Of a stretch of DNA of 64,000 nt, positions 1 to 64,000 are shown in pieces. Below the pieces are notes generated by a model. It searched no databases, was not told the DNA's origin, and saw only the letters and a list, made by a program, of their open reading frames with translations. How positions within the stretch are numbered: position 1 is the stretch's first letter; every line of letters begins with the position of its first letter. The position numbers and the translations under genes were made by a program. This DNA comes from Spizellomyces punctatus DAOM BR117. Lineage: Eukaryota > Chytridiomycota > Chytridiomycetes > Spizellomycetales > Spizellomycetaceae. The DNA lies in contig NW_015971544.1 in assembly GCF_000182565.1 (NCBI RefSeq), positions 765,803-829,802 on the forward strand. The letters are read 5' to 3'.

Positions 1-853
1 TCTGGTATAAATGGCCGTATCGCCATTCAGGTTACGATCAGCAATGAAGAGCTTCTTGTTGCGCTTGCGGGTTTTGCAGTTCTGGTAATACGAGTATGTC
101 TCGTGCTGGCCGTATCGCATGAATTGAGGGTCATTTGGGTTCTCGACGATGGTGTTTGTCGTGAGCCCGTCACGAAGGCCCGGGGCAGAGTCTTCGCACA
201 TGTACTAAGAGGCCAAAGGTGAGACCATTATTTGTATTAGAGACTTGGAAAATGGAATTGTTGGGAGGATTCATGGAAGTTTTTACCTGCAAGACGAGGT
301 TGCAGTGCAACCGAGGGTTCGCACCACATCCATGCTGATTTGTCCTAATATACAGACATGCAAAATGTAAGTATAGCCCCTCATCACCACTCAAGAACCT
401 GTAACATGCATCTTCTAGTATCTCATACCATTCAACTTGGAGCTCACTCCCCTCATAAAATTGCATCACGCCTTGTAGGGCTCCTGCGGCGTTCGCATCA
501 TAGTTTTGGTTGTTATCCTGACATGGGGTTGTGCAGTCGTCTCCTGCTTGGTATCCGCCGTTACCATTGTTCTGTGAGTCAAACAGGCTGAAATACGGTA
601 AGATCATTTGGTAAAAGACCATCAAAACATTTGTCACAGTACCGGTTGGCATTGTTGCGATTATTACTCTGCTCATTCAACTTATTGTTGGAGCCTCGTG
701 GATTGTCTAACAGTCCGAATCGTCAGGGAGCCGAATTAAATAGGATCATGGCATTTATGCAGTGCATAACTTACGCATGTAGATATCTCCTAAAGCACCA
801 CTCGCCAGAGAGGCGATGGTGCATGCGGATAGAAGCCAGGTCGACAGAACCAT
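1..853 (-). CDS. Secreted protein of an NQHGCG-motif family, 3' end beyond window
   Basis: The reading frame is open to the left edge, so the C-terminus is missing. My exon model is 853-775, 706-643, 587-429, 344-287 and 204-1; all four introns are GT..AG and the phases agree. The first exon gives a clear signal peptide (hydrophobic core LSTWLLSACTIASLA), so the product should be exported. Mature-protein landmarks are NPRGSNNKLNE, LFDSQNN, a Cys pair (DDCTTPCQDNN), TNQHGCG with NCxLVLQ-type residues after it, and a basic stretch NCKTRKRNKKLF. I recall similar secreted proteins of unknown function in chytrids, Mucoromycota and oomycetes, but this is memory, not a search. No enzymatic motif is recognised. 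The ATG at 853 was chosen because it alone supplies a signal peptide joining in phase to the conserved exons. Confidence 0.75.
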
Positions 854-3768
854 GGTGGTCTTTCTGCAACTTGAAATGATATATGGGGGTATCTAGGAAA
901 ATCCATATTATACGATTAATTGCAAATCCTAAAGCGCCGACGACACAACCACTGTGATGCGTTGAACATTGGACTCCCCCCATCTAGGACTTGATCTTAC
1001 CGAAACAGTCGGTATGTATGAGGCACAAGCAAGATCTTGGAGGGTATGAGATGCAATGCTGTCCTAGCGTGATGAGTCGAGTCTATAAAGTCAAAAAAAA
1101 CCAGGAAAAAGTCCCACCAAGACCTCCCTTAAATTCCGGCATGTCTTTCCTCATCACAAGATTGTGCAAAACAAACACTGTTTAGGGTCGGAACATTTCG
1201 AATATGAAGGAAAAAGCACAAACAAATGTTTTCATGCTATTAACCTTTGCCCTCAGATTTAGAACACTGCGCCGCGAAAAGGGTATTTAGGGTTTGCATG
1301 GTCTAGAACATGTTCTCATGATTGTTTAGGTTGATAAAGGAAATAGCTAAAGCAGCAAGGCTGAGGACGTTTTTTTTTTGCATGTGCAGGTTAACATACA
1401 GGGAGACAGAAACTCTGCAAATATGAGGTTGGGGTGAATGCAACTGGTCAAGTTGAATGCGACTTGTCAATTGTCATTTTGTACAAGTGAGATACTTCGA
1501 GAAAGAAACTGTGAACTTTTTCCAATGATGGAAATAGTTTGCGGGAGATGTCAACTGTTAAAAGCCTTCCGACTATGATGATACCAACAAGAAACGGAAA
1601 AGGATGCTACCATGGAACTTTCGTCCCACTAGCATGCGGGAATACCACTAGCACCTTTCGGAGATTTGTTTCTGGAGGGTTTCTGGCGATAATTACCAAT
1701 GTTGGATTTAAAGGTGTCTGAGAAACTCTATCGGACGCTTACCAATGGGTCATGCAATAATATCGGCGAATATACATTGTTGCGCCAAAGATTCTGGCTG
1801 TGATTCACAATGTGCTTTTAGCGATTTTGGGGGTGAAATGTGGGCAGCATCCCATGCGATTTCAGCGCTGGTAGGCGCTCCTGGTTGCTGCAAAGTTTGG
1901 TTTCATAAAACCGTCAGTGTCGTCTTGGCACTCCGAGATCGAGTAGACAAAGTGTGACCTTTACATTCATGCCTGTACATTGTCTAATCAACGGTCTTTG
2001 TTGACTTTCTTCCAATCGGATATGCAACACATTACTCCCGTAAAACCCTTTAACAGTTATTACGTTCATCGGAGGAAAGCATTTGATACATTAGTCTTCA
2101 TGCTATGCAACAGTTATGCGTCGCTCAGTCATCTCAGTCCGAAAATCCCAGGCGCATTACAGCACTTCAGTGGACTGAATCCATTCGAAAACGCAGACTA
2201 GGTTGGATTGCGGCATCTGACTTTTCCTTTGATTTCTAATATGGCAAGAGGTGGGAGAGAAGATGGGACATGGCTTTCAAAGACGGCAGTGGTGGCCGAC
2301 TATTCCTTTTTACAAACCCTGACCCATTACTATGGACTCAAATCCCCTTCTTATCACTACATCAAAACGGAAAGGAATACGAGGGATGAGAAACAGCTAT
2401 CCGACCGAACCTTGGTCGACAGTGGCGGCTCATTCCTGAGCCTAGACCTTGACAAACCATCAGCATTCGCAGTTTCTCTGTCATCTTATGGCTGCGAAGA
2501 GTGCATACGATGTGTAATATCATTCTAATCTGACTCGCCAAATAAACGTTCTCTTCCTGTAACTGCATACCGCAAAAGGCGTCTATTGCGATGTTGCTTT
2601 AACCCTCCTCAGAGCATTTAGATACCCTAAAACTGAGGGGCTTACGTCGCCGACCATAAGCTTACGACCACCTCTATAAATTTCCACTTTAGTCTCCCGT
2701 TTCTGATTCCACTGAGCGTAGGGGACTCTGGGCTACACATGGATGAATGTGGAGCTTCCCTGCCGCAGACTCGCAGTCGACCATGGTTTCCTGTTTGAGT
2801 GATGGTCTCCAATAGCGTTGGATGCATTCTGCTTTACACAGTGTACCATATAAAAATAAGGAATTATAATGACGTTGATTGACGGCCGACTGGTTGCAGG
2901 TGAGTTAACTCTCCAAAACGTCCCTAATACCCTGGGTTTCGAATACCGACAAGGGTATGCAAATAAGGAACACTTGTGTATACAAGCACTTGTAGATTAC
3001 GTCGCCGACAGCAACCAAGTCTTTCCGACGGCCCTCCTGTGGAGGAAAATGGCATGTGGTCTTTCATGGGGTCAACCAAAAGTTGTTCATATCCCTTGCC
3101 ATGTTCCAAACTGCTCATACTACAAGTATTGTGACCTTGTTCCGCAATATGGTATTGTATGTCCAATCGATGGAAAAAGCAAAAAAAATACAAAAAGGCA
3201 TTTTGTCAGCTCAAAAACCAACCCAAAGCCCCAAAGTGATCCATTGCTTAATAAAATTGATTTTAAGCCCCAAAGGCCGAGTGTGACATATCTCACTGCC
3301 GAAATTCTTTCTTGCATCTCTGCGGACATTCTTCGGGGTTTTTTGACGTTTACCTTGTTTGGGACGGCTCTCCTCTGTTAATTGTCGAGCCCTCTGCAAT
3401 ACGCCATTAATACGTTTTGTGCACACATTGTGCTCTGCCATGCTGTGCTGGTGACAGCGTTGCAGATACATAGCACGTCGATACGACAAGATTGAGACGT
3501 GAAATTCATAGCCTTTCTATACCAAGCTGGGTACTTTTTGCGAAAAGGCTAGTTTGCTGCAGTCGTGTGTGACTGTCAAAGTGCGTCTTTTTGGCGGCAA
3601 GTGTCAGTGAAGAAGGCGCGAGACTCGCCTGAGACCACTGTAAACGAAGGAATCAACCCCCGTATATCCATTGCCCGCATCCTGTGGAATGAGTAGTCGG
3701 TCTGCTTCCCGACAACTTGATCCCCCATACCCAGCAAAGTACATATCCCGCGTAATACCATCCCTATC
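854..3768. other. Intergenic stretch without a supported gene
   Basis: Several frames stay open for 60-170 codons, the longest at 2869-3381 (+). None shows a recognisable domain, coherent splice pattern or codon bias like its neighbours. A (T)9 run lies near 1371 and A-rich tracts near 1098 and 3180. I see no RNA gene or mobile-element end here. It may hold the promoters of the divergent genes at 853 and 3769. Confidence 0.5.
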
Positions 3769-5848
3769 ATGGACGACCCCGATAGCCCCAAACGATGCGC
3801 ACTATCTCAAACACCATCGGCAAGCTCTTCATCCCTTCCTTCCTCCTCGTCCTCAGATACCCTCTCCTCGATCTCCACAACAACGACAACTTCATGTGAT
3901 TCCTGTTGCACCAGTCGATCCAGCAGTCGATCCAGTTCACCTTCCATCTGCTCAATGTCCACTCGGTCCCTATCTTCCCAGTCATCCCTGAGCGCGACTG
4001 GGCGATCGACCCCTTTGTCGCCCCTCTCGGTCCCAGGGACATCATTTTCAGCCGAACGGAGACGGGCGGCGAGAGAAAGATTGAGAGAGGCTTTGGCATC
4101 GGTTCGGAGACCGGCTCAGAAGGAAGGGGAAGCTGGAACGGACATGAGTAGAGAGACCGGGGAGGATGAGGATGTTGAAGACGAGACTTTGAGGAAGCGG
4201 ACGAGTCAATTAGGGAGGTTGAGTATGATTGCTGCTGCTTCAGGTATGTACACGCAATTTTTCCATTTTAACTTTCCAATGCTAAAACGGCTGTTATTCA
4301 GGATGGGACATCAAGCTTCGAGAGCTGGTCATGAAAGAGGCCAATTCAAGCAACTCGGAAGAAGCGAGCGAGATCAAATCCCCATTGCGGCATCAAGCCG
4401 AAAAACGGCGATCTCATTCCACGTCGATAGGAACACATAGACGGCAAAATCTGGAGCAAGAGGGCGATGAAAGACCGGCCGCGCGTAGATCAATGAGCTT
4501 CTCGCGGTCGTCGATGCTGTTCTCTCCTCAATGCGCTTATGCTGAACCTGATATGGAAGATGTTGTCAACGATGACATAAATTCAAGTCAGGACACCATT
4601 GCTGCAGAGCCAGATCACGATGAATCTAAGGCGATAGAGGACGGGGAAAACAATGGGTCGATTTACAACTATGTTCTGGACAATTCCCATAAACTATATC
4701 GCCGCGCCTCAGAATACAGCACGATCGTCACCGCCTACGACGAACGACTCCGCGAAATCGTCATGGAAGCCGCCAAACCATCTCTCGGCGACAGAACCCG
4801 TCGTCGCAAATCCATTCGCAGTGGTGGCAATCCCCATCTCGAGCACGTCGATGATTGGCGAGATTGGAAAGGAAATGATGGTTCTGTTTTCCCCGATCAG
4901 TCCTGTGCGTTGTCAGCACGGGAGACAGTGGGAAAGCAGCTTTCCCGGTGGCCAAATGCGATGGATTTGCGGAGAAACTCGTCACCTCTTGCTGGAAGAG
5001 AGAGACGGCGGACAGTGTCCATGGGAGTTGGGGTTGGCTCGAGGTGGAGCATGCCTTTGGCAGATCCGGGAAAAGATAAAATGCGTACGGCGCCTTCTAC
5101 ACCCGTTCTGAAAGCTCCGCCGGGCCGCCGGCGGGCATTTGCCGGACGAGCTGTCTCAGTGTCGTTTGCTGAGTCGCGTATCACAGATCAAGATGCAAAA
5201 CCTTGGACTGCAAAACCTTGGACTGCAAAGGCGGTGGATTCTGATGACGGAATAGATGATCGGGGTAAACAAACTTCGTCGGAAACCTTGATTGGAGATG
5301 ACGTATCCCAAGTTTTGGAAACCATCCCTGCGTCACCGGTAGACTCTTCGTCTCCGTCTCTGCAGTATACAAAGACGGATACATACAGTGAGGATACACC
5401 TGATACCACTACATTGTTGCTAGATAGCGATAGGAGCATGTCGCTCTGTGCTGAACCAGCCACGTATTCATCTATGGATGATATCAACGTTGATAGATCG
5501 ACTGTGGATGCACTCCCTCTTCATGAGGATCCGGCGTCCAAGCTTCCTCCTGAACGTAACGATACCCTAGTTGACATGCAACCCGACTCCATCACCAGCA
5601 CCGATCCCCTCCACGATACCGCTCTCACCACTGCGATCCAATCTCTGTCCCTCACTCAAGAACCCAACAGCACGGAAACTAAACTCCGGGATCGCGACAG
5701 GGACTCCGCCGTCGATTTCGGCAAAGATGCTCTCGTTATTTTACCCAAAGAGGCTGATGCTGGTCATCAGCCGAGTCTCGAGGACCAGCCGGAGGAGAAT
5801 GGTGAATGGGTGGATTTGTCGGATCAGTTGTACATTCATTTTTTGTGA
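3769..5848 (+). CDS. Ser/Thr-rich protein of unknown function
   Basis: Two exons, 3769-4243 and 4302-5848, are joined across a 58-nt intron (GTATGT..TTCAG, phase 1), giving about 673 residues. The N-terminal 100 residues are a low-complexity Ser/Thr/Pro tract, followed by a basic helix (ERRRAARERLREAL) and an acidic stretch. The middle has a possible structured part (NYVLDNSHKLYRRASEYSTI, ERLREIVMEAAKPSL), and the rest looks disordered and acidic. A short internal duplication, AKPWT-AKPWT, lies near 5200-5230. There are no membrane segments and no signal peptide. I do not recognise the family. The start follows an in-frame open region; an upstream ATG at 3671 is in another frame. The splice phase and the long second frame make a real gene likely. 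Confidence 0.7.
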
Positions 5849-7265
5849 GTTCTTTTACTATTTTCTGGGCAGGAAGGAGTAATGGAGCAGTGCTGGTTTG
5901 TTTGTTTTGGCATCAAGTATGCGGTATATTATTTTATTTTTTCGTTAGTTGCTGCACTTTTTTCATTTTTACATCATATCGTATAATCGTAGTTTAATAT
6001 GCATTCCTCTTTTTCAAAGCATTTTCCTCTTAAAGTTGAACGTGGCTCCTGGTTTGGGTTAGGAGGGTTTGTTCGCACCAAGCGCTCTTTTCGAGTCGCT
6101 GTCAACTCGGTGGGGTTAGTTGACAAAGATGAATGTGGGCACATACAATAACAACATGAAAGGTGGAGACACTGTATGTTGCGGACGGTCTGTCGCAGGA
6201 AGCGGTTTGTTTCTTGCTTAAACCAAAAGATTTAAGATCGACTTCGATTTTGCAGTCCACCGATTGGTCTACTTGTGTGCAGTAAAATATTTTGGGGGGT
6301 TGCTATTGTTAATGCCCTGCAAGATGTAAGACGGCCGTAAACCGCACTATTTTGATGATTGGTAGACTGATGGAGCCATTTCCACGTCAACACAACTCCA
6401 TGTTAAAGTTCCTGATCTTGTGTCTTTTGGGGGATCCAAGATCAACAATGTTTACAATTGTTTACTCTCTGTTGGTACCATTGACTGGTCCATCATACCA
6501 TGCAAAAAAGTAAAAAACTCTAGTCTTTGCAGAGGCAAGAGCCGATATGCAGGGCATTGCGGTGTGCTTGGAAAGTTGGGCAGATACCTACTACTGATCT
6601 CTTCCATCGTTCAAACCGCAAGCAAAAAGCAAATCTCATACCTCATCCTACCTTGTGACTGGTGCAACGGAGGAAAGCAAAGTAATAAACTTTGCCTAAA
6701 GCCGTGCTGACGTGATCTCCGCCGTAATCACGGAGCACACTAAAAAAGCACACTAAAACAAAATAAAACTCCTCGAAACTAATAATAACACTTGCCAGCA
6801 CACTTCCACAAATAATGTCGGCTTTCCTTTGGAAGACAATGTGATGATCTACGGGAGAGATATTTTTCACCATGCCAGTGCGACACGGCCATGTCGTAAA
6901 GATCGTTTGGCACTTTGAGATTCTCCACGGCGGGTAAAGGGTGTCATGGATCCTGTTGTCTTTCCAAAACATGTGGTCTGAATGTTGTCAGTTCAAAACA
7001 AAGTCAAAGTTATTTTTGATCAGTTCCAAAACAAAAGCAAGGTTGTTTTTCATTTGAATAAGGCACATCCGCGGCGTGGAACGGTCTTGTCCTATCTTTA
7101 GAGTAAACTCATTGCATATATCCAGGGACAGTCTCCCAGGCTTATAAAAGCATCTGGGTCTCACCAGATTTCCTCGTTATTCCGTCAAGCTTCCAACGTC
7201 TTTGCATATCTCATACATCTAATACCCATCCACACGCACACAACCACCACCCACTTCCAACCATC
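5849..7265. other. Intergenic region upstream of the esterase gene
   Basis: No convincing gene. Short open frames at 6420-6710 and 6643-6972 overlap on opposite strands and have no family features. The last 125 nt hold a TATA box and a pyrimidine/CA-rich leader for the gene at 7266. Confidence 0.5.
7143..7149 (+). promoter_or_regulatory. TATA box of the esterase gene
   Basis: TATAAAA lies about 120 nt upstream of the ATG at 7266, within CTTATAAAAG, and is followed by a pyrimidine-rich, CACA-rich leader typical of a 5' UTR. Confidence 0.6.
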
Positions 7266-8220
7266 ATGCGTATTCCCGTTGTATTGCTCGCCCTTGCGGC
7301 ACTTACGACTGCACACCCCATCAGTACCCGTCAGAAAAAGTTCTCCATCCTCGCCTTGGGAGATAGTTTAACTGACAACGGCAACACCTTCAAACTCACC
7401 GGGGGTACCTGGCCCGCTCCCGCATTTTACTTTAATGGCCGGTACAGCAACGGTCCAACATGGGTAGAATACCTTACAGCCGACCTCGGTATAAGTCAGG
7501 TCAACAGGGCTTTTGGAGGAGCCACATCGGATTCGACCAAGATTGCCGGTGAAGCGCCATTCGGAAACGTTATTCCCCAAATGCCAGGATTGGTCCAGCA
7601 GGCTCAACAGTTCTTGACAAATCGCGCAGGAGCTAACCCAGCTACGACTTTGGTCTCTGTTTGGATTGGTGCAAATGGTAAATATCAATAGTTCCCATTG
7701 TATATTTATCTGATATTTGGATCCTCATCCTCAATATTCTTGTTCATTAGATTACTTCCATGCCGCCGAACACGGCCGTGCTGACATCACCCCTCAAGTG
7801 GTCGTCCAAGACACCATCAACGGAATGCAAACCCTCCTCAGCGCCGGTTACAAGAACTTTATGGTCTTCAACCTCCCCCCTGGAAGCCCAGACCTTCCCG
7901 TAGTGGCCCACAACACTGAACTCGCATCCAAATTAACGGCATTCGCAGCTGCGAACCCAAATGCCAACATTGTCCCCATTGACATGCCTACCGTATTTAA
8001 TGGTGTGATGGCAAACTTGGCTGCTACCGGACAGTTGCCCGCCAATCTCGATGTAACAAAGGGCTGTGTCGATTTGAGAGCCAGCCCTCCCACAATTTGC
8101 TCGAATCCCAACGACTTTATTACTTGGGATGGGATCCACCCAACCACAGCAATCCACAAGCAGTTGTCGAATGCCGTCAAAGACATCATGATGGCAAAGA
8201 TTGCCGATATTGGTCGTTAA
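7266..8220 (+). CDS. Secreted GDSL/SGNH-family lipase/esterase
   Basis: Exons 7266-7677 and 7751-8220 are split by a 73-nt phase-1 intron, giving 293 residues. The N-terminus is a signal peptide (MRIPVVLLALAALTTAHP). Block I carries the nucleophile serine in LGDSLTDNG at about residues 31-39. Block II glycine is in FGGATS. Block III is GAND, with the intron cutting the Asn/Asp boundary. Block V is DGIHPT near the C-terminus and supplies the Asp and His of the triad. In this family the enzyme hydrolyses ester bonds of lipids or acetylated plant or algal polysaccharides outside the cell; the exact substrate cannot be read from sequence. Length and motif order match fungal GDSL esterases of the CE16 kind, although the closest relative is not established here. 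A TATA box precedes it. Confidence 0.9.
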
Positions 8221-8874
8221 GGGATCCTGCTGGCGGGGGACTTTTGATAGTTAGAGACATAGAAAAAAATTTAGATATTGACTTTTTTAAATGTCGTTTA
8301 GATGAATTTGTGTTTAGCATTATTTTGATGTGTAAAACGGAATATCATTTACTTGCTTCTTTCTATAAGGATTTCGATTGAACTCTGGTGGAATCAAAAT
8401 CACTGGATACCGACTCTGTATTTGATGAGCAAACTGATAAAGCTCCAGTGATTATAAGGTTCTGATTGAAAAACAGGGAGTTGCTCTCCGATATTCCCTG
8501 TAAGAACGGTTGGCAGTTCTACGAATGCTCTCATCAATGAATGAGCATGGACCAGTGTTGGCAAAGGCGCTTCACATGGGCCTCGATTGGTTGTTGAGCA
8601 TTGGCTACTCCAAAACGATTTCTCAATTGGTATGCCAATGGTGATCTAGCAGCTATAATTCGCCTCATACCAAAACACTTATTCCCTTCAAAATGCATAC
8701 ATCTATTGGTAAATCATTGAACGTGTCCATGATTCCGGGGGGTAGGCATTTGGAATTAAAAGCAGAGAAGAATGTAACTGGTATCACGTCCTCTTATTCA
8801 AGAACAAATTTTATACAGAGAAAGGAGGTCCTCTAACCCTTGCTGCAATCAAGAGAGGAGGTACTATGATTGAT
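8221..8874. other. Intergenic region between convergent genes
   Basis: The region is AT-rich and lies between the ends of the esterase and alpha-tubulin genes. It should contain both 3' UTRs. No gene or repeat seen. Confidence 0.5.
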
Positions 8875-10388
<1,514 letters not shown>

Positions 10389-10561
10389 TCAAAAAAAAAA
10401 AAAGAGAGAGGAGTGGAGGGTTTGATTGCAAGCAAGAGAGTCGAGTGCCAAACAAAAAAAGGTTATTCGGTCTTCAGGCGATGAAGAAGACCTGTGTAAA
10501 CGATTTGGTTGGCAAACAAAAGGTGAGATGGAATCACGTCCGGGGGGGCGAGCGGACGTCC

Positions 10562-10569
10562 TTTTTATA
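10562..10569 (-). promoter_or_regulatory. Possible TATA box of the alpha-tubulin gene
   Basis: On the minus strand TATAAAAA lies about 190 nt upstream of the tubulin ATG. The interval also holds an A-rich run just before the start codon (forward 10390-10401). Position and sequence are the only support. Confidence 0.4.
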
Positions 10570-10707
10570 AGTCTCCAAATTGAATGGCACAAAGGGGGCG
10601 TTCACACTAGCCATGCAGTTGCCTTATATGGATATTCATTAGCTTTATTAGGAAAGTACAAATTATGTCCGAACAGGGCCAGACGGACAAACACGTATGA
10701 TATGTGG

Positions 10708-10875
10708 NNNNNNNNNNNNNNNNNNNNNNNNNNNNNNNNNNNNNNNNNNNNNNNNNNNNNNNNNNNNNNNNNNNNNNNNNNNNNNNNNNNNNNNNNNNNN
10801 NNNNNNNNNNNNNNNNNNNNNNNNNNNNNNNNNNNNNNNNNNNNNNNNNNNNNNNNNNNNNNNNNNNNNNNNNNN
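10708..10875. other. Assembly gap (168 N)
   Basis: Run of N between the tubulin promoter side and the 3' part of the patatin-like gene. The true length is unknown. Frames that appear to read through it are meaningless. Confidence 0.99.
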
Positions 10876-11959
10876 GCAATATAGTCCTTGTTAACCAATC
10901 TTTTAACCGAGGTAGTTGCCCGTCGATCATACGCAAAGCAAAGTGCTCTGACAAGTGAAGCACTGAACAGTGCTCCAAGTATGAGATGGGAACTGTTCGC
11001 CACCGAAACATGGCATCCAGCGCCGTCGGGTAAACGTTTGACGTGGGCTGATCCGAAAGTAGGAGAGCTCGATGGGAAGGATCTGTAAACTGCACATTGA
11101 GCATATAGTCCGTCAGAGCGCCATCGAGGTATAGGCCCTCTCCAGCACCCGGAATGGATTCACATCGTTCCTATGTCGAACGCGCAAGTTGAGTTAGCGG
11201 AGGGTTATCCACCTTGTTTTCCCCAGCATACCTGCACAAATGGTATACACGTAGTCCCATGCAAAACTTCATACACATTTTCCTTGACGAGCTTAACGAA
11301 TCTCGTGTTATTTTCACCTCCAAAACCATTTGCCAGAAATTTGGGCACTTCATCTCCAGAATAAAATACAATCCTTTCGCACAGTCCCGTCAGCGCACGT
11401 TCATTGACCAAGTTGCCGACTGCGTAGCATCCCAGTACAGCCCGCAGAGCCCAATCCGGGAGTTGCTGGTAGGAATCACGAATATTAGATACAATAATGG
11501 CCAATCGGAACTGCGGGTGGGTGAGAATGTCTGACATAAGGTCCGGTGGGGCGACTAGTCGGTAGAGCTGGTCCATCATTGGACGAAGAATTTGGGGCGT
11601 ATCCTGCATTCAACAGTCAACCACCAATACTATCTCGGCCACTAGGTCATATCAGAATTAACCCACCCCGGCATTGTACTGCATCCAGCAATAGTGCTTC
11701 ATCAGCTCTTCCGTCAAATTTCTCTCAGTAGAAACGAGGCTTCCGATTAAGGCCATAAACCTCATTGCTCCAGTGGACGATCCTACAAGCCATTTGGTAC
11801 CGCTTAATTTGCTCTTGGCGTACAGATTCTTGATACGCGATTCAAAACCAGTCGTTGTCAACCCGGATGGTCCAGATGCGGGTGCTATGTAGATGCTGAC
11901 CAGAGTTATGTTGAGCCATGCCTCCAACTGATTCCCAATGACAACAGAGTGTATGAAAC
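10876..11959 (-). CDS. Patatin-like phospholipase, incomplete at both ends
   Basis: Three consecutive exons can be read: 11959-11667, 11603-11232 and 11170-10876, with phase-0 junctions between them. The serine nucleophile sits in VGSSTGA (GxSxG type) after a Gly-rich loop APASGPSG, and the catalytic aspartate is in YLDGALTDY on the third exon. These are the two halves of the patatin Ser-Asp dyad, in the right order and spacing. The family hydrolyses acyl ester bonds of membrane or storage lipids. The C-terminal end (LPRLKDWL) runs into the assembly gap. The 5' exon or exons were not resolved; the acceptor at 11960 needs an upstream exon ending in phase 1, possibly in 12000-12340 where a start MPSFASLTATG precedes a GTAGGT donor. 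Neighbours give no functional hint. Confidence 0.75.
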
Positions 11960-12884
11960 CTGAAATAATCCAGATCTGCGCTCTCCAAGCTCTGGCGCTC
12001 TGTTTGATGAATCCTCAAGCACTGGCTGGGGATAAACTTGAAAAAATGCGGTCCGCCATCGGTCAGCTGGCGATGCGTACTCAGACAACGACGCTGCGCG
12101 CAATTGGTTTGCACCCGATACCGCGCTTCTTTGTTGCCTTTGACAGTATGAGATCGGATGCGCTCTGTCTTGGGCATGGCGTATAACCTGAAAAGTAATC
12201 GGAACACCCGGGATACTCTTACGTATCCTATCACAAAGTTTAATGGAGGCCTTTCATGTCATACACTCTGGTTTGACACCAGATCAACTAGATGAACCTC
12301 ACCTACCAAACTCGACCCTGTGGCCGTCAAAGATGCAAATGAAGGCATCCTTACGCAAGACTTAAGGGATGGATCGACACCTTCAGGTACGAAAGATCGA
12401 CCCAATCCTCATCCCATTTTGCACAGTTTCAGATCCACATGAAGTGATTATGTCAGCATAGTGCTAGATTATCTAATGCATCATTCTAAAATCCGGCACA
12501 TTCATTACTTCTTTGTCGGCTCAAGCAATCTGGCCCATACAACCTCCGGATCATCTGCAAATCTTGGCAATCCTTTACATATATCTGCAATCATCTGAAT
12601 ATGATCCTAGAACATGGGATTATTTAGTACATTATAATGCAGTTGATCCAAATAATGATGTTTATTTATCTTACATATTGAGAAGGATCTTGTCCGAAGG
12701 CATTCTGACGTTGATGTAAAACCGCTATTTTTGAGCGAAAATACGTATTTTTTATCCGGGCCTGTGTTCGGCATCTGTTGAAAACTGAGATGTAGGTGCA
12801 TTTTCAACAGTTATAGCAACATAGGGTTCCATACAGTTCGCGTTCCCGTTCATGAGGTGTCAGCTCGTACGGTTGCAGTCGTGG
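11960..12884. other. Region upstream of the patatin-like gene; missing 5' exon(s) possible
   Basis: Minus-strand frames at about 11960-12180 are open and end next to a TTTCAG acceptor, so one could be a 5' coding exon, but no phase-consistent model emerged. The rest, 12340-12884, is AT-rich and looks non-coding. Confidence 0.35.
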
Positions 12885-14530
12885 CTACCCAAGAAAACGT
12901 TGAGCTCTAAGATTTTGACAGATAAGCGGGTTCAAACTAACCTCCTTTAAGCCGTCTAATACATTCCTCCATTGGACACGATGAAGCCATCGTGCTGGAA
13001 TGGCTGCTTTATGCCCATGATCGATCATGATTGTCTCTGTATCTGGCGCTTCAGGCACACGTTCATTTTTGTGATGTGACACACGGGAGAGAAGGGTGTC
13101 CAGAGCGATATGCCGACCTACATGAAATTGGTTTAGCGGGAGGGTCTCATGTTAATCGCCACGAGTAACCTTACCATGGCGGACTGGGTCATTCCCAGGT
13201 TCGCGCATATCAGGTTCCGGGCGCTTTTGGGAACAATTTCTCAATACTCGAGTACGGAGGGCGCTGTAGAGACGAGATTGAATGGATTGGTACCGAGCCT
13301 GACATGTGCAATTGAGCAGATTAGAGCGATCTAGCATAACGGATACGATGAGAGAAGACATACAATCTCGTTCTCGGCTTCTTGTTCACTTCTGGTATTC
13401 AGTGACTCGGGCTCACAAGACATCCAACTGCCTATATCTTCAAAATCACTTTCATACTGAACTTCTGGCTGTGGCATGGTCGACGTTGATCGGGGACTGT
13501 TTTCCGTGACAGACTCAAAGTCTTCAGTATACTCCAGATCCTCGCCATCTGTTCTACTTGGGACATCATTTGAAATGACAGGGATGGTCTGGTGCCGGGG
13601 AGTGGCAGACCCACTATTGACTGATCCATATGTTTCACTACCAAGCTCATCGGAGGACAGAGTATCTGGGAGGCTGCAGCCCACGGCCTCCGCACTTTCA
13701 CTACCCGACTTTAGAGAAGCGTTGATTTCTGATATCGATGATTGCGTGCTGAGCTGCTGATACGCATCCTCTGGTGGAGTTCGGTTCTCCTCATGAATCG
13801 ATTCAAAATCTTCCAGATAATCCTCTATCGACTCCATGTCCGTGTCGATATGCGACGAGGTGATTAACGGAAGGTGGGGGATGATAGATGTGGTAACTTC
13901 TGGTTCCAAAGCGCACGGCGCAGTTGGTGGACTACTTGAGGTGGACTTGTACGATTCACTGGCGGTGTGCAAAGCCACGGATGCCTCAGATACGCATTCC
14001 GGTTCACCTGAACCCTCTTCAACTATCTCGTCCAATGTCTCATGACTAACTGTATCTTGTGTCTCTACTTGCCCGAGGGGCACGGAATCTCTTTCGGATA
14101 TGTTGTTAGCTTTCAACTCATAGTTACTGTCGGGAGCCGCTTCGTTATCGGACATAGCCCGGTTTCCGTCCTTTTTCGTCCGTTCCACTTCAATACCCTG
14201 CCCATCGATTGTACCCGTTACATCGACAATACCCCCGAGGGACTCGACAAAGGCATCTATGTCATCCACATCCTCAAAGTCATCTGCATAGGAATCTAAT
14301 TCATAGTCATTATTCTCGGATTCTACGGACAATTCTCTGGTAGAGTATGAAGAGGGGAATGACTCTGCAGTACGTATGGATTCCGCAGAGCATATGGACT
14401 CTGCAATGGATTCGGAACTAGAATTAAACATATCCGGACATTTTGACCTACAGCGCTTGGGAAGACGCGAACGTTCATTGAGATGCGCAGCACCGCGTTT
14501 TCCTCCATGAAATGATGTTCTTGTCCACAA
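12885..14530 (-). CDS. Acidic protein with repeated Y..DFE motifs
   Basis: Exons are 14530-13364, 13298-13175 and 13117-12885, with introns of 65 and 57 nt and consistent phases, giving 507 residues. The first 390 residues are acidic and Ser-rich, apparently disordered, with four related motifs: YADDFEDVDD, YLEDFESIHE, YTEDFESVTE and YESDFEDIGS. The last 115 residues are basic and better ordered (RHIALDTLL, RWLHRVQWRNVLDGLKE). I recall Y[ST]xDFE-type motifs in several centrosomal and ciliary proteins, which would suit a flagellated fungus, but the link is only inference. No membrane segment, signal peptide or catalytic motif is visible. The extreme N-terminus is basic (KRCRSKCP). Confidence 0.65.
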
Positions 14531-14696
14531 TAAATTTTGTCTATTTCATTGCCTCCAATGTCCTAACCGACCATGTACAATTCATCTACAATTATCGTTA
14601 AACAGTGTCAACCACTACGAGTGACACTCTCAACATGTCCTTAGCTCCAATCCACCAAACAAATATACAAGCAGACAGACATGACAAAAAAGCAGT

Positions 14697-16171
14697 CTAG
14701 TCCTTTTTCACTCCTGAAGGTACGTTGATATTGATAGAGACCGCATCCACGAACGTGTCGGTGGATCCAACGACGTCCGCACCAGCGGAGCGAACCATAG
14801 TACGAAGATCTGCATACTCGCCCTCGGCGAACGGTGCTCCCCAGGTGGTAGGGTCCAGTTTGCTGGGACGTATCATGACACGGACGAGCTCCTCGCGAGT
14901 GGTGTGGCAGAACTCTTCGACCCGAAGGTCGTTTTCATCTGAAAGGTTTTACAATATATATGAGCATCGGACGACAAAAATGAGCGCGTCAGTAATACCA
15001 ACCGTATCCGAACGGGTTCTCAATTTCTCCACCAATACTCTCGATACCCAATAGCGTGAAGGCAGCGATGAATATGATTGGGATTGTTCCCCAATACACC
15101 GTGCTCACCAGTTGGAATGGTAACGAAAGGATATAAAGCGTAAGAGTTTGCTGCAGATGGATCGAATACGCCAAAGGAATCGGAGTGTTGCGAATACGTT
15201 CAAATGATGTGAGACAATCCACCATTGCCGACAGGGCGTTTGTCATGGCAGTCTGCTGCGACACGTCAATGAGCTCTATATGGACAATGTTTCAGTCAAT
15301 TGGTAGATCTGCCAATGTGTGGGGCGAGAACAGTACATACCCAACTCTCGACATCTTCCAATGTAAGATGATATATGGAAGGAGATTTCCAATGGTAGGT
15401 TCTTGATCTCCGGGTGTTTGACACCAGGCACAAAATCCGGCAAGTGTATTAAAAGATGGTGTAGATCTGTGTATTTGTGGCCAAGCTCGTTCCGGAGGTA
15501 ATGCTTCGTGGCCACGGCAAACGCAAGGAGAAGGTTCATGCAGCCCTTCTTTTCCAAGTTCTGGTGCTCGTCGCGCCCTTGCACACCAATCCAAACAAAC
15601 CGTGCCAAATTACGGACTTGCGTGACAAGAGTTCCCCAGAGGCGACGTCCTTCCCAGTATCTGAAATGATGGAACAAATCAGTCAGCTGGAAACTAATAT
15701 GGCAGCAGTAAACAATACTGACCTATCATATGCCGTGTTCGTTCTGAAAACCAAGAGCAACGAGATGACCACACCCAAAATCGTAATCAGCTGTGGCGGT
15801 ATAACAAACCATTTCACATTGGCGGTCATGTAGAGTGCTGTCCACAACGTTCCCCACAAAGTGTGAATGATCGCTGGCCAAAACACCCTGGGGATCACGG
15901 ACGCCTTTATTCTAATAAGGTCCCCGTATGCATGCTTTGCTTCGTTTCTAATCTTGTGCGCCCGAATTTTGCGTTCGACCAGCTCGGCCTTGCTAAGCTC
16001 GCCAGAGATACGAGGAAACCCATGAGAAGGCCGACGTAAATGCCGAGGAGACGGAGGCGGTTGGGCTCCACGCTCCTGTGAGACGTCGTTGCCTCCTTGA
16101 ATGAGTACGTGCTGAGACGTGGCGGGAGTCACAATGGTAGGGGCATCGGCCCCGCCGTCTCCAAAGTCCAT
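14697..16171 (-). CDS. Bestrophin-family (UPF0187/RFP-TM) anion channel
   Basis: Four exons, 16171-15723, 15660-15341, 15275-15003 and 14938-14697, give 427 residues. Family marks are FRTNTAYDRYWEGRR after the first membrane segment, LPLEISFHISSYI, and the C-terminal signature GIESIGGEIENPFGYDENDL. Four hydrophobic segments fit the bestrophin fold. Fungal and bacterial members are membrane channels, usually for chloride or other anions, with Ca2+ or pH gating in some; selectivity here is unknown. The start at 16171 (MDFGDGGADAP) is a choice: the frame is open upstream to an ATG at 16393, which would add 74 basic residues. Confidence 0.85.
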
Positions 16172-18146
16172 TCTTGCTAAAATCTTTGAAAACGATATGA
16201 ATTCTACTAGCTTGGAAAGGCCTACCAACGACGTTTCCTTCTCACCTGCACTCAGCACAATTCGCCTAAAACGCCGTGTTAACGTTTTCAGGAACACTTT
16301 TGCAGAGTTCACGCAAGATGGAGGTGAAAGAAGGAACAAACCTTCTTTTCCAAAACAACGACGACGAGGAAGAGCGCTGCGGATGAGATCCATTCAGCCG
16401 GGTGTAGTCACTGTGCCACCGGTCTGACGGCCAGCCAAGGGTTGAAGGCCGAAACCCATCTCCCCTGGGATGCTTTGTTGACCTTCCTTGTTTTTCAATA
16501 CATTTTTATTAGTGTTTTCTTTTTTTTTTTTTTCTTCCAAAAGTAGGGTATGCAGGATATGATCCAACACGATTTGACATATGCGGAAAGATATCAGGAC
16601 GGATGGTCGGGAGCGTCAGTCGGACGGCAGGGGCGACGCTCCGCCATGTATCCCGCCCGTCCCGCCCTGCCAAGTGATCCTGTGGTCTGCGGCGATCGCA
16701 TGTATCTGCATTTGAACGCCCGCGCATGTCGTTTGCCAAACTCCAGCGCACCGGCCCTATCACAAAAATAATGTGCATGTCTTGTTTATAGCTTAACGTG
16801 GATGCAACAACTTCTGCATGATTACCAGTATTGGCTATTTGCATACCGAATAATGGCGAGAAGCGGTCCATCTGGTCAATAAACCAGCTACTAGGCTATT
16901 ACATAACACATGCCAAAGTGTTCATCTATCATCACACTCTCCTTAGTAAGACTTTATCAGCAGCAGTTTGTGACAAACTTGATTTGGGGGGTATGCAGTT
17001 GAGAATACCTTGCAAGCGAATCTCTGCCACACCTGACAGACAAACGCATTGCAGTATCCAGCGGCGCCTTTCAGCCGTGCCATAATACCGTATGACAATT
17101 AGGACCATATACCCCACTGTACTTGCCGCTCATATCACAGTGCGCAGGTTCCTTCTGGGAGTCCCTTCGTATTCACTTCAATTGATGAGATTCAATTAAA
17201 GTATTTTTTGACATGGTACCGTAGATACACCATGTTCTTCTGGATTTTCTGCATGGACAAACGATTGGATGTGGGTTGCATTCGCCAATAATATTCATTT
17301 CATTCGTTGAAACCAATGACGTTTTTGATTGTCGATCGCTCCCTGTGCTTTGGGGTGCATGCATTGAATTCAACAGTTTAGGTGCAGTATTGTGTGACGC
17401 CGACGCTTATCAAATAAATGACATAGTGGTCATTCATCAACTCCGACACAACCTACAACGACAGGTGCAGGCAGACAGTTGACTGGTAAGCACCCTAGCA
17501 TCCGTACTGGTTCAACAGCTGGGCGGGAAGAGGAGAATCCAGGATCCATAGCCATAATTATGTCGATACATGGGCAGGAGGATCGAGAAATCCCATAACC
17601 GCGTCACGCCCGTCTAGGAACAAAGCCGGCCAGCCCGCCAAAAGAAGCTTCTCATCTTTATGAACGGGTTTTTAAGGCTCACGCCACGCCCGATATCAAA
17701 GAAATGAAAAATGTCTCCGAAGCTCCGATATTCTAGCAGTTTATAAAAGATGGCTAGAAAGCACGCAAAGTGCAGTACGCCCGCTCACAGATTGTTAATT
17801 ATTTTCATTGAATTCGGTGGGGAAACAGGCTCCTTTGTTTTTCTTCCCCCCTCATAGTCCCCGTCCATGATTTGACAATAGAACAATAACGGTTTTGCAT
17901 CATGTGGCTTTCGGTGGTGACAGTCGTGGCTCCTGAGGATCCGTCTAATATGTCTACGGAAACGGACCAAGTTCGTGATGGTCCAATCTTTTTTATTCCG
18001 TAGAGGGATGGTACTTTCACTGACACCTCTTTCGTCTTGGATTTCCTTCGTCTGTCCACCAAATTTCACTGCAACCTTGAATTTACAGTATTACGTAATC
18101 TGTTTCCGACGCAGTTGACCAGCCCGAACAGATCACCGTTATTACC
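16172..18146. other. Intergenic region
   Basis: The first 220 nt may be an N-terminal extension or 5' UTR of the channel gene. Beyond that I see only short frames without domain features, a (T)14 tract near 16520 and AT-rich sequence. No RNA gene recognised. Confidence 0.45.
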
Positions 18147-21100
18147 ATGGCCATTGATTCCCCCGCAATGTTACCCGCGCCAGCATCCCATTGCAGGTTC
18201 ATTATTCTTCTCTTTCTCTTATTGTATAATATCCGGGTGGATGCTCAACCCTGGCCCGTAACATACATCTCCGCAACTACTGGACAAGACACAGTTGGAT
18301 GCGGTGCAGCGGTGGATACGGCTTGCAAGGGCTTGCAGGCGGGAATCAACTCGACCGCGGAGGGGGGTCTCATGTGGGTTCAACCTGGGATATACCAAGG
18401 ACCGGGGAATGTGGACTTGAAATTGGCCGGTAAAGCGATAAGGTGAGTTGCACAGATTTTTGAACCTTCTGAGAATGGAACCTCACTAATTTCATGCCGA
18501 TCGTTCCAGGATGCAAAGTACCCATGGCGCCCAATCCACGATCATTGATGGCGGCAAGGCAAACAGAATCCTTTCCTTTAATACGGGGGACGGCAATGAT
18601 GCTTTCATATCCGGATTCACCTTTCGGAACGGGGCCGCGTCATGGGGCGGGTGCATTGGTATCGGAGGTAGTGCAGCACCAGTGAGTAATCATGTGATTT
18701 TTCAGCTCTTGCCTGTCGCTTCGCGGGTAACTCAACTTCTGCCGCAGATAATTGAGGATTCTATCTTTACGAATTGTCAAACGTCTGCACAAACCGCCGG
18801 ATCGTTGGGACAGGAGCAGGTAGGGCAGCAGACGCGCATATTATTCTCCAATCGTTTACGATTATGTCTTAACAGATTCCTCCATCCCGTAGAGTGGCGC
18901 TGGGGGAGCGGTCTACGTCGGCGGAAATTCCTCTCCCACCTTTCGTCGCTGCAACTTTACTTTCAATTGGGCTGAATTGGGGGGTGAGCAAATGTCTTCC
19001 TTCCCTGGTCGAATAAATCATCTAATAGGTTACAACTACAGGCGGATCGGCATGGCTGACCGATAATTCAAATGCAACATTCCTGCATTGCCATTTTGAG
19101 AACGAATCTGCACGGCTGTACGGTGGATCAGCTGTTCTCGAGGGTGCCAGCGGTGGAGTGTTTGAACGATGCGTATGGAGGAATAATTGGTCGCAGTATG
19201 GTGGCGCCTTGGACTCTGGGGGAACGTAAGTCGCGTGTGAAGATTGACCGTTTGATGCATTGTTTATATTTACTTGCCTTTGATACGTTGGTGACTCTCA
19301 GGAGTAGTACGAAACTCGTGAACTCTCTCATTGTTAATAGTTCGGCTGAAATTGGTGGTGCAGTGTACCATTACACAAACAGCGTCAACGAATTCATAGG
19401 ATGCACCTTTATCGATAACAAAGCTACTGGCAACGGAGGTACCCATTATTCGTACATTGGCTTCCTGCTACATCTGAGAGTATTAACTCAAATCTCCCCC
19501 CATAATTAGGGGCAGTCATTGTGACAGCCAAGTCACAGCCCATATACAAGTCCTGCACCTTTATAAAAAATAAAGCTGGGGGAGTTGGCGGAGTGTTTCA
19601 TACAGAGATATTTGGGAAGCTGATCATCGACAATTGTACGATGGTACAAAACTCTGCAACCGCCGGCGGCGGTGCCATAGCAGGGAGATTGAATGCAGAA
19701 GTTACCATGAGCGATTGTACCTTCAAAAACAATTTTTCGGGGAGTCATTCAGGTATGTTATTTATTGCAACTCGTGGTTGAGCTCTGAACACGACCTAAC
19801 GGAATAGCGCAATAGGCGGCCTGGAAATAGCCGATTCAGTCATGGTCACAGACAGGAACTCCTCATTCATTGGCAACACCTGCGACACCGATTCTGGGGC
19901 CGCTCTTGTCCGTGTCAACGCATCCTTCTCAGCCCACCAAACCCGTTTTCTCAACAATACCGCATCATCGACTGGCGGAGCCCTACGAGTCTCGGATTCT
20001 GGAAGGCTGAGTTTGACAAATGTGCTCGTGATTGGTAATAGAGCTAATAGGACTGGAGGTATGTCATCTACCTGTTCTCCTCATACGGAACTGGTATTGT
20101 ATTTACACTTATACTTTGACACTAGGGGGGCTATATGTGAGTACATATGGAAGTGTAATGGTGGCCGACTCGGTGATTGCAAATAATTCAGCGGAGGAGC
20201 ATGGAGGAGGTAATGATTTTGATTACGATCGAATTGTGTTTAAATGTTGACTCTTTTTCCGAAGGCATCTTTCTCAACACGCCTTACTCAGCCAGTAATT
20301 CCGTCTCTAGCAAAGGCTACGTGACGCTAGTCAATACCAACGTCACCTACAATGTAGCCGAATACGGTGGAGGCGTTGCTGTAGATTCCTCCTTGCCGAT
20401 CTTCCTTCAATCATCCCACTTACTCTACAATCGTGCGCATTTCGGCGGTGGAATGTGGTTACGATCCGCTGGGAGTACCATGGATCCATCAAGCTCGATT
20501 GTTGGCAACACTGCGGAACGTTTAGATGTGGACGTTCTTCCGTCAAGTTCTCAGTTTGGAAATATGGATGACGCCTCAGCACAAAGCAATAAGAGTCTAC
20601 CCGATGGATTATATGATGATTCGGAACCAAGCAACTTTCGCGGTGGAGGTGGGGGTGGAATTTTCCATGATGGGCCAGGGTCCCTTTTCTCGTGCCTTTC
20701 CTACTGCGACATCAGAAACAATACTGCATCGTACGGCGCCAACCATGGTGGTTCACCTCGCATCCTACAACCTGATCCGCCGTTCTTTTTTGCGTCCCCA
20801 AAAGATACATTCTCCATCAGTGTCTCTGTTCTTGACGCTTTCAACAACACCGTCGATGATACTTCTGATCAAATGGTCGTCACGCTCTATCCGCGATCTC
20901 AGCAGGGTGCACCATTAGAATTGATTGGGCAAGGGCTCAAGAAACGCGTGGTCGAGAATGGGGTTGTGCGATTTGGACCGTTGAGTGTGATTGGGTACTT
21001 GAACAGAAGCTACAAATTAGGACTGTGGAGCGATGGGCTACCCGGGGCAGACGTTGAACTCCAGATTGTTAGTTGTGGTCCTGGTGAGTCGTCATTTGTT

Positions 21101-23391
21101 TATTTTATGAAGCGTTCGAACATTGCTCAGTATGCTTTTCTTATGTACGCAGGATATCAAAACAGTGCAGACCCGTATACAACTCCCTACACATGCCATA
21201 TGTGCGTCAACTCCTTTTCTCGCATCCCCGACTCGGATTGCCTACCTTGTCCAGCGGGTGCAACCTGTCAAGGTCCCAATGTAACAGGTACTTGCTACAA
21301 TAATTTCCAGAAATGATGGACACTAACATGCTCACTACGTAATGAAGCGGAACCTGGTTTCTGGATAGATCCTACTACACCTGCAGATGCGATTCCAAAC
21401 GTGTGGCGATGTCCGCCTGGCCAATGCCTTGGTGACTCTAGATGCGCAGAGCACAGAACAGGGATACTGTGTGCAGAGTGTGAAGAGAATTATAGGTATA
21501 TTTCGATTGTTGTTACTCTATTTAGAGTATGGATTATGTTCGTAGCTGACATTTCTGGTTCCAGCGATTGGCGAGGCAGTGGCATCTGCGAAAGATGCGA
21601 CCGAGATGCCCCAGAGTGGCTCCTGATTCCTATCATCGCCGCGTTCATCATCAGTGGGATTCTTCTCCGCTTTCCCTCCCTATGCAAATCGAGTATATCA
21701 GCGACTCTCGTCTTCTTTGTCCAGTACTCATCCATTCTCCTCCCTGCATCCCCTGGATTTGAAATCATCACCCAATCCCTCAACCTTGCCTTCGACTGGA
21801 TCAACAAGCTTAGTGGTACCAGCTGTATTTTACGGTTGAGCAACTTTGGGCGGATCCTTTTTGGAGGTTTCTTCCCATTAACGGGCCTAATGAGCTGTCT
21901 GGTGTGGGGGGTATTTATCAAGTTGTGGTATTGCTTGAGAGGCTGGAGGAAGAGTCGAAGTGCACGGTCTGCGGAGGCAGGGATGCCGGATGGGGAGGAG
22001 CCACGAAAGGAAGGAGCTGTTCCGAAAGAAGTAGTAATTGCATGGATCAATGCTTTTTTGTTCATTGTTTTATGGGCTTACCTGTTGATCTCGAGGTATT
22101 TCTTCACAACCATGTGATTGTAAGGTTATTCATTGCATTAACCAGCTCATTCCCATGTAGAGTCGTGTTGCGTCTACTCTCCTGTGCGACCATCGCCGGC
22201 CGGTACGTTGTCTCTGAGGCGCCCGATCAACTCTGCCAACAAGGCGCACATGCAACATGGTGGGCCATAGGATGGACGCTCGTCGTGATGTGGGTAATTG
22301 GTCTCCCTGTGGCTCTGGTCGGATTTCTGAAATGGGCACTTGTGGCTCGTGCGAGAGGCGGATCTCGGTTCTGGGTTGAGGCTCTTGAGCAAATTTATGC
22401 AGATTTTAAACCAAGATTTTGGTTTTTTGAGTTTGTGTTTTTGGTGAGGAAGCTGGTCGTTGTGTTGTTGGATGTGTTTACCCTATTTGATCCTGTGAGT
22501 GATTGCAAATGATTTTGTTCGTCATGAGTCGAATACTTATTGCTCATTGACCGTTACAAAACGAAACAGGTTGCCAAATCCCTCGCGGCGCTCATGTTTG
22601 CCTTTGCCAACATCCTCATCCTAACCTTCCTCATCCGCCCCTGGCGCCGGACGCGGGACAATCGTGTTGAAGAGCTGCTGCTTCTAATCCTCCTCCTTGA
22701 AGCCGGTCTCTCTCTTGGCGAAAGCAGCGCCAATACCACTGCATCTGCATCCGCGGCAACGCATCCCGGAGATCTCATTCAACGACTCCAGCTCGCTGGG
22801 CTTTGCCTGGGGATCATAGCTGCCCTTTTGATCGCTGTACCTGGCGTTAGAAGATTTCTTGGTCAATTGCGGTTTAAAATTTTGGGGCCGTTGGATGAAC
22901 CCAGGGCTAAAAGCCGCGACAAAAGACCGAGAGTTTTGGCGGCATCTTCGATGACCATACATGGATCACCCTCCCTTCGTCCTGACGAAGAGAACGAGGC
23001 GTCAAATCCATCACATAACACCGACTCCATATTGTCATCTGGCGACGAGCAAGAGGACCCAGAGTCACCGCCTTCCGACCTGTTTCCAAATTCCCGATCA
23101 ACCCTCCGGCCCCTCAAGGATCCAGATGTCGAACAAGGACAATTGACACTGCCCTCGGCACCAACTTTACTGATACCGCCACTACAATCAGCCTCTCGCC
23201 GTGGTTCAAAATCCAGCAATACCTCCGTCATGTCCACGATGCACGCCACGCAAAAATGGGTAGAGGAGAAATCAATGAGCACAGGGTTATTGTCCAATGC
23301 CCATATCGCTGCTGCGTCGCTCGAATTGAGGAGACCGGGCGATTTTGATGGAATGGGTGGGAATGGAGATTTGGGAGATGGTTTGCCCTAA
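18147..23391 (+). CDS. Large beta-helix repeat and multi-pass membrane protein
   Basis: Fifteen exons (18147-18442, 18510-18681, 18748-18819, 18893-18983, 19042-19225, 19302-19438, 19510-19752, 19816-20058, 20126-20209, 20265-21083, 21153-21287, 21348-21495, 21565-22095, 22161-22494, 22570-23391) give 1,436 residues with consistent phases. A signal peptide is followed by about 14 parallel beta-helix coils with FxxN and GG[AGL] motifs, as in the chlamydial Pmp and right-handed beta-helix families. Next come a beta-sandwich-like part, two Cys-rich modules (CHMCVNSF..CLPCPAGATC and CPPGQC..CAECEENYR) and about seven membrane segments, then a long cytosolic Ser/Pro-rich tail. This suggests a surface adhesion or receptor protein; its function is unknown. 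Several introns split a glycine codon at the coil boundary. Confidence 0.85.
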
Positions 23392-23634
23392 CAACCCTTG
23401 TTTGTGAGTAAGTAATGTTCGAGTGTGTGTTTTACATGTAGATATAAAAGAGGCGCAAAGACGCTGTTTATCTTTCTGTGCCTGTGCATAATAGTAATAG
23501 TAGAGTATGTTCTGAAGACAAACAAAAACTAGTTTCATGAACCTTGTGCATTTCCTCCCAGCCTACCTAATGTACAATACTATGCTGCCCTCACCAACTA
23601 TCGCACTTTCATATTAGAGAAAATACTTTAAAAT
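23392..23634. other. Short convergent intergenic spacer
   Basis: AT-rich 3' UTR sequence between two genes that end facing each other. Nothing else seen. Confidence 0.5.
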
Positions 23635-26487
23635 CTATCGAATTGACCCTCCTGCCGAGGTCCGGCTCCATTTGCCCTTCTTCAATCTGTCTGCCACAAC
23701 CTCCTGTAGCCTCCTTACGGCTGCGGGGAGCGTCTTAGACGCAACATAGCGGACCACAGCGTCCGCTGACTGCCCAGATGAAGCAGGTGAGGAAAGTAGG
23801 TGGGTTAGAATGCATTTTGATGCATGCGTCGGATGGGGTTCTGTAGCAAAACAACCATAAATGTGAGCCAAGTGGTACCAACAACCCAACCCTCTAATAC
23901 GTACCGCAGACGATCCCCGACAGGTCACCTTCTCCATTTTCATCCTTCGCAACCCGCCATAAAAGGCCCACAAGGCCTCCCTTTCTTTCCATTCTTCTTG
24001 AATGGGATAGGACAACACTTTCAAGCTCCTGGCCCGGGTTTCCTTCTCCTTCCGCAAACACCGCATGGTGGATCGACGTATGGTCGTCGATATACTCGAT
24101 GCAACGAGAGGACTTACACGAAGGGTCCCAAGAGGGACGCGTTGGGAGGGACGTCAAAGTTTCGAACTGGGAGTGCAAAAGTCAACGATAGATCAAAGAA
24201 TCATGATATACGAAGGGGTAAAACTAACCACGGCCTCTAAGGGCCCAGTCATCTCTGCAACAACTTTGAATTTGAAGGCGCTATCGGAAGTATTGATATA
24301 AACCGACGCATGACCATCCTTTGACACTTGTTCCCATCTACTTTCATCCTCCATGTGTTCAAAGACGTCTGCCAACATTGCATCAATGTCCTCCGCATAT
24401 CGATGCGCAGTGCTTTTCTCATCCACTTTAATATCTTTCAAGATGGCATTATCCGTTGTACTATCCTCTGCTGTTTGCAGAGCAGCAGAAACTAGTGGTG
24501 AGACCATACTCTCAAATGCGGGTGTTAATGGGAGAGAGATACGTGGGGCAGGGCTCCACCGCTTCTTTGTGGCAGAAGCCCCAATGGTCAATTCAGGGTT
24601 CTGAGTGCTGGACTCCTCCTCATCGTCCTGATAAGATTCAATGACGGATACAGCGTCATCCGCTTGCTCTTCCATCTTTTCCAGCTCCTCCACAAGCCGT
24701 TTTACAGCTCGTGGTGCAATCATTGTAGTCATAAACTCGGAAACGGATGTTGCCAGATTGACATGGTAATTCACGTCGTGGATGTGCGTTAGGCGACAAC
24801 GTGGTTGATCATCTGAATTGCCAACAGATTCTGATATGCAAGATACGATCCGTTACATTTCGCTCAACGTACGATAGAAAACAAAATCCTTCTCGAATTC
24901 CGTACCTATAATCGTTCCACAAATATTCACATCCGATATGATCCCTTTGACACCGTCCGCCTGTATGGTCTCCCAATCCCATTGGACCGACCTCTGCACA
25001 ATTACAGCTCGTCCATCGCCCAATCGCTGTGCATGGTACAGCACAACCATGTCACGAGGGACGGCAGGGAAAACGCCCTTGGTGCGATAATATTGGATAC
25101 GTGAGACTTCCCTGTGGGTAGTGGTGAATATGCGGAGCGTTTGAGCTTTTTGGGTCATGTCATCCCATTTTTGTCGCGACTGAGATCTTGTTAATTCAAG
25201 ACAGAAAAAAGATAGCGAGTAACTGATTGGTACTTACTGCTGGATCCATGAGGAACTGGAAAGCTGTTTCAAGTGAAGCTTTTACCTCCACATCAAACTA
25301 AATAGTATATTCGATTAATAGTCTGAACACGTATAGTAATATAAGCGAAAGCGCTTACCCTCCAAGCCTCTGGGATACTCTTATGCTGCATCAATTGATA
25401 CCCGGTTGAGGTACCTGCTTCTCTTCTCTCATTCCATTGCACCTTGTCATTAACAAGATGCAATGTGGTTTTGATCATCATCTCAATATCTCTCTCATAG
25501 TGGAGGGGAAGTCCGGATGTTGATAAAGACGACGCATCCGAGATGACGCGAGAAGTCTCTGTTTGGCTTGGCGACTCGGAAAATGGTCGGCTACTAGGGG
25601 AAAGGGTTGCAGAACGCGGGGTGGCTGGCGGGGTAATTACGGGTGACTTTCCGGGAAGTACAAGAGGTGGAGGAATGGGTCTTGGGGTAGGCGTCGCGTT
25701 GATGGGCATGGGCGCCGCCTCTGGAGCTTGGGAATTCCCAGTTTCAACAATGGGGACCTCTGCGACCGGCGCGACTGAGGATGACACAGCTTTGACGCCC
25801 TCCCTCATAGTAGGGACGGTCACGGGTGGGACTGATTCTGCAGTCGAGGATGATTGCACACTGCTGGCCGATATCGATGGAGCATTCCGTTGCTTCGACG
25901 TCCGTTCTCCGGCCCTTCTCCGAACCGCGTCGTTCACATCCATCACGGACGGTGGCACCACCATGTCCTCCAAGGGATCCACTGGAAACTCGCCAAAATG
26001 CTTGGGACTCGCCAGCATTCCTCTCACCTCGGCCGACGGCGCCGAGATTGTCCGCTCACCTGGGAGGACCTTCCAAAACACTCCCCCGTTTCCAGCTACA
26101 ATTGTGTTCGCTCGTCCTCGTTTAGCTAATAACTCGATATTGGCCGATGAGGTGGGGCCCGGTTTGGATTCGGATGTCGGTGCGATAATGAGGTACAAGA
26201 TGCTAACGCACATCAGTTGGTATATGGTGCGTTGAAAAGAGGAGACCTCCGAATGTGCTAGTGCTGTTGGATAAAGTAATAGTATCGATGAGCAAGAGAG
26301 CGACGCTATCTTAAAGGAACATCCAAAGCGTACCTTGATCAACAAACACAAGTACTGGAGCGATCATGGCGAACTTGAGCAAGAGAGCCTTATTCGCTTC
26401 GGACATTGGAGGAGAATCAACATGTTTCGTTTGTTCGACTACGGTCCGGGTTTGGGCTTTCTTGTTTTTCTTTGAAAATCCGACCAT
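23635..26487 (-). CDS. Membrane-anchored protein with two START lipid-transfer domains
   Basis: Seven exons are placed at 26487-26334, 26257-25359, 25297-25240, 25179-24906, 24830-24229, 24166-23905 and 23840-23635. The N-terminus is basic, with two hydrophobic segments (KFAMIAPVLVFV; LMCVSILYLIIAPT), followed by a long Pro/Ser-rich linker. START domain 1 spans roughly residues 290-490 (YERDIEMMIK..WDDMTQKA..YYRTKGVFPAVPRD), and START domain 2 covers the C-terminal 250 (RWEQVSKDGHASVY..RPSWDPSC..YHLAHI). START domains bind sterols or phospholipids and move them between membranes. Exon 3 reads FDVEVKASLETA and then loses frame: 2 nt seem missing near 25260, or an 18-nt microexon (FLMDPA) is used instead. 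With the correction the protein has about 818 residues. Confidence 0.78.
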
Positions 26488-27221
26488 GGTTGGCTGTGAG
26501 GCTCAAGCGTTCGATCGTAAAACAGGATAGGCTATGAGGTGCCACGGTAGCTAAAAGAATGAGGCTCTTGGGCAAACCCAAGATTATAAGAGCACCACCA
26601 CCAGAAACAAGCTAGTTTTGAGCGATAATGTCCAAATGTATATCTCCTCCTCCGCCGTCAAAAAAAGAAAATAAACAAACGTTTTCTTCCTGCTCAGGAC
26701 AGCGGCTCCAAAATGCAAAAAGCGCTGACAGCAGAAACGCTTTCGCCAAAACCATCGGCTCTGGCTAAAATTCGAAATCTAACTGATATGGCGGACATCA
26801 TCGTCATTACCTCTAAAAAGGGTAAAAAAATGTCAAAAACAAAATAAAAAACATTTTTGAACACCTTTTTGGAACACTCAGCTCATTTACACGAATTAGG
26901 AAGGCTGGTTCCAGTTGGTTTATTCTTCCACATTGGAGTTATCTCGCTATGTCCCGCATAACAAGAACATTGTTTTGCTGGACCGCACCCGAACACTATC
27001 CGACATTCCGTCATTTTTGGCAGAACAATGGCTCCATAGCATACGATATTTCAACAGCCATGGGGTAGAACTCATTTCGTATATGTATAATATATATAGG
27101 ACATGCGCAATACAAAATTATTCACAAGCATTTCGCCACAGCGTCGCATTCAGCGGCCTCTGCCCAAACAACCAAAGCACCCACGTCTCTATTCCCCCAG
27201 CCTCTACCCTAAGCGCCATAT
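26488..27221. other. Intergenic region
   Basis: Contains the START gene promoter side (A-rich runs near 26660 and 26830) and the 3' end of the next gene. A short frame at 26915-27307 overlaps the LLP gene on the other strand and is its shadow. Nothing else supported. Confidence 0.5.
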
Positions 27222-27706
27222 TCATCGTCTCTTCAGTTTCAACTTTTGCCGGGCCATGCTCTTTGATCTGGCCTTCATCTTCTTCTTGTAAGCATTCCTG
27301 CTCATAAACAGTCGTTCTTTCTCTGCCTTTGTCATTGGTTTTGACTCTGTTTGGGTCTTCTCTTCACTATCTACATCCATAGTCGCCACAGTCTCCTCCG
27401 TTTCGCGTGTTCGTCCTCGTTCGTCTACCGTCTCGGCGACTTGGTGCGTTGGCTCCTGTGTTGCGAGTGCTTCAGTGGTGATAGAAGTGGCGGCCTCCGT
27501 TGCTGCTTTTTTCTGAACGAGACGCTCCAATCGGGCGGTTTCTGCGGGTCCAAATATCTAATAGCAAAAGTTGTCAACAATCGCCCAGGGATATTGAGCG
27601 ACGTTCTTCTTGTTTGAATGATGCTCTGGTGTAATATCCCACATACCGTCTCCCGCTTAATTGCCCTGTTGCGTCGCATCGACTTTGACCGTAGTCCCTT
27701 TGCCAT
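27222..27706 (-). CDS. LLP/YBL028C-type ribosome-biogenesis protein
   Basis: Exons 27706-27647 and 27557-27222 are joined across an 89-nt phase-0 intron, giving 131 residues. The start MAKGLRSKSMRRNRAIKRE and the basic tail (KKMKARSKSMARQKLKLKRR) are characteristic of the DUF2423/LLP family. Its yeast member is YBL028C (UPF0642) and its animal member is LLPH, both small basic nucleolar proteins linked to 60S ribosome assembly. The middle is a Thr/Glu-rich spacer. A nuclear or nucleolar location is inferred from the basic ends. Confidence 0.85.
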
Positions 27707-28426
27707 TTCGTGAGTTTGAAGTTTGAGCGGTAGAGGAAAGTGCCGTCAGCGGAGTTGCGCTCTGTTGAGACGACAAGGCGAAAAACAATTCGGAGAGGCG
27801 CAGCTTCATATGACCTTTAATGGGTAGATGATGTGCCACGTGATGTCCCAGCTCTCGGCTCGAACGGATTTTGAATCCACAAAGTGCCTTACGCTCGGAC
27901 TAAGGCCAAACTGCAGCAACTCTGCAAGCTTGTTGGTGAACTCATATCCAACCAGTAATCCTTACAAAAAAGAAATCCAGAAAAAGCTAATATCAAGAGG
28001 GTTATTGTGGAGGTCCATGACACCTCCAATTCGGTGTGGTTGGAATTGGTGCATCACGTCAGCACCCACGCGAACACATTTTATGATAAAACCACCATCA
28101 AGTCCAAAGGTTTCAGCCCAGCCAATTCATTTCCATCTCAGCTTTTGTGCTCTACACTACGACATTCTCTCACTGCATAACCGCACGCTGGCGTTCCTAC
28201 GAAGATCAAACTCTACGTCGCATATCGATGGAGATAGCACTGTAAGTCCCTCCCACTTTGACGGGAAAAACAACAAAACTTACATACTTTCCAGCTCTCG
28301 ACCTCCAAGTAAGTAGTCAACCCTCGGCAAGCAAGGCCAACGTCCTTCTCACGTCCAATTAGCGTAAACCGATCATCATGGAACAACAGCGAGCCACACA
28401 CCAGAACCTTAGATCCGCGAGAACTG
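27707..28426. other. Divergent promoter region with an unexplained open frame
   Basis: A plus-strand frame of 162 codons at 27828-28316 lacks domain features and ends in STOP without a clear splice link. The frame of the next gene is open upstream of its chosen start back to about 28320, so that gene may begin earlier, possibly with a short 5' exon in this interval. Confidence 0.35.
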
Positions 28427-29220
28427 ATGTACAGTTTTGCGAATAGGATCTTGCATTCAAGGTTTTGGAAAGCTTTCTACTTTCTGATGGCATTTCTGAG
28501 TGTGGTCCTGTTGGGTGTGGTATGTTACCTGATTCTAAGCGGTATCTATGCGGTTCTGATAACTGACGGCAGGCTGCTTATAGACACTGGTTGAGAAATG
28601 GTATGTCAAAGCCGCCATGATAGGAACCCCGAAAACCAGGCAAACAAGCTGACCTGTACACTTTTCCCAGTCCGTCCTTTTGGTTTTACGTTCTCGAATA
28701 CATTCTTAATATCTCCATGATTCTTGAAGTATCTATCCGATTCGTGGCTCTCGGAAAGGTAAACCTTTCTTTACTGTCTGTTGAATGAGCATGCCTCTGA
28801 CACACCACACTACACAGCTCTTTTGGACCTCCTACTGGAACTTGGCTGACCTCTTGATGATCCCCCTATGCCTCATAACACTCTTCCTCCAAAACTCTTC
28901 AGAATGTACATCAAGCACCCGACGAGAAGCTGAAATGGAAGAGATTTTGCTGATCGTTCGGAACGTGGTTCTCTTGGGACGGTTGATTGTTGTCGTCGAA
29001 AAGTGCGTCTGGCTCCCCTCTCATGACATCCTAGTTTTGTTTTACTTACTTATGTTGTGTCTTATCCAGGAACCGAAAGCAGATGTACACCAAATCTACA
29101 CCAATAGACTTTACCACCCTTAACGGGAAGCCACTGGATCTTATGGGAGATGTATTGCCAGGTGGTCAGATATTACCGGCCTACCATCAGAGCTGGGAAG
29201 AAGAGGATGATTTTATATGA
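28427..29220 (+). CDS. Small four-segment membrane protein, voltage-sensor-like
   Basis: Five exons (28427-28519, 28584-28600, 28671-28758, 28818-29002, 29070-29220) give 177 residues; the second exon is only 17 nt, and the phase forces that choice. Four hydrophobic segments are seen: FYFLMAFLSVVLLGV, SFWFYVLEYILNISMILEV, SYWNLADLLMIPLCLITLFL and EEILLIVRNVVLLGRLIVVVEK. The acidic residues in segment 2 (LEY, LEV followed by SIRF), the Asp in segment 3 (NLADLL) and the spaced arginines in segment 4 resemble the S1-S4 layout of voltage-sensor domains without a pore. I recall a conserved fungal family of this shape but no assigned function. The start is uncertain because the frame is open upstream. 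Confidence 0.6.
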
Positions 29221-29294
29221 AATGTGTATTTAACTAGTTCGGCTCTTCATATTGAGGCACTATATCTCGAAAACCAGAGTCACTTTATTATACT

Positions 29295-29971
29295 ATGGCA
29301 AGTTTACAAGCAACAATTCCCGTTGGAATGTGCAAGTTGGTGTACGGTTCGATTTGGTAGTGGCTCGATCCAATAGCACACCCCAATTGCTTGATGTGTG
29401 AGCTCACCAACTGTTTCGCCATTGCCGAATGTCATTCCTTTCCAACCTTCCAACGAGCCCAAGACCGTCTACGCCGTCGTCTACACTACAAATGCTCAAG
29501 GTGTGTGAGATAGAGTTTGCTTTGCTCAGTTCACTGGATAGTATTACAATGCGCTCTTAACTCACCTGTGGGACAGCATTCGGGACCACGAAAATATGTG
29601 GCAACTGAGAACACAGATCCGCCGCCTGATCAAGGTACATTCCTCCTTCGTTATCCAAAGGTTATAGATAAATTTGCGAAATCATTTAGTAATTTGCTTG
29701 AACCCCTGCATGTCCATTTGAATATAAGTGGTCATTCCCGACAAAACCCATCCCTTCGTACGCATGCTCTACACCCAACCGGAGAACCAAGTACGTTTTC
29801 GGTCATGCACGAGTGATTCGCATAGTTGTCCTTACAGTCTCGTTGAATTTACAGCCAGATCTCCTCACGCAACCATACAAACGAGTTCAGGATAGCATGC
29901 AGCAGTTGGGCAAAGATTGGGCCTCAGAGGATGGGGAAGGTGAAAGGCTAAAGAAAAAAGTGAAGCGGTGA
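29295..29971 (+). CDS. Small five-exon protein of unknown function
   Basis: The proposed exons are 29295-29335, 29403-29500, 29542-29634, 29729-29790 and 29855-29971. Four GT..AG introns (41 to 94 nt) join with matching phases to a 136-residue frame ending in TGA. Recognisable stretches are KTVYAVVYTTNAQ, IPDKTHPFVRMLYTQPENQ and a lysine-rich tail (GERLKKKVKR). The agreement of phases is the main evidence; the 41-nt third intron is short, and an alternative start at 29429 in another frame (MSFLSNLPTS) also reads well into exon 3 but fails at exon 4. I do not recognise the family. Confidence 0.45.
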
Positions 29972-30615
29972 TTGGGGTTGTGCCAGATCATTTTGATTGA
30001 TGGGACGAGCATTCGTGGGTCCTTCTTGTGTGATAGTTCTATTATACCCGTATTATATGTAGGCCAACATTAGATGTCGGAGGCTTTTAATTATTGAAAC
30101 CAATCAGCGATGAGAGTTTTTGCATGTAACCCGAACCTGTAAAGTTCCACATGCAGTCCAAGGTTTGGATGATAATAAACGAGGACGAAAGGGCTCGTCC
30201 GCGAAACAAATTAAGAATGATGCAAAATGACCAGCGTGCAGGAAACCTGTCGACGTGATTCACCGGCGAAGGGACTTGAAGGGCTTCAAAGATAAAAGAA
30301 AGCAGGTGACTAATGACCAAGTAGAAAGGCAAAAGCGGGAAACGGAACACATGGGCCGATGGTATGAGCAACCTTGATGCCTGTAGCGAACGAAAAGCCC
30401 TGCAACATTGGTGAGCGGCGTAATGGTGAGCTGGTTTTTCGTGCTGTGTTGTCGTAACGGCGGTTTTGCATCGGCGGAGCGGTCAAAGACCCGAATCTTC
30501 TGGTATTTTCATGGTCTCACCTGTTACATGGCTTTTATCGTCGCTGAAAGCCCATCTTAAGATTGTAGTCTGATCTTCCCACGTCAAAATATAGTTTTGA
30601 AACCAGAGGCAGTGA
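29972..30615. other. Intergenic region
   Basis: Promoter side of the carotenoid oxygenase gene. The minus-strand frame at 30087-30371 has no family features. Nothing else seen. Confidence 0.5.
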
Positions 30616-33527
30616 ATGCAAAGCATGGCCGAACAGCAACGTCCATCAACACCTCCTTTAACTCCTCCTCGCGATCAAGCGAAAGGAGAAGCGGTCATCG
30701 TCCCCATTCCCATCGTCATGGGTGCCATTGAAGAAATCGTTACTCCAGGCAGAGAACACCCTCCAGAGGAAGAAGAAGAAGGCAACGAGGACCATGAAAC
30801 AGACGTATTCGGCCGTAATTACCCAACTGCTCGTCGTGCAGCGACAGGAGAAGCTGTTCCTATATCAGGCAGCGTACTACCAGGTATTGGTACAGTTGAG
30901 GCTCCTATTCAAACTGCCCGTGCTGCGCTGCATATTGCGGATGAGATGGGTGCCCTTCCTCCGCGAAGCGTCGTAGAGCGTGGAGCAGAGATGGCTGGTG
31001 AGGAACAAGAGAGAAGAAGCATTGAAGGAGTCGAAAAGAGTGGGGAAAGGAAACACTTTAGAAAAGATGAGGAAAAGTTTGAAGTGCCGCAAGTCGGGGA
31101 AGAGAAACCGGCAGAGGCTGAGCACATTCCTGGTGAGTGGAATGTCAGTCAGCGGGTGGATCCTTCCCGGTATGATCCAAGGGTGCCGTATATTGCGGGT
31201 TTCTCGAATGGTATTGAAATAACGGTAAGGAGAGTTCAGAACTATATAGAGCGACCGGCAACAATCTGACCATCTCTTGCAATTCCATCTAGGATCCCAT
31301 TATACTCGAGACCAAATTCGGCGCGGAATTTCCAAAATGGCTTCGAGGTATTTCAGAGGCCCAGTATTCACAGCTGTAACACCCTCATCATAGTATCCTT
31401 CCTTGTCCTAACTCAATTTCCCAGGGGCATACTACCGTAACGGCCCAGGGTTGTTTGATATTGAGTACCTGGACAAAAAGAGGCATATCACTACCTTCAG
31501 TTTCGAGCACTGGTTTGATGGCTTGCCACTCGTTCACAGGTCAGTATTGTTGTTCTGCAGTTTTTGCCAAAACAAAAAGTCATCTTCATAGTTATCGTCT
31601 TGCGCAGATTTCAAATCGACGGTGCGAAAGGGGAAGTACAGTATCGGTCCCGCTTTACCGCCACGACATTGGAAAACCTGATTCGAGAGTATGGAAGGAA
31701 GACGCATAAGACAACTGACACGGATTTGGGAAGGTTGGGGTTAAGTAGGATGGAGTCGGATCCCTCGGCGGTCGCTGGTATGTTAATGTCATGTTGACTG
31801 TGGTTCCTCTCGCTATTGCTAATACATAATGGTATTTCCTTTGTGTAGTAAATTTTGGTAGGTTATCGTTTCATTCACGCTTGTCCAGCTACACGCATTT
31901 TACAGGATGACACGGACCTACTATCCATTTAGCGATTCAACCGGGTTTCCCTATCGGTCACGGTCTCCCTGTTTCCGATCATCTTGTCCTAACAACAGAC
32001 TCGACTCTCCTGCAGGAGATCGACCCAGTTACATTGATCCCCAAACGGGCCTTCCGTTATGAGCACATCCACCCGGCATTCAAGGGTGAGGTGGCGGCCG
32101 CGGTCGCCGCCCGGGACATCCAACATAAGATTCTGGTGAACTATGCGATGGAGTATTTAGCGAACGGACACGCCAAGTATACGTTCTTTGGGCTGGCAGA
32201 ACAGGACAGGTTTGATCCTCCGGTTTGTATCGTCACTTCGGACCATATTTTTTTCGCACATGTGGGTTGAATGACACTGATCATGTTTGTAGGGTCACCT
32301 CATGGCAACAATCACAGGCCGTCCAACCCACGCTCACTCGATCGCACTCACAAAACACTATGTTGTGCTTGTTGCATTCCCTTTCACGACGACGTGGCGT
32401 ACTGGGTTCCGGAAAGTCGTCCCCTGGCTTTCGCACCCTTCTCCATCGTCGCCCTCAAGTATTCGCAAAGAAATGTACTTTGACCCACACGGTCACACCA
32501 CTTTCCATGTCATTGTAAGTTGCCATACTCCTACAATTTTCAACGTAACGTGTACGATAATTCAATGTTCAATATCTTTAGGACCGTGACCGCCGTGAAG
32601 AAGTCTGCATTTTCCGCACCGGTCCAATGTACGCCCTGAACATTATCAACGCATTTGAAACCGACGACGGGCAAACGGTGTGCATCGACATGAATACATA
32701 CGACAATGATGAGATTTTGAGGTGCTGGGATCTGAGGAATTTGAGGACGTCGGAGATGCCGCCTTGGCCAGGTGCAACGGTTAGGCGATATGTTTTGAGT
32801 AAGATTCCAGAGGTATGTGTAATATCATGCAAGGGTGTGATAGTCGTACTTAAGCACCGAGAACAGGCATCAACTGTATACAAAGTCAACAAATCAAAAC
32901 TGCCCGAGGTAAACAAAACACATACTATATAGTACCAGTCTGGCTGAAGTCGCATTTTGATCCCCCTTCTCGTAGCCCTTTTTCACGCACCGAACTGATT
33001 TCACCCTTGAATGGCCTCGCATCAATCCTGACTCTCCTACTCATCAATACAATTACGCCTGGGGCCTGAGCATCAGTCCAGAAAAAAGGAAACTAACCAA
33101 CGTGGTTTGGGACACGATTGTAAAAGCTAATGTGGCGGAAAAAAGTAGAATCGAATGGAGGCAGGAGGGCTGTTATCCCGGTAAACTTGACAAAGTTCTT
33201 TCCAGTATTATGCAGTGTAAACGTGTACGCTTAACTTTGATGAACATAGGCGAACCCATCATGATCCCAAACCGGGAGGCCGAAGTCATCAACGAAGACA
33301 ACGGCGTCGTCCTCAGCATTGTTCTCGATACGGTCAACAACAACATTAGTTTCCTATTGGTGTTGGATGCCGCTACGATGCAGGAATTGGGAAGGGCTAA
33401 TCTACCTGTCCATGTTCCGTTTGGGTTCCATGGTATGTTATTCGCTGCCCTCATGGTGTTTAAGACGTTTTCATTGATTGAGTGGGTTTCATGTTCAGGC
33501 GCTTGGACGCAAGAAGTCCACGGTTGA
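30616..33527 (+). CDS. Carotenoid cleavage oxygenase (RPE65/BCO family)
   Basis: Eleven exons give 705 residues: 30616-31224, 31293-31347, 31425-31539, 31608-31777, 31849-31857, 31933-32222, 32293-32514, 32582-32812, 32976-33180, 33250-33433 and 33500-33527. The non-haem iron is held by four histidines, which match HIHPAFKGE, THAHS, TTFHVI and GFHG here. Other family marks are YYRNGPGLF near the start of the domain, FDGLPLVHRF and IDMNTYDN. These enzymes split carotenoids with O2; fungal members typically make retinal or shorter apocarotenals. The first 200 residues are a Glu/Pro-rich extension with no counterpart I know. Exon 5 is only 9 nt (VNF); without it the frame fails. In chytrids, retinal could feed rhodopsin-guanylyl cyclase photoreceptors (inference). 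Confidence 0.9.
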
Positions 33528-34121
33528 AAACGTGTGTGATGATGTCGGGTCAAGATTCTGTACGAAAATGGCTGTTCATTAGGGGCCATGTCTCATCGCT
33601 GCTGCATTCCTATCTTGTTGTTTGCTGGGCTGTGTATTTGCAAGGAGCGTACATCTTTCGCACGTCAAGGCATTTTAAGTAGTTCCTGTGATGCAGTTCC
33701 TCGTTTTGTATGTTATGATAGCGTTATTTGGGCTGTAATGCGTTATGCTGAATATTGAAATTTTTTAGTGAAATACTCTGTCGTCTGTGATATAAACGGT
33801 TCAAAACCTCAAACTAGGAAATGGTAGCATGATTTGCACTTAAGACTTATTCAACTAAATTCGGCCATCAGCCCCCCCCCTCGTCCAGCAAAGAAAGAAA
33901 TGCACAGATCGTCTATAGCCATCATACATAGCCCCAACCCACTGCCCTCCCTAAAGTCACTTCGCCTTGTGCAGTATGCACTGGCGACGTCCATATAATA
34001 CATACAAGAAAAAGAGTACCGTGTACATTCAATCAGCTTGGAAGCAGATGCTAATGCACGAACGCCGTCTAGGTAGTCACAACATGTGCGCCAGTAACAT
34101 GAAGTTGTGGTAAGATATCTC
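33528..34121. other. Intergenic spacer between convergent genes
   Basis: Holds the 3' UTRs of the carotenoid oxygenase and F-box genes and a C-rich run near 33870. No gene seen. Confidence 0.5.
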
Positions 34122-37100
34122 TTAGGTACTTCCCGCTGGCTGCTCCATTTGCGTATCGACCGGGCTATTAAGTGTTACAGATTCGGTCGGTACCGGGTGA
34201 TTGCTCTCCAGCATGGGCTGCTGCTCCACCTGTTCCCCACCCTCTTCCTCATCACCCTCCTCTCCATCGCCGTCGTCGCTCTCATCACCTTCTTCGCCTT
34301 CTCCGTCATCCGGTCCATTTTCGCCATAATCTTCCTCATCATCTTCATCTTCCTCGCTCACATCAGCAGGTGCAAACCGGTCCCCTGGTCCCTCAACTTT
34401 CGTCCCGCAGTCAAGGCCATCCGTAAAGTCCAACACCTCGAACCACGTCCGTCCACCTTCCCGTTGCACCGCGCAGACCAGACGCTGTTCATCCATACGT
34501 ACTCGCCATACGCCTTGGACGTTTCCAACTAGGTCGCGGATGAAGCGCCCGTGCACAGGTTGCGGACCGTTGGGACCTTGAGTGAAGGCTAAGGATGGAG
34601 CGAAAGGCGCCCCAGGTGGCGGCTGTCCGGATCCATAACCTGTCGAGCTCAGCTCCCAGACCTTCACTCCACCGTCGGAACCAGAGACTATCCGATTCAA
34701 TTTTGGATCGTGATGGAAGCAAGTAATTGCCGCAGAATGACCAGTCAGATTTGCGAGGCATTGGCCGGTTGTTGGAGACCAGATACGAAGCGTAGCATCA
34801 GCAGCTGCTGATACAAGATATTGTGGCGACAACTCTAGTAGACCGACAAGCGAAGTGTGACCTGGATTTCATAAACGATAAGGTTGCTTATATCTTTTTG
34901 TGCAGAAGAGTTATCTTCTTACCTTCCAGATTGAACATTGCTTGACCAGTTTTAGTGCACCACACGCGAACAGTGGCATCCATGCTACCGCTGACAGCTC
35001 GCTGCAGCTCATGACTGTATCCCACACTGTACACCTTTTCCCGATGTCCACGACATACATGGTCGCAGTTTCCAGTCGTCAAGTTCCAAATCCGTACAGT
35101 ACAATCGTAGCTCCCGCTGACGAGTACATTTCCAAACCCTGCGATTGCACGAACAGAGTTGTTATGACCGCTCAACACGTGCCGGAAGAAGGGATTCTGA
35201 TTCGCTTCCCCGGGAGTCGGTGATGATCCACCGGTTGTCGTGGGCAGATATGGTTCGTCTCGCTTCGGATGTGGTAGTCTCCATACTCTTAACGTAGCGT
35301 CGCGAGAGCCTGTCACGACAAGCGGTACTTCCGGCTCCAGCCGGCCAGTTTCAGGATTTCTCCATGGAATGATAATAATCAAGCATCGGACGGTGGATGT
35401 ATGTCCTTCAAAGAGATGAGTGCATCTCCCGGTATCCATATCCCATACTCGCACCGTGCGATCTGTTGATCCCGATACCAGTACATCATTCCAATATTGA
35501 AGGGCCCAGACACCACCCTCATGGCCCTCAAGTCGTTTTCGGAGCTCGCCGGTTCCTGTGTCATAAATGTGGATAGTTTGGTCATCTGAGCCGGATACTA
35601 TCTTTCGAGCATCGAATTGCAAGCATGTGACCACATTAAATGCGTGGCCAGGGAATGAAATGTGTTTGTATCGGCCGTGAAACCAATTTTGACGAATAAG
35701 GTGGTGCCTGCGATAGAGATTTTTGTAAAGTTGTGCAGGGAGTTGTCCGTTTTCTGATGAGAATTCAATGAGTTTCCGCGCGTGGCTTGGAGAGTTGACT
35801 TCGCTCTTCCAATTTTCCGGCCAGTCGGCGGCGCTTGCCACTCGATTTTGGCCGGCTCCTGACGACCGACCCAATGTGTATTCATCGTCGCTGTCCTCCA
35901 TCGGGTCCGCAGACCGAAGGCCGGCTGGCGGGTTCGTCCGTATAGATGGATTGTCAAAAGTAATCTCTAATTCAATCTCATCTTCGTCGTACCACCCTTC
36001 ACTAAGCAGGCGTTTCTTCCACACTGCAACTTCAGCGCCGTCGCCATCCACAACTCTCTTCCACGCTTTGCTTACTGATGCGCAGCGCCCCAAAGATCTC
36101 AAATCTAAATATTGCAGTACTTGGTAACTAAGTTCTACAGGTAGCAAGCCCACAAAATCGCGCTTTAGGCTAGGTAGAATCAGAGAAGACACAAATTGCA
36201 ATGTTGGAAAGGGGCAACGTCGTAATAACTGGAGGAGAAGATAAGACTTAAGAGGAGTCGGCAAATTGTCAAATGTAGATAGGATGTACGGAATATCGCC
36301 CAGGGAGGGTAAATCGGCAAACTCTGCTGGAATCTGAGATTGCTCGGTAAATGTGAAAGATGTCGATGGAGCAGTACCATTCATGGTTGGTAGCGACCCG
36401 AGGATACTGCTAATCACGGGATGTTGGGCTTCCATGTCTGGATTCGGGAAAGCGCTTTTTGTGGTCGGGGACATTGTGGGACTTGGAAGATTAGGAGTCA
36501 CGCTCTCACTAAGATCAGGATCAGTGCTCTGCGCAGCTCCAGGTATATCTACGGGATTAGCCTCAGGGAAAGGTGTCAAGGGAATAGGAATTGGAGTTCC
36601 AGCTAGCATGGGCTTTCCAACAGGGGTAATACGATGATCGTCATGTCGTATAGAGTGTGCTTGTGGCGCACCAAGTGGGCCCCTTCGCTTTGGTGCGCGA
36701 GACCGACCTTCAGCAGGGCTCACAAGCGACGGTGAGACGTTGCTTTCTTCTAATTCCGTGGCAGTCATGGCGGCGTAGTTTTCCGGTGATACAGGTCTTT
36801 TGCGGTTACCCTTTGGAATAGGAATGACAGGGTCAGCAAACAGACGTTCTAGATCGAGTGTAGGTGATGCGGCTCCTTGTACGGGATAGGATTGCACAGA
36901 CGTAGACGTGACCTATTAGGAGAAAGGGAACATCAAATGTTAACTGATCAATTGATATGCGAGACGAATCCGGCCGAATATCACACAATGCCCCTACCTG
37001 ATTGTGATTAAGATTATTGTCAACAACCTCCACTTCTCGGAAGCTAGTTGGTATGCCGTTAAGATCAAAGCAAAACTTTTTCAAGGCCGGGGGTGTCGGG

Positions 37101-37537
37101 GTCTTTGACAAAGGGTATACTTCTGGATCCAACGGGTGGGGAGCCGGTGGAGGTGGAATATAGAGTGGAGGATAATCTGTTGTGCGAGTTGTAGTGGTGG
37201 TGACAACTGTGGTGATTACTTGTTGAGCTGCTAGAGCGTATTGCACAGACGGACGTCTAATAAGCGACTCTGAAGACGATGAGGATGATGCAGCTGAGTA
37301 GCCATCAGAAAGACAACTATTAGCTGATGTAAGCCCAAAAAGAGTGCCAGCAGAGCGAAATTGCCTACCTGACCCGGAGCCAGCCGACCCGACAAGTGTT
37401 TCAAAATTAGCAAACTCAACAGCGGGCGTCGTTACTGTAGCGGCAGTAGCAGTAGACGCAGAGGTCAAGGTCGGCGGCGGTGGTGGTGGAGTCAGAGCAG
37501 ATCCTCGATTCCAGTTTGCGGAAGGGGTTGGAAGCAT
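34122..37537 (-). CDS. F-box/WD40 protein, Cdc4/Fbw7 type
   Basis: Exons 37537-36998, 36912-34923 and 34861-34122 encode 1,089 residues. The N-terminal 390 residues are Pro/Ser/Thr-rich and disordered. The F-box is at about residues 420-465 (LLPVELSYQVLQYLDLRSLGRCASVSKAWK), followed by at least seven WD40 repeats, such as IVSGSDDQTIHIYD, LVSGSTDRTVRVWD, VSGSMDATVRVWC and LVSAAADATLRIWS. The tail is strongly acidic (EEDEDDEEDYGE..). The order F-box then eight-bladed WD propeller is that of Cdc4, Pop1 and Fbw7, the substrate-binding part of SCF ubiquitin ligases that recognises phosphodegrons in cell-cycle regulators. An inserted loop within one blade (SGQPPPGAPF..) is unusual. Specific substrates cannot be inferred. 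Confidence 0.9.
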
Positions 37538-39330
37538 GCCGCTCTGCTGGAGCGGGTAAGTGGGGTATCCAAACTATACTTTCTTATCTAGTCAACTCTT
37601 TGTGATAAAGAAGAAGCTAGAGGGAACAGCTTTTGGCTTTTCTTTCTATTTTTTTCGCTGAAAAGCTGCGATGCAGCAAGGAGGTTCGTGAGAAAAATGC
37701 TCAGATTTGCTGTAAATAGTGCTTGCAATTCAACATACCAGTCTGCTCGGGAGCCTTCAGTCCAACCGTAAGTATTCGTTTGTAGAGGCCTTTGTCGGCA
37801 AACTGCGAATGATTAAAAACAGTGAGCTTTGAATTCACCATTTTCCTTCTCCCTGGCGTGGAAACACCGTTTCCCTGTCTGACCCGGCTGCCACATTCAT
37901 CGGACTGCATTCACCGATTGCAACCCGGTAATCGACAGTAGCAACTCTTGTCCACTTACCCACAAAGCCGACACGCCTTTGCAAAAGATCACACCAATCC
38001 GACAGGTCCTTCCAAGTCGACTAAACCCACCCAGGAGAACACGGGGGTATGTTTTGTTGCACGTTCCAACCAGAACAGTAGCCAACCGCTATCTCGAAAT
38101 CACAAGCCAGAAAAGCAGAGTTGAAGAAAGTCCCGCAATCACCTTCCACACCCGCTAAAATAATAAAAAAAAAACCAGGTCAATCCAACAAGGAAAATGG
38201 CCCAGCGCAGTGTGTCTGCTGTGTTTTGAGACTGGGGCGAGTGTCGACAAGCGTGCTAAGCGCGTTCAGGAGCTTATGCGGCACACCAATTATAAAATGG
38301 GGGAAGATCTTGTGACTTTTTGTTGGCTGGCCTTTTTTTTTCCTCCTTCCTTCCTTCCTTCTTCTTGGACTTTAAAGCTTGAAGGCCTGCAAGGAAGAGA
38401 TGATTTCCTAGCCTTTGCAGCACACGCACACACACATGCAAGTCTTTTGGGGCGAGGGTTGAACACAAAAAGACGGTACTGTTTGTCCAATTCTTTGACG
38501 ATAGGGCATCTAGACCCATCAACAGGGGAGCCCTGAAGCAAAATTCCTTCCCCTCCCCCAAAATCCATTTACATCACTATCATCTGCGCAGCACTTTTTG
38601 TCCTGACTGGGGGATTCTGACTGAATAACTCTGGTCTTTTACGTTGTTTTGGACTTTTCGCCCTGCTCTGAATGTTGACGTATGTTGGCGAGACCCAGCC
38701 ATGTTGGTGCTTCCTATTGAAAACTCCACTACCTATGTGGACAAGGAAACGATAGATCTATTAAAAAGTTTCAACATTTACTGGACATTTGTGTTCCACC
38801 GTTAAGTTGCGATGGTGCTGGGACTCGCATATAAAACGCTCGTTTCCCATTTTGAAGCACTGTTGGAACTTGGTTTCTGCAGAAAGAGAGGTCCCAGCAT
38901 TGAAATATCAATTGTGCTCACTCGTTTTTCTAATGCATGTACACTCCAACCATCAATGAGTGCTATTGCAAAGGCAGCTAAATCCTACACTGTTTATCGC
39001 CGGGCACCTTTTATGGCACACTGCAACACTAACTTGCAACCATGCAGTTAGTGTAGGAGTGGTACATGGTTGCATGGCGTTTATGTCTGGAGGATTGGGC
39101 AATGACCTTTGTTGTCATCATTTCTGTACAAGTATTCACTTTATCAATATATCAAGGACTTGGCAGCTAAAATAGGAAATCCAACACTTTTCGAGTTCAT
39201 ATCACTTGCAAGGGCGGGTAATATCACACATTTCATTTGAAAGCTTCAACCGCTAATCACCTATATTCAAACATGGAGTTCTCTATAATTGATTTCATCC
39301 AATCTTACGATCATCATCTATGCTGTTTCA
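37538..39330. other. Intergenic region left of the transposon island
   Basis: Only short frames on both strands without domain features. A (CTTC)n-type pyrimidine microsatellite lies at about 38332-38362. 38700-39330 is AT-rich with no recognisable gene or repeat. Confidence 0.5.
38332..38362. repeat. Pyrimidine microsatellite, T-run then (CTTC)n
   Basis: A T-run is followed by repeated CCTT/CTTC units on the plus strand. This is simple sequence with no coding role seen. Confidence 0.8.
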
Positions 39331-39361
39331 ATAGTGCGGAGCCGATGGGTATTGGCACTAG
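39331..39361 (+). repeat. Left terminal inverted repeat of the Fanzor element
   Basis: 31 bp matching the inverse of 50340-50370 with one mismatch (G versus T at the 17th base). On the minus strand this is the 3' end of the element, just past the Fanzor stop codon. Confidence 0.9.
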
Positions 39362-39430
39362 CACCCGCACCAGGGATTGAACCGGCGACAACCAGTTCGG
39401 AAAAGGTAATCTAACTAATCTACGCTACGG
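39362..39430 (-). ncRNA. tRNA-like segment at the Fanzor 3' end; candidate guide-RNA scaffold
   Basis: Between the Fanzor stop codon and the terminal repeat the minus strand has a B-box-like GGTTCAATCCC (39383-39373) and an A-box-like TAGCGTAGATTAG (39426-39414). The T-stem and acceptor stem pair poorly, so this is not a working tRNA. In Fanzor and TnpB systems the guide RNA is made from the 3' end of the gene through the element end, so a structured scaffold is expected exactly here. Both readings are inference. Confidence 0.4.
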
Positions 39431-40089
39431 CTGGAACACCCCTGCTGAACACTTTTGGTCTACCGTGTCCATCTAACATTGATTGCACGATCATCAGCAT
39501 GTTGCAGGTGCTCAGCGTGTCCCTGTTCCAGTAGCGCATCGTCCAGGCTTGCTGACAGTTAGGGTTGGTACAACCCAGCAATCCATGGACTTTTTCAATC
39601 TTGCCTTCGCGACGGCGCCAAGGTCTTGAATGAGGTCGTGTTTTGAAGCCTTTTTCAAGGAAGTCAGCAGATGAGGCCAAACAGTGAGGGCAGACAGATG
39701 AGGTCTTGTACTCGTCGAGAAGGAAGCAGTTGATCCTGTTGCGCTTAAAGAGGGTGCGCCAACCTTTCGTCTTTGATGAGGTCTGAAATCTTGCAGTTCG
39801 ACCGGCATCACTCCAATCACCCATCACAATGGTGAAGTTCCCAAACTTGTTGCGCATGTTGGATATGAGGTTTGATTCACTCTTCTGACGGTTTATAAAT
39901 GCATGCCACTTCCACTGCGTGTGGGCAGGGTGGGAGTAGAATTCCTTTCGATGATCTGAATCTGTGCGGCAAACAAGAAGGTAGCAAGTGAAGTCCATGA
40001 GGTTCATCGTCTTGTGGCTTGGGATATGTGATTCTATGAGGTCCATTCCCGCTTCCTTCTTCATCTGCTGCCGTTCCTTTGCAAATCGC

Positions 40090-40141
40090 TGTGACAGTGC
40101 ATATTTTTATGATTGCAATCATAAAAATATGCACTGTCACA
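40090..40141. repeat. 52-bp perfect palindrome inserted in the Fanzor gene
   Basis: The two 26-nt arms are exact inverse copies, starting TGTGACAG and ending CTGTCACA, with the centre between 40115 and 40116. It is flanked by ATCGC on both sides, a possible 5-bp target duplication. Palindrome plus duplication is 57 bp, a multiple of three, so the Fanzor frame is the same on both sides, but it adds in-frame stops. It looks like a tiny foldback or MITE-like insertion. No second copy was found in this window. Confidence 0.85.
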
Positions 40142-40643
40142 ATCGCCGGCTACCAGTCTCCTTGCAGCATTGATTGGCGGTATAGCGAAACATTGTTGCA
40201 CCATTGCTGTCTTGGCAGTAGAGAAGGTCGTGCTTGTTTGGGTCGATAATGACAATGTTCTCTGCTGCTTGACAAGCAGGCAAGTTGTTTTCCACATAAA
40301 GCGCTTTAACCTCTGCCTCCATCTTGTTTGCTGACTTTTTCCCTCTGCCGCTGTGCTTTCCATACTTGTCAGCTTCAGGATGTTTCAAGTAAACTGACAC
40401 CGAGGTACTGTCTGTCATGATTGAGCCTTCAAACTGCATACCACAGCGAGACTGAAAAGCTTTGGTACATAGATTACAGATGCGCAACCATAAATCGACC
40501 TTTTCGACAGTTTCCGCTTCTCGTCGCGTGATGCAAAGAAGGTGAGAGTAGAGGATGATGGTGTCGATTTGCACGTGACTTTGAATGAGCGAGCGATGAA
40601 GAGGTATGGTGCTAAACCGTCGAAATCCGTGATGCTCATAGAG

Positions 40644-40646
40644 TCA
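40644..40646 (-). other. Premature TGA in the Fanzor frame
   Basis: The frame reads TGCAAACTCTCC-TGA and continues open in the same frame for over 160 codons (LYEHHGFRRF...). CGA-to-TGA at a CpG would explain it with one change, consistent with CpG decay seen in the LTRs. Confidence 0.8.
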
Positions 40647-41116
40647 GGAGAGTTTGCAGTATGCAGGAAAGAAGGCGAGAGGGTCTACAGCAACCGAATA
40701 TGTGAGTGGCTGGTCGTCAGAAAGGGGAATGCTAAGGGACCAAATCTCTTCTAGAAGTTCACTCTCTTCAGCAGTCAAGTCATCAAGCGACTCAGGCACA
40801 ATATCAAAAAGGAAAATTGACTTCAAGTAGTGAAGACGAGCAAAGAAAGCGTTTTGCGCATCGCTTTTCAGTGGCAGTCGCTGCTTCTGTCTCTTCACAT
40901 CAAGCCACAGATTAATGTACCGGAGCAGCATCATCATGAAGTGTTCCTGGACATTGACCTTCAGATTCGTCATCATACTCGCTGTCAGATAATTGACTGA
41001 TTGCTGCTCTTTTTGTACATTTGGATGAACGAAGCCGACGATGTTGCAGTACCATTGGATGTATGGCAACAAGGATTCGCATAACGCCTTCTTTGCACCA
41101 GTTTTTGGTTGCCATG

Positions 41117-41120
41117 ATTC
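41117..41120. repeat. Left target-site duplication of the retrotransposon (ATTC)
   Basis: ATTC precedes the LTR here and follows the other LTR at 49946-49949. Collapsing the two copies restores the Fanzor frame across the junction. Confidence 0.9.
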
Positions 41121-41692
41121 TGTAACGGATTTTTTGTTGGTAGACTATGGTAAAGACAACTTGGGTCTCCTAGCAGGTTGTGTGGGTGTCCGTACTAGGA
41201 ATCGTAGTCTCCAAATCCTTTCTTTGGGCGTCGGTAGCGACTTGAGGGCGAGAGGCAAGGAGAGTCGGTTAGTTGTGAACCGAGCAGGATTTAGAGGCTT
41301 CAGTGCAGGTGATCAGGCCGTTGAAGCGCTCTGTTAGGTTCCTGTTAACCTAGGATTGGGGTTGAGAAGCTAGTTGTGGGGATTTTTTGTCGCTACGGCT
41401 TCTGGCCGCCGACTTATTTTATTGAATTCCTCTTTTTATACAAGAATATGCTACGGTAACGTCTACACTAGTTTCCGTAGCCTTCATTAGGGTGGCGGCG
41501 TCCGATCTTCCCATCTCGGACCATCGCCATGATCGATCATGGCTGCGTAATGTATCCTTCATGCTGCGCTGGTGTAGCCCAGAACCGAGCTTGATCTTAG
41601 GGGTTTCGAAGCTTAGGTTACAATTGTGGAAACCTCAATCATGGTCACCTGATGCCTTTGAGTGAACCGGTTTATCAGAGTCGTTCGCTACA
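41121..41692 (-). repeat. 3' LTR of the chromovirus
   Basis: 572 bp, starting TGTAACGG and ending CGCTACA on the plus strand. Nine substitutions separate it from the other LTR, all CpG transitions. Confidence 0.97.
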
Positions 41693-41702
41693 TCCCCCCT
41701 TC
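41693..41702 (-). promoter_or_regulatory. Polypurine tract (second-strand primer)
   Basis: The minus strand reads GAAGGGGGGA immediately upstream of the 3' LTR, the expected place for the plus-strand DNA primer of an LTR retrotransposon. Confidence 0.8.
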
Positions 41703-41749
41703 GAAAAAGAAGGTTCGGCGACTCATCTGTGAGTGCCCGAACCTCGCTT

Positions 41750-44700
41750 CTACCATGACGCAACTGGATAGTCGTCGTCAGCTTCAAGGCTGTCTTCATT
41801 GATCATCCAGATTATGGTAGCGCGCCCCATGACGTTCGTGCAGAACCAAATTTGGTCAGTGGCTTCCGGAGCCGGGGTTCCAGGTGTCCTGGAACCGTTG
41901 GCTCGGGTTACGTAGAGGGCTGTGAACGTCTCTGCGGCCCTTTTCAAGTTAACCGCTCGAAAGTGGTAATAGGCGTGCTCCCGATGTTTGGGACGGAGCT
42001 GCTCTTCTGTGGTTTCAGCTGCGTTGGCTAGCTTTAACAACACTGCTCTCGCGGCTTCGATGGCTATGTCCGCGAAATCGTGGGCCTCGCGATCGGGCCA
42101 GAGGGTGAAGTGGGCCGTTTTGGGGTTTCCGGCCGCATGTTGAGGGACCCCAGCGTCAAGCCAGGCGGCGCAGGGTACGTCCCGTAATCTCTTCCCGATC
42201 TTTTTTGCGTCAGCGACGATACCGACAGCTGCTTGACCACCGTCGGAAGCCCTACTGTAGGGCTCCGCGATATGCATCGTGAGGGGCTGGCTCGTGGCGT
42301 ACGGCTTTGAAGCCCCGTCAACCACCCAATCTTCACCACGATAGTGTTCGAGGGGTTTGTTTGGGTCTTCGAACAGCTCACGAATCCAAACTTCAACCCA
42401 GGTGGCCATAGCTGCTCCGAGCTGCTCGATAGAGTTCTCGGCAGCGAAGGCGTCGCTTACTTCTGACCAGGGATAGCCTTCCTCAAGGGTAGAGAGGATG
42501 CTGACTCCTTGTTGTCCTCGGATATCGGTGGTCATGGTGTTGGAAACGAAAGCTTTTGTCTCGGTGTTGATAGACAAGGTTTGCGAAGCAGAGTAGGTCT
42601 GTAAGGGAGATAGGTCGTAGGTAGTTGAAGAAGAAAAAAGAGGGGGAGCGTGCAGGGGCGTCCTTTTAAGGTCGTTGCCGGCTGATTTTGACAGCTCGGA
42701 CGCGCGTAAGCGTGATCGGGAGGCTTGGTGTGGCGTTCTTGACTGGTGAGGTAAGCCGCGCGAAACTGGTTTTCTTTCTGGTGAGAGGGCGTGATTATCA
42801 CGTGAGCTATTGTCCGGATAAATCGTGAAGCATTGGTGGTCGGAAGCATAAGCCAGGGCGTCACCTGCAAAGCTGACTACCAAGGAGTCCTCTACTAGTG
42901 CGCTAGTGGGAGCTCTGGATCTCCAGTACTCTTCTAAGGCTTCGGAAGCCTCTGTTAGGGCTTCCTCTGGTTCCCAGGTATCCTCATGGGGTGGGTATCC
43001 AGCCCAACGTATTCGAAATTGACGCTTTCCGCGCCTGGTTTGATGGTCTACTATTGCTTCCACTTCGAACTCGCCTTTTGAAGCGTCGGAATCCTCCATT
43101 TGTGCTTCCGCGATCCTTTCCTCAGTTTTGGCGTCGACAGGCTTCTGGTACGGACGTAATTTCGATATGTGAAACCATGGGTGAAGTCGTCTCATCTTGT
43201 CTGGCAGTTTTAGCTCATAGTTGTCGCGGAGAGGGTTGCAGTCGGTCACCGTGACTGGTCCCAGCCATTTCGGAGCGATCTTGGACTCATACCCTGCTAG
43301 GTTTTTTGTGCTCAGAAGCACCTTATCTCCTCTCCGGAACTCCAGATGTCGTCGCAATAAATCGTAATATCTTTTCTGCGAGTCCTGGGCCTCGATCATC
43401 AGATCCTGGATAAGGATGTTTAGGTCTCCAAGATGTTTACAGAGCTCTTCCGCGTCTGCATTTCTGGTTTCTGACGGCCTTTCAACGATGTCCGCCAGTG
43501 GATTGTGGGGCTCATAGCCTAGGTCCATCTTGAACCACGTCATTTTTGTCGCCTCGTGTACCGTATCGTTGATAATGAATTCTGCAACCGGAAGAAAGGT
43601 GTCCCAGTCGTCTAATCGGGTGTTGACCATTGTGGTAAGGACCTGCAAGACCGTTGCGTTGTCTCTCTCTGATTGTCCATCACCTTGAGGGTGGTAGGCT
43701 GTGGTGAGCTCTTGATTAATCTTTAGGTTTTTGCAGACCTCCTGCCAAAATCGACTTGTAAATTTGGGGTCGCGGTCTGAGATGATAGTTTCCGGGATGC
43801 CGTGCAATGGGACGTAGTGTTCTATAAATAGTTCCGCGACCTGAGTAGCTGTCGCAGTGCTCTTGAAGGGCCATACGTGGATCCTCTTTGAGCATTTACA
43901 AGCTATTAGCCAAAAGGCATCGTACCCTCTGGAAGTAAGTGGGAGCTTGGTTACGAAGTCAGTTGTGATGACTGTCCAGCGTCCCGGAGCTGGTGGTATG
44001 GGTTTCAACAACCCCGGAATCAGTTGCAGTACCCTTTTTGAGCGTTGGCAGGTTTCACATCCTGCGCAATGTTTTCTGAAATCTTGTGCCATTTTCGGCC
44101 ACCAGACTTGTGCTGCAGCTCTAGCGTAGGTTCTTTCGAATCCGAAGTGTCCTCCCCCCTCGTGAAAAAGCTTGCGCACCTCGGGGGTGCAAGCAGGGGG
44201 CACGTAGAGGCGCCAAAGGTCTTCGGAGACTGAAAAACGGTGCCACAGCAGGTTATCTGCACGTTGCCAGTCCTGAAGAAAGCGCGCGTCGGCTGTAGTG
44301 TAGGTGTCGGGGCTGGTCTCCCATAGGAGCGTGCGGGCCTGTTGGGCTATGGGGTGGAGCTGGCTGGTGAGGCCAGCGCGGATGGCGGCAATGAGTGCAG
44401 GCTGTAAGGCCAGACGAAAGACGGCATCTGCCAGTGTTGAGGAAGGTGCGAGAGCAGCTGGTGTGGTGCGCAGCCGTCGTCTTCCGCGTTTCGACACCCA
44501 TATTTGGGTCGCGGTGGAGCAGAGTAGGGTTTCCGCTCCTAGTAGCCGTGAAAGTGTATCAGCGACAATGTGAAAACGTCCTGGTTTGTGAACGATTGTC
44601 ATCCATTCGGACCAGTAACTAAGATCGAGGGCCCAGCGGAGAAGCTTACGGTTCTCGCCTTTGTATTTAGCGAGCCACAAAAGAGCTCGGTGATCAGTAA

Positions 44701-47700
44701 TGACCGTGAAAGGCAGGCCTTCGAGGTATGGGCGGAGTTTTCCGAGGCCCCAAATGAGGCATCCGGCCTCGAGTTCGACGGGGGGGGCCTTCTTTTCCGA
44801 GGTGGTGGTGCCTCGGGAATGGTAGCACAGCGGGTGTTTAGAAGCATCCGGCTGTAACTGTTCGAGCGTGACATTAAATGCTGTGTAGGAAGCGTCACTG
44901 TGAAGGGTGTAGGGGAACCCTTTTCTGGGTGCCGCGAGCACTGGAGCTGTTGTCAGAGCCTGCTTGGCGGCTGCGAAGGCAGAGTTTCGGGAATCGGTCC
45001 ATGAAACTTCACGCTTCGCAATAAATCTGCGCAGACCTTGGTCGGGGCGCTTGCGAGCAAGGCGTCCGACACAAAAGGGGTCAATGGGTAAGTCCGCCAG
45101 CGATGATTGGCGTAGATTGACCACCGGTAGGTCTGAGGAGCTAGATTTCGGATGTTGCGAAACCTCAAATCGGGCTCCGGTGGCTGTGATTGTAGGGGCC
45201 ACCGCCGTGTCGAGCATGGATGGTGAATTGAGCTTTTCAGCGCCTTTCTTCGGGTCAGCGCGACCCTTTTTAAGGTCTCGGTATTTGCGAACGCCCTCTT
45301 GGATAGCGTCTTGCAGGGGTCGGACGAGTTCCGCGTAGCGAGAAATGAATTGGGCGTAGAACCCTAGGAGACCCACAAATGACCATAGGTCACCTATGAA
45401 TTTGGGTTGTGGCCAATCGACTATGGTTGCGACCTTGTCTGGATCGGTAGCGAGACCCTGAGAGGAGGCAACGAAACCGAGGGCCGTGAGCTGGTGAAAG
45501 AGCCATTGACACTTGTCAAGTCTTAGGGTGAGTTTGGCTCTGGAAAAGCAGTCGAGCCAGTCCGCGATGGCGTCTAGGGCTTCCGCGGCTGTCTCCGCTC
45601 GTGTGTGGATATCGTCGACGAAGTTGTTGATATTTCGCCATTTGGAGGGACCCAAGGTGTCGTCCATCACCCGACAGAAGTGCGAGGGGGCAGTCTTGGG
45701 TCCGAAGGGCATAAAGAGTGGTTCATAGATGCCGTCATGGAGTCTGAGCGCGAGCCATTTGCGTACCGACGCATCGGTGATGGCGATTTGGTAGAATCCT
45801 TTGTTTGCGTCACCTCCCGATATGTATCGGAATGGGACTGCGATGATCCAGTTCAGGATGTCGAGCATGATGGGAAAGGGATATGGATCCCAGGCCATGC
45901 AGTCGTTGGCTCGGCGATAGTCGAAGGCTACGCGCGGGGGTTTGTCTGCATAGCGAATGATAACAGGATCGCTGGCGAAGGTTACTTCGGTGGTTCGTTT
46001 CCACCTCTGAAGCCCCATCATGGTGTCTCGCTCCGTCTCGAGGGCTGTGCGCTCCAACGGAGAGTACGACCGTGGCCTCGAAAGGGGTGGCGGAGCCGAG
46101 ATAAATCGAGGCGCATAAGGAATCTTGGTGTAGTTCCCTATGAGATGACCCTCATAGCTGAAGGCTTGATGGAAGTGTCGTAGAATGTTGATTAGGGCCC
46201 AGACCACAGGTTTGGGTCGCTTGAGATCGACGTGGAAATGTTCCGCGTCTTTTAATTGGGCTTCGAAGGCCCCTGGAGCCCTCTCCGTAGAGTCGAGGTT
46301 CCATTTGTTCCAAAGTGTCTGCCATTCTTCTTTGGAAATGTTCTCTTCGGGGTCCGCAACCGAATTATGGGTCGCGGTGGACAGTTTGAGGCCTAACGGG
46401 ACTGTTGAGCTAGCAGCGGTGGCCTCAAGAGGGTTTTCGATGAGAAAAGTTTGGGCTGCCACGCACGTCTGTCCCGTGATTAACATGGTTAATCTAGACT
46501 TCTGAGCTTTGGCTTTGGTCAGCCGTGGCATTGACACATCCTTCATGAATTCACCCTGCTTGGTTTTGTATGGCGTGCCGCGCATGTGATCGGTGTCCAG
46601 CTCATCCGTTATGGAGCAAGGGATAAGGATGTCCGGATTCTTGAGCGTCACCGCGAAACTGGGTAACGGGGGTTCCTGAACCAAGGTTTGGAGTTTCAAA
46701 TGTCCCAGAACATCGTTGGCTAGGATGATGAGAGGTTTCCCATATGCAATGACTCGGAAATAGGCGCGGAAAGTCAGGTATTCTCCTCCGCGGCCTCTGA
46801 GGGAAGTTTCGAGGCATACTGTCTTGGTAGATGAGATACGTCCACCAATGCCTTTGAAAGCCATCGTTTCCGCATCCTGCAAATCGGTTTCGGAGAACAG
46901 AAGGCCCTGGTACGTGTCGGAAACCAGAGACTCGCAGGCTCCTGTGTCTAGTACCACAGGTGCCCAGAGCTGAGCGATGACGGCTAGCGTCCAGCAAGGC
47001 TGCGTTTGGGTCTTGGTCTGGCTTTTGAGTACATCGCCTAAATCTACCGAGTAGAAGGCGTTGATGGAAGGCACCACGACCTCGAAATGGGGCACGATGT
47101 CATTAATTGTTGCTTCCGTAGCCTTGATCGCACTCTCAAAGTGCTCTCTAGATTTGTCGTTTTGTGGTTTTGTTGTTTTATTCTGGCGAGCAACTTGTTC
47201 GATAGCCAGCATGACTATATGCGTCCGTTCGCTCTCTTCGTGTCTTTGGAGATGTGGATGGTCTTTAACGTGCAGAAATTTGGGGTTTCCGCGACGATAA
47301 TAATAGTCTGAGCGAACGATATTGCCTGTCAGGAGAAATGCCACCAGTTGCAGGTTGGCGTAAGAATCAAAGATAACAGGATCTTCGGAGCTCCACATCA
47401 AGAATTTCTCACGCTCGTCGAGCCTTATCCAGGCAAGGAGGATCAAACGAGGGGTACCATCTTCTCGGACTTTTCGCAGGATTCGATCCTTGTCAGCTTT
47501 GGCTGCGGCAGCGATGTAGAGGTGGTGGGAACTCCACGCAACTGCGTAGGGGTCGTTCCCGAGGTGCCCGGCGCCTCGCTTCGGTTCTTTGGCGAAGAAG
47601 CTGAGCGCGCGGGGGTTGTTGCCCATCATCAGAGCCACTTGCGGGGTGCCCCAGATGATGGCTATGTTGTCCCAGACTTGGTCCCAGCCCTGCGTGGGCG

Positions 47701-49297
47701 TGCGGGGGTCCTCTTCCTTGGTCACCGTGACCTTGGAAAGAGGTGCGGTCATCAAAATTGTTGATTCCGAGTGCTCGGGTGAATGAAAGAATCCGATGGT
47801 GTGGAATCCTTGATTAGCGGTGGCTGTCCTTTCCAGTTCCGAAGCCGAAAAAAGAGTCTCGGTGGTAGCGGACGTCGAGTCCAGCTCCACTATGTACGAC
47901 TTCTTGGACTCCTGTTTGGGTTTCCAACCTGCGGGCATGGGTGCTCCGTATGGTCCCTTCTTTCCATCTTCAGGATCTTTTCGGTTCAGGTTCTGCCAGC
48001 AGAAAACATTCCAATGCTTTTTCTGACAGAATTTGCAGGGTGCCGGTGGTTCCGTGTTGGGGTCCGGAACCATCTTCTGAGGGCCGTCGTGACCCTTTTC
48101 GGGGTTTCCGGTTTTATGTTGAGCCGTCTGCTTAGGGCCTTTGTCGATTCCGGTCTTTTGTGACTTCTTCTGAGCTTCAGCAGCACCGCTGTAGCAAGGG
48201 TCTCGTTTTCTGGTGTCATCAGAGCCGAAATAAAGGCGCAGGAAGTCTTTTAATTTGGTCAGGTTCATGACGTTACAGGATTTGACCATGATTTGGATGT
48301 CGCTGGGCAATTGTTCGACTATTAGGTCGAAATGCTGGTCAGCGGGACATTCTATGTTTGCCCGGTCGCCGTATGCGAGGCGCCGGAGATGAGTTTTGTG
48401 GTCAATGAATGCGAGAAAGCTGCGAAATTCTTTGGGGTTCGCGTGGCAGCGCACATATTCGGTTTTGCGCTTGGACTCGGTTAGGGGATCTCGGAACTCT
48501 CGAAGCAGTTCTTCTTTCCACCTTTTCCAGGTCCACGAGCGAGTTTCCTGGGCTTCCAGAGTGTAAAACCAAGCGTCGGCAGGGGTTTTCTCGGCTATCA
48601 TGGCTGGTAGGAGCTGTACCATCCTGGCATCCAATGTTGCGCTAACGTTTTGAAGAAGTTGGACTTTGTTGAGCCATTCTTCAACGTCTTGGTTTCTTTT
48701 GCCCGTAAACTCGGGTACGTCCTTTGCTTTCAAGGAATCGACCTTGGTGTCGCTGGCCCACGGGGCTGCTGGCACTTGGATTGGAGGCACCGGACCTGAA
48801 AAACTTGGTTCGGTACGCTCCCTTGGTGTGTCCGACGTTTCCCACGGGGTTGCGGACCGTTCTCTTGTAGCTCGTGCTATGAGAGGTTGTTCAGGCAGCG
48901 GGCGATGCACTAGGGCTTCTAAGGCTCGTGCGAGGCGCTCATCCACCGCTGTCTGACGTTCGGAAAGCCTATGAAGCTGTTCCGTAAGGTTTTGAGTTGC
49001 CAACTGCGTTGCAGCAGTCGAGCGGGCAATGTCTTCTTTTAACGCTGCCACTTCAGAGGCCATCGTGGCCAAGTTAGGGGCTTCCGGTTCGACGGAAGTG
49101 GTCCCTGAACGCCTTGGGCGTGTTGCGGGAGGGACTTCGACGTCCTCCGCAGGACCCTGACTACGAGTCTGGATCACAGGTGAGCGGCCTCGCGTTGGAG
49201 AGCGTTCGACCGGCATCATTCTCGGTTTCGTGAAGTCTGTTTCCGAAACGAGAGAAAAGGTTTCCGAGTAGCTACCTGAGCGGATCTCGGTTTGCAC
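41750..49297 (-). CDS. Chromovirus Gag-Pol polyprotein with extra C-terminal domain
   Basis: A single frame of 2,515 residues; approximate positions follow. Gag core lies at 190-370, with a zinc-knuckle-like CKFCQKKHWNVFC near 425. The aspartic protease is DTGACES near 780. Reverse transcriptase has its catalytic pair in NFVDDIHT near 1225. RNase H spans about 1460-1570 (LHSDAS, then DHRALLWL). The integrase zinc region is HEGGGHFG..CAGCETC near 1710-1745, with DDE core DFV, SDRDPKF and the Glu of GDGQSERDN. The chromodomain (VEAIVDHQTRRGKRQF, RWAGYPPHEDTWEP) is near 2070-2125. Beyond it lie a Ser/Pro linker and an unfamiliar domain of about 260 residues (2253-2515). Gag and Pol share one frame, as in Tf1-like elements, so protein ratios would depend on processing rather than frameshifting. 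Confidence 0.95.
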   Translation of the reverse strand: MQTEIRSGSYSETFSLVSETDFTKPRMMPVERSPTRGRSPVIQTRSQGPAEDVEVPPATRPRRSGTTSVEPEAPNLATMASEVAALKEDIARSTAATQLATQNLTEQLHRLSERQTAVDERLARALEALVHRPLPEQPLIARATRERSATPWETSDTPRERTEPSFSGPVPPIQVPAAPWASDTKVDSLKAKDVPEFTGKRNQDVEEWLNKVQLLQNVSATLDARMVQLLPAMIAEKTPADAWFYTLEAQETRSWTWKRWKEELLREFRDPLTESKRKTEYVRCHANPKEFRSFLAFIDHKTHLRRLAYGDRANIECPADQHFDLIVEQLPSDIQIMVKSCNVMNLTKLKDFLRLYFGSDDTRKRDPCYSGAAEAQKKSQKTGIDKGPKQTAQHKTGNPEKGHDGPQKMVPDPNTEPPAPCKFCQKKHWNVFCWQNLNRKDPEDGKKGPYGAPMPAGWKPKQESKKSYIVELDSTSATTETLFSASELERTATANQGFHTIGFFHSPEHSESTILMTAPLSKVTVTKEEDPRTPTQGWDQVWDNIAIIWGTPQVALMMGNNPRALSFFAKEPKRGAGHLGNDPYAVAWSSHHLYIAAAAKADKDRILRKVREDGTPRLILLAWIRLDEREKFLMWSSEDPVIFDSYANLQLVAFLLTGNIVRSDYYYRRGNPKFLHVKDHPHLQRHEESERTHIVMLAIEQVARQNKTTKPQNDKSREHFESAIKATEATINDIVPHFEVVVPSINAFYSVDLGDVLKSQTKTQTQPCWTLAVIAQLWAPVVLDTGACESLVSDTYQGLLFSETDLQDAETMAFKGIGGRISSTKTVCLETSLRGRGGEYLTFRAYFRVIAYGKPLIILANDVLGHLKLQTLVQEPPLPSFAVTLKNPDILIPCSITDELDTDHMRGTPYKTKQGEFMKDVSMPRLTKAKAQKSRLTMLITGQTCVAAQTFLIENPLEATAASSTVPLGLKLSTATHNSVADPEENISKEEWQTLWNKWNLDSTERAPGAFEAQLKDAEHFHVDLKRPKPVVWALINILRHFHQAFSYEGHLIGNYTKIPYAPRFISAPPPLSRPRSYSPLERTALETERDTMMGLQRWKRTTEVTFASDPVIIRYADKPPRVAFDYRRANDCMAWDPYPFPIMLDILNWIIAVPFRYISGGDANKGFYQIAITDASVRKWLALRLHDGIYEPLFMPFGPKTAPSHFCRVMDDTLGPSKWRNINNFVDDIHTRAETAAEALDAIADWLDCFSRAKLTLRLDKCQWLFHQLTALGFVASSQGLATDPDKVATIVDWPQPKFIGDLWSFVGLLGFYAQFISRYAELVRPLQDAIQEGVRKYRDLKKGRADPKKGAEKLNSPSMLDTAVAPTITATGARFEVSQHPKSSSSDLPVVNLRQSSLADLPIDPFCVGRLARKRPDQGLRRFIAKREVSWTDSRNSAFAAAKQALTTAPVLAAPRKGFPYTLHSDASYTAFNVTLEQLQPDASKHPLCYHSRGTTTSEKKAPPVELEAGCLIWGLGKLRPYLEGLPFTVITDHRALLWLAKYKGENRKLLRWALDLSYWSEWMTIVHKPGRFHIVADTLSRLLGAETLLCSTATQIWVSKRGRRRLRTTPAALAPSSTLADAVFRLALQPALIAAIRAGLTSQLHPIAQQARTLLWETSPDTYTTADARFLQDWQRADNLLWHRFSVSEDLWRLYVPPACTPEVRKLFHEGGGHFGFERTYARAAAQVWWPKMAQDFRKHCAGCETCQRSKRVLQLIPGLLKPIPPAPGRWTVITTDFVTKLPLTSRGYDAFWLIACKCSKRIHVWPFKSTATATQVAELFIEHYVPLHGIPETIISDRDPKFTSRFWQEVCKNLKINQELTTAYHPQGDGQSERDNATVLQVLTTMVNTRLDDWDTFLPVAEFIINDTVHEATKMTWFKMDLGYEPHNPLADIVERPSETRNADAEELCKHLGDLNILIQDLMIEAQDSQKRYYDLLRRHLEFRRGDKVLLSTKNLAGYESKIAPKWLGPVTVTDCNPLRDNYELKLPDKMRRLHPWFHISKLRPYQKPVDAKTEERIAEAQMEDSDASKGEFEVEAIVDHQTRRGKRQFRIRWAGYPPHEDTWEPEEALTEASEALEEYWRSRAPTSALVEDSLVVSFAGDALAYASDHQCFTIYPDNSSRDNHALSPERKPVSRGLPHQSRTPHQASRSRLRASELSKSAGNDLKRTPLHAPPLFSSSTTYDLSPLQTYSASQTLSINTETKAFVSNTMTTDIRGQQGVSILSTLEEGYPWSEVSDAFAAENSIEQLGAAMATWVEVWIRELFEDPNKPLEHYRGEDWVVDGASKPYATSQPLTMHIAEPYSRASDGGQAAVGIVADAKKIGKRLRDVPCAAWLDAGVPQHAAGNPKTAHFTLWPDREAHDFADIAIEAARAVLLKLANAAETTEEQLRPKHREHAYYHFRAVNLKRAAETFTALYVTRANGSRTPGTPAPEATDQIWFCTNVMGRATIIWMINEDSLEADDDYPVASW

Positions 49298-49360
49298 AAG
49301 AGTTTCGGTACAACTGAATAAGGTTTTCAGCTGAATTTGAGAGGGGAAGGCAGTTCGTCG

Positions 49361-49373
49361 CGCTTCTCCACCA
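49361..49373 (-). promoter_or_regulatory. Primer-binding site of the chromovirus
   Basis: TGGTGGAGAAGCG on the minus strand lies directly after the 5' LTR with no spacer. It starts with TGG, complementary to a tRNA CCA end. The donor tRNA was not identified. Confidence 0.7.
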
Positions 49374-49945
49374 TGTAACGGATTTTTTGTTGGTAGACTA
49401 CGGTAAAGACAACTTGGGTCTCCTAGCAGGTTGTGTGGGTGTCCGTACTAGGAATCGTAGTCTCCAAATCCTTTCTTTGGGCGTCGGTAGCGACTTGAGG
49501 GCGAGAGGCAAGGAGAGTCGGTTAGTTGTGAACCGAGCAGGATTTAGAGGCTTCAGTGCGGGTGATCAGGCCATTGAAGTGCTCTGTTAGGTTCCTGTTA
49601 ACCTAGGATTGGGGTTGAGAAGCTAGTTGTGGGGATTTTTTGTCGCTACGGCTTCTGGCCGCTGACTTATTTTATTGAATTCCTCTTTTTATACAAGAAT
49701 ATGCTACGGTAACGTCTACACTAGTTTCCGTAGCCTTCATTAGGGTGGCGGCGTCTGATCTTCCCATCTCGGACCATCGCCATGATCGATCATGGCTGCG
49801 TAACGTATCCTTCATGCTGCGCTGGTGTAGCCCAGAACCGAGCTTGATCTTAGGGGTTTCGAAGCTTAGGTTACAATTGTGGAAACCTCAATCGTGGTCA
49901 CCTGATGCCTTTGAGCGAACCGGTTTATCAGAGTCGTTCGCTACA
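49374..49945 (-). repeat. 5' LTR of the chromovirus
   Basis: 572 bp, same ends and length as 41121-41692. On the minus strand it is upstream of the polyprotein and should contain the promoter. Confidence 0.97.
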
Positions 49946-49949
49946 ATTC
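49946..49949. repeat. Right target-site duplication of the retrotransposon (ATTC)
   Basis: Pairs with 41117-41120. Confidence 0.9.
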
Positions 49950-50204
49950 ACCTTTGTTGAGAAGATAGAGGATGGCTTCAATTGTCTCTTGATTTACTGT
50001 GGGAAAAACTGGCACTGATGATGAAAGGAGATAGAATTTCAGCGCGTGGGAAGCGTGGTCGGCGAGTTGATGGATGATGGCGATGTAATCTAGAAGCCGT
50101 TGGCGATAGTTTGGCAGGAAAGCTTTTGCAAAGGAAGTCTTGTTGCAGGTATGTAAGGTGGGTTTGTCGAGTTTTTCAAGCTTTTGCTTCTTTTTTGGTG
50201 GCAT
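49946..50204 (-). pseudogene. Fanzor N-terminal part, cut off by the retrotransposon
   Basis: The ATG at 50204 begins MPPKKKQKLEKLDKP, a lysine-rich stretch that would serve as a nuclear localisation signal, followed by a helical region (RLLDYIAIIHQLADHASHALKFYLL). After 86 codons and one base it meets the LTR. Skipping the element and one ATTC copy continues in frame as GE-SWQPKTGAKK in the segment ending at 41116. An upstream in-frame ATG at 50291 exists, but the one at 50204 gives the usual basic start. Confidence 0.88.
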
Positions 50205-50339
50205 TGATGATATCTGTGGGAAAAGATGAAAGCCTGGGAAAATGGGCGACGACAACTTATATAGGATTTTTTGGATCAAACCATAGTTCATGAGTCTAAA
50301 TCGAGTAAAATTATGATTAAATTGGTTGGAATCTATGTA

Positions 50340-50370
50340 CTAGTGCCAATACCAATCGGCTCCGCACTAT
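50340..50370 (-). repeat. Right terminal inverted repeat of the Fanzor element
   Basis: Inverse match to 39331-39361 (30 of 31). On the minus strand this is the 5' end of the element; the flanking minus-strand sequence reads TTACATA before GTGCGG. Confidence 0.9.
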
Positions 50371-51052
50371 GTAATTGCTTTCAACATTCTAAACAAAATT
50401 TGCAACCATCTCTTGATATTCAACTGTAGTGGTAAAAGACAACAACACATGGCGGAAGGGTTCAGAGGACCCAAAAGCAATCCATACTTTTGGTACAGAT
50501 TAAACATGGAACGCTGATAACAAAGGACAAGCAATTCTCCTTAGGCTTTTACTCAACCCAACGGGATGGTGAAAGAACAGGATGCATGGCTTATATTCGA
50601 GCTGGCTGGACAGTAAACAAACTGAATATCTTGCATGCAGCACATTGGTACTGTCCGTGACAGTATATGTGAATCCTGATACTGAATAAATTCTGACCAT
50701 CATTTGTTTAGGCCAGCAGTTCATCAAAAGAAAACGCTGTCCCTCGCCAAGTCTTCGTTTGCGCAGCCCTTGAAACTCTGCACAGACGATCGCGCGGAGG
50801 GGGCTTTTGCAATGTTTCATCTTGTGAGTTGTGTCCATAGCATCGCGGCTGGGAGCGGCCATTTCTGGTGGACACTCTCGCTTTACAAGGACCATTGTTC
50901 AACATCACCGTTAACGGTCGTTTTTCCTGCTGTCACCGTGTGAGGAAGCAGTGCATTTCAAGCCAGAGGGTAGTATTTTGCCTCGGCGAGAAGTAGACAT
51001 TGTGAGCTCGTCTAGTTTCCATTGTTGAGTTAGCTGGACTCGTTGGAGCGAC
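50371..51052. other. Intergenic region right of the transposon island
   Basis: Open frames at 50500-50943 overlap on both strands without domains. Promoter side of the OSCA-type gene. Nothing else supported. Confidence 0.5.
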
Positions 51053-54000
51053 ATGTCGTCAGACAATAGTCCGACAGATCTTGCAGGAGTCGTAACTGCT
51101 GCCGGTTTGCAGACGGCGATCTCAATCGGTAGGAACAGGACGGTACATTTGAGGCTCCGTCGCCCGGTAATGCTTATAGCTTCTTTGTTTATGTTCAAGG
51201 GCTTTTTATCGGCTTTTCTTTATTACGGCCGCGAAATAAAATTGTATACGAACCTCGATCAAAGTTTGCTCCGGAGCAGTATGTGATTGTCGCAAAGGAT
51301 CTTAGTATAAAAGTGATCTTAACTGCCTTATTGACCAACAGGAAACGACCACAGCCGCTCAGCGGTATTCCGACAGCATGGCTGCGCCCGACGCTCTTTA
51401 CCAATGAAAACCAACTTGTCGACAAGATCGGCCTAGATGCCGTCATGTTCCTCCGCTTCATTCGTCTTTGCTTTCAATTCTTCCTAGGTCTCACATGCAT
51501 TGGAATCCCACTTTGTATCTTCCACTTTTATGCGCCGAGATTCACCGGAGGATCGAACCGCGACAGCGTAAACAGTCCTGATAAACAAACCGATCAAAAG
51601 TCGCCCCAACTGGCCGCGTTAACTATCAACAATGTATATCATGAGTCTTCGTGGTTTTGGATGCATGCTGTATTGGTCTGGGTGTTTAGCATGTATGCAT
51701 ACTGTAAGTTTCCGATTATGGTGATAATCTGCAATATTACGAGTGCTGCGACTCAGCCGTTTACCATATTGCAGATCTAATGTACAGACTCTGGATGGAT
51801 TGGATACGATTTCGTAGAGAGTTCTTTTTCAGCTCAGAATTTCAAAGTGCATTTCATAATCGCACGCTAATTCTGACAAACCTCCCGGACTCGATGCGCT
51901 CACCTCAAGACGTAACCGAGTTCATGACATCATTGAACTTGAAGGACTCGATTCGCCAGGCCGTAATCGGACGGGAAGTTGGAGATTTACCAAAGCTCAT
52001 TGAAGAGCACCAAAAAGTCACTGCAAAATTGGAGGATGTATTGGCAATCTGTAAGTTCTTGGATGACGATTTAATGTCTTGTCTAGATACTGATAAATTT
52101 CATGGTTCAGACTTGAAAGACCCGTACCGAGTTCCGACCAAGCGTCCTACCCATAAAATCAACAAGAAATTGCTGATATTTGGAGGACAGAAGGTTGACA
52201 GTATTGAATACTGTAGCGGGAGACTACATGCGCTGGAGCGCGAAATCTACGAACTGCGCTCGAAAGGCGATCATCACTTCAAGCCAAACGCCAATGCATT
52301 TGTTTCTTTTCGCAGTGTCCAGGCTGCTCACTCTGCTGCGATTAAATTGAATGGTGTAGCTGCTGTGGCTCTTCGAAGCCGATCACTTTCACCGCCATCT
52401 GTGAAGCTCAGTCCAGATTTCGACGATATTATTTGGCAGAATGTTGGGATTAGCGCTGCCATTCGGCATACTCGCAGACTGATGGCACTTGGAATTGTCA
52501 TTGCGGTTACGTTATCTTGGTCTTTTTTGATCATCTTCATCACCGGGCTGGTGAGTTTGGGCACCATTGAAAAGTACGTCCCAAAGCTAGCGGAATGGAT
52601 TGAAGAGCGGAAAGCTGCAACAGTCATCCTGACATCCATCATTGCGCCGGTTTTGTTCTCGGTATTGCAAATCCTTCCACCGATCGGATTCCGGTTCTTG
52701 GCGCGCTTCCAAGGCGTGTTGTCCAGCAGTGGCGTAGAGAAGAGCGTAATGCACAAAGTCTTTGCATTCCAAGTCTATCAGTACGCCGCTATCCTTCTAA
52801 TCAATCTGAGTGCAACAACGATCGGCTCGATTCTGAACTTTTCGAACGGGGATGTCGGAGCGTCGACACGATCTATTTTCAACAGTATCGCCGTCGCATT
52901 CATTGACGTGAGTTATGTGCGAAATCGTGAAATATTCAGGTCACATATGTAACCTTAATTTTCGCTCTCTTGCCAGAAATCTTCCTTCTTCATTGCGATG
53001 ATTGTGACTGGAATGACGAGCATCGCGATTGAACTGATTCAAGGCGTTCCCTTGGTATTGGGTTTCATTAAGCGACATCTGTTCGCGAACACGCCCCGTA
53101 AAGAGTTTGACTACAACCAAGCCCCCGCATTACCGTATGGGCCGATCTACGCGCTCATTCTCATCAAATTCCTCTTGGGCGTGTGCTACTCTGTTGCCGC
53201 CCCATTGATACTGCCATTCACGTCTGCATTCTTCTTTGCGGCGTATCTGGTGTACAAGTATCAGCTTATCTACGTCTACGAGACGCCTTTGGAAACGGGG
53301 GGAACGTGGTGGCCAAAAGTGTTCACACTATTATGCATATGTATCGGCTCGTTCCAGCTCATGACCCTCGGAGCAATATTGTTAATTGCTACTGGGGTGA
53401 GCGCTGAAGGGAATGGGAAACGACAAGCCATCATGCTTGTGGTCCTCATGTGCCTGAATGTGGTATATTGGTGGGCGTGTCGGAGATGGTTGGCGCCTCA
53501 AGGCTTCATGTCCAAATCGGATTTGGAACTCGTGGAATCAGCAGGCAAATGGAATGACAACGAAGAGTTGGAAGATCGTGTATACAACCCTGCGTTGGTG
53601 AAACCGTTGTGGAGAGTATGGGTATGGAAGCAGGCTCGAGAGGTGCAGGACAAATATTATACGCCAGAGTATCAGGATATTGAAGATTTCATTCGGAAAA
53701 CACGTCCAGTATCAGTTGGTGGACGTGGAGAGGTTGGAAGCACGGACGATTTCACAGAAGTAGCAGGCACAATCCGTCGTAACGCAAAACGGGTACTATC
53801 GTTTTATCACCGCCATCCGCTACATAGCACGAGCCCCAATGCTGAGGCACCGCCAGAATTGGAGCACGTTGCACAGGAGGCAGGAGAAAGTCTCCCTATT
53901 GTTGTCGCTGTCCCGGATGACGAGCAAGATCCAAACATCACGGCAGGAAGCGGTCTTCCAACGTACTCTTCTTCTGCCACGCTACATTCGCTAGAACGCC

Positions 54001-54116
54001 CTTATGAACTTCAAGACTATGCATCTCAACGTGAAATTCCAGTGGATGTAAGGTCATTTTCCTCAACGGAAAATCTGAATAGCAGTCAGAGGACGGGGAG
54101 TTATAAATACCGTTAG
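51053..54116 (+). CDS. OSCA/TMEM63 (DUF221, CSC1-like) cation channel
   Basis: Exons 51053-51128, 51200-51278, 51342-51703, 51775-52907 and 52977-54116 give 929 residues. The N-terminal membrane helix is followed by LLRPRNKIVYEPRSKFAP, typical of the family. Then comes the cytosolic RRM-like domain (NRTLILTNLPDSMRSPQDVTEF..NAFVSFRSVQAAHSAA) that the family inserts between early helices, and finally the multi-pass core (DIIWQNVGIS, GFRFLARFQGVLSSSGVEKS, FDYNQAPALPYGPIYALI). Members are mechanically or osmotically gated Ca2+-permeable channels in the plasma or organelle membrane. The C-terminal 200 residues are a polar tail. All exon phases agree. Confidence 0.92.
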
Positions 54117-54712
54117 AGATTATGAACTTTTATTTTAATAGATAGCAAGAATAGGAAACGAATTAAGTAATATTTATGTGGGTTTGTGATTATGCATTTC
54201 TAACTAATTGCATGCATCAGAAGCTTTGTTATCAGCAATTGTCGGATGAGATTCTCGTTGCAGGGGGCACCGTATTTACAAAACTATGTCATGTCTTCCC
54301 TGCAGCTCCATGTTTCTTCCAGCGCGGTTGAATGCCGACGAGCTAATGGCACCCAAGCTGGCTATTTCATGTAAAAAAGTGTTGAAGACAATGATGCCAG
54401 AAAGTTTGTCAAACCAACAGCCATTGATTGATCTGCTCGGTCTCAATGATAATCCTTGAAGGATTGGATATCATTATCTGTATCGTCCAAATGCATGAAC
54501 CCAAAGTACTGAAGGCTCCATAACGCGATTCGTTACAAACAAAGCGGCAAAAATGCTCCAACACTTCTGCAACGCGTTATTTGAAACGGCACTCGATAGT
54601 ATCACGGGGGGCTGATGGGAGGATTTTAAACTTGTTGCTCTTCTTTTTTTTTTTTTGTTTCGACAGACCTTCTGCTGCAAAGGTTCCGTTCGGACTTTCA
54701 TTGTCGCTCGTT
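54117..54712. other. Intergenic region
   Basis: AT-rich 3' UTR of the upstream gene and promoter of the next, with a (T)13 tract near 54645. No gene seen. Confidence 0.5.
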
Positions 54713-55707
54713 ATGACTTTACAAAGACCTTCGCAAGACAGCGGGTCGGCGCCCTCTGATGACGTGCCCTTGCAAAGGAAAATGTCCTTTCGGGACCGTC
54801 TACCGACGGTACGGATGCCTTCACTTGGCATACGAAAACCATTCCAAAATTCGCCAAATGGAAAGGGAGCACCCACCAGTGCCGGAAGAGGAACATCTGT
54901 ACAGAGTCGTATGAAGCTGAACATGGATACGAGAAGGATGAATTGGATCGTATTGGGTTTGATATTGCTGGATTTTTTGACGGCGCGTACGTATTGGGAT
55001 GTGTTGGGCACATTTTTGCACATTGTTAACGAAGGACTTTTGAACCCAATAGAGGCAGCAGTCTACGAATCCGTCTTTGACACAGCAGATCCACCGGCCA
55101 TGAACAAAGAACTCTACATTGCAAGTACCCTAAAGACCAACATACCCCACTTCACCACCGCGCGAACTTTCCTCTTTGCCTTCTCCCTCGGCCTTCGCAT
55201 ATTGTTTGTCTTTGAAATCCTACTTCGTGTCATCTCGTCAGGCCCCCTCAATTACATCCGCTCCCCGTGCAGCATCCTTGACGCCGCCATCGTCATTGCG
55301 TCCATTGTCGTGCACACCGCCCTCCCCGCCCGAGAATCCCTACTAGCAAACAACATCATTTTTCTCCGTTTCGGGCGAGTCTATGCATTGATGGAAGCTG
55401 TAAAGTGGGATATCGTTACGCGGACAAAGAAAGATGTAGAGATAATGAGACGAGAGTGGGATGAGGAGATGGGAGTGCAGAGGCAAAGGACGCGGACATT
55501 GAAGCGACAATTGTCGGAGCACAAAACCAAGTTGAAAGTTTTGACGGGAGATATGGGGGTAATGGACGCTGAAAACGAGCGGCAAGTAGCAAGGAGTAAG
55601 TTATTCGTCTTCTGTCTTTCCAGATTTAGGATTTCATGATTGATCTTCAATGTACAGGCACATCGACAAAGTCAAAGCGAGCGAATTATGACTTTTTGAA
55701 CGAGTAA
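54713..55707 (+). CDS. Hv1-like voltage-gated proton channel
   Basis: Exons 54713-55595 and 55658-55707 encode 310 residues. After a 70-residue basic, Ser-rich N-terminus there are four membrane segments. S1 has Asp87 in GLILLDFL, the position of the Hv1 selectivity-filter Asp. S2 has Glu168 and Arg172 (FEILLR). S3 has Asp190 (SILDAAIV). S4 reads FLRFGRVYALMEAV with Arg219 and Arg222. After S4 comes a charged coiled coil (KKDVEIMRREWDEEM..), the arrangement of dimeric Hv1 channels, and there is no pore domain. The third S4 arginine of animal Hv1 is Ala225 here, so gating may differ. The S1-S2 loop is unusually long, about 50 residues. Hv1 lets H+ leave the cell on depolarisation. The start at 54713 follows a T-rich leader. 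Confidence 0.75.
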
Positions 55708-55933
55708 ATGGGTGCTCAATATCAGTTTAATCCACCAAGTTAGAATCCTTCAAACGTTCCAGTGACTGTAGTAAAGCGAGATAGATAGTGTAGTTGAACT
55801 ATAGAAATAGAAATGCCAACCCGCAATAGATTCCAGCCATAAATCGGTTCCATCGCATTCCAATGGAGGGCATAGGAGCAAAAGTTGCCGATTTGCACCG
55901 CAACCCTACAGAGTCACCTACTATCCTCCTCCA
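55708..55933. other. Short intergenic spacer
   Basis: 3' UTR and promoter sequence between tandem genes. Nothing else seen. Confidence 0.5.
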
Positions 55934-57511
55934 ATGTCATCAGAGGCCTCACCGACCGAATTACTCAGGGAACTACACGTTCAGTTCATTGTGGGACTAG
56001 ACAAGGTACAGCCACCTACAAGGCGCCAAAACCTCCAACCCACGTAGGATGGAGATGAACGTAAACTTTAGAGTGCAGTGTCTGATAGCGGTACACTTAA
56101 AAGCGGAAAGATGAGTTCGAATATTGGGCGAGCGAACATTTACGGCTGAATGGTATTATTTGTGTACAGTAGTTCCCATTGAGCTGGAAACCCGTCTGAA
56201 AAATCTTTTATCCGGTTTAGGTGTTTACTGGGGCCTCACGGCTCTCGATTTGATGAATCGAAAGGATGAATTGGCCAAAGAAGACGTTATTGATTTTGTT
56301 CTTTCATGTCAGCAGGATAATGGTATGTACTGCCCAATGAGTATCTCCGATGCTCCTTCTGATCAAACCCTTGCTACAGGAGGTTTTGGTGGAATGACCG
56401 ATCACGACGCGCACCTTCTCTATACCCTGAGCGCTATCCAAATTTTGGCTACACTAGATGCAATCGATCGATTGGATGTAGAAAAAGTGGTCGAATGTAT
56501 TTAATTGTGATTTTGCATTGTTGTTCCACACCATAGTTATTCAGGAGCAATTCTTCCCTACTAGTCGTCAAATCATTATCGCGACCCGACGGGTCCTTCG
56601 CGGGTGACGAGTGGGGCGAGGTCGATACGCGATTTACATATTGCGCGCTATCCTGTCTATCATTATTAAATCGACTTGATGCGGTCGATGTGAAGAAAAC
56701 GGTTGAATATATTGATTCTTGTCGCAACTTTGATGGTGGTTATGGGAGCGTACCCGGGGCTGAGTCCCATGCGGGGCAAAGTAAGTGTACAGTCTTTGAG
56801 CTCGTGCCTACTACATCATGATAATGTTTGACCTTTCAGTATTCTGCTGTGTTGGAGCGCTTGCGATTGTAAATTCTTTGCATCTGGTGGATGCTGATCA
56901 ACTGGGGTGGTGGCTCGCTGAGCGACAACTCAAAAACGGAGGACTGAACGGTAGACCCGAGAAGCTTGAAGATGTGAGTGGTCCATCAGGAAAATTCATA
57001 TGCAATGTACAGGGAACGGAATTCCCAATGATGCTACACCCTGTGTCGCTGATCGGCCATACGGCTGCATGTGAAGAAAAATCTTTTTGTTGATACTGAG
57101 GGAATTCCGTTTTCTCGTGGCGATTCGGAAGTGATTCAAGATTCCCGAGTCACACTTTGAGCCTGGTAAGACTAACGCTTATTCATTCAGGTCTGTTATT
57201 CATGGTGGGTTATTTCAGCCCTTGCCATCCTCGATCGAACCCACTGGATCAATAAGCAAAAGCTGACTGAATTCATTTTGAGCTCACAAGTAAGAATTGT
57301 AGGATTGTAGCAGTCCCGTAGCTTGTCGATGACCAATCATATTTAGGACACGGAAACGGGTGGTATAGCAGATCGACCAGGCGACTACCCCGATGTTTTT
57401 CACACATTGTTTGGGGTGGCTGGGCTATCACTGTTGGGGTATGAAGGGTTAAAGGCTGTGGATCCCAGATATTGCATGCCTCGTTATGTTATTGAGCGCA
57501 TTATTGGGTAG
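55934..57511 (+). CDS. BET2: Rab geranylgeranyltransferase beta subunit
   Basis: Eight small exons (55934-56005, 56104-56152, 56221-56322, 56380-56496, 56565-56780, 56840-56973, 57191-57289, 57347-57511) join in phase to 317 residues. The start [12 protein letters not shown], then [24 protein letters not shown], the GGFGG and GGYGS repeats and SHAGQIFCCVGAL are those of the type II protein prenyltransferase beta chain. Zinc ligands are present: Asp and Cys in LEDVCYSWW and His in DVFHTLFG. With the alpha subunit and the Rab escort protein it transfers geranylgeranyl groups to C-terminal cysteines of Rab GTPases, letting them bind membranes. The length equals that of yeast and human homologues. 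The gene is probably essential and looks intact. Confidence 0.93.
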
Positions 57512-57893
57512 GTATAATAATGCGTATTAGCCACATAGTAGTACATTCCAACCACCCTACATGATCGGTTGATTACAAAAGCAATTGAGCCGGCTTACAG
57601 CATCACATGAAACCTTTGCGGTGTTTGACAAAGCTCCAATTCGCCGCTGTCGTTGCAGTGTTAGAAATAAATTAAACCGAACTGGCACTTGCGTATGGAT
57701 TTTTACCCTCTGCCCGACGTTGTCGCCCTCTCCGTTCATCGGGCAGTTAGTCCGCCTTGTACAGGGGATTGGGATTATTCCCTGCATTTTTGCACTCTGC
57801 CTTCGCTGCCAGTGTGGTAACAATCAACATTTTAGTGTTTTTAAGCGGTCTGGCTGCATCCGAAACACCGCAGCACGATCGCAAGCCCACGTC

Positions 57894-60800
57894 ATGGCTC
57901 CGGAGTATCCGATAAATAGCAATGACCTGACCGAGGATCAGATCCTTGACGTGAAAGCATCCTGGCTGGACCCTGATACAGATATCGAGGGAGGAGAACA
58001 CAACATGGCGGGGGTCTTTGAGAGACTATCACGATTGTCCTTATTCTCGGTTTCAGATTACACCCTTGATCTGTCCACCGATTTTGATGATGATTTCGAC
58101 GAATTCAACGGTGCTGGGGAGGTAGCGGACATGTCGGTGAAAGACTTGATTGTAAAGTACCATTGGATTGGCGATGTTGGAATTGTCGAGAACCTATTTG
58201 AAATTCCTTCGGATCTGGATACGGCGGCACAAAAAATCCTCGTAGAGGATAGGAAACGGATGGCTGAGATCATCCACAACGCACATACACCTCTTTCTAC
58301 GTCCAAGATTAGTCAAACCGCCTCTACCAGGTCTCAAGAGTTACTCCAGCTGCATGCACGGCTGAGTTATGTGATTACAACGTACCATTGGGTGGGCGAT
58401 GTGGGAATCCTGCAAAGATTATTTGATGAGGGTGTTGTGGAAGGTGGAGAAAAGGTCTTGGTGGCAGATCGGCGAAGAATGTTGGGGCTGCTGGAGGTGT
58501 ATCATCCCATTTTGACGGTGACCCATCTTGCTGAAGAGGAAGTCAACGATGATGATACTCTTGATTATCTCATTGAGGAGGAACGCACGAAGCATGGTGT
58601 GGATACTCAACAACTCGTCCATCTGAACCTTCTCATCACTGACATTATCGCATCATATCATTGGATCGGGGACATCACGGTTTTGAGTAAAATCTTTACC
58701 CTTGGAAAGGAAGAGGATGGACTGTTGGGTGACCGGTTAAGAATGCTGGATGTCCTAAGACCTTCTCATCCATACATAAACATCAACTCTGATCTCTACG
58801 ATCCGGACACCCTCTTAACCAATATGATCATCAAACATCACTGGGTGGGTGAAACAAAGGTTGCAGAGAAACTGTTTGACCTGTCAGTTGCGTATGCGTG
58901 GGACGCAAATGCAGAAAGCTATTCCTTGGTCCACGACCGAGAAAGGATGTTACAGGTTTTGAAATCATACCATCCGTTATTGGAGCTTGAAAACCCGTAT
59001 GAAGCTTTACGGGACGCTAATGCACGGTTAGTCGAATTGGTCGAAAAGTATCATTGGATCGGCGATACTACGGTACTCCATCAGATCTTCGACTTTCGCC
59101 ACAATCAAGACACCGAGCATATCCTTCTCTCCGATCGTAAAAGAATGCTGGAAGCCCTCACGGCGGTTCACCCTCTTGTTGCTGTCAATTCTCACTTGTA
59201 CGATGTCGACGTCCTCCTTGTTAAAGTGATCGGTATGTATCATTGGATCGGGGACGTTGAACTTGTGGAGCAATTATTCGATTTAGAGTTTGTCGAGGAC
59301 AGCGAAGGGGCGGATGTGGAGGTGGTTTTGGCGGATAGGAGGAGGATGGTGAGGATTTTGTTAGCCTACCATGACGGACTGAAATCCGCTACCTCGACCG
59401 ATGCGATGAATATAGACTATGAGACGCTTCCAAGTGTGTCAAATGACGAACAGCAGGTGATTGATGATCACCTCCGACTCTCCTACCATTATGAAGAGGC
59501 ATTCCGGGCACAGCAGGTTATCGATGACCATTTGCAACGGTCGTACGATTATGAAAAGGTGTTCCGAGCGCAGCAAGTGGTTGATGAACATCTCCAACTG
59601 TCGTACGATTATGAAAAGGTGTTCCGGGCACAGCAAGTGGTTGATGAACATCTCCAACTGTCGTATGATTATGAAAAAGCTTTCCGGGAACAGGAGACAC
59701 AACAACAGCCAAGTGAACAGGAAGTGGTCGATGAACACCTTCGACTTTCCTACGAATATGAAAAGGCTTTCCGGGCTCAGCAGACACAACGACCGTTAAG
59801 TGATCAGCAAGTCGTTGATGAACATCTCCGACTTTCCTACGAATATGAAAAGGCTTTTCGGGCACAGCAGGTTATCGATGACCATCTGCAACTGTCGTAC
59901 GATTATGAAAAGGTGTTCCGAGCACAGCAAGTGGTTGATGAACATCTCCAACTGTCGTATGATTATGAAAAGGCTTTCCGGGAACAGGAGACACAACAAC
60001 AGCCAAGTGACCAGCAAGTGGTTGATGAACACCTCCGACTTTCGTACGAATATGAAGCCACGTTCCGGGCACAAGAGGTGGTTGATGATCATCTCAAGCT
60101 CTCCTACGATTATGAAACAGCTTTTCGAGCACAAGAGGTGGTTGATGATCACCTCCAACTGTCATACGATTATGAAAAGGCATTCCGGGCACAACAGGTC
60201 GTTGATGATCACCTTGCCCTTTCATATGAATACGAAGCTGCTGCTCGAGTCCAGGAGGCAAAAGAGGAAGGCCAGAAGGATGTTGACGACCATTTACGCC
60301 TCTCATATGAATACGAGAAGGCGTTCCGGAAGCAAACTCAAGACGGTACAATTTATTCACGAGACCTAGCGAGGAGTGTCGCTGATACGCGACAGTCTTT
60401 ATTCGATGATAAGCATGTACAGGAGACATTGCGAGATTCAACCGATCAAAACACAATCGACGAACATCTGAAACTTTCGTATGTGTATGAGAAATCCTTT
60501 CTTGCAGCACTCGCCAAAACCGAAGGGACCTCTCGCAGTATCCGGGTTTCTGAAAAGATTGCCTCGACGACGGAAGGGACACATGATCTAAAGTTTTTGG
60601 AGCACCTTGTTCAGCGAGTTGAGGGTGCAGCGGATCTGCTAGACAGTCAAGAGTCCCGCCAGACGTTGGTGAATAAACTGAAAGGGTTGGTCGAGAGATT
60701 GGAGAGTGTCGGTGTTCAACCACGGGCTGCGGAAGAGAGGCGGACGGGTGATTCACAAGAGGTGGTCGACAATCATTTGGCGATGAGCTACCGGTTAGAA

Positions 60801-62258
60801 GCCGAGTGGTGGAAAAAGATGGCCTCTGCTCAGCCTATGGCAGAGCAGAGGACAATCAGCGTCAGAGTCATTCCCCAGACAACAGACGATCGAAGTAGAT
60901 CATATTGGGAATCGTACGCAACAAGCATCAAGAGCAACGTACCTGACGACAAAGAGGCATTGGTAGAGGATGTACACACCGACCCAGAACAGTGGGCAGC
61001 GGAACTTGACCGGCTCAAAACTCTGGCCAGACATTTACGCTCGACCCCTTCTTCAGAACGAGTGAGGCTATTAAATACATATCTAGAAGGACAGGTTGGT
61101 GAAGCATCGGTTGATGTTTTACGAGGGGAGATCAAAGACGCTGTCAAGAGGATGGGGGATGTGGATGCTGACTGGTTGGACGGTTTAATAAGCACTTGGG
61201 AAGAAGGTGTAAGGGAATTTGAAGAGGAAGAGACCATTCCCGACACAGGCTTCTCCTCCCCTGTCACTGAGCGCGAAAGACTCCCAACACCGTCGATTGA
61301 TTTTGAAACCCTCCAAACCCGAATCCAAACACTGGAAGCCACCCTTTCCAAAACACAATCTGCCCTTTCCCAAATTACCATCGACCACCAACTGCTACTA
61401 TCCTACTCCAACGATCTGACAGCCGCCGTCTTACCCCTCCGCCCATCATCACCCGAAAGCAACCACAGCCATCAAACCCAACTCCAACACTTCACCCACA
61501 ACCTCACCCACCTGCTCTCGCTAGCGCACAGATACACATCCCTCCAACAAACACTTCATGACACCGAAGCACGTCTGCGCGCTCGCGACACATACCTCCG
61601 CACCACAGTCTTGGATTCCGCACGCCAGGTTCAGTCATTAGAACAAAGGGTCTCGGATCTTACCTCAGAGAATGAAGACCTAAAACAGGACTTGAAGCTC
61701 GAACAGCGGGGCAAAAGGTCATTGGAAAGGGAACTCTTGCAAATGGATGAAGGATTGAGAGACTGCGGGTGTGGCTTCCGACGATCAGGACGAACCAGTC
61801 GAACTGGCAGTTTTGCCAGCGTGTCAAGTACTAAAGACGATGGGCACGATGGAGTCGAACCGCGTCGTCGACCTAGCCGTACAGGAAGCTTTACCAGCTT
61901 ATTGCACTCAAAACTCGATGACCTTCAAGATTCCGATGTCATTATCCATGATGTACCAGACGACGCCATAGAGACAAGATCCAACATTGATTCACTCAAA
62001 GCAGAAACATTTGCACTCAAGTACGCCCTGAATCAGCTCAAGACGCAAAATCAATCGTTATCATCCCGACTCGAATCACTAGAACAGGACCGGGAACGGA
62101 GGGTGAAGGAGGAAATGCGATTTGTTGGCGAAGAACGTAGCAAAGATGAGAAAAAGCTGGCAACAAAGCAATCTCCGATATCACCCGTTGGAAAGTCACC
62201 CAAAGTTCGAATGTCATTTCCGCAAACACGGAACCCATTCCATATAGACCAGGAATAA
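57894..62258 (+). CDS. Large protein with two unfamiliar repeat types
   Basis: A single exon of 1,454 residues from the ATG at 57894 (MAPEYPINSND); the frame is open upstream to 57585, but that part is Cys-rich and unlike the rest. Residues 85-500 hold six units of about 60-90 residues with the core YHW[IV]GD followed by a hydrophobic helix (ELVEQLFD-like), a DR[RK]RM turn and YHP. Residues 519-820 hold 13 close tandem copies of a 20-residue unit, [VI][VI]D[DE]HLxLSYxYExxF, three of them with an inserted linker (ETQQQPS-type). Two looser copies follow downstream. The C-terminal 450 residues are mostly coiled coil, ending in a basic tail. No signal peptide or membrane segment. I do not recognise either repeat; a structural or scaffold role is inference. 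Confidence 0.8.
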   Translation: MAPEYPINSNDLTEDQILDVKASWLDPDTDIEGGEHNMAGVFERLSRLSLFSVSDYTLDLSTDFDDDFDEFNGAGEVADMSVKDLIVKYHWIGDVGIVENLFEIPSDLDTAAQKILVEDRKRMAEIIHNAHTPLSTSKISQTASTRSQELLQLHARLSYVITTYHWVGDVGILQRLFDEGVVEGGEKVLVADRRRMLGLLEVYHPILTVTHLAEEEVNDDDTLDYLIEEERTKHGVDTQQLVHLNLLITDIIASYHWIGDITVLSKIFTLGKEEDGLLGDRLRMLDVLRPSHPYININSDLYDPDTLLTNMIIKHHWVGETKVAEKLFDLSVAYAWDANAESYSLVHDRERMLQVLKSYHPLLELENPYEALRDANARLVELVEKYHWIGDTTVLHQIFDFRHNQDTEHILLSDRKRMLEALTAVHPLVAVNSHLYDVDVLLVKVIGMYHWIGDVELVEQLFDLEFVEDSEGADVEVVLADRRRMVRILLAYHDGLKSATSTDAMNIDYETLPSVSNDEQQVIDDHLRLSYHYEEAFRAQQVIDDHLQRSYDYEKVFRAQQVVDEHLQLSYDYEKVFRAQQVVDEHLQLSYDYEKAFREQETQQQPSEQEVVDEHLRLSYEYEKAFRAQQTQRPLSDQQVVDEHLRLSYEYEKAFRAQQVIDDHLQLSYDYEKVFRAQQVVDEHLQLSYDYEKAFREQETQQQPSDQQVVDEHLRLSYEYEATFRAQEVVDDHLKLSYDYETAFRAQEVVDDHLQLSYDYEKAFRAQQVVDDHLALSYEYEAAARVQEAKEEGQKDVDDHLRLSYEYEKAFRKQTQDGTIYSRDLARSVADTRQSLFDDKHVQETLRDSTDQNTIDEHLKLSYVYEKSFLAALAKTEGTSRSIRVSEKIASTTEGTHDLKFLEHLVQRVEGAADLLDSQESRQTLVNKLKGLVERLESVGVQPRAAEERRTGDSQEVVDNHLAMSYRLEAEWWKKMASAQPMAEQRTISVRVIPQTTDDRSRSYWESYATSIKSNVPDDKEALVEDVHTDPEQWAAELDRLKTLARHLRSTPSSERVRLLNTYLEGQVGEASVDVLRGEIKDAVKRMGDVDADWLDGLISTWEEGVREFEEEETIPDTGFSSPVTERERLPTPSIDFETLQTRIQTLEATLSKTQSALSQITIDHQLLLSYSNDLTAAVLPLRPSSPESNHSHQTQLQHFTHNLTHLLSLAHRYTSLQQTLHDTEARLRARDTYLRTTVLDSARQVQSLEQRVSDLTSENEDLKQDLKLEQRGKRSLERELLQMDEGLRDCGCGFRRSGRTSRTGSFASVSSTKDDGHDGVEPRRRPSRTGSFTSLLHSKLDDLQDSDVIIHDVPDDAIETRSNIDSLKAETFALKYALNQLKTQNQSLSSRLESLEQDRERRVKEEMRFVGEERSKDEKKLATKQSPISPVGKSPKVRMSFPQTRNPFHIDQE
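59449..60350 (+). repeat. Tandem 60-bp coding repeat array
   Basis: Thirteen units encoding HLxLSY[DE]YE-type 20-mers. Some blocks, for example around 59577-59690 and 59880-59990, are almost identical, showing recent expansion. Three units carry an extra 27-30 bp encoding Gln/Thr-rich linkers. Confidence 0.9.
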
Positions 62259-62424
62259 TAGTTTTGTAAATTTCGATTTAGGATGCGCTGTGCCTTGAAG
62301 TACATGATTTTACTATATTTTGTCAATATAATGCTTGTTCTGCTGAATATCTGGCGTTGTGCTGTGCTGCACCGGAAAGACATCTGGGATCACGCATCCT
62401 GATTCAGCGTGGAAAAACATTACG

Positions 62425-62433
62425 AAAAAAAAA
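62425..62433 (-). terminator. Pol III terminator of the tRNA gene
   Basis: T9 on the minus strand, 20 nt past the tRNA 3' end. Confidence 0.7.
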
Positions 62434-62453
62434 GGGTACCGAGCACTTGACAT

Positions 62454-62525
62454 GCGAGATGTGAGGATCGAACTCACGACCTTGAGATTATGAGACTCAC
62501 GCTCTACCGACTGAGCCAATCTCGC
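62454..62525 (-). tRNA. tRNA-Met (anticodon CAT), elongator type
   Basis: 72 nt with a 7-bp acceptor stem (GCGAGAT/ATCTCGC), D arm GCTC-A-GTCGGTA-GAGC, anticodon loop CTCATAA and T arm GTGAG-TTCGATC-CTCAC. There is no intron and CCA is not encoded. The 31-39 T-T mismatch also occurs in the yeast elongator tRNA-Met as I remember it. A B box (GGTTC-like, GAGTTCGATCCTC) and a T9 terminator support transcription by Pol III. Confidence 0.95.
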
Positions 62526-63733
62526 TTTGCTTTGGACAGGGGAGCTAGCAATTTAGGTTGGGTGAACTGCCACTCTCAACACCGAAGACCTAATGACTTA
62601 AAAAGGGGTACCATAACAACATGAGCGGCCTACAATTTGTGTAAGATTCCAAGAGAGCAAAGAGATTTTCCTTCTGGTTTGGGCAGATATTGCTGGCCTC
62701 GCAGCATGCTGCTGTACACCTTCTTGTTCTTCTTCCACCGTGCATAGGAAGTGGCCCAAGTTGCCTTGATGGAGAGAATTCACATGAAATACTTACACCT
62801 TTGGTGTTAGTGACAACGCTGCCTCTCCACCTTAGCCGGACATTGCTTTCTGAGCCCTACGTATTTACCAATTCAATGCTACCGAAATCGGGCTGTTGGG
62901 ATATTCAGCATGGGCTGGGGGAGAAACTTGGGATATATGGAGAGCTAGTGATGATCGATTCCAGGACAAAATCTCCGGGTTCGATCATTCATCTGGAGAT
63001 ATGTGCTCTCTGTAACCACAAATGTACGAAATTACACATTGGGACAGGTACTATGCTGTGGCTCACTTACTTGTATATGGGCGGCTCCTAGGCTACACGA
63101 GTGCCAAAGCTTCGAAAGGTGGGAGAGATTAAGTTGCACATGCCGAACCAGCTGGTTTGCTAGGGCGACTGTCATGAACAAGATGAGACATGGACAAAGG
63201 AGGTTTTCCACAGCGGAAAGTTCAATGGCTCTTTGAAAACCGTTGGAAAGTTGGAACATGAATGGTGGTGGCATTAATACAGCAGAACTGGAACGCAAAA
63301 ACCTTGGATAGGTGTCATAGAGGAAGCAAACATTTATCCTGTAAAAAACAACAGTTTTCTTATCGGTTGCCCCTTATAGGAGGTATATTTTACAATACTT
63401 CACCCCATACACATTCGATGAACATCTCCAATTGTCGTATGATTATGAAAAAGCTTTCCGGGAACAGGAGACACAACAACAGCCAAGTGAACAGGAAGTG
63501 GCCTAAATACATATTTATACAATTTTCATAGAACGCACTGCTTACAGGAGATGCACGGAGATAATGTTGTTTAACCCTCTTCGTCCGAGACCTCTGCCGT
63601 CCAATCCAGATATTTTCCAGTACTTCACCCCAGCAAATACATATTTCGTACATCTTGATCATCTGCGCTCCCCAACTTACACCGAGTTCTCTTCAACCGC
63701 TCTGCCAACACCCCACGCTTGAGTGTCTTCTAT
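62526..63733. other. Intergenic region with a stray gene fragment
   Basis: No supported gene. Short frames at 62690-63091 and 63032-63298 overlap on both strands. It contains the 85-bp copy at 63417-63501, and the phrase TACTTCACCCCA occurs twice (about 63396 and 63619), so the area may have been patched by repair. Confidence 0.5.
63417..63501 (+). repeat. 85-bp displaced copy of the repeat gene
   Basis: Matches 59643-59727 of the large repeat gene at 84 of 85 positions, including its linker, but lies alone 3.8 kb downstream with no flanking similarity. Confidence 0.93.
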
Positions 63734-64000
63734 ATGTCTGGTCGAGGGGGAATGGCTGGTCGAGAGGGTATGTGTGGTCGAGGGGGTTGAAGGGAATATT
63801 TCGAAGGCGACGAGAAGTTTCCTCTCTTTCACCGCCTACCGTCAAAATGTCCGAGCGTGTGAATTTACAGGAACATCAACAAAGGAGAAGCTGGATCCCG
63901 CTGCTCCTCCTGTCCAAACTTCCGCGGCCAAGTCATCTTCCTCCTCCACGGCACCAGACTGTATAACGTTGGATACGCCATGCGGTCCGCAAGACATATC
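63734..64000 (+). CDS. 5' end of an unknown gene, running off the window
   Basis: Proposed exon 1 is 63734-63767 (MSGRGGMAGREG), with a GTATGT donor. Exon 2 starts at 63871 after TTTACAG and is open to the edge (TSTKEKLDPAAPPVQTSAAK...CITLDTPCGPQD). The phase-1 join makes GGA and the frame stays open. The N-terminus is Gly/Arg then Ser/Ala-rich, and too little is visible to name a family. The GTCGAGGGGG phrase is repeated three times around the start, so the exact ATG is uncertain. Confidence 0.4.

Follow-up and report, generated by a model that had tools for sequence, protein, structure and literature searches.

A Fanzor1 gene split by a chromovirus in Spizellomyces punctatus, and the frequent insertion of this retrotransposon family into SPu-1 transposons

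The closest described system is the SPu-1 transposon, for which the part of Bao and Jurka (2013, PMC3627910) drawn on here gives a 2.1-kb unit with 33-bp TIRs, TA duplications and a 633-aa Fanzor1, and 17 full-length copies, nine of them with an intact ORF. For the SpuFz1 loci, the sections of Saito et al. (2023, PMC10432273) used in this study describe inverted repeats, a CA before the left repeat, CATA as the TAM and a guide-RNA end, and report additional genes at 11 loci, among them Gypsy/Ty3 elements lying inside the Fz gene or up- or downstream of it. One integrated Polinton-like virus is on record for S. punctatus in the consulted part of PMC7805220, where 16 such elements are described with TIRs in seven, 5-7 bp duplications in three and either an RVE integrase or a tyrosine recombinase. 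SPu-1 (2013) and Gypsy/Ty3 elements inside Fz genes (2023) are already published, and the split gene reported here is a further instance. Worth following are the bias of one retrotransposon family to Fanzor-bearing elements, its near-absence in the listed ghosts, which are Fanzor-less, guide-only SPu-1-type elements, and its CpG-only divergence. These points touch on the reasons for the residence of Fanzors in transposons and on the ways in which Fanzor copies are lost or multiply.

The window, by which we mean the whole 64,000-nucleotide stretch analysed (C8:765803-829802), belongs to a genome of 23,997,880 bases in 29 contigs and has a G+C content of 44-56% (per 2 kb). Sanger reads underlie the published assembly. 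It contains a TIR/TA element in which the Fanzor gene is broken by a chromovirus, a palindrome and a TGA, while the guide-RNA end is unchanged (Table 1). A tRNA gene lies at 62453-62525 on the minus strand (Rfam RF00005, 68.8 bits).

Table 1. Features of the interrupted SPu-1 copy (positions within the window)
Feature	Position	Strand	Basis or remark
SPu-1 transposon with its nested inserts (TIR element carrying Fanzor1)	39334..50367	-	TIR pair, TA on both sides, CATA at left end
Left-end TIR	50340..50367	-	CATA before it at 50368-50371
Right-end TIR	39334..39361	-	followed by TA at 39332-39333
Predicted guide-RNA (omega RNA) gene	39317..39406	-	~75-nt scaffold at right end plus guide 39317-39331
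N-terminal Fanzor piece of 86 codons, starting at ATG (MPPKKKQK)	49947..50204	-	8gkh residues 396-485, E 5e-42
Fanzor piece 2, ends at TGA	40647..41116	-	8gkh 485-644, E 2e-70; query 40647-41144
In-frame TGA	40644..40646	-	ORF limits and sequence
Fanzor piece 3, IDPNK at 40233-40247	40140..40643	-	8gkh 646-809, E 6e-85
Fanzor C-terminal piece	39420..40089	-	8gkh 807-1032, E 7e-129; match 39423-40106
Motifs in Fanzor C-terminal piece	LLDEYKTS 39699-39722, CPHC 39681-39692, CTNPNC 39555-39572, WNRD 39519-39530	-	
Perfect 52-bp palindrome	40090..40141	.	GCGAT at 40085-40089 and 40142-40146
Chromovirus (Ty3/gypsy with chromodomain)	41121..49945	-	one open frame, 2565 aa stop to stop
3' LTR, 572 bp	41121..41692	-	
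5' LTR, 572 bp	49374..49945	-	
GAAT target-site duplication, copy 1	41117..41120	-	
GAAT target-site duplication, copy 2	49946..49949	-	

The four Fanzor pieces all lie on the minus strand in one common frame without any frameshift. Searched separately against the PDB sequences, they cover SpuFz1 (PDB 8gkh, chain 8gkh_P) end to end and colinearly, and this match of all four pieces places the copy by sequence in the Fanzor1 family; two of the four also matched the Parasitella Fanzor1 9cf0. Pfam gave no family for the three C-terminal pieces and only sub-cutoff matches for the N-terminal one, and NCBIfam returned nothing meaningful for the three C-terminal pieces. Identity was settled by the PDB sequence search. 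The Fanzor1 motif D-X(125,275)-[TS][TS]-XX-C4 zinc finger-X(5,50)-RD, as given in the part of PMC3627910 used here, is present in the window copy with 179 residues from D to TS, including the palindrome, and 10 from the last Cys to RD (counted by hand). The joints between the pieces are the chromovirus, the TGA and the 52-bp palindrome; with these three interruptions the nuclease ORF is not intact and the window copy is a pseudogene. An earlier note on this DNA had claimed a minus-strand Fanzor gene whose halves are parted in frame by an LTR retrotransposon, three lesions in all, and the persistence of the IDPNK, LLDEYKTS and WNRD motifs and the zinc finger cysteines, and the present results confirm these points, the cysteines standing in CPHC and CTNPNC. 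The N-terminal piece has the 86 codons described but lies at 49947-50204 instead of 49946-50204. The note had overlooked the TIRs of SPu-1, the flanking TA and CATA and the end that carries the guide RNA.

The inverted repeat pair bounding the SPu-1 copy is 34 bp long and 94% complementary, and 28 bp were used as TIR; TIRs and TA duplication are both present. Genome-wide, CATA stands before 32 of the 36 SPu-1 left-end matches, and one of these matches, L025, is apparently an isolated left end that adjoins a right end. The left ends of L054, L062, L077 and L079 (4/36) lack CATA and read TATA in three cases and TATG in one; guides of such copies would have no TAM at their own empty site. The limits of the predicted guide-RNA gene were inferred from the part of PMC10432273 used here. 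Since the right-end 100 nt are identical to those of the intact copy L022, and also of L072 and L075, the sequence of the guide-RNA part is undamaged. Its fold was no better than that of shuffles (z -1.0). A search of the assembly for guide targets (CATA plus the right flank) found none with 0 or 1 mismatch; at 2-3 mismatches there were 10 sites, compared with 5 for the reversed control. The locus itself is among the 10, and its occupied site is ACTA and not CATA. A distant Fanzor relative with 22% identity and two TGA, unlike the SPu-1 family, was seen at L059 (C7:74287-74904).

The element inserted in the gene measures 8.8 kb and carries the domains PF00385, PF17921, PF00665 and PF00078 plus RNase H (Pfam), so that integrase and chromodomain (PF17921, PF00665, PF00385) are both present, as are the LTRs and a target duplication. 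The 4-bp duplication and the TG...CA LTRs characterize the insertion as one of integrase type. Exact 4-bp duplications were found in six of the eight events checked, and all six differ; L066/L067 and L055, a truncated element, showed no duplication at the limits used. These signatures bear on the idea that Fanzor cutting produced breaks which captured retrotransposon DNA. Fanzor does cut DNA under RNA guidance, and recombination between SPu-1 copies occurs, but exact duplications and TG...CA ends are the marks of an integrase, and the insertions are scattered inside the element whereas guides correspond to flanking sequence, which leaves break capture with hardly any credit.

Among the matches listed, the chromovirus family occurs in SPu-1 far above chance and at scattered sites, and hardly in ghosts. 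Its two LTR types were searched genome-wide and the best 40 of 76 and the best 40 of 78 candidates were scored, yielding at least 64 LTR copies in the merged list. Counted by hand from the tables, there are at least 15 direct LTR/SPu-1 junctions, defined by a gap of 0-16 bp on one side or both, in at least 14 loci, namely the window, L037, L046, L087/L088, L055, L056, L057, L060/L069, L061/L072, L062, L064 with L065 (one locus, two events), L066/L067, L073/L074 and L076; L047, L075 and L078, where LTRs lie near SPu-1 without touching it, remained uncounted. Within the element of 2127 bp, their positions range from about 121 to 1978. Of 70 SPu-1 TIRs, 22 have an LTR at a distance of 2.2 kb or less, versus one of the 100 ghost TIRs listed of 141 (Fisher p 5e-9), a comparison in which the two TIRs of an element are non-independent, two C7 elements resemble duplicates, 41 of the 141 ghost TIRs stay outside, and the shortness and setting of the ghosts may explain part of the contrast. 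Random points taken from 23 contigs of known length came within 2.2 kb of an LTR in a mean of 0.88 per 70, with a maximum of 5 (300 draws). At 700 bp the contrast was smaller (7/70 SPu-1 TIRs vs 1/100 ghost TIRs listed, p 0.009). The group of integrase domains to which that of the window element belongs has 29 members, 13 of which fall within SPu-1 intervals, and only 2 of 20 of a higher-scoring group do; the two groups were separated by score in our own split, the intervals pair ends by inference, two of the 13 domains (C3, C21) lie in intervals for which the LTR itself served as outer limit, and three of the 13 come from a single locus. An SPu-1 insertion bias was not reported in the literature searched, and Saito's locus tables may already list this locus.

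The same distribution could arise by survivorship if the chromovirus inserts anywhere and only insertions into dispensable transposons persist, SPu-1 being safe ground. Some insertions outside SPu-1 do lie in other mobile elements, such as a gag gene (L082, E 2e-18) and a D5_N element (L097), and one is, by position, in a ghost (L094). Nevertheless, SPu-1 pieces in the fetched loci make up 88 kb of 24 Mb, which is presumably far below the intergenic space, and ghosts are dispensable too, yet they are almost free of LTRs among the TIRs listed. Although sequence alone cannot decide between targeting and survivorship, we regard the latter as unlikely.

Several further observations concern these loci. 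At L094 s867 (C20:401566) a ghost SPu-1 end with CATA has an LTR of the chromovirus family about 400 bp away. Genome-wide, ghost TIR matches number 141, near the 134 published ghosts. Some SPu-1 elements (L087/L088, L060/L069, L043, L062/L063 and L061/L072) enclose nests in which retrotransposons and virus-like genes together occupy roughly 20 to 57 kb, if their ends are paired as inferred. Some flanks that looked copia-like gave nothing meaningful in Pfam, and this label was not used as evidence.

The divergence between paired LTRs of the chromovirus family is located almost wholly at CpG. Over nine of ten pairs, 136 of 682 CpG sites differ compared with 4 of 1888 non-CpG C/G sites and 1 of 2635 A/T sites; CpG thus accounts for 136 of 141 differences and changes about 94 times as often as C/G sites outside CpG, with every C/T difference scored as ancestral C, a choice that favours CpG. 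The tenth pair (C12: 54 differences, 29 of CpG type) was left out of this rate because its LTRs are 94% and 90% identical to those of the window and maybe do not stem from one insertion. The window LTRs themselves show nine differences, every one in CpG context. In the aligned Fanzor copies the in-frame stops comprise 58 TGA, three TAA and one TAG, and 51 of the 58 TGA sit where another copy carries CGA. As a side observation, the LTR decay is far more CpG-specific than plain drift and possibly RIP-like. The part of PMC12695648 used here reports 5mC in Spizellomyces only on transposons, and no report of CpG decay in this genus was found in the literature searched. Such near-exclusive CpG decay is a warning against dating these insertions by plain LTR divergence.

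The C-terminal piece has 57 matches in the genome, 15 of which lie in frames of at least 627 aa stop to stop and contain no stop; among these L022, the copy read from ATG to stop, spans the junction, as expected from the earlier note's assumption of intact copies in the same genome. The window copy is 100% identical to L022 in its first 150 bp and at 1800-2100, nearest to L026 (C8:164150-166800) between 450 and 1050, and 90% identical to the nearest sampled copy at 1350-1500. Across 28 long copies, incompatibility of sites up to 100 bp apart was 0.495 vs 0.673 (sd 0.009) after permutation at non-CpG sites, and none of 500 permutations was as low, a result that holds with and without CpG-type sites. 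Therefore, SPu-1 copies have exchanged sequence and are recombination mosaics. Gene conversion between such mosaics might also have spread the chromovirus, so that many matches would reflect few events. We consider this highly improbable, as the 15 junctions lie at different positions, no two of the six duplications agree and only the C7 pair looks duplicated. The claim that the gene died recently stands in part: the LTRs show no non-CpG difference and the gene ends equal intact L022, but the middle is mosaic with its 90% stretch, and the sequence does not tell which of the three lesions came first.

A perfect 26-bp arm such as that of the palindrome is expected by chance anywhere in 64 kb with a probability of about 1e-11. 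It resembles the ends of virus-like inserts in other SPu-1 copies in its frame, AGTGCAT...ATGCACT, and in a 5-bp duplication but not in the inner letters, and it may be a leftover viral end. Origin as a chance or repair-born hairpin appears rather improbable to us: neither the palindrome nor its arm recurs in the genome when up to three mismatches are allowed, but the frame has 13 genome sites versus none in the reversed control, 10 of the 13 are palindrome-like by eye and seven of these 10 lie in five SPu-1 loci. Moreover, palindromes stand at both ends of one SPu-1-locus insert, 16.8 kb long on C4, with TAGGT duplicated (by eye). This insert carries a D5_N helicase-type ORF (L097; Pfam), and D5-type genes presumably belong to Polinton-like viruses. 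The SPu-1 insert of L043 has a retroviral-type integrase ORF (E 8e-17) without chromodomain match and two 96% copies elsewhere. In the insert on C16 (L063), DUF5906 matched below its cut-off. The window itself holds one such palindrome only and not both termini with viral genes. A reading of the palindrome as an intron (GT-AG inside) was dropped, since removal of 52 nt would not keep the reading frame (worked out by hand). At L098:1803-3101:+ and L101 there are long ORFs that contain repeats of TTDSSSTTTGALQVAGGVGI-like units and have no Pfam match; they perhaps encode virus structural proteins.

Taken together, we consider it very probable that the locus is an ordinary dead copy of SPu-1, a 5mC-marked family favoured by chromodomain integrases, and that it may supply guide RNA in trans. 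SPu-1 copies would bear the 5mC and heterochromatin of transposons, the chromodomain of the integrase would steer new copies to them, and CpG deamination would add TGA stops. No Fanzor would be made at this locus, while its right end could still give the predicted guide RNA for the Fanzor of intact copies, with the guide probably aimed at the empty site of this very element, in which CATA would adjoin the right flank. More tentatively, and with doubt prevailing, chromodomain retrotransposons, and perhaps Polinton-like viruses too, might insert by preference into the Fanzor transposons of this fungus. They would thereby silence the nuclease family again and again but spare its guide-RNA genes, so that dead copies become guide donors for the nucleases that survive. 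Dozens of Fanzor loci and more than 100 guide-only ghosts offer a natural contrast for heterochromatin-guided integration and guide supply in trans, and they do so in a transformable chytrid in which one retrotransposon family enters Fanzor-bearing loci repeatedly and ghosts hardly.

Compared with SPu-1 in the portion of PMC3627910 used, the window copy shares the unit, the TIRs and the TA but differs by its 11-kb size, its nested inserts and the lack of an intact ORF. It resembles the SpuFz1 loci in its inverted repeats, CATA, guide-RNA end and a Gypsy/Ty3 element in the Fz gene; in the sections of PMC10432273 drawn on here, Ty3 in the gene is taken as past transposition, without a rate, a ghost contrast or a CpG analysis. 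With the Polinton-like viruses in the consulted part of PMC7805220, which have an RVE integrase or a tyrosine recombinase, one may compare the SPu-1 inserts of this genome that carry RVE and D5-type ORFs; the window has only a solitary 52-bp terminal-type palindrome. With known chromoviruses the window element has in common the gag-pol order and an integrase with a C-terminal chromodomain, but it differs in that one Fanzor transposon family is a favoured host here.
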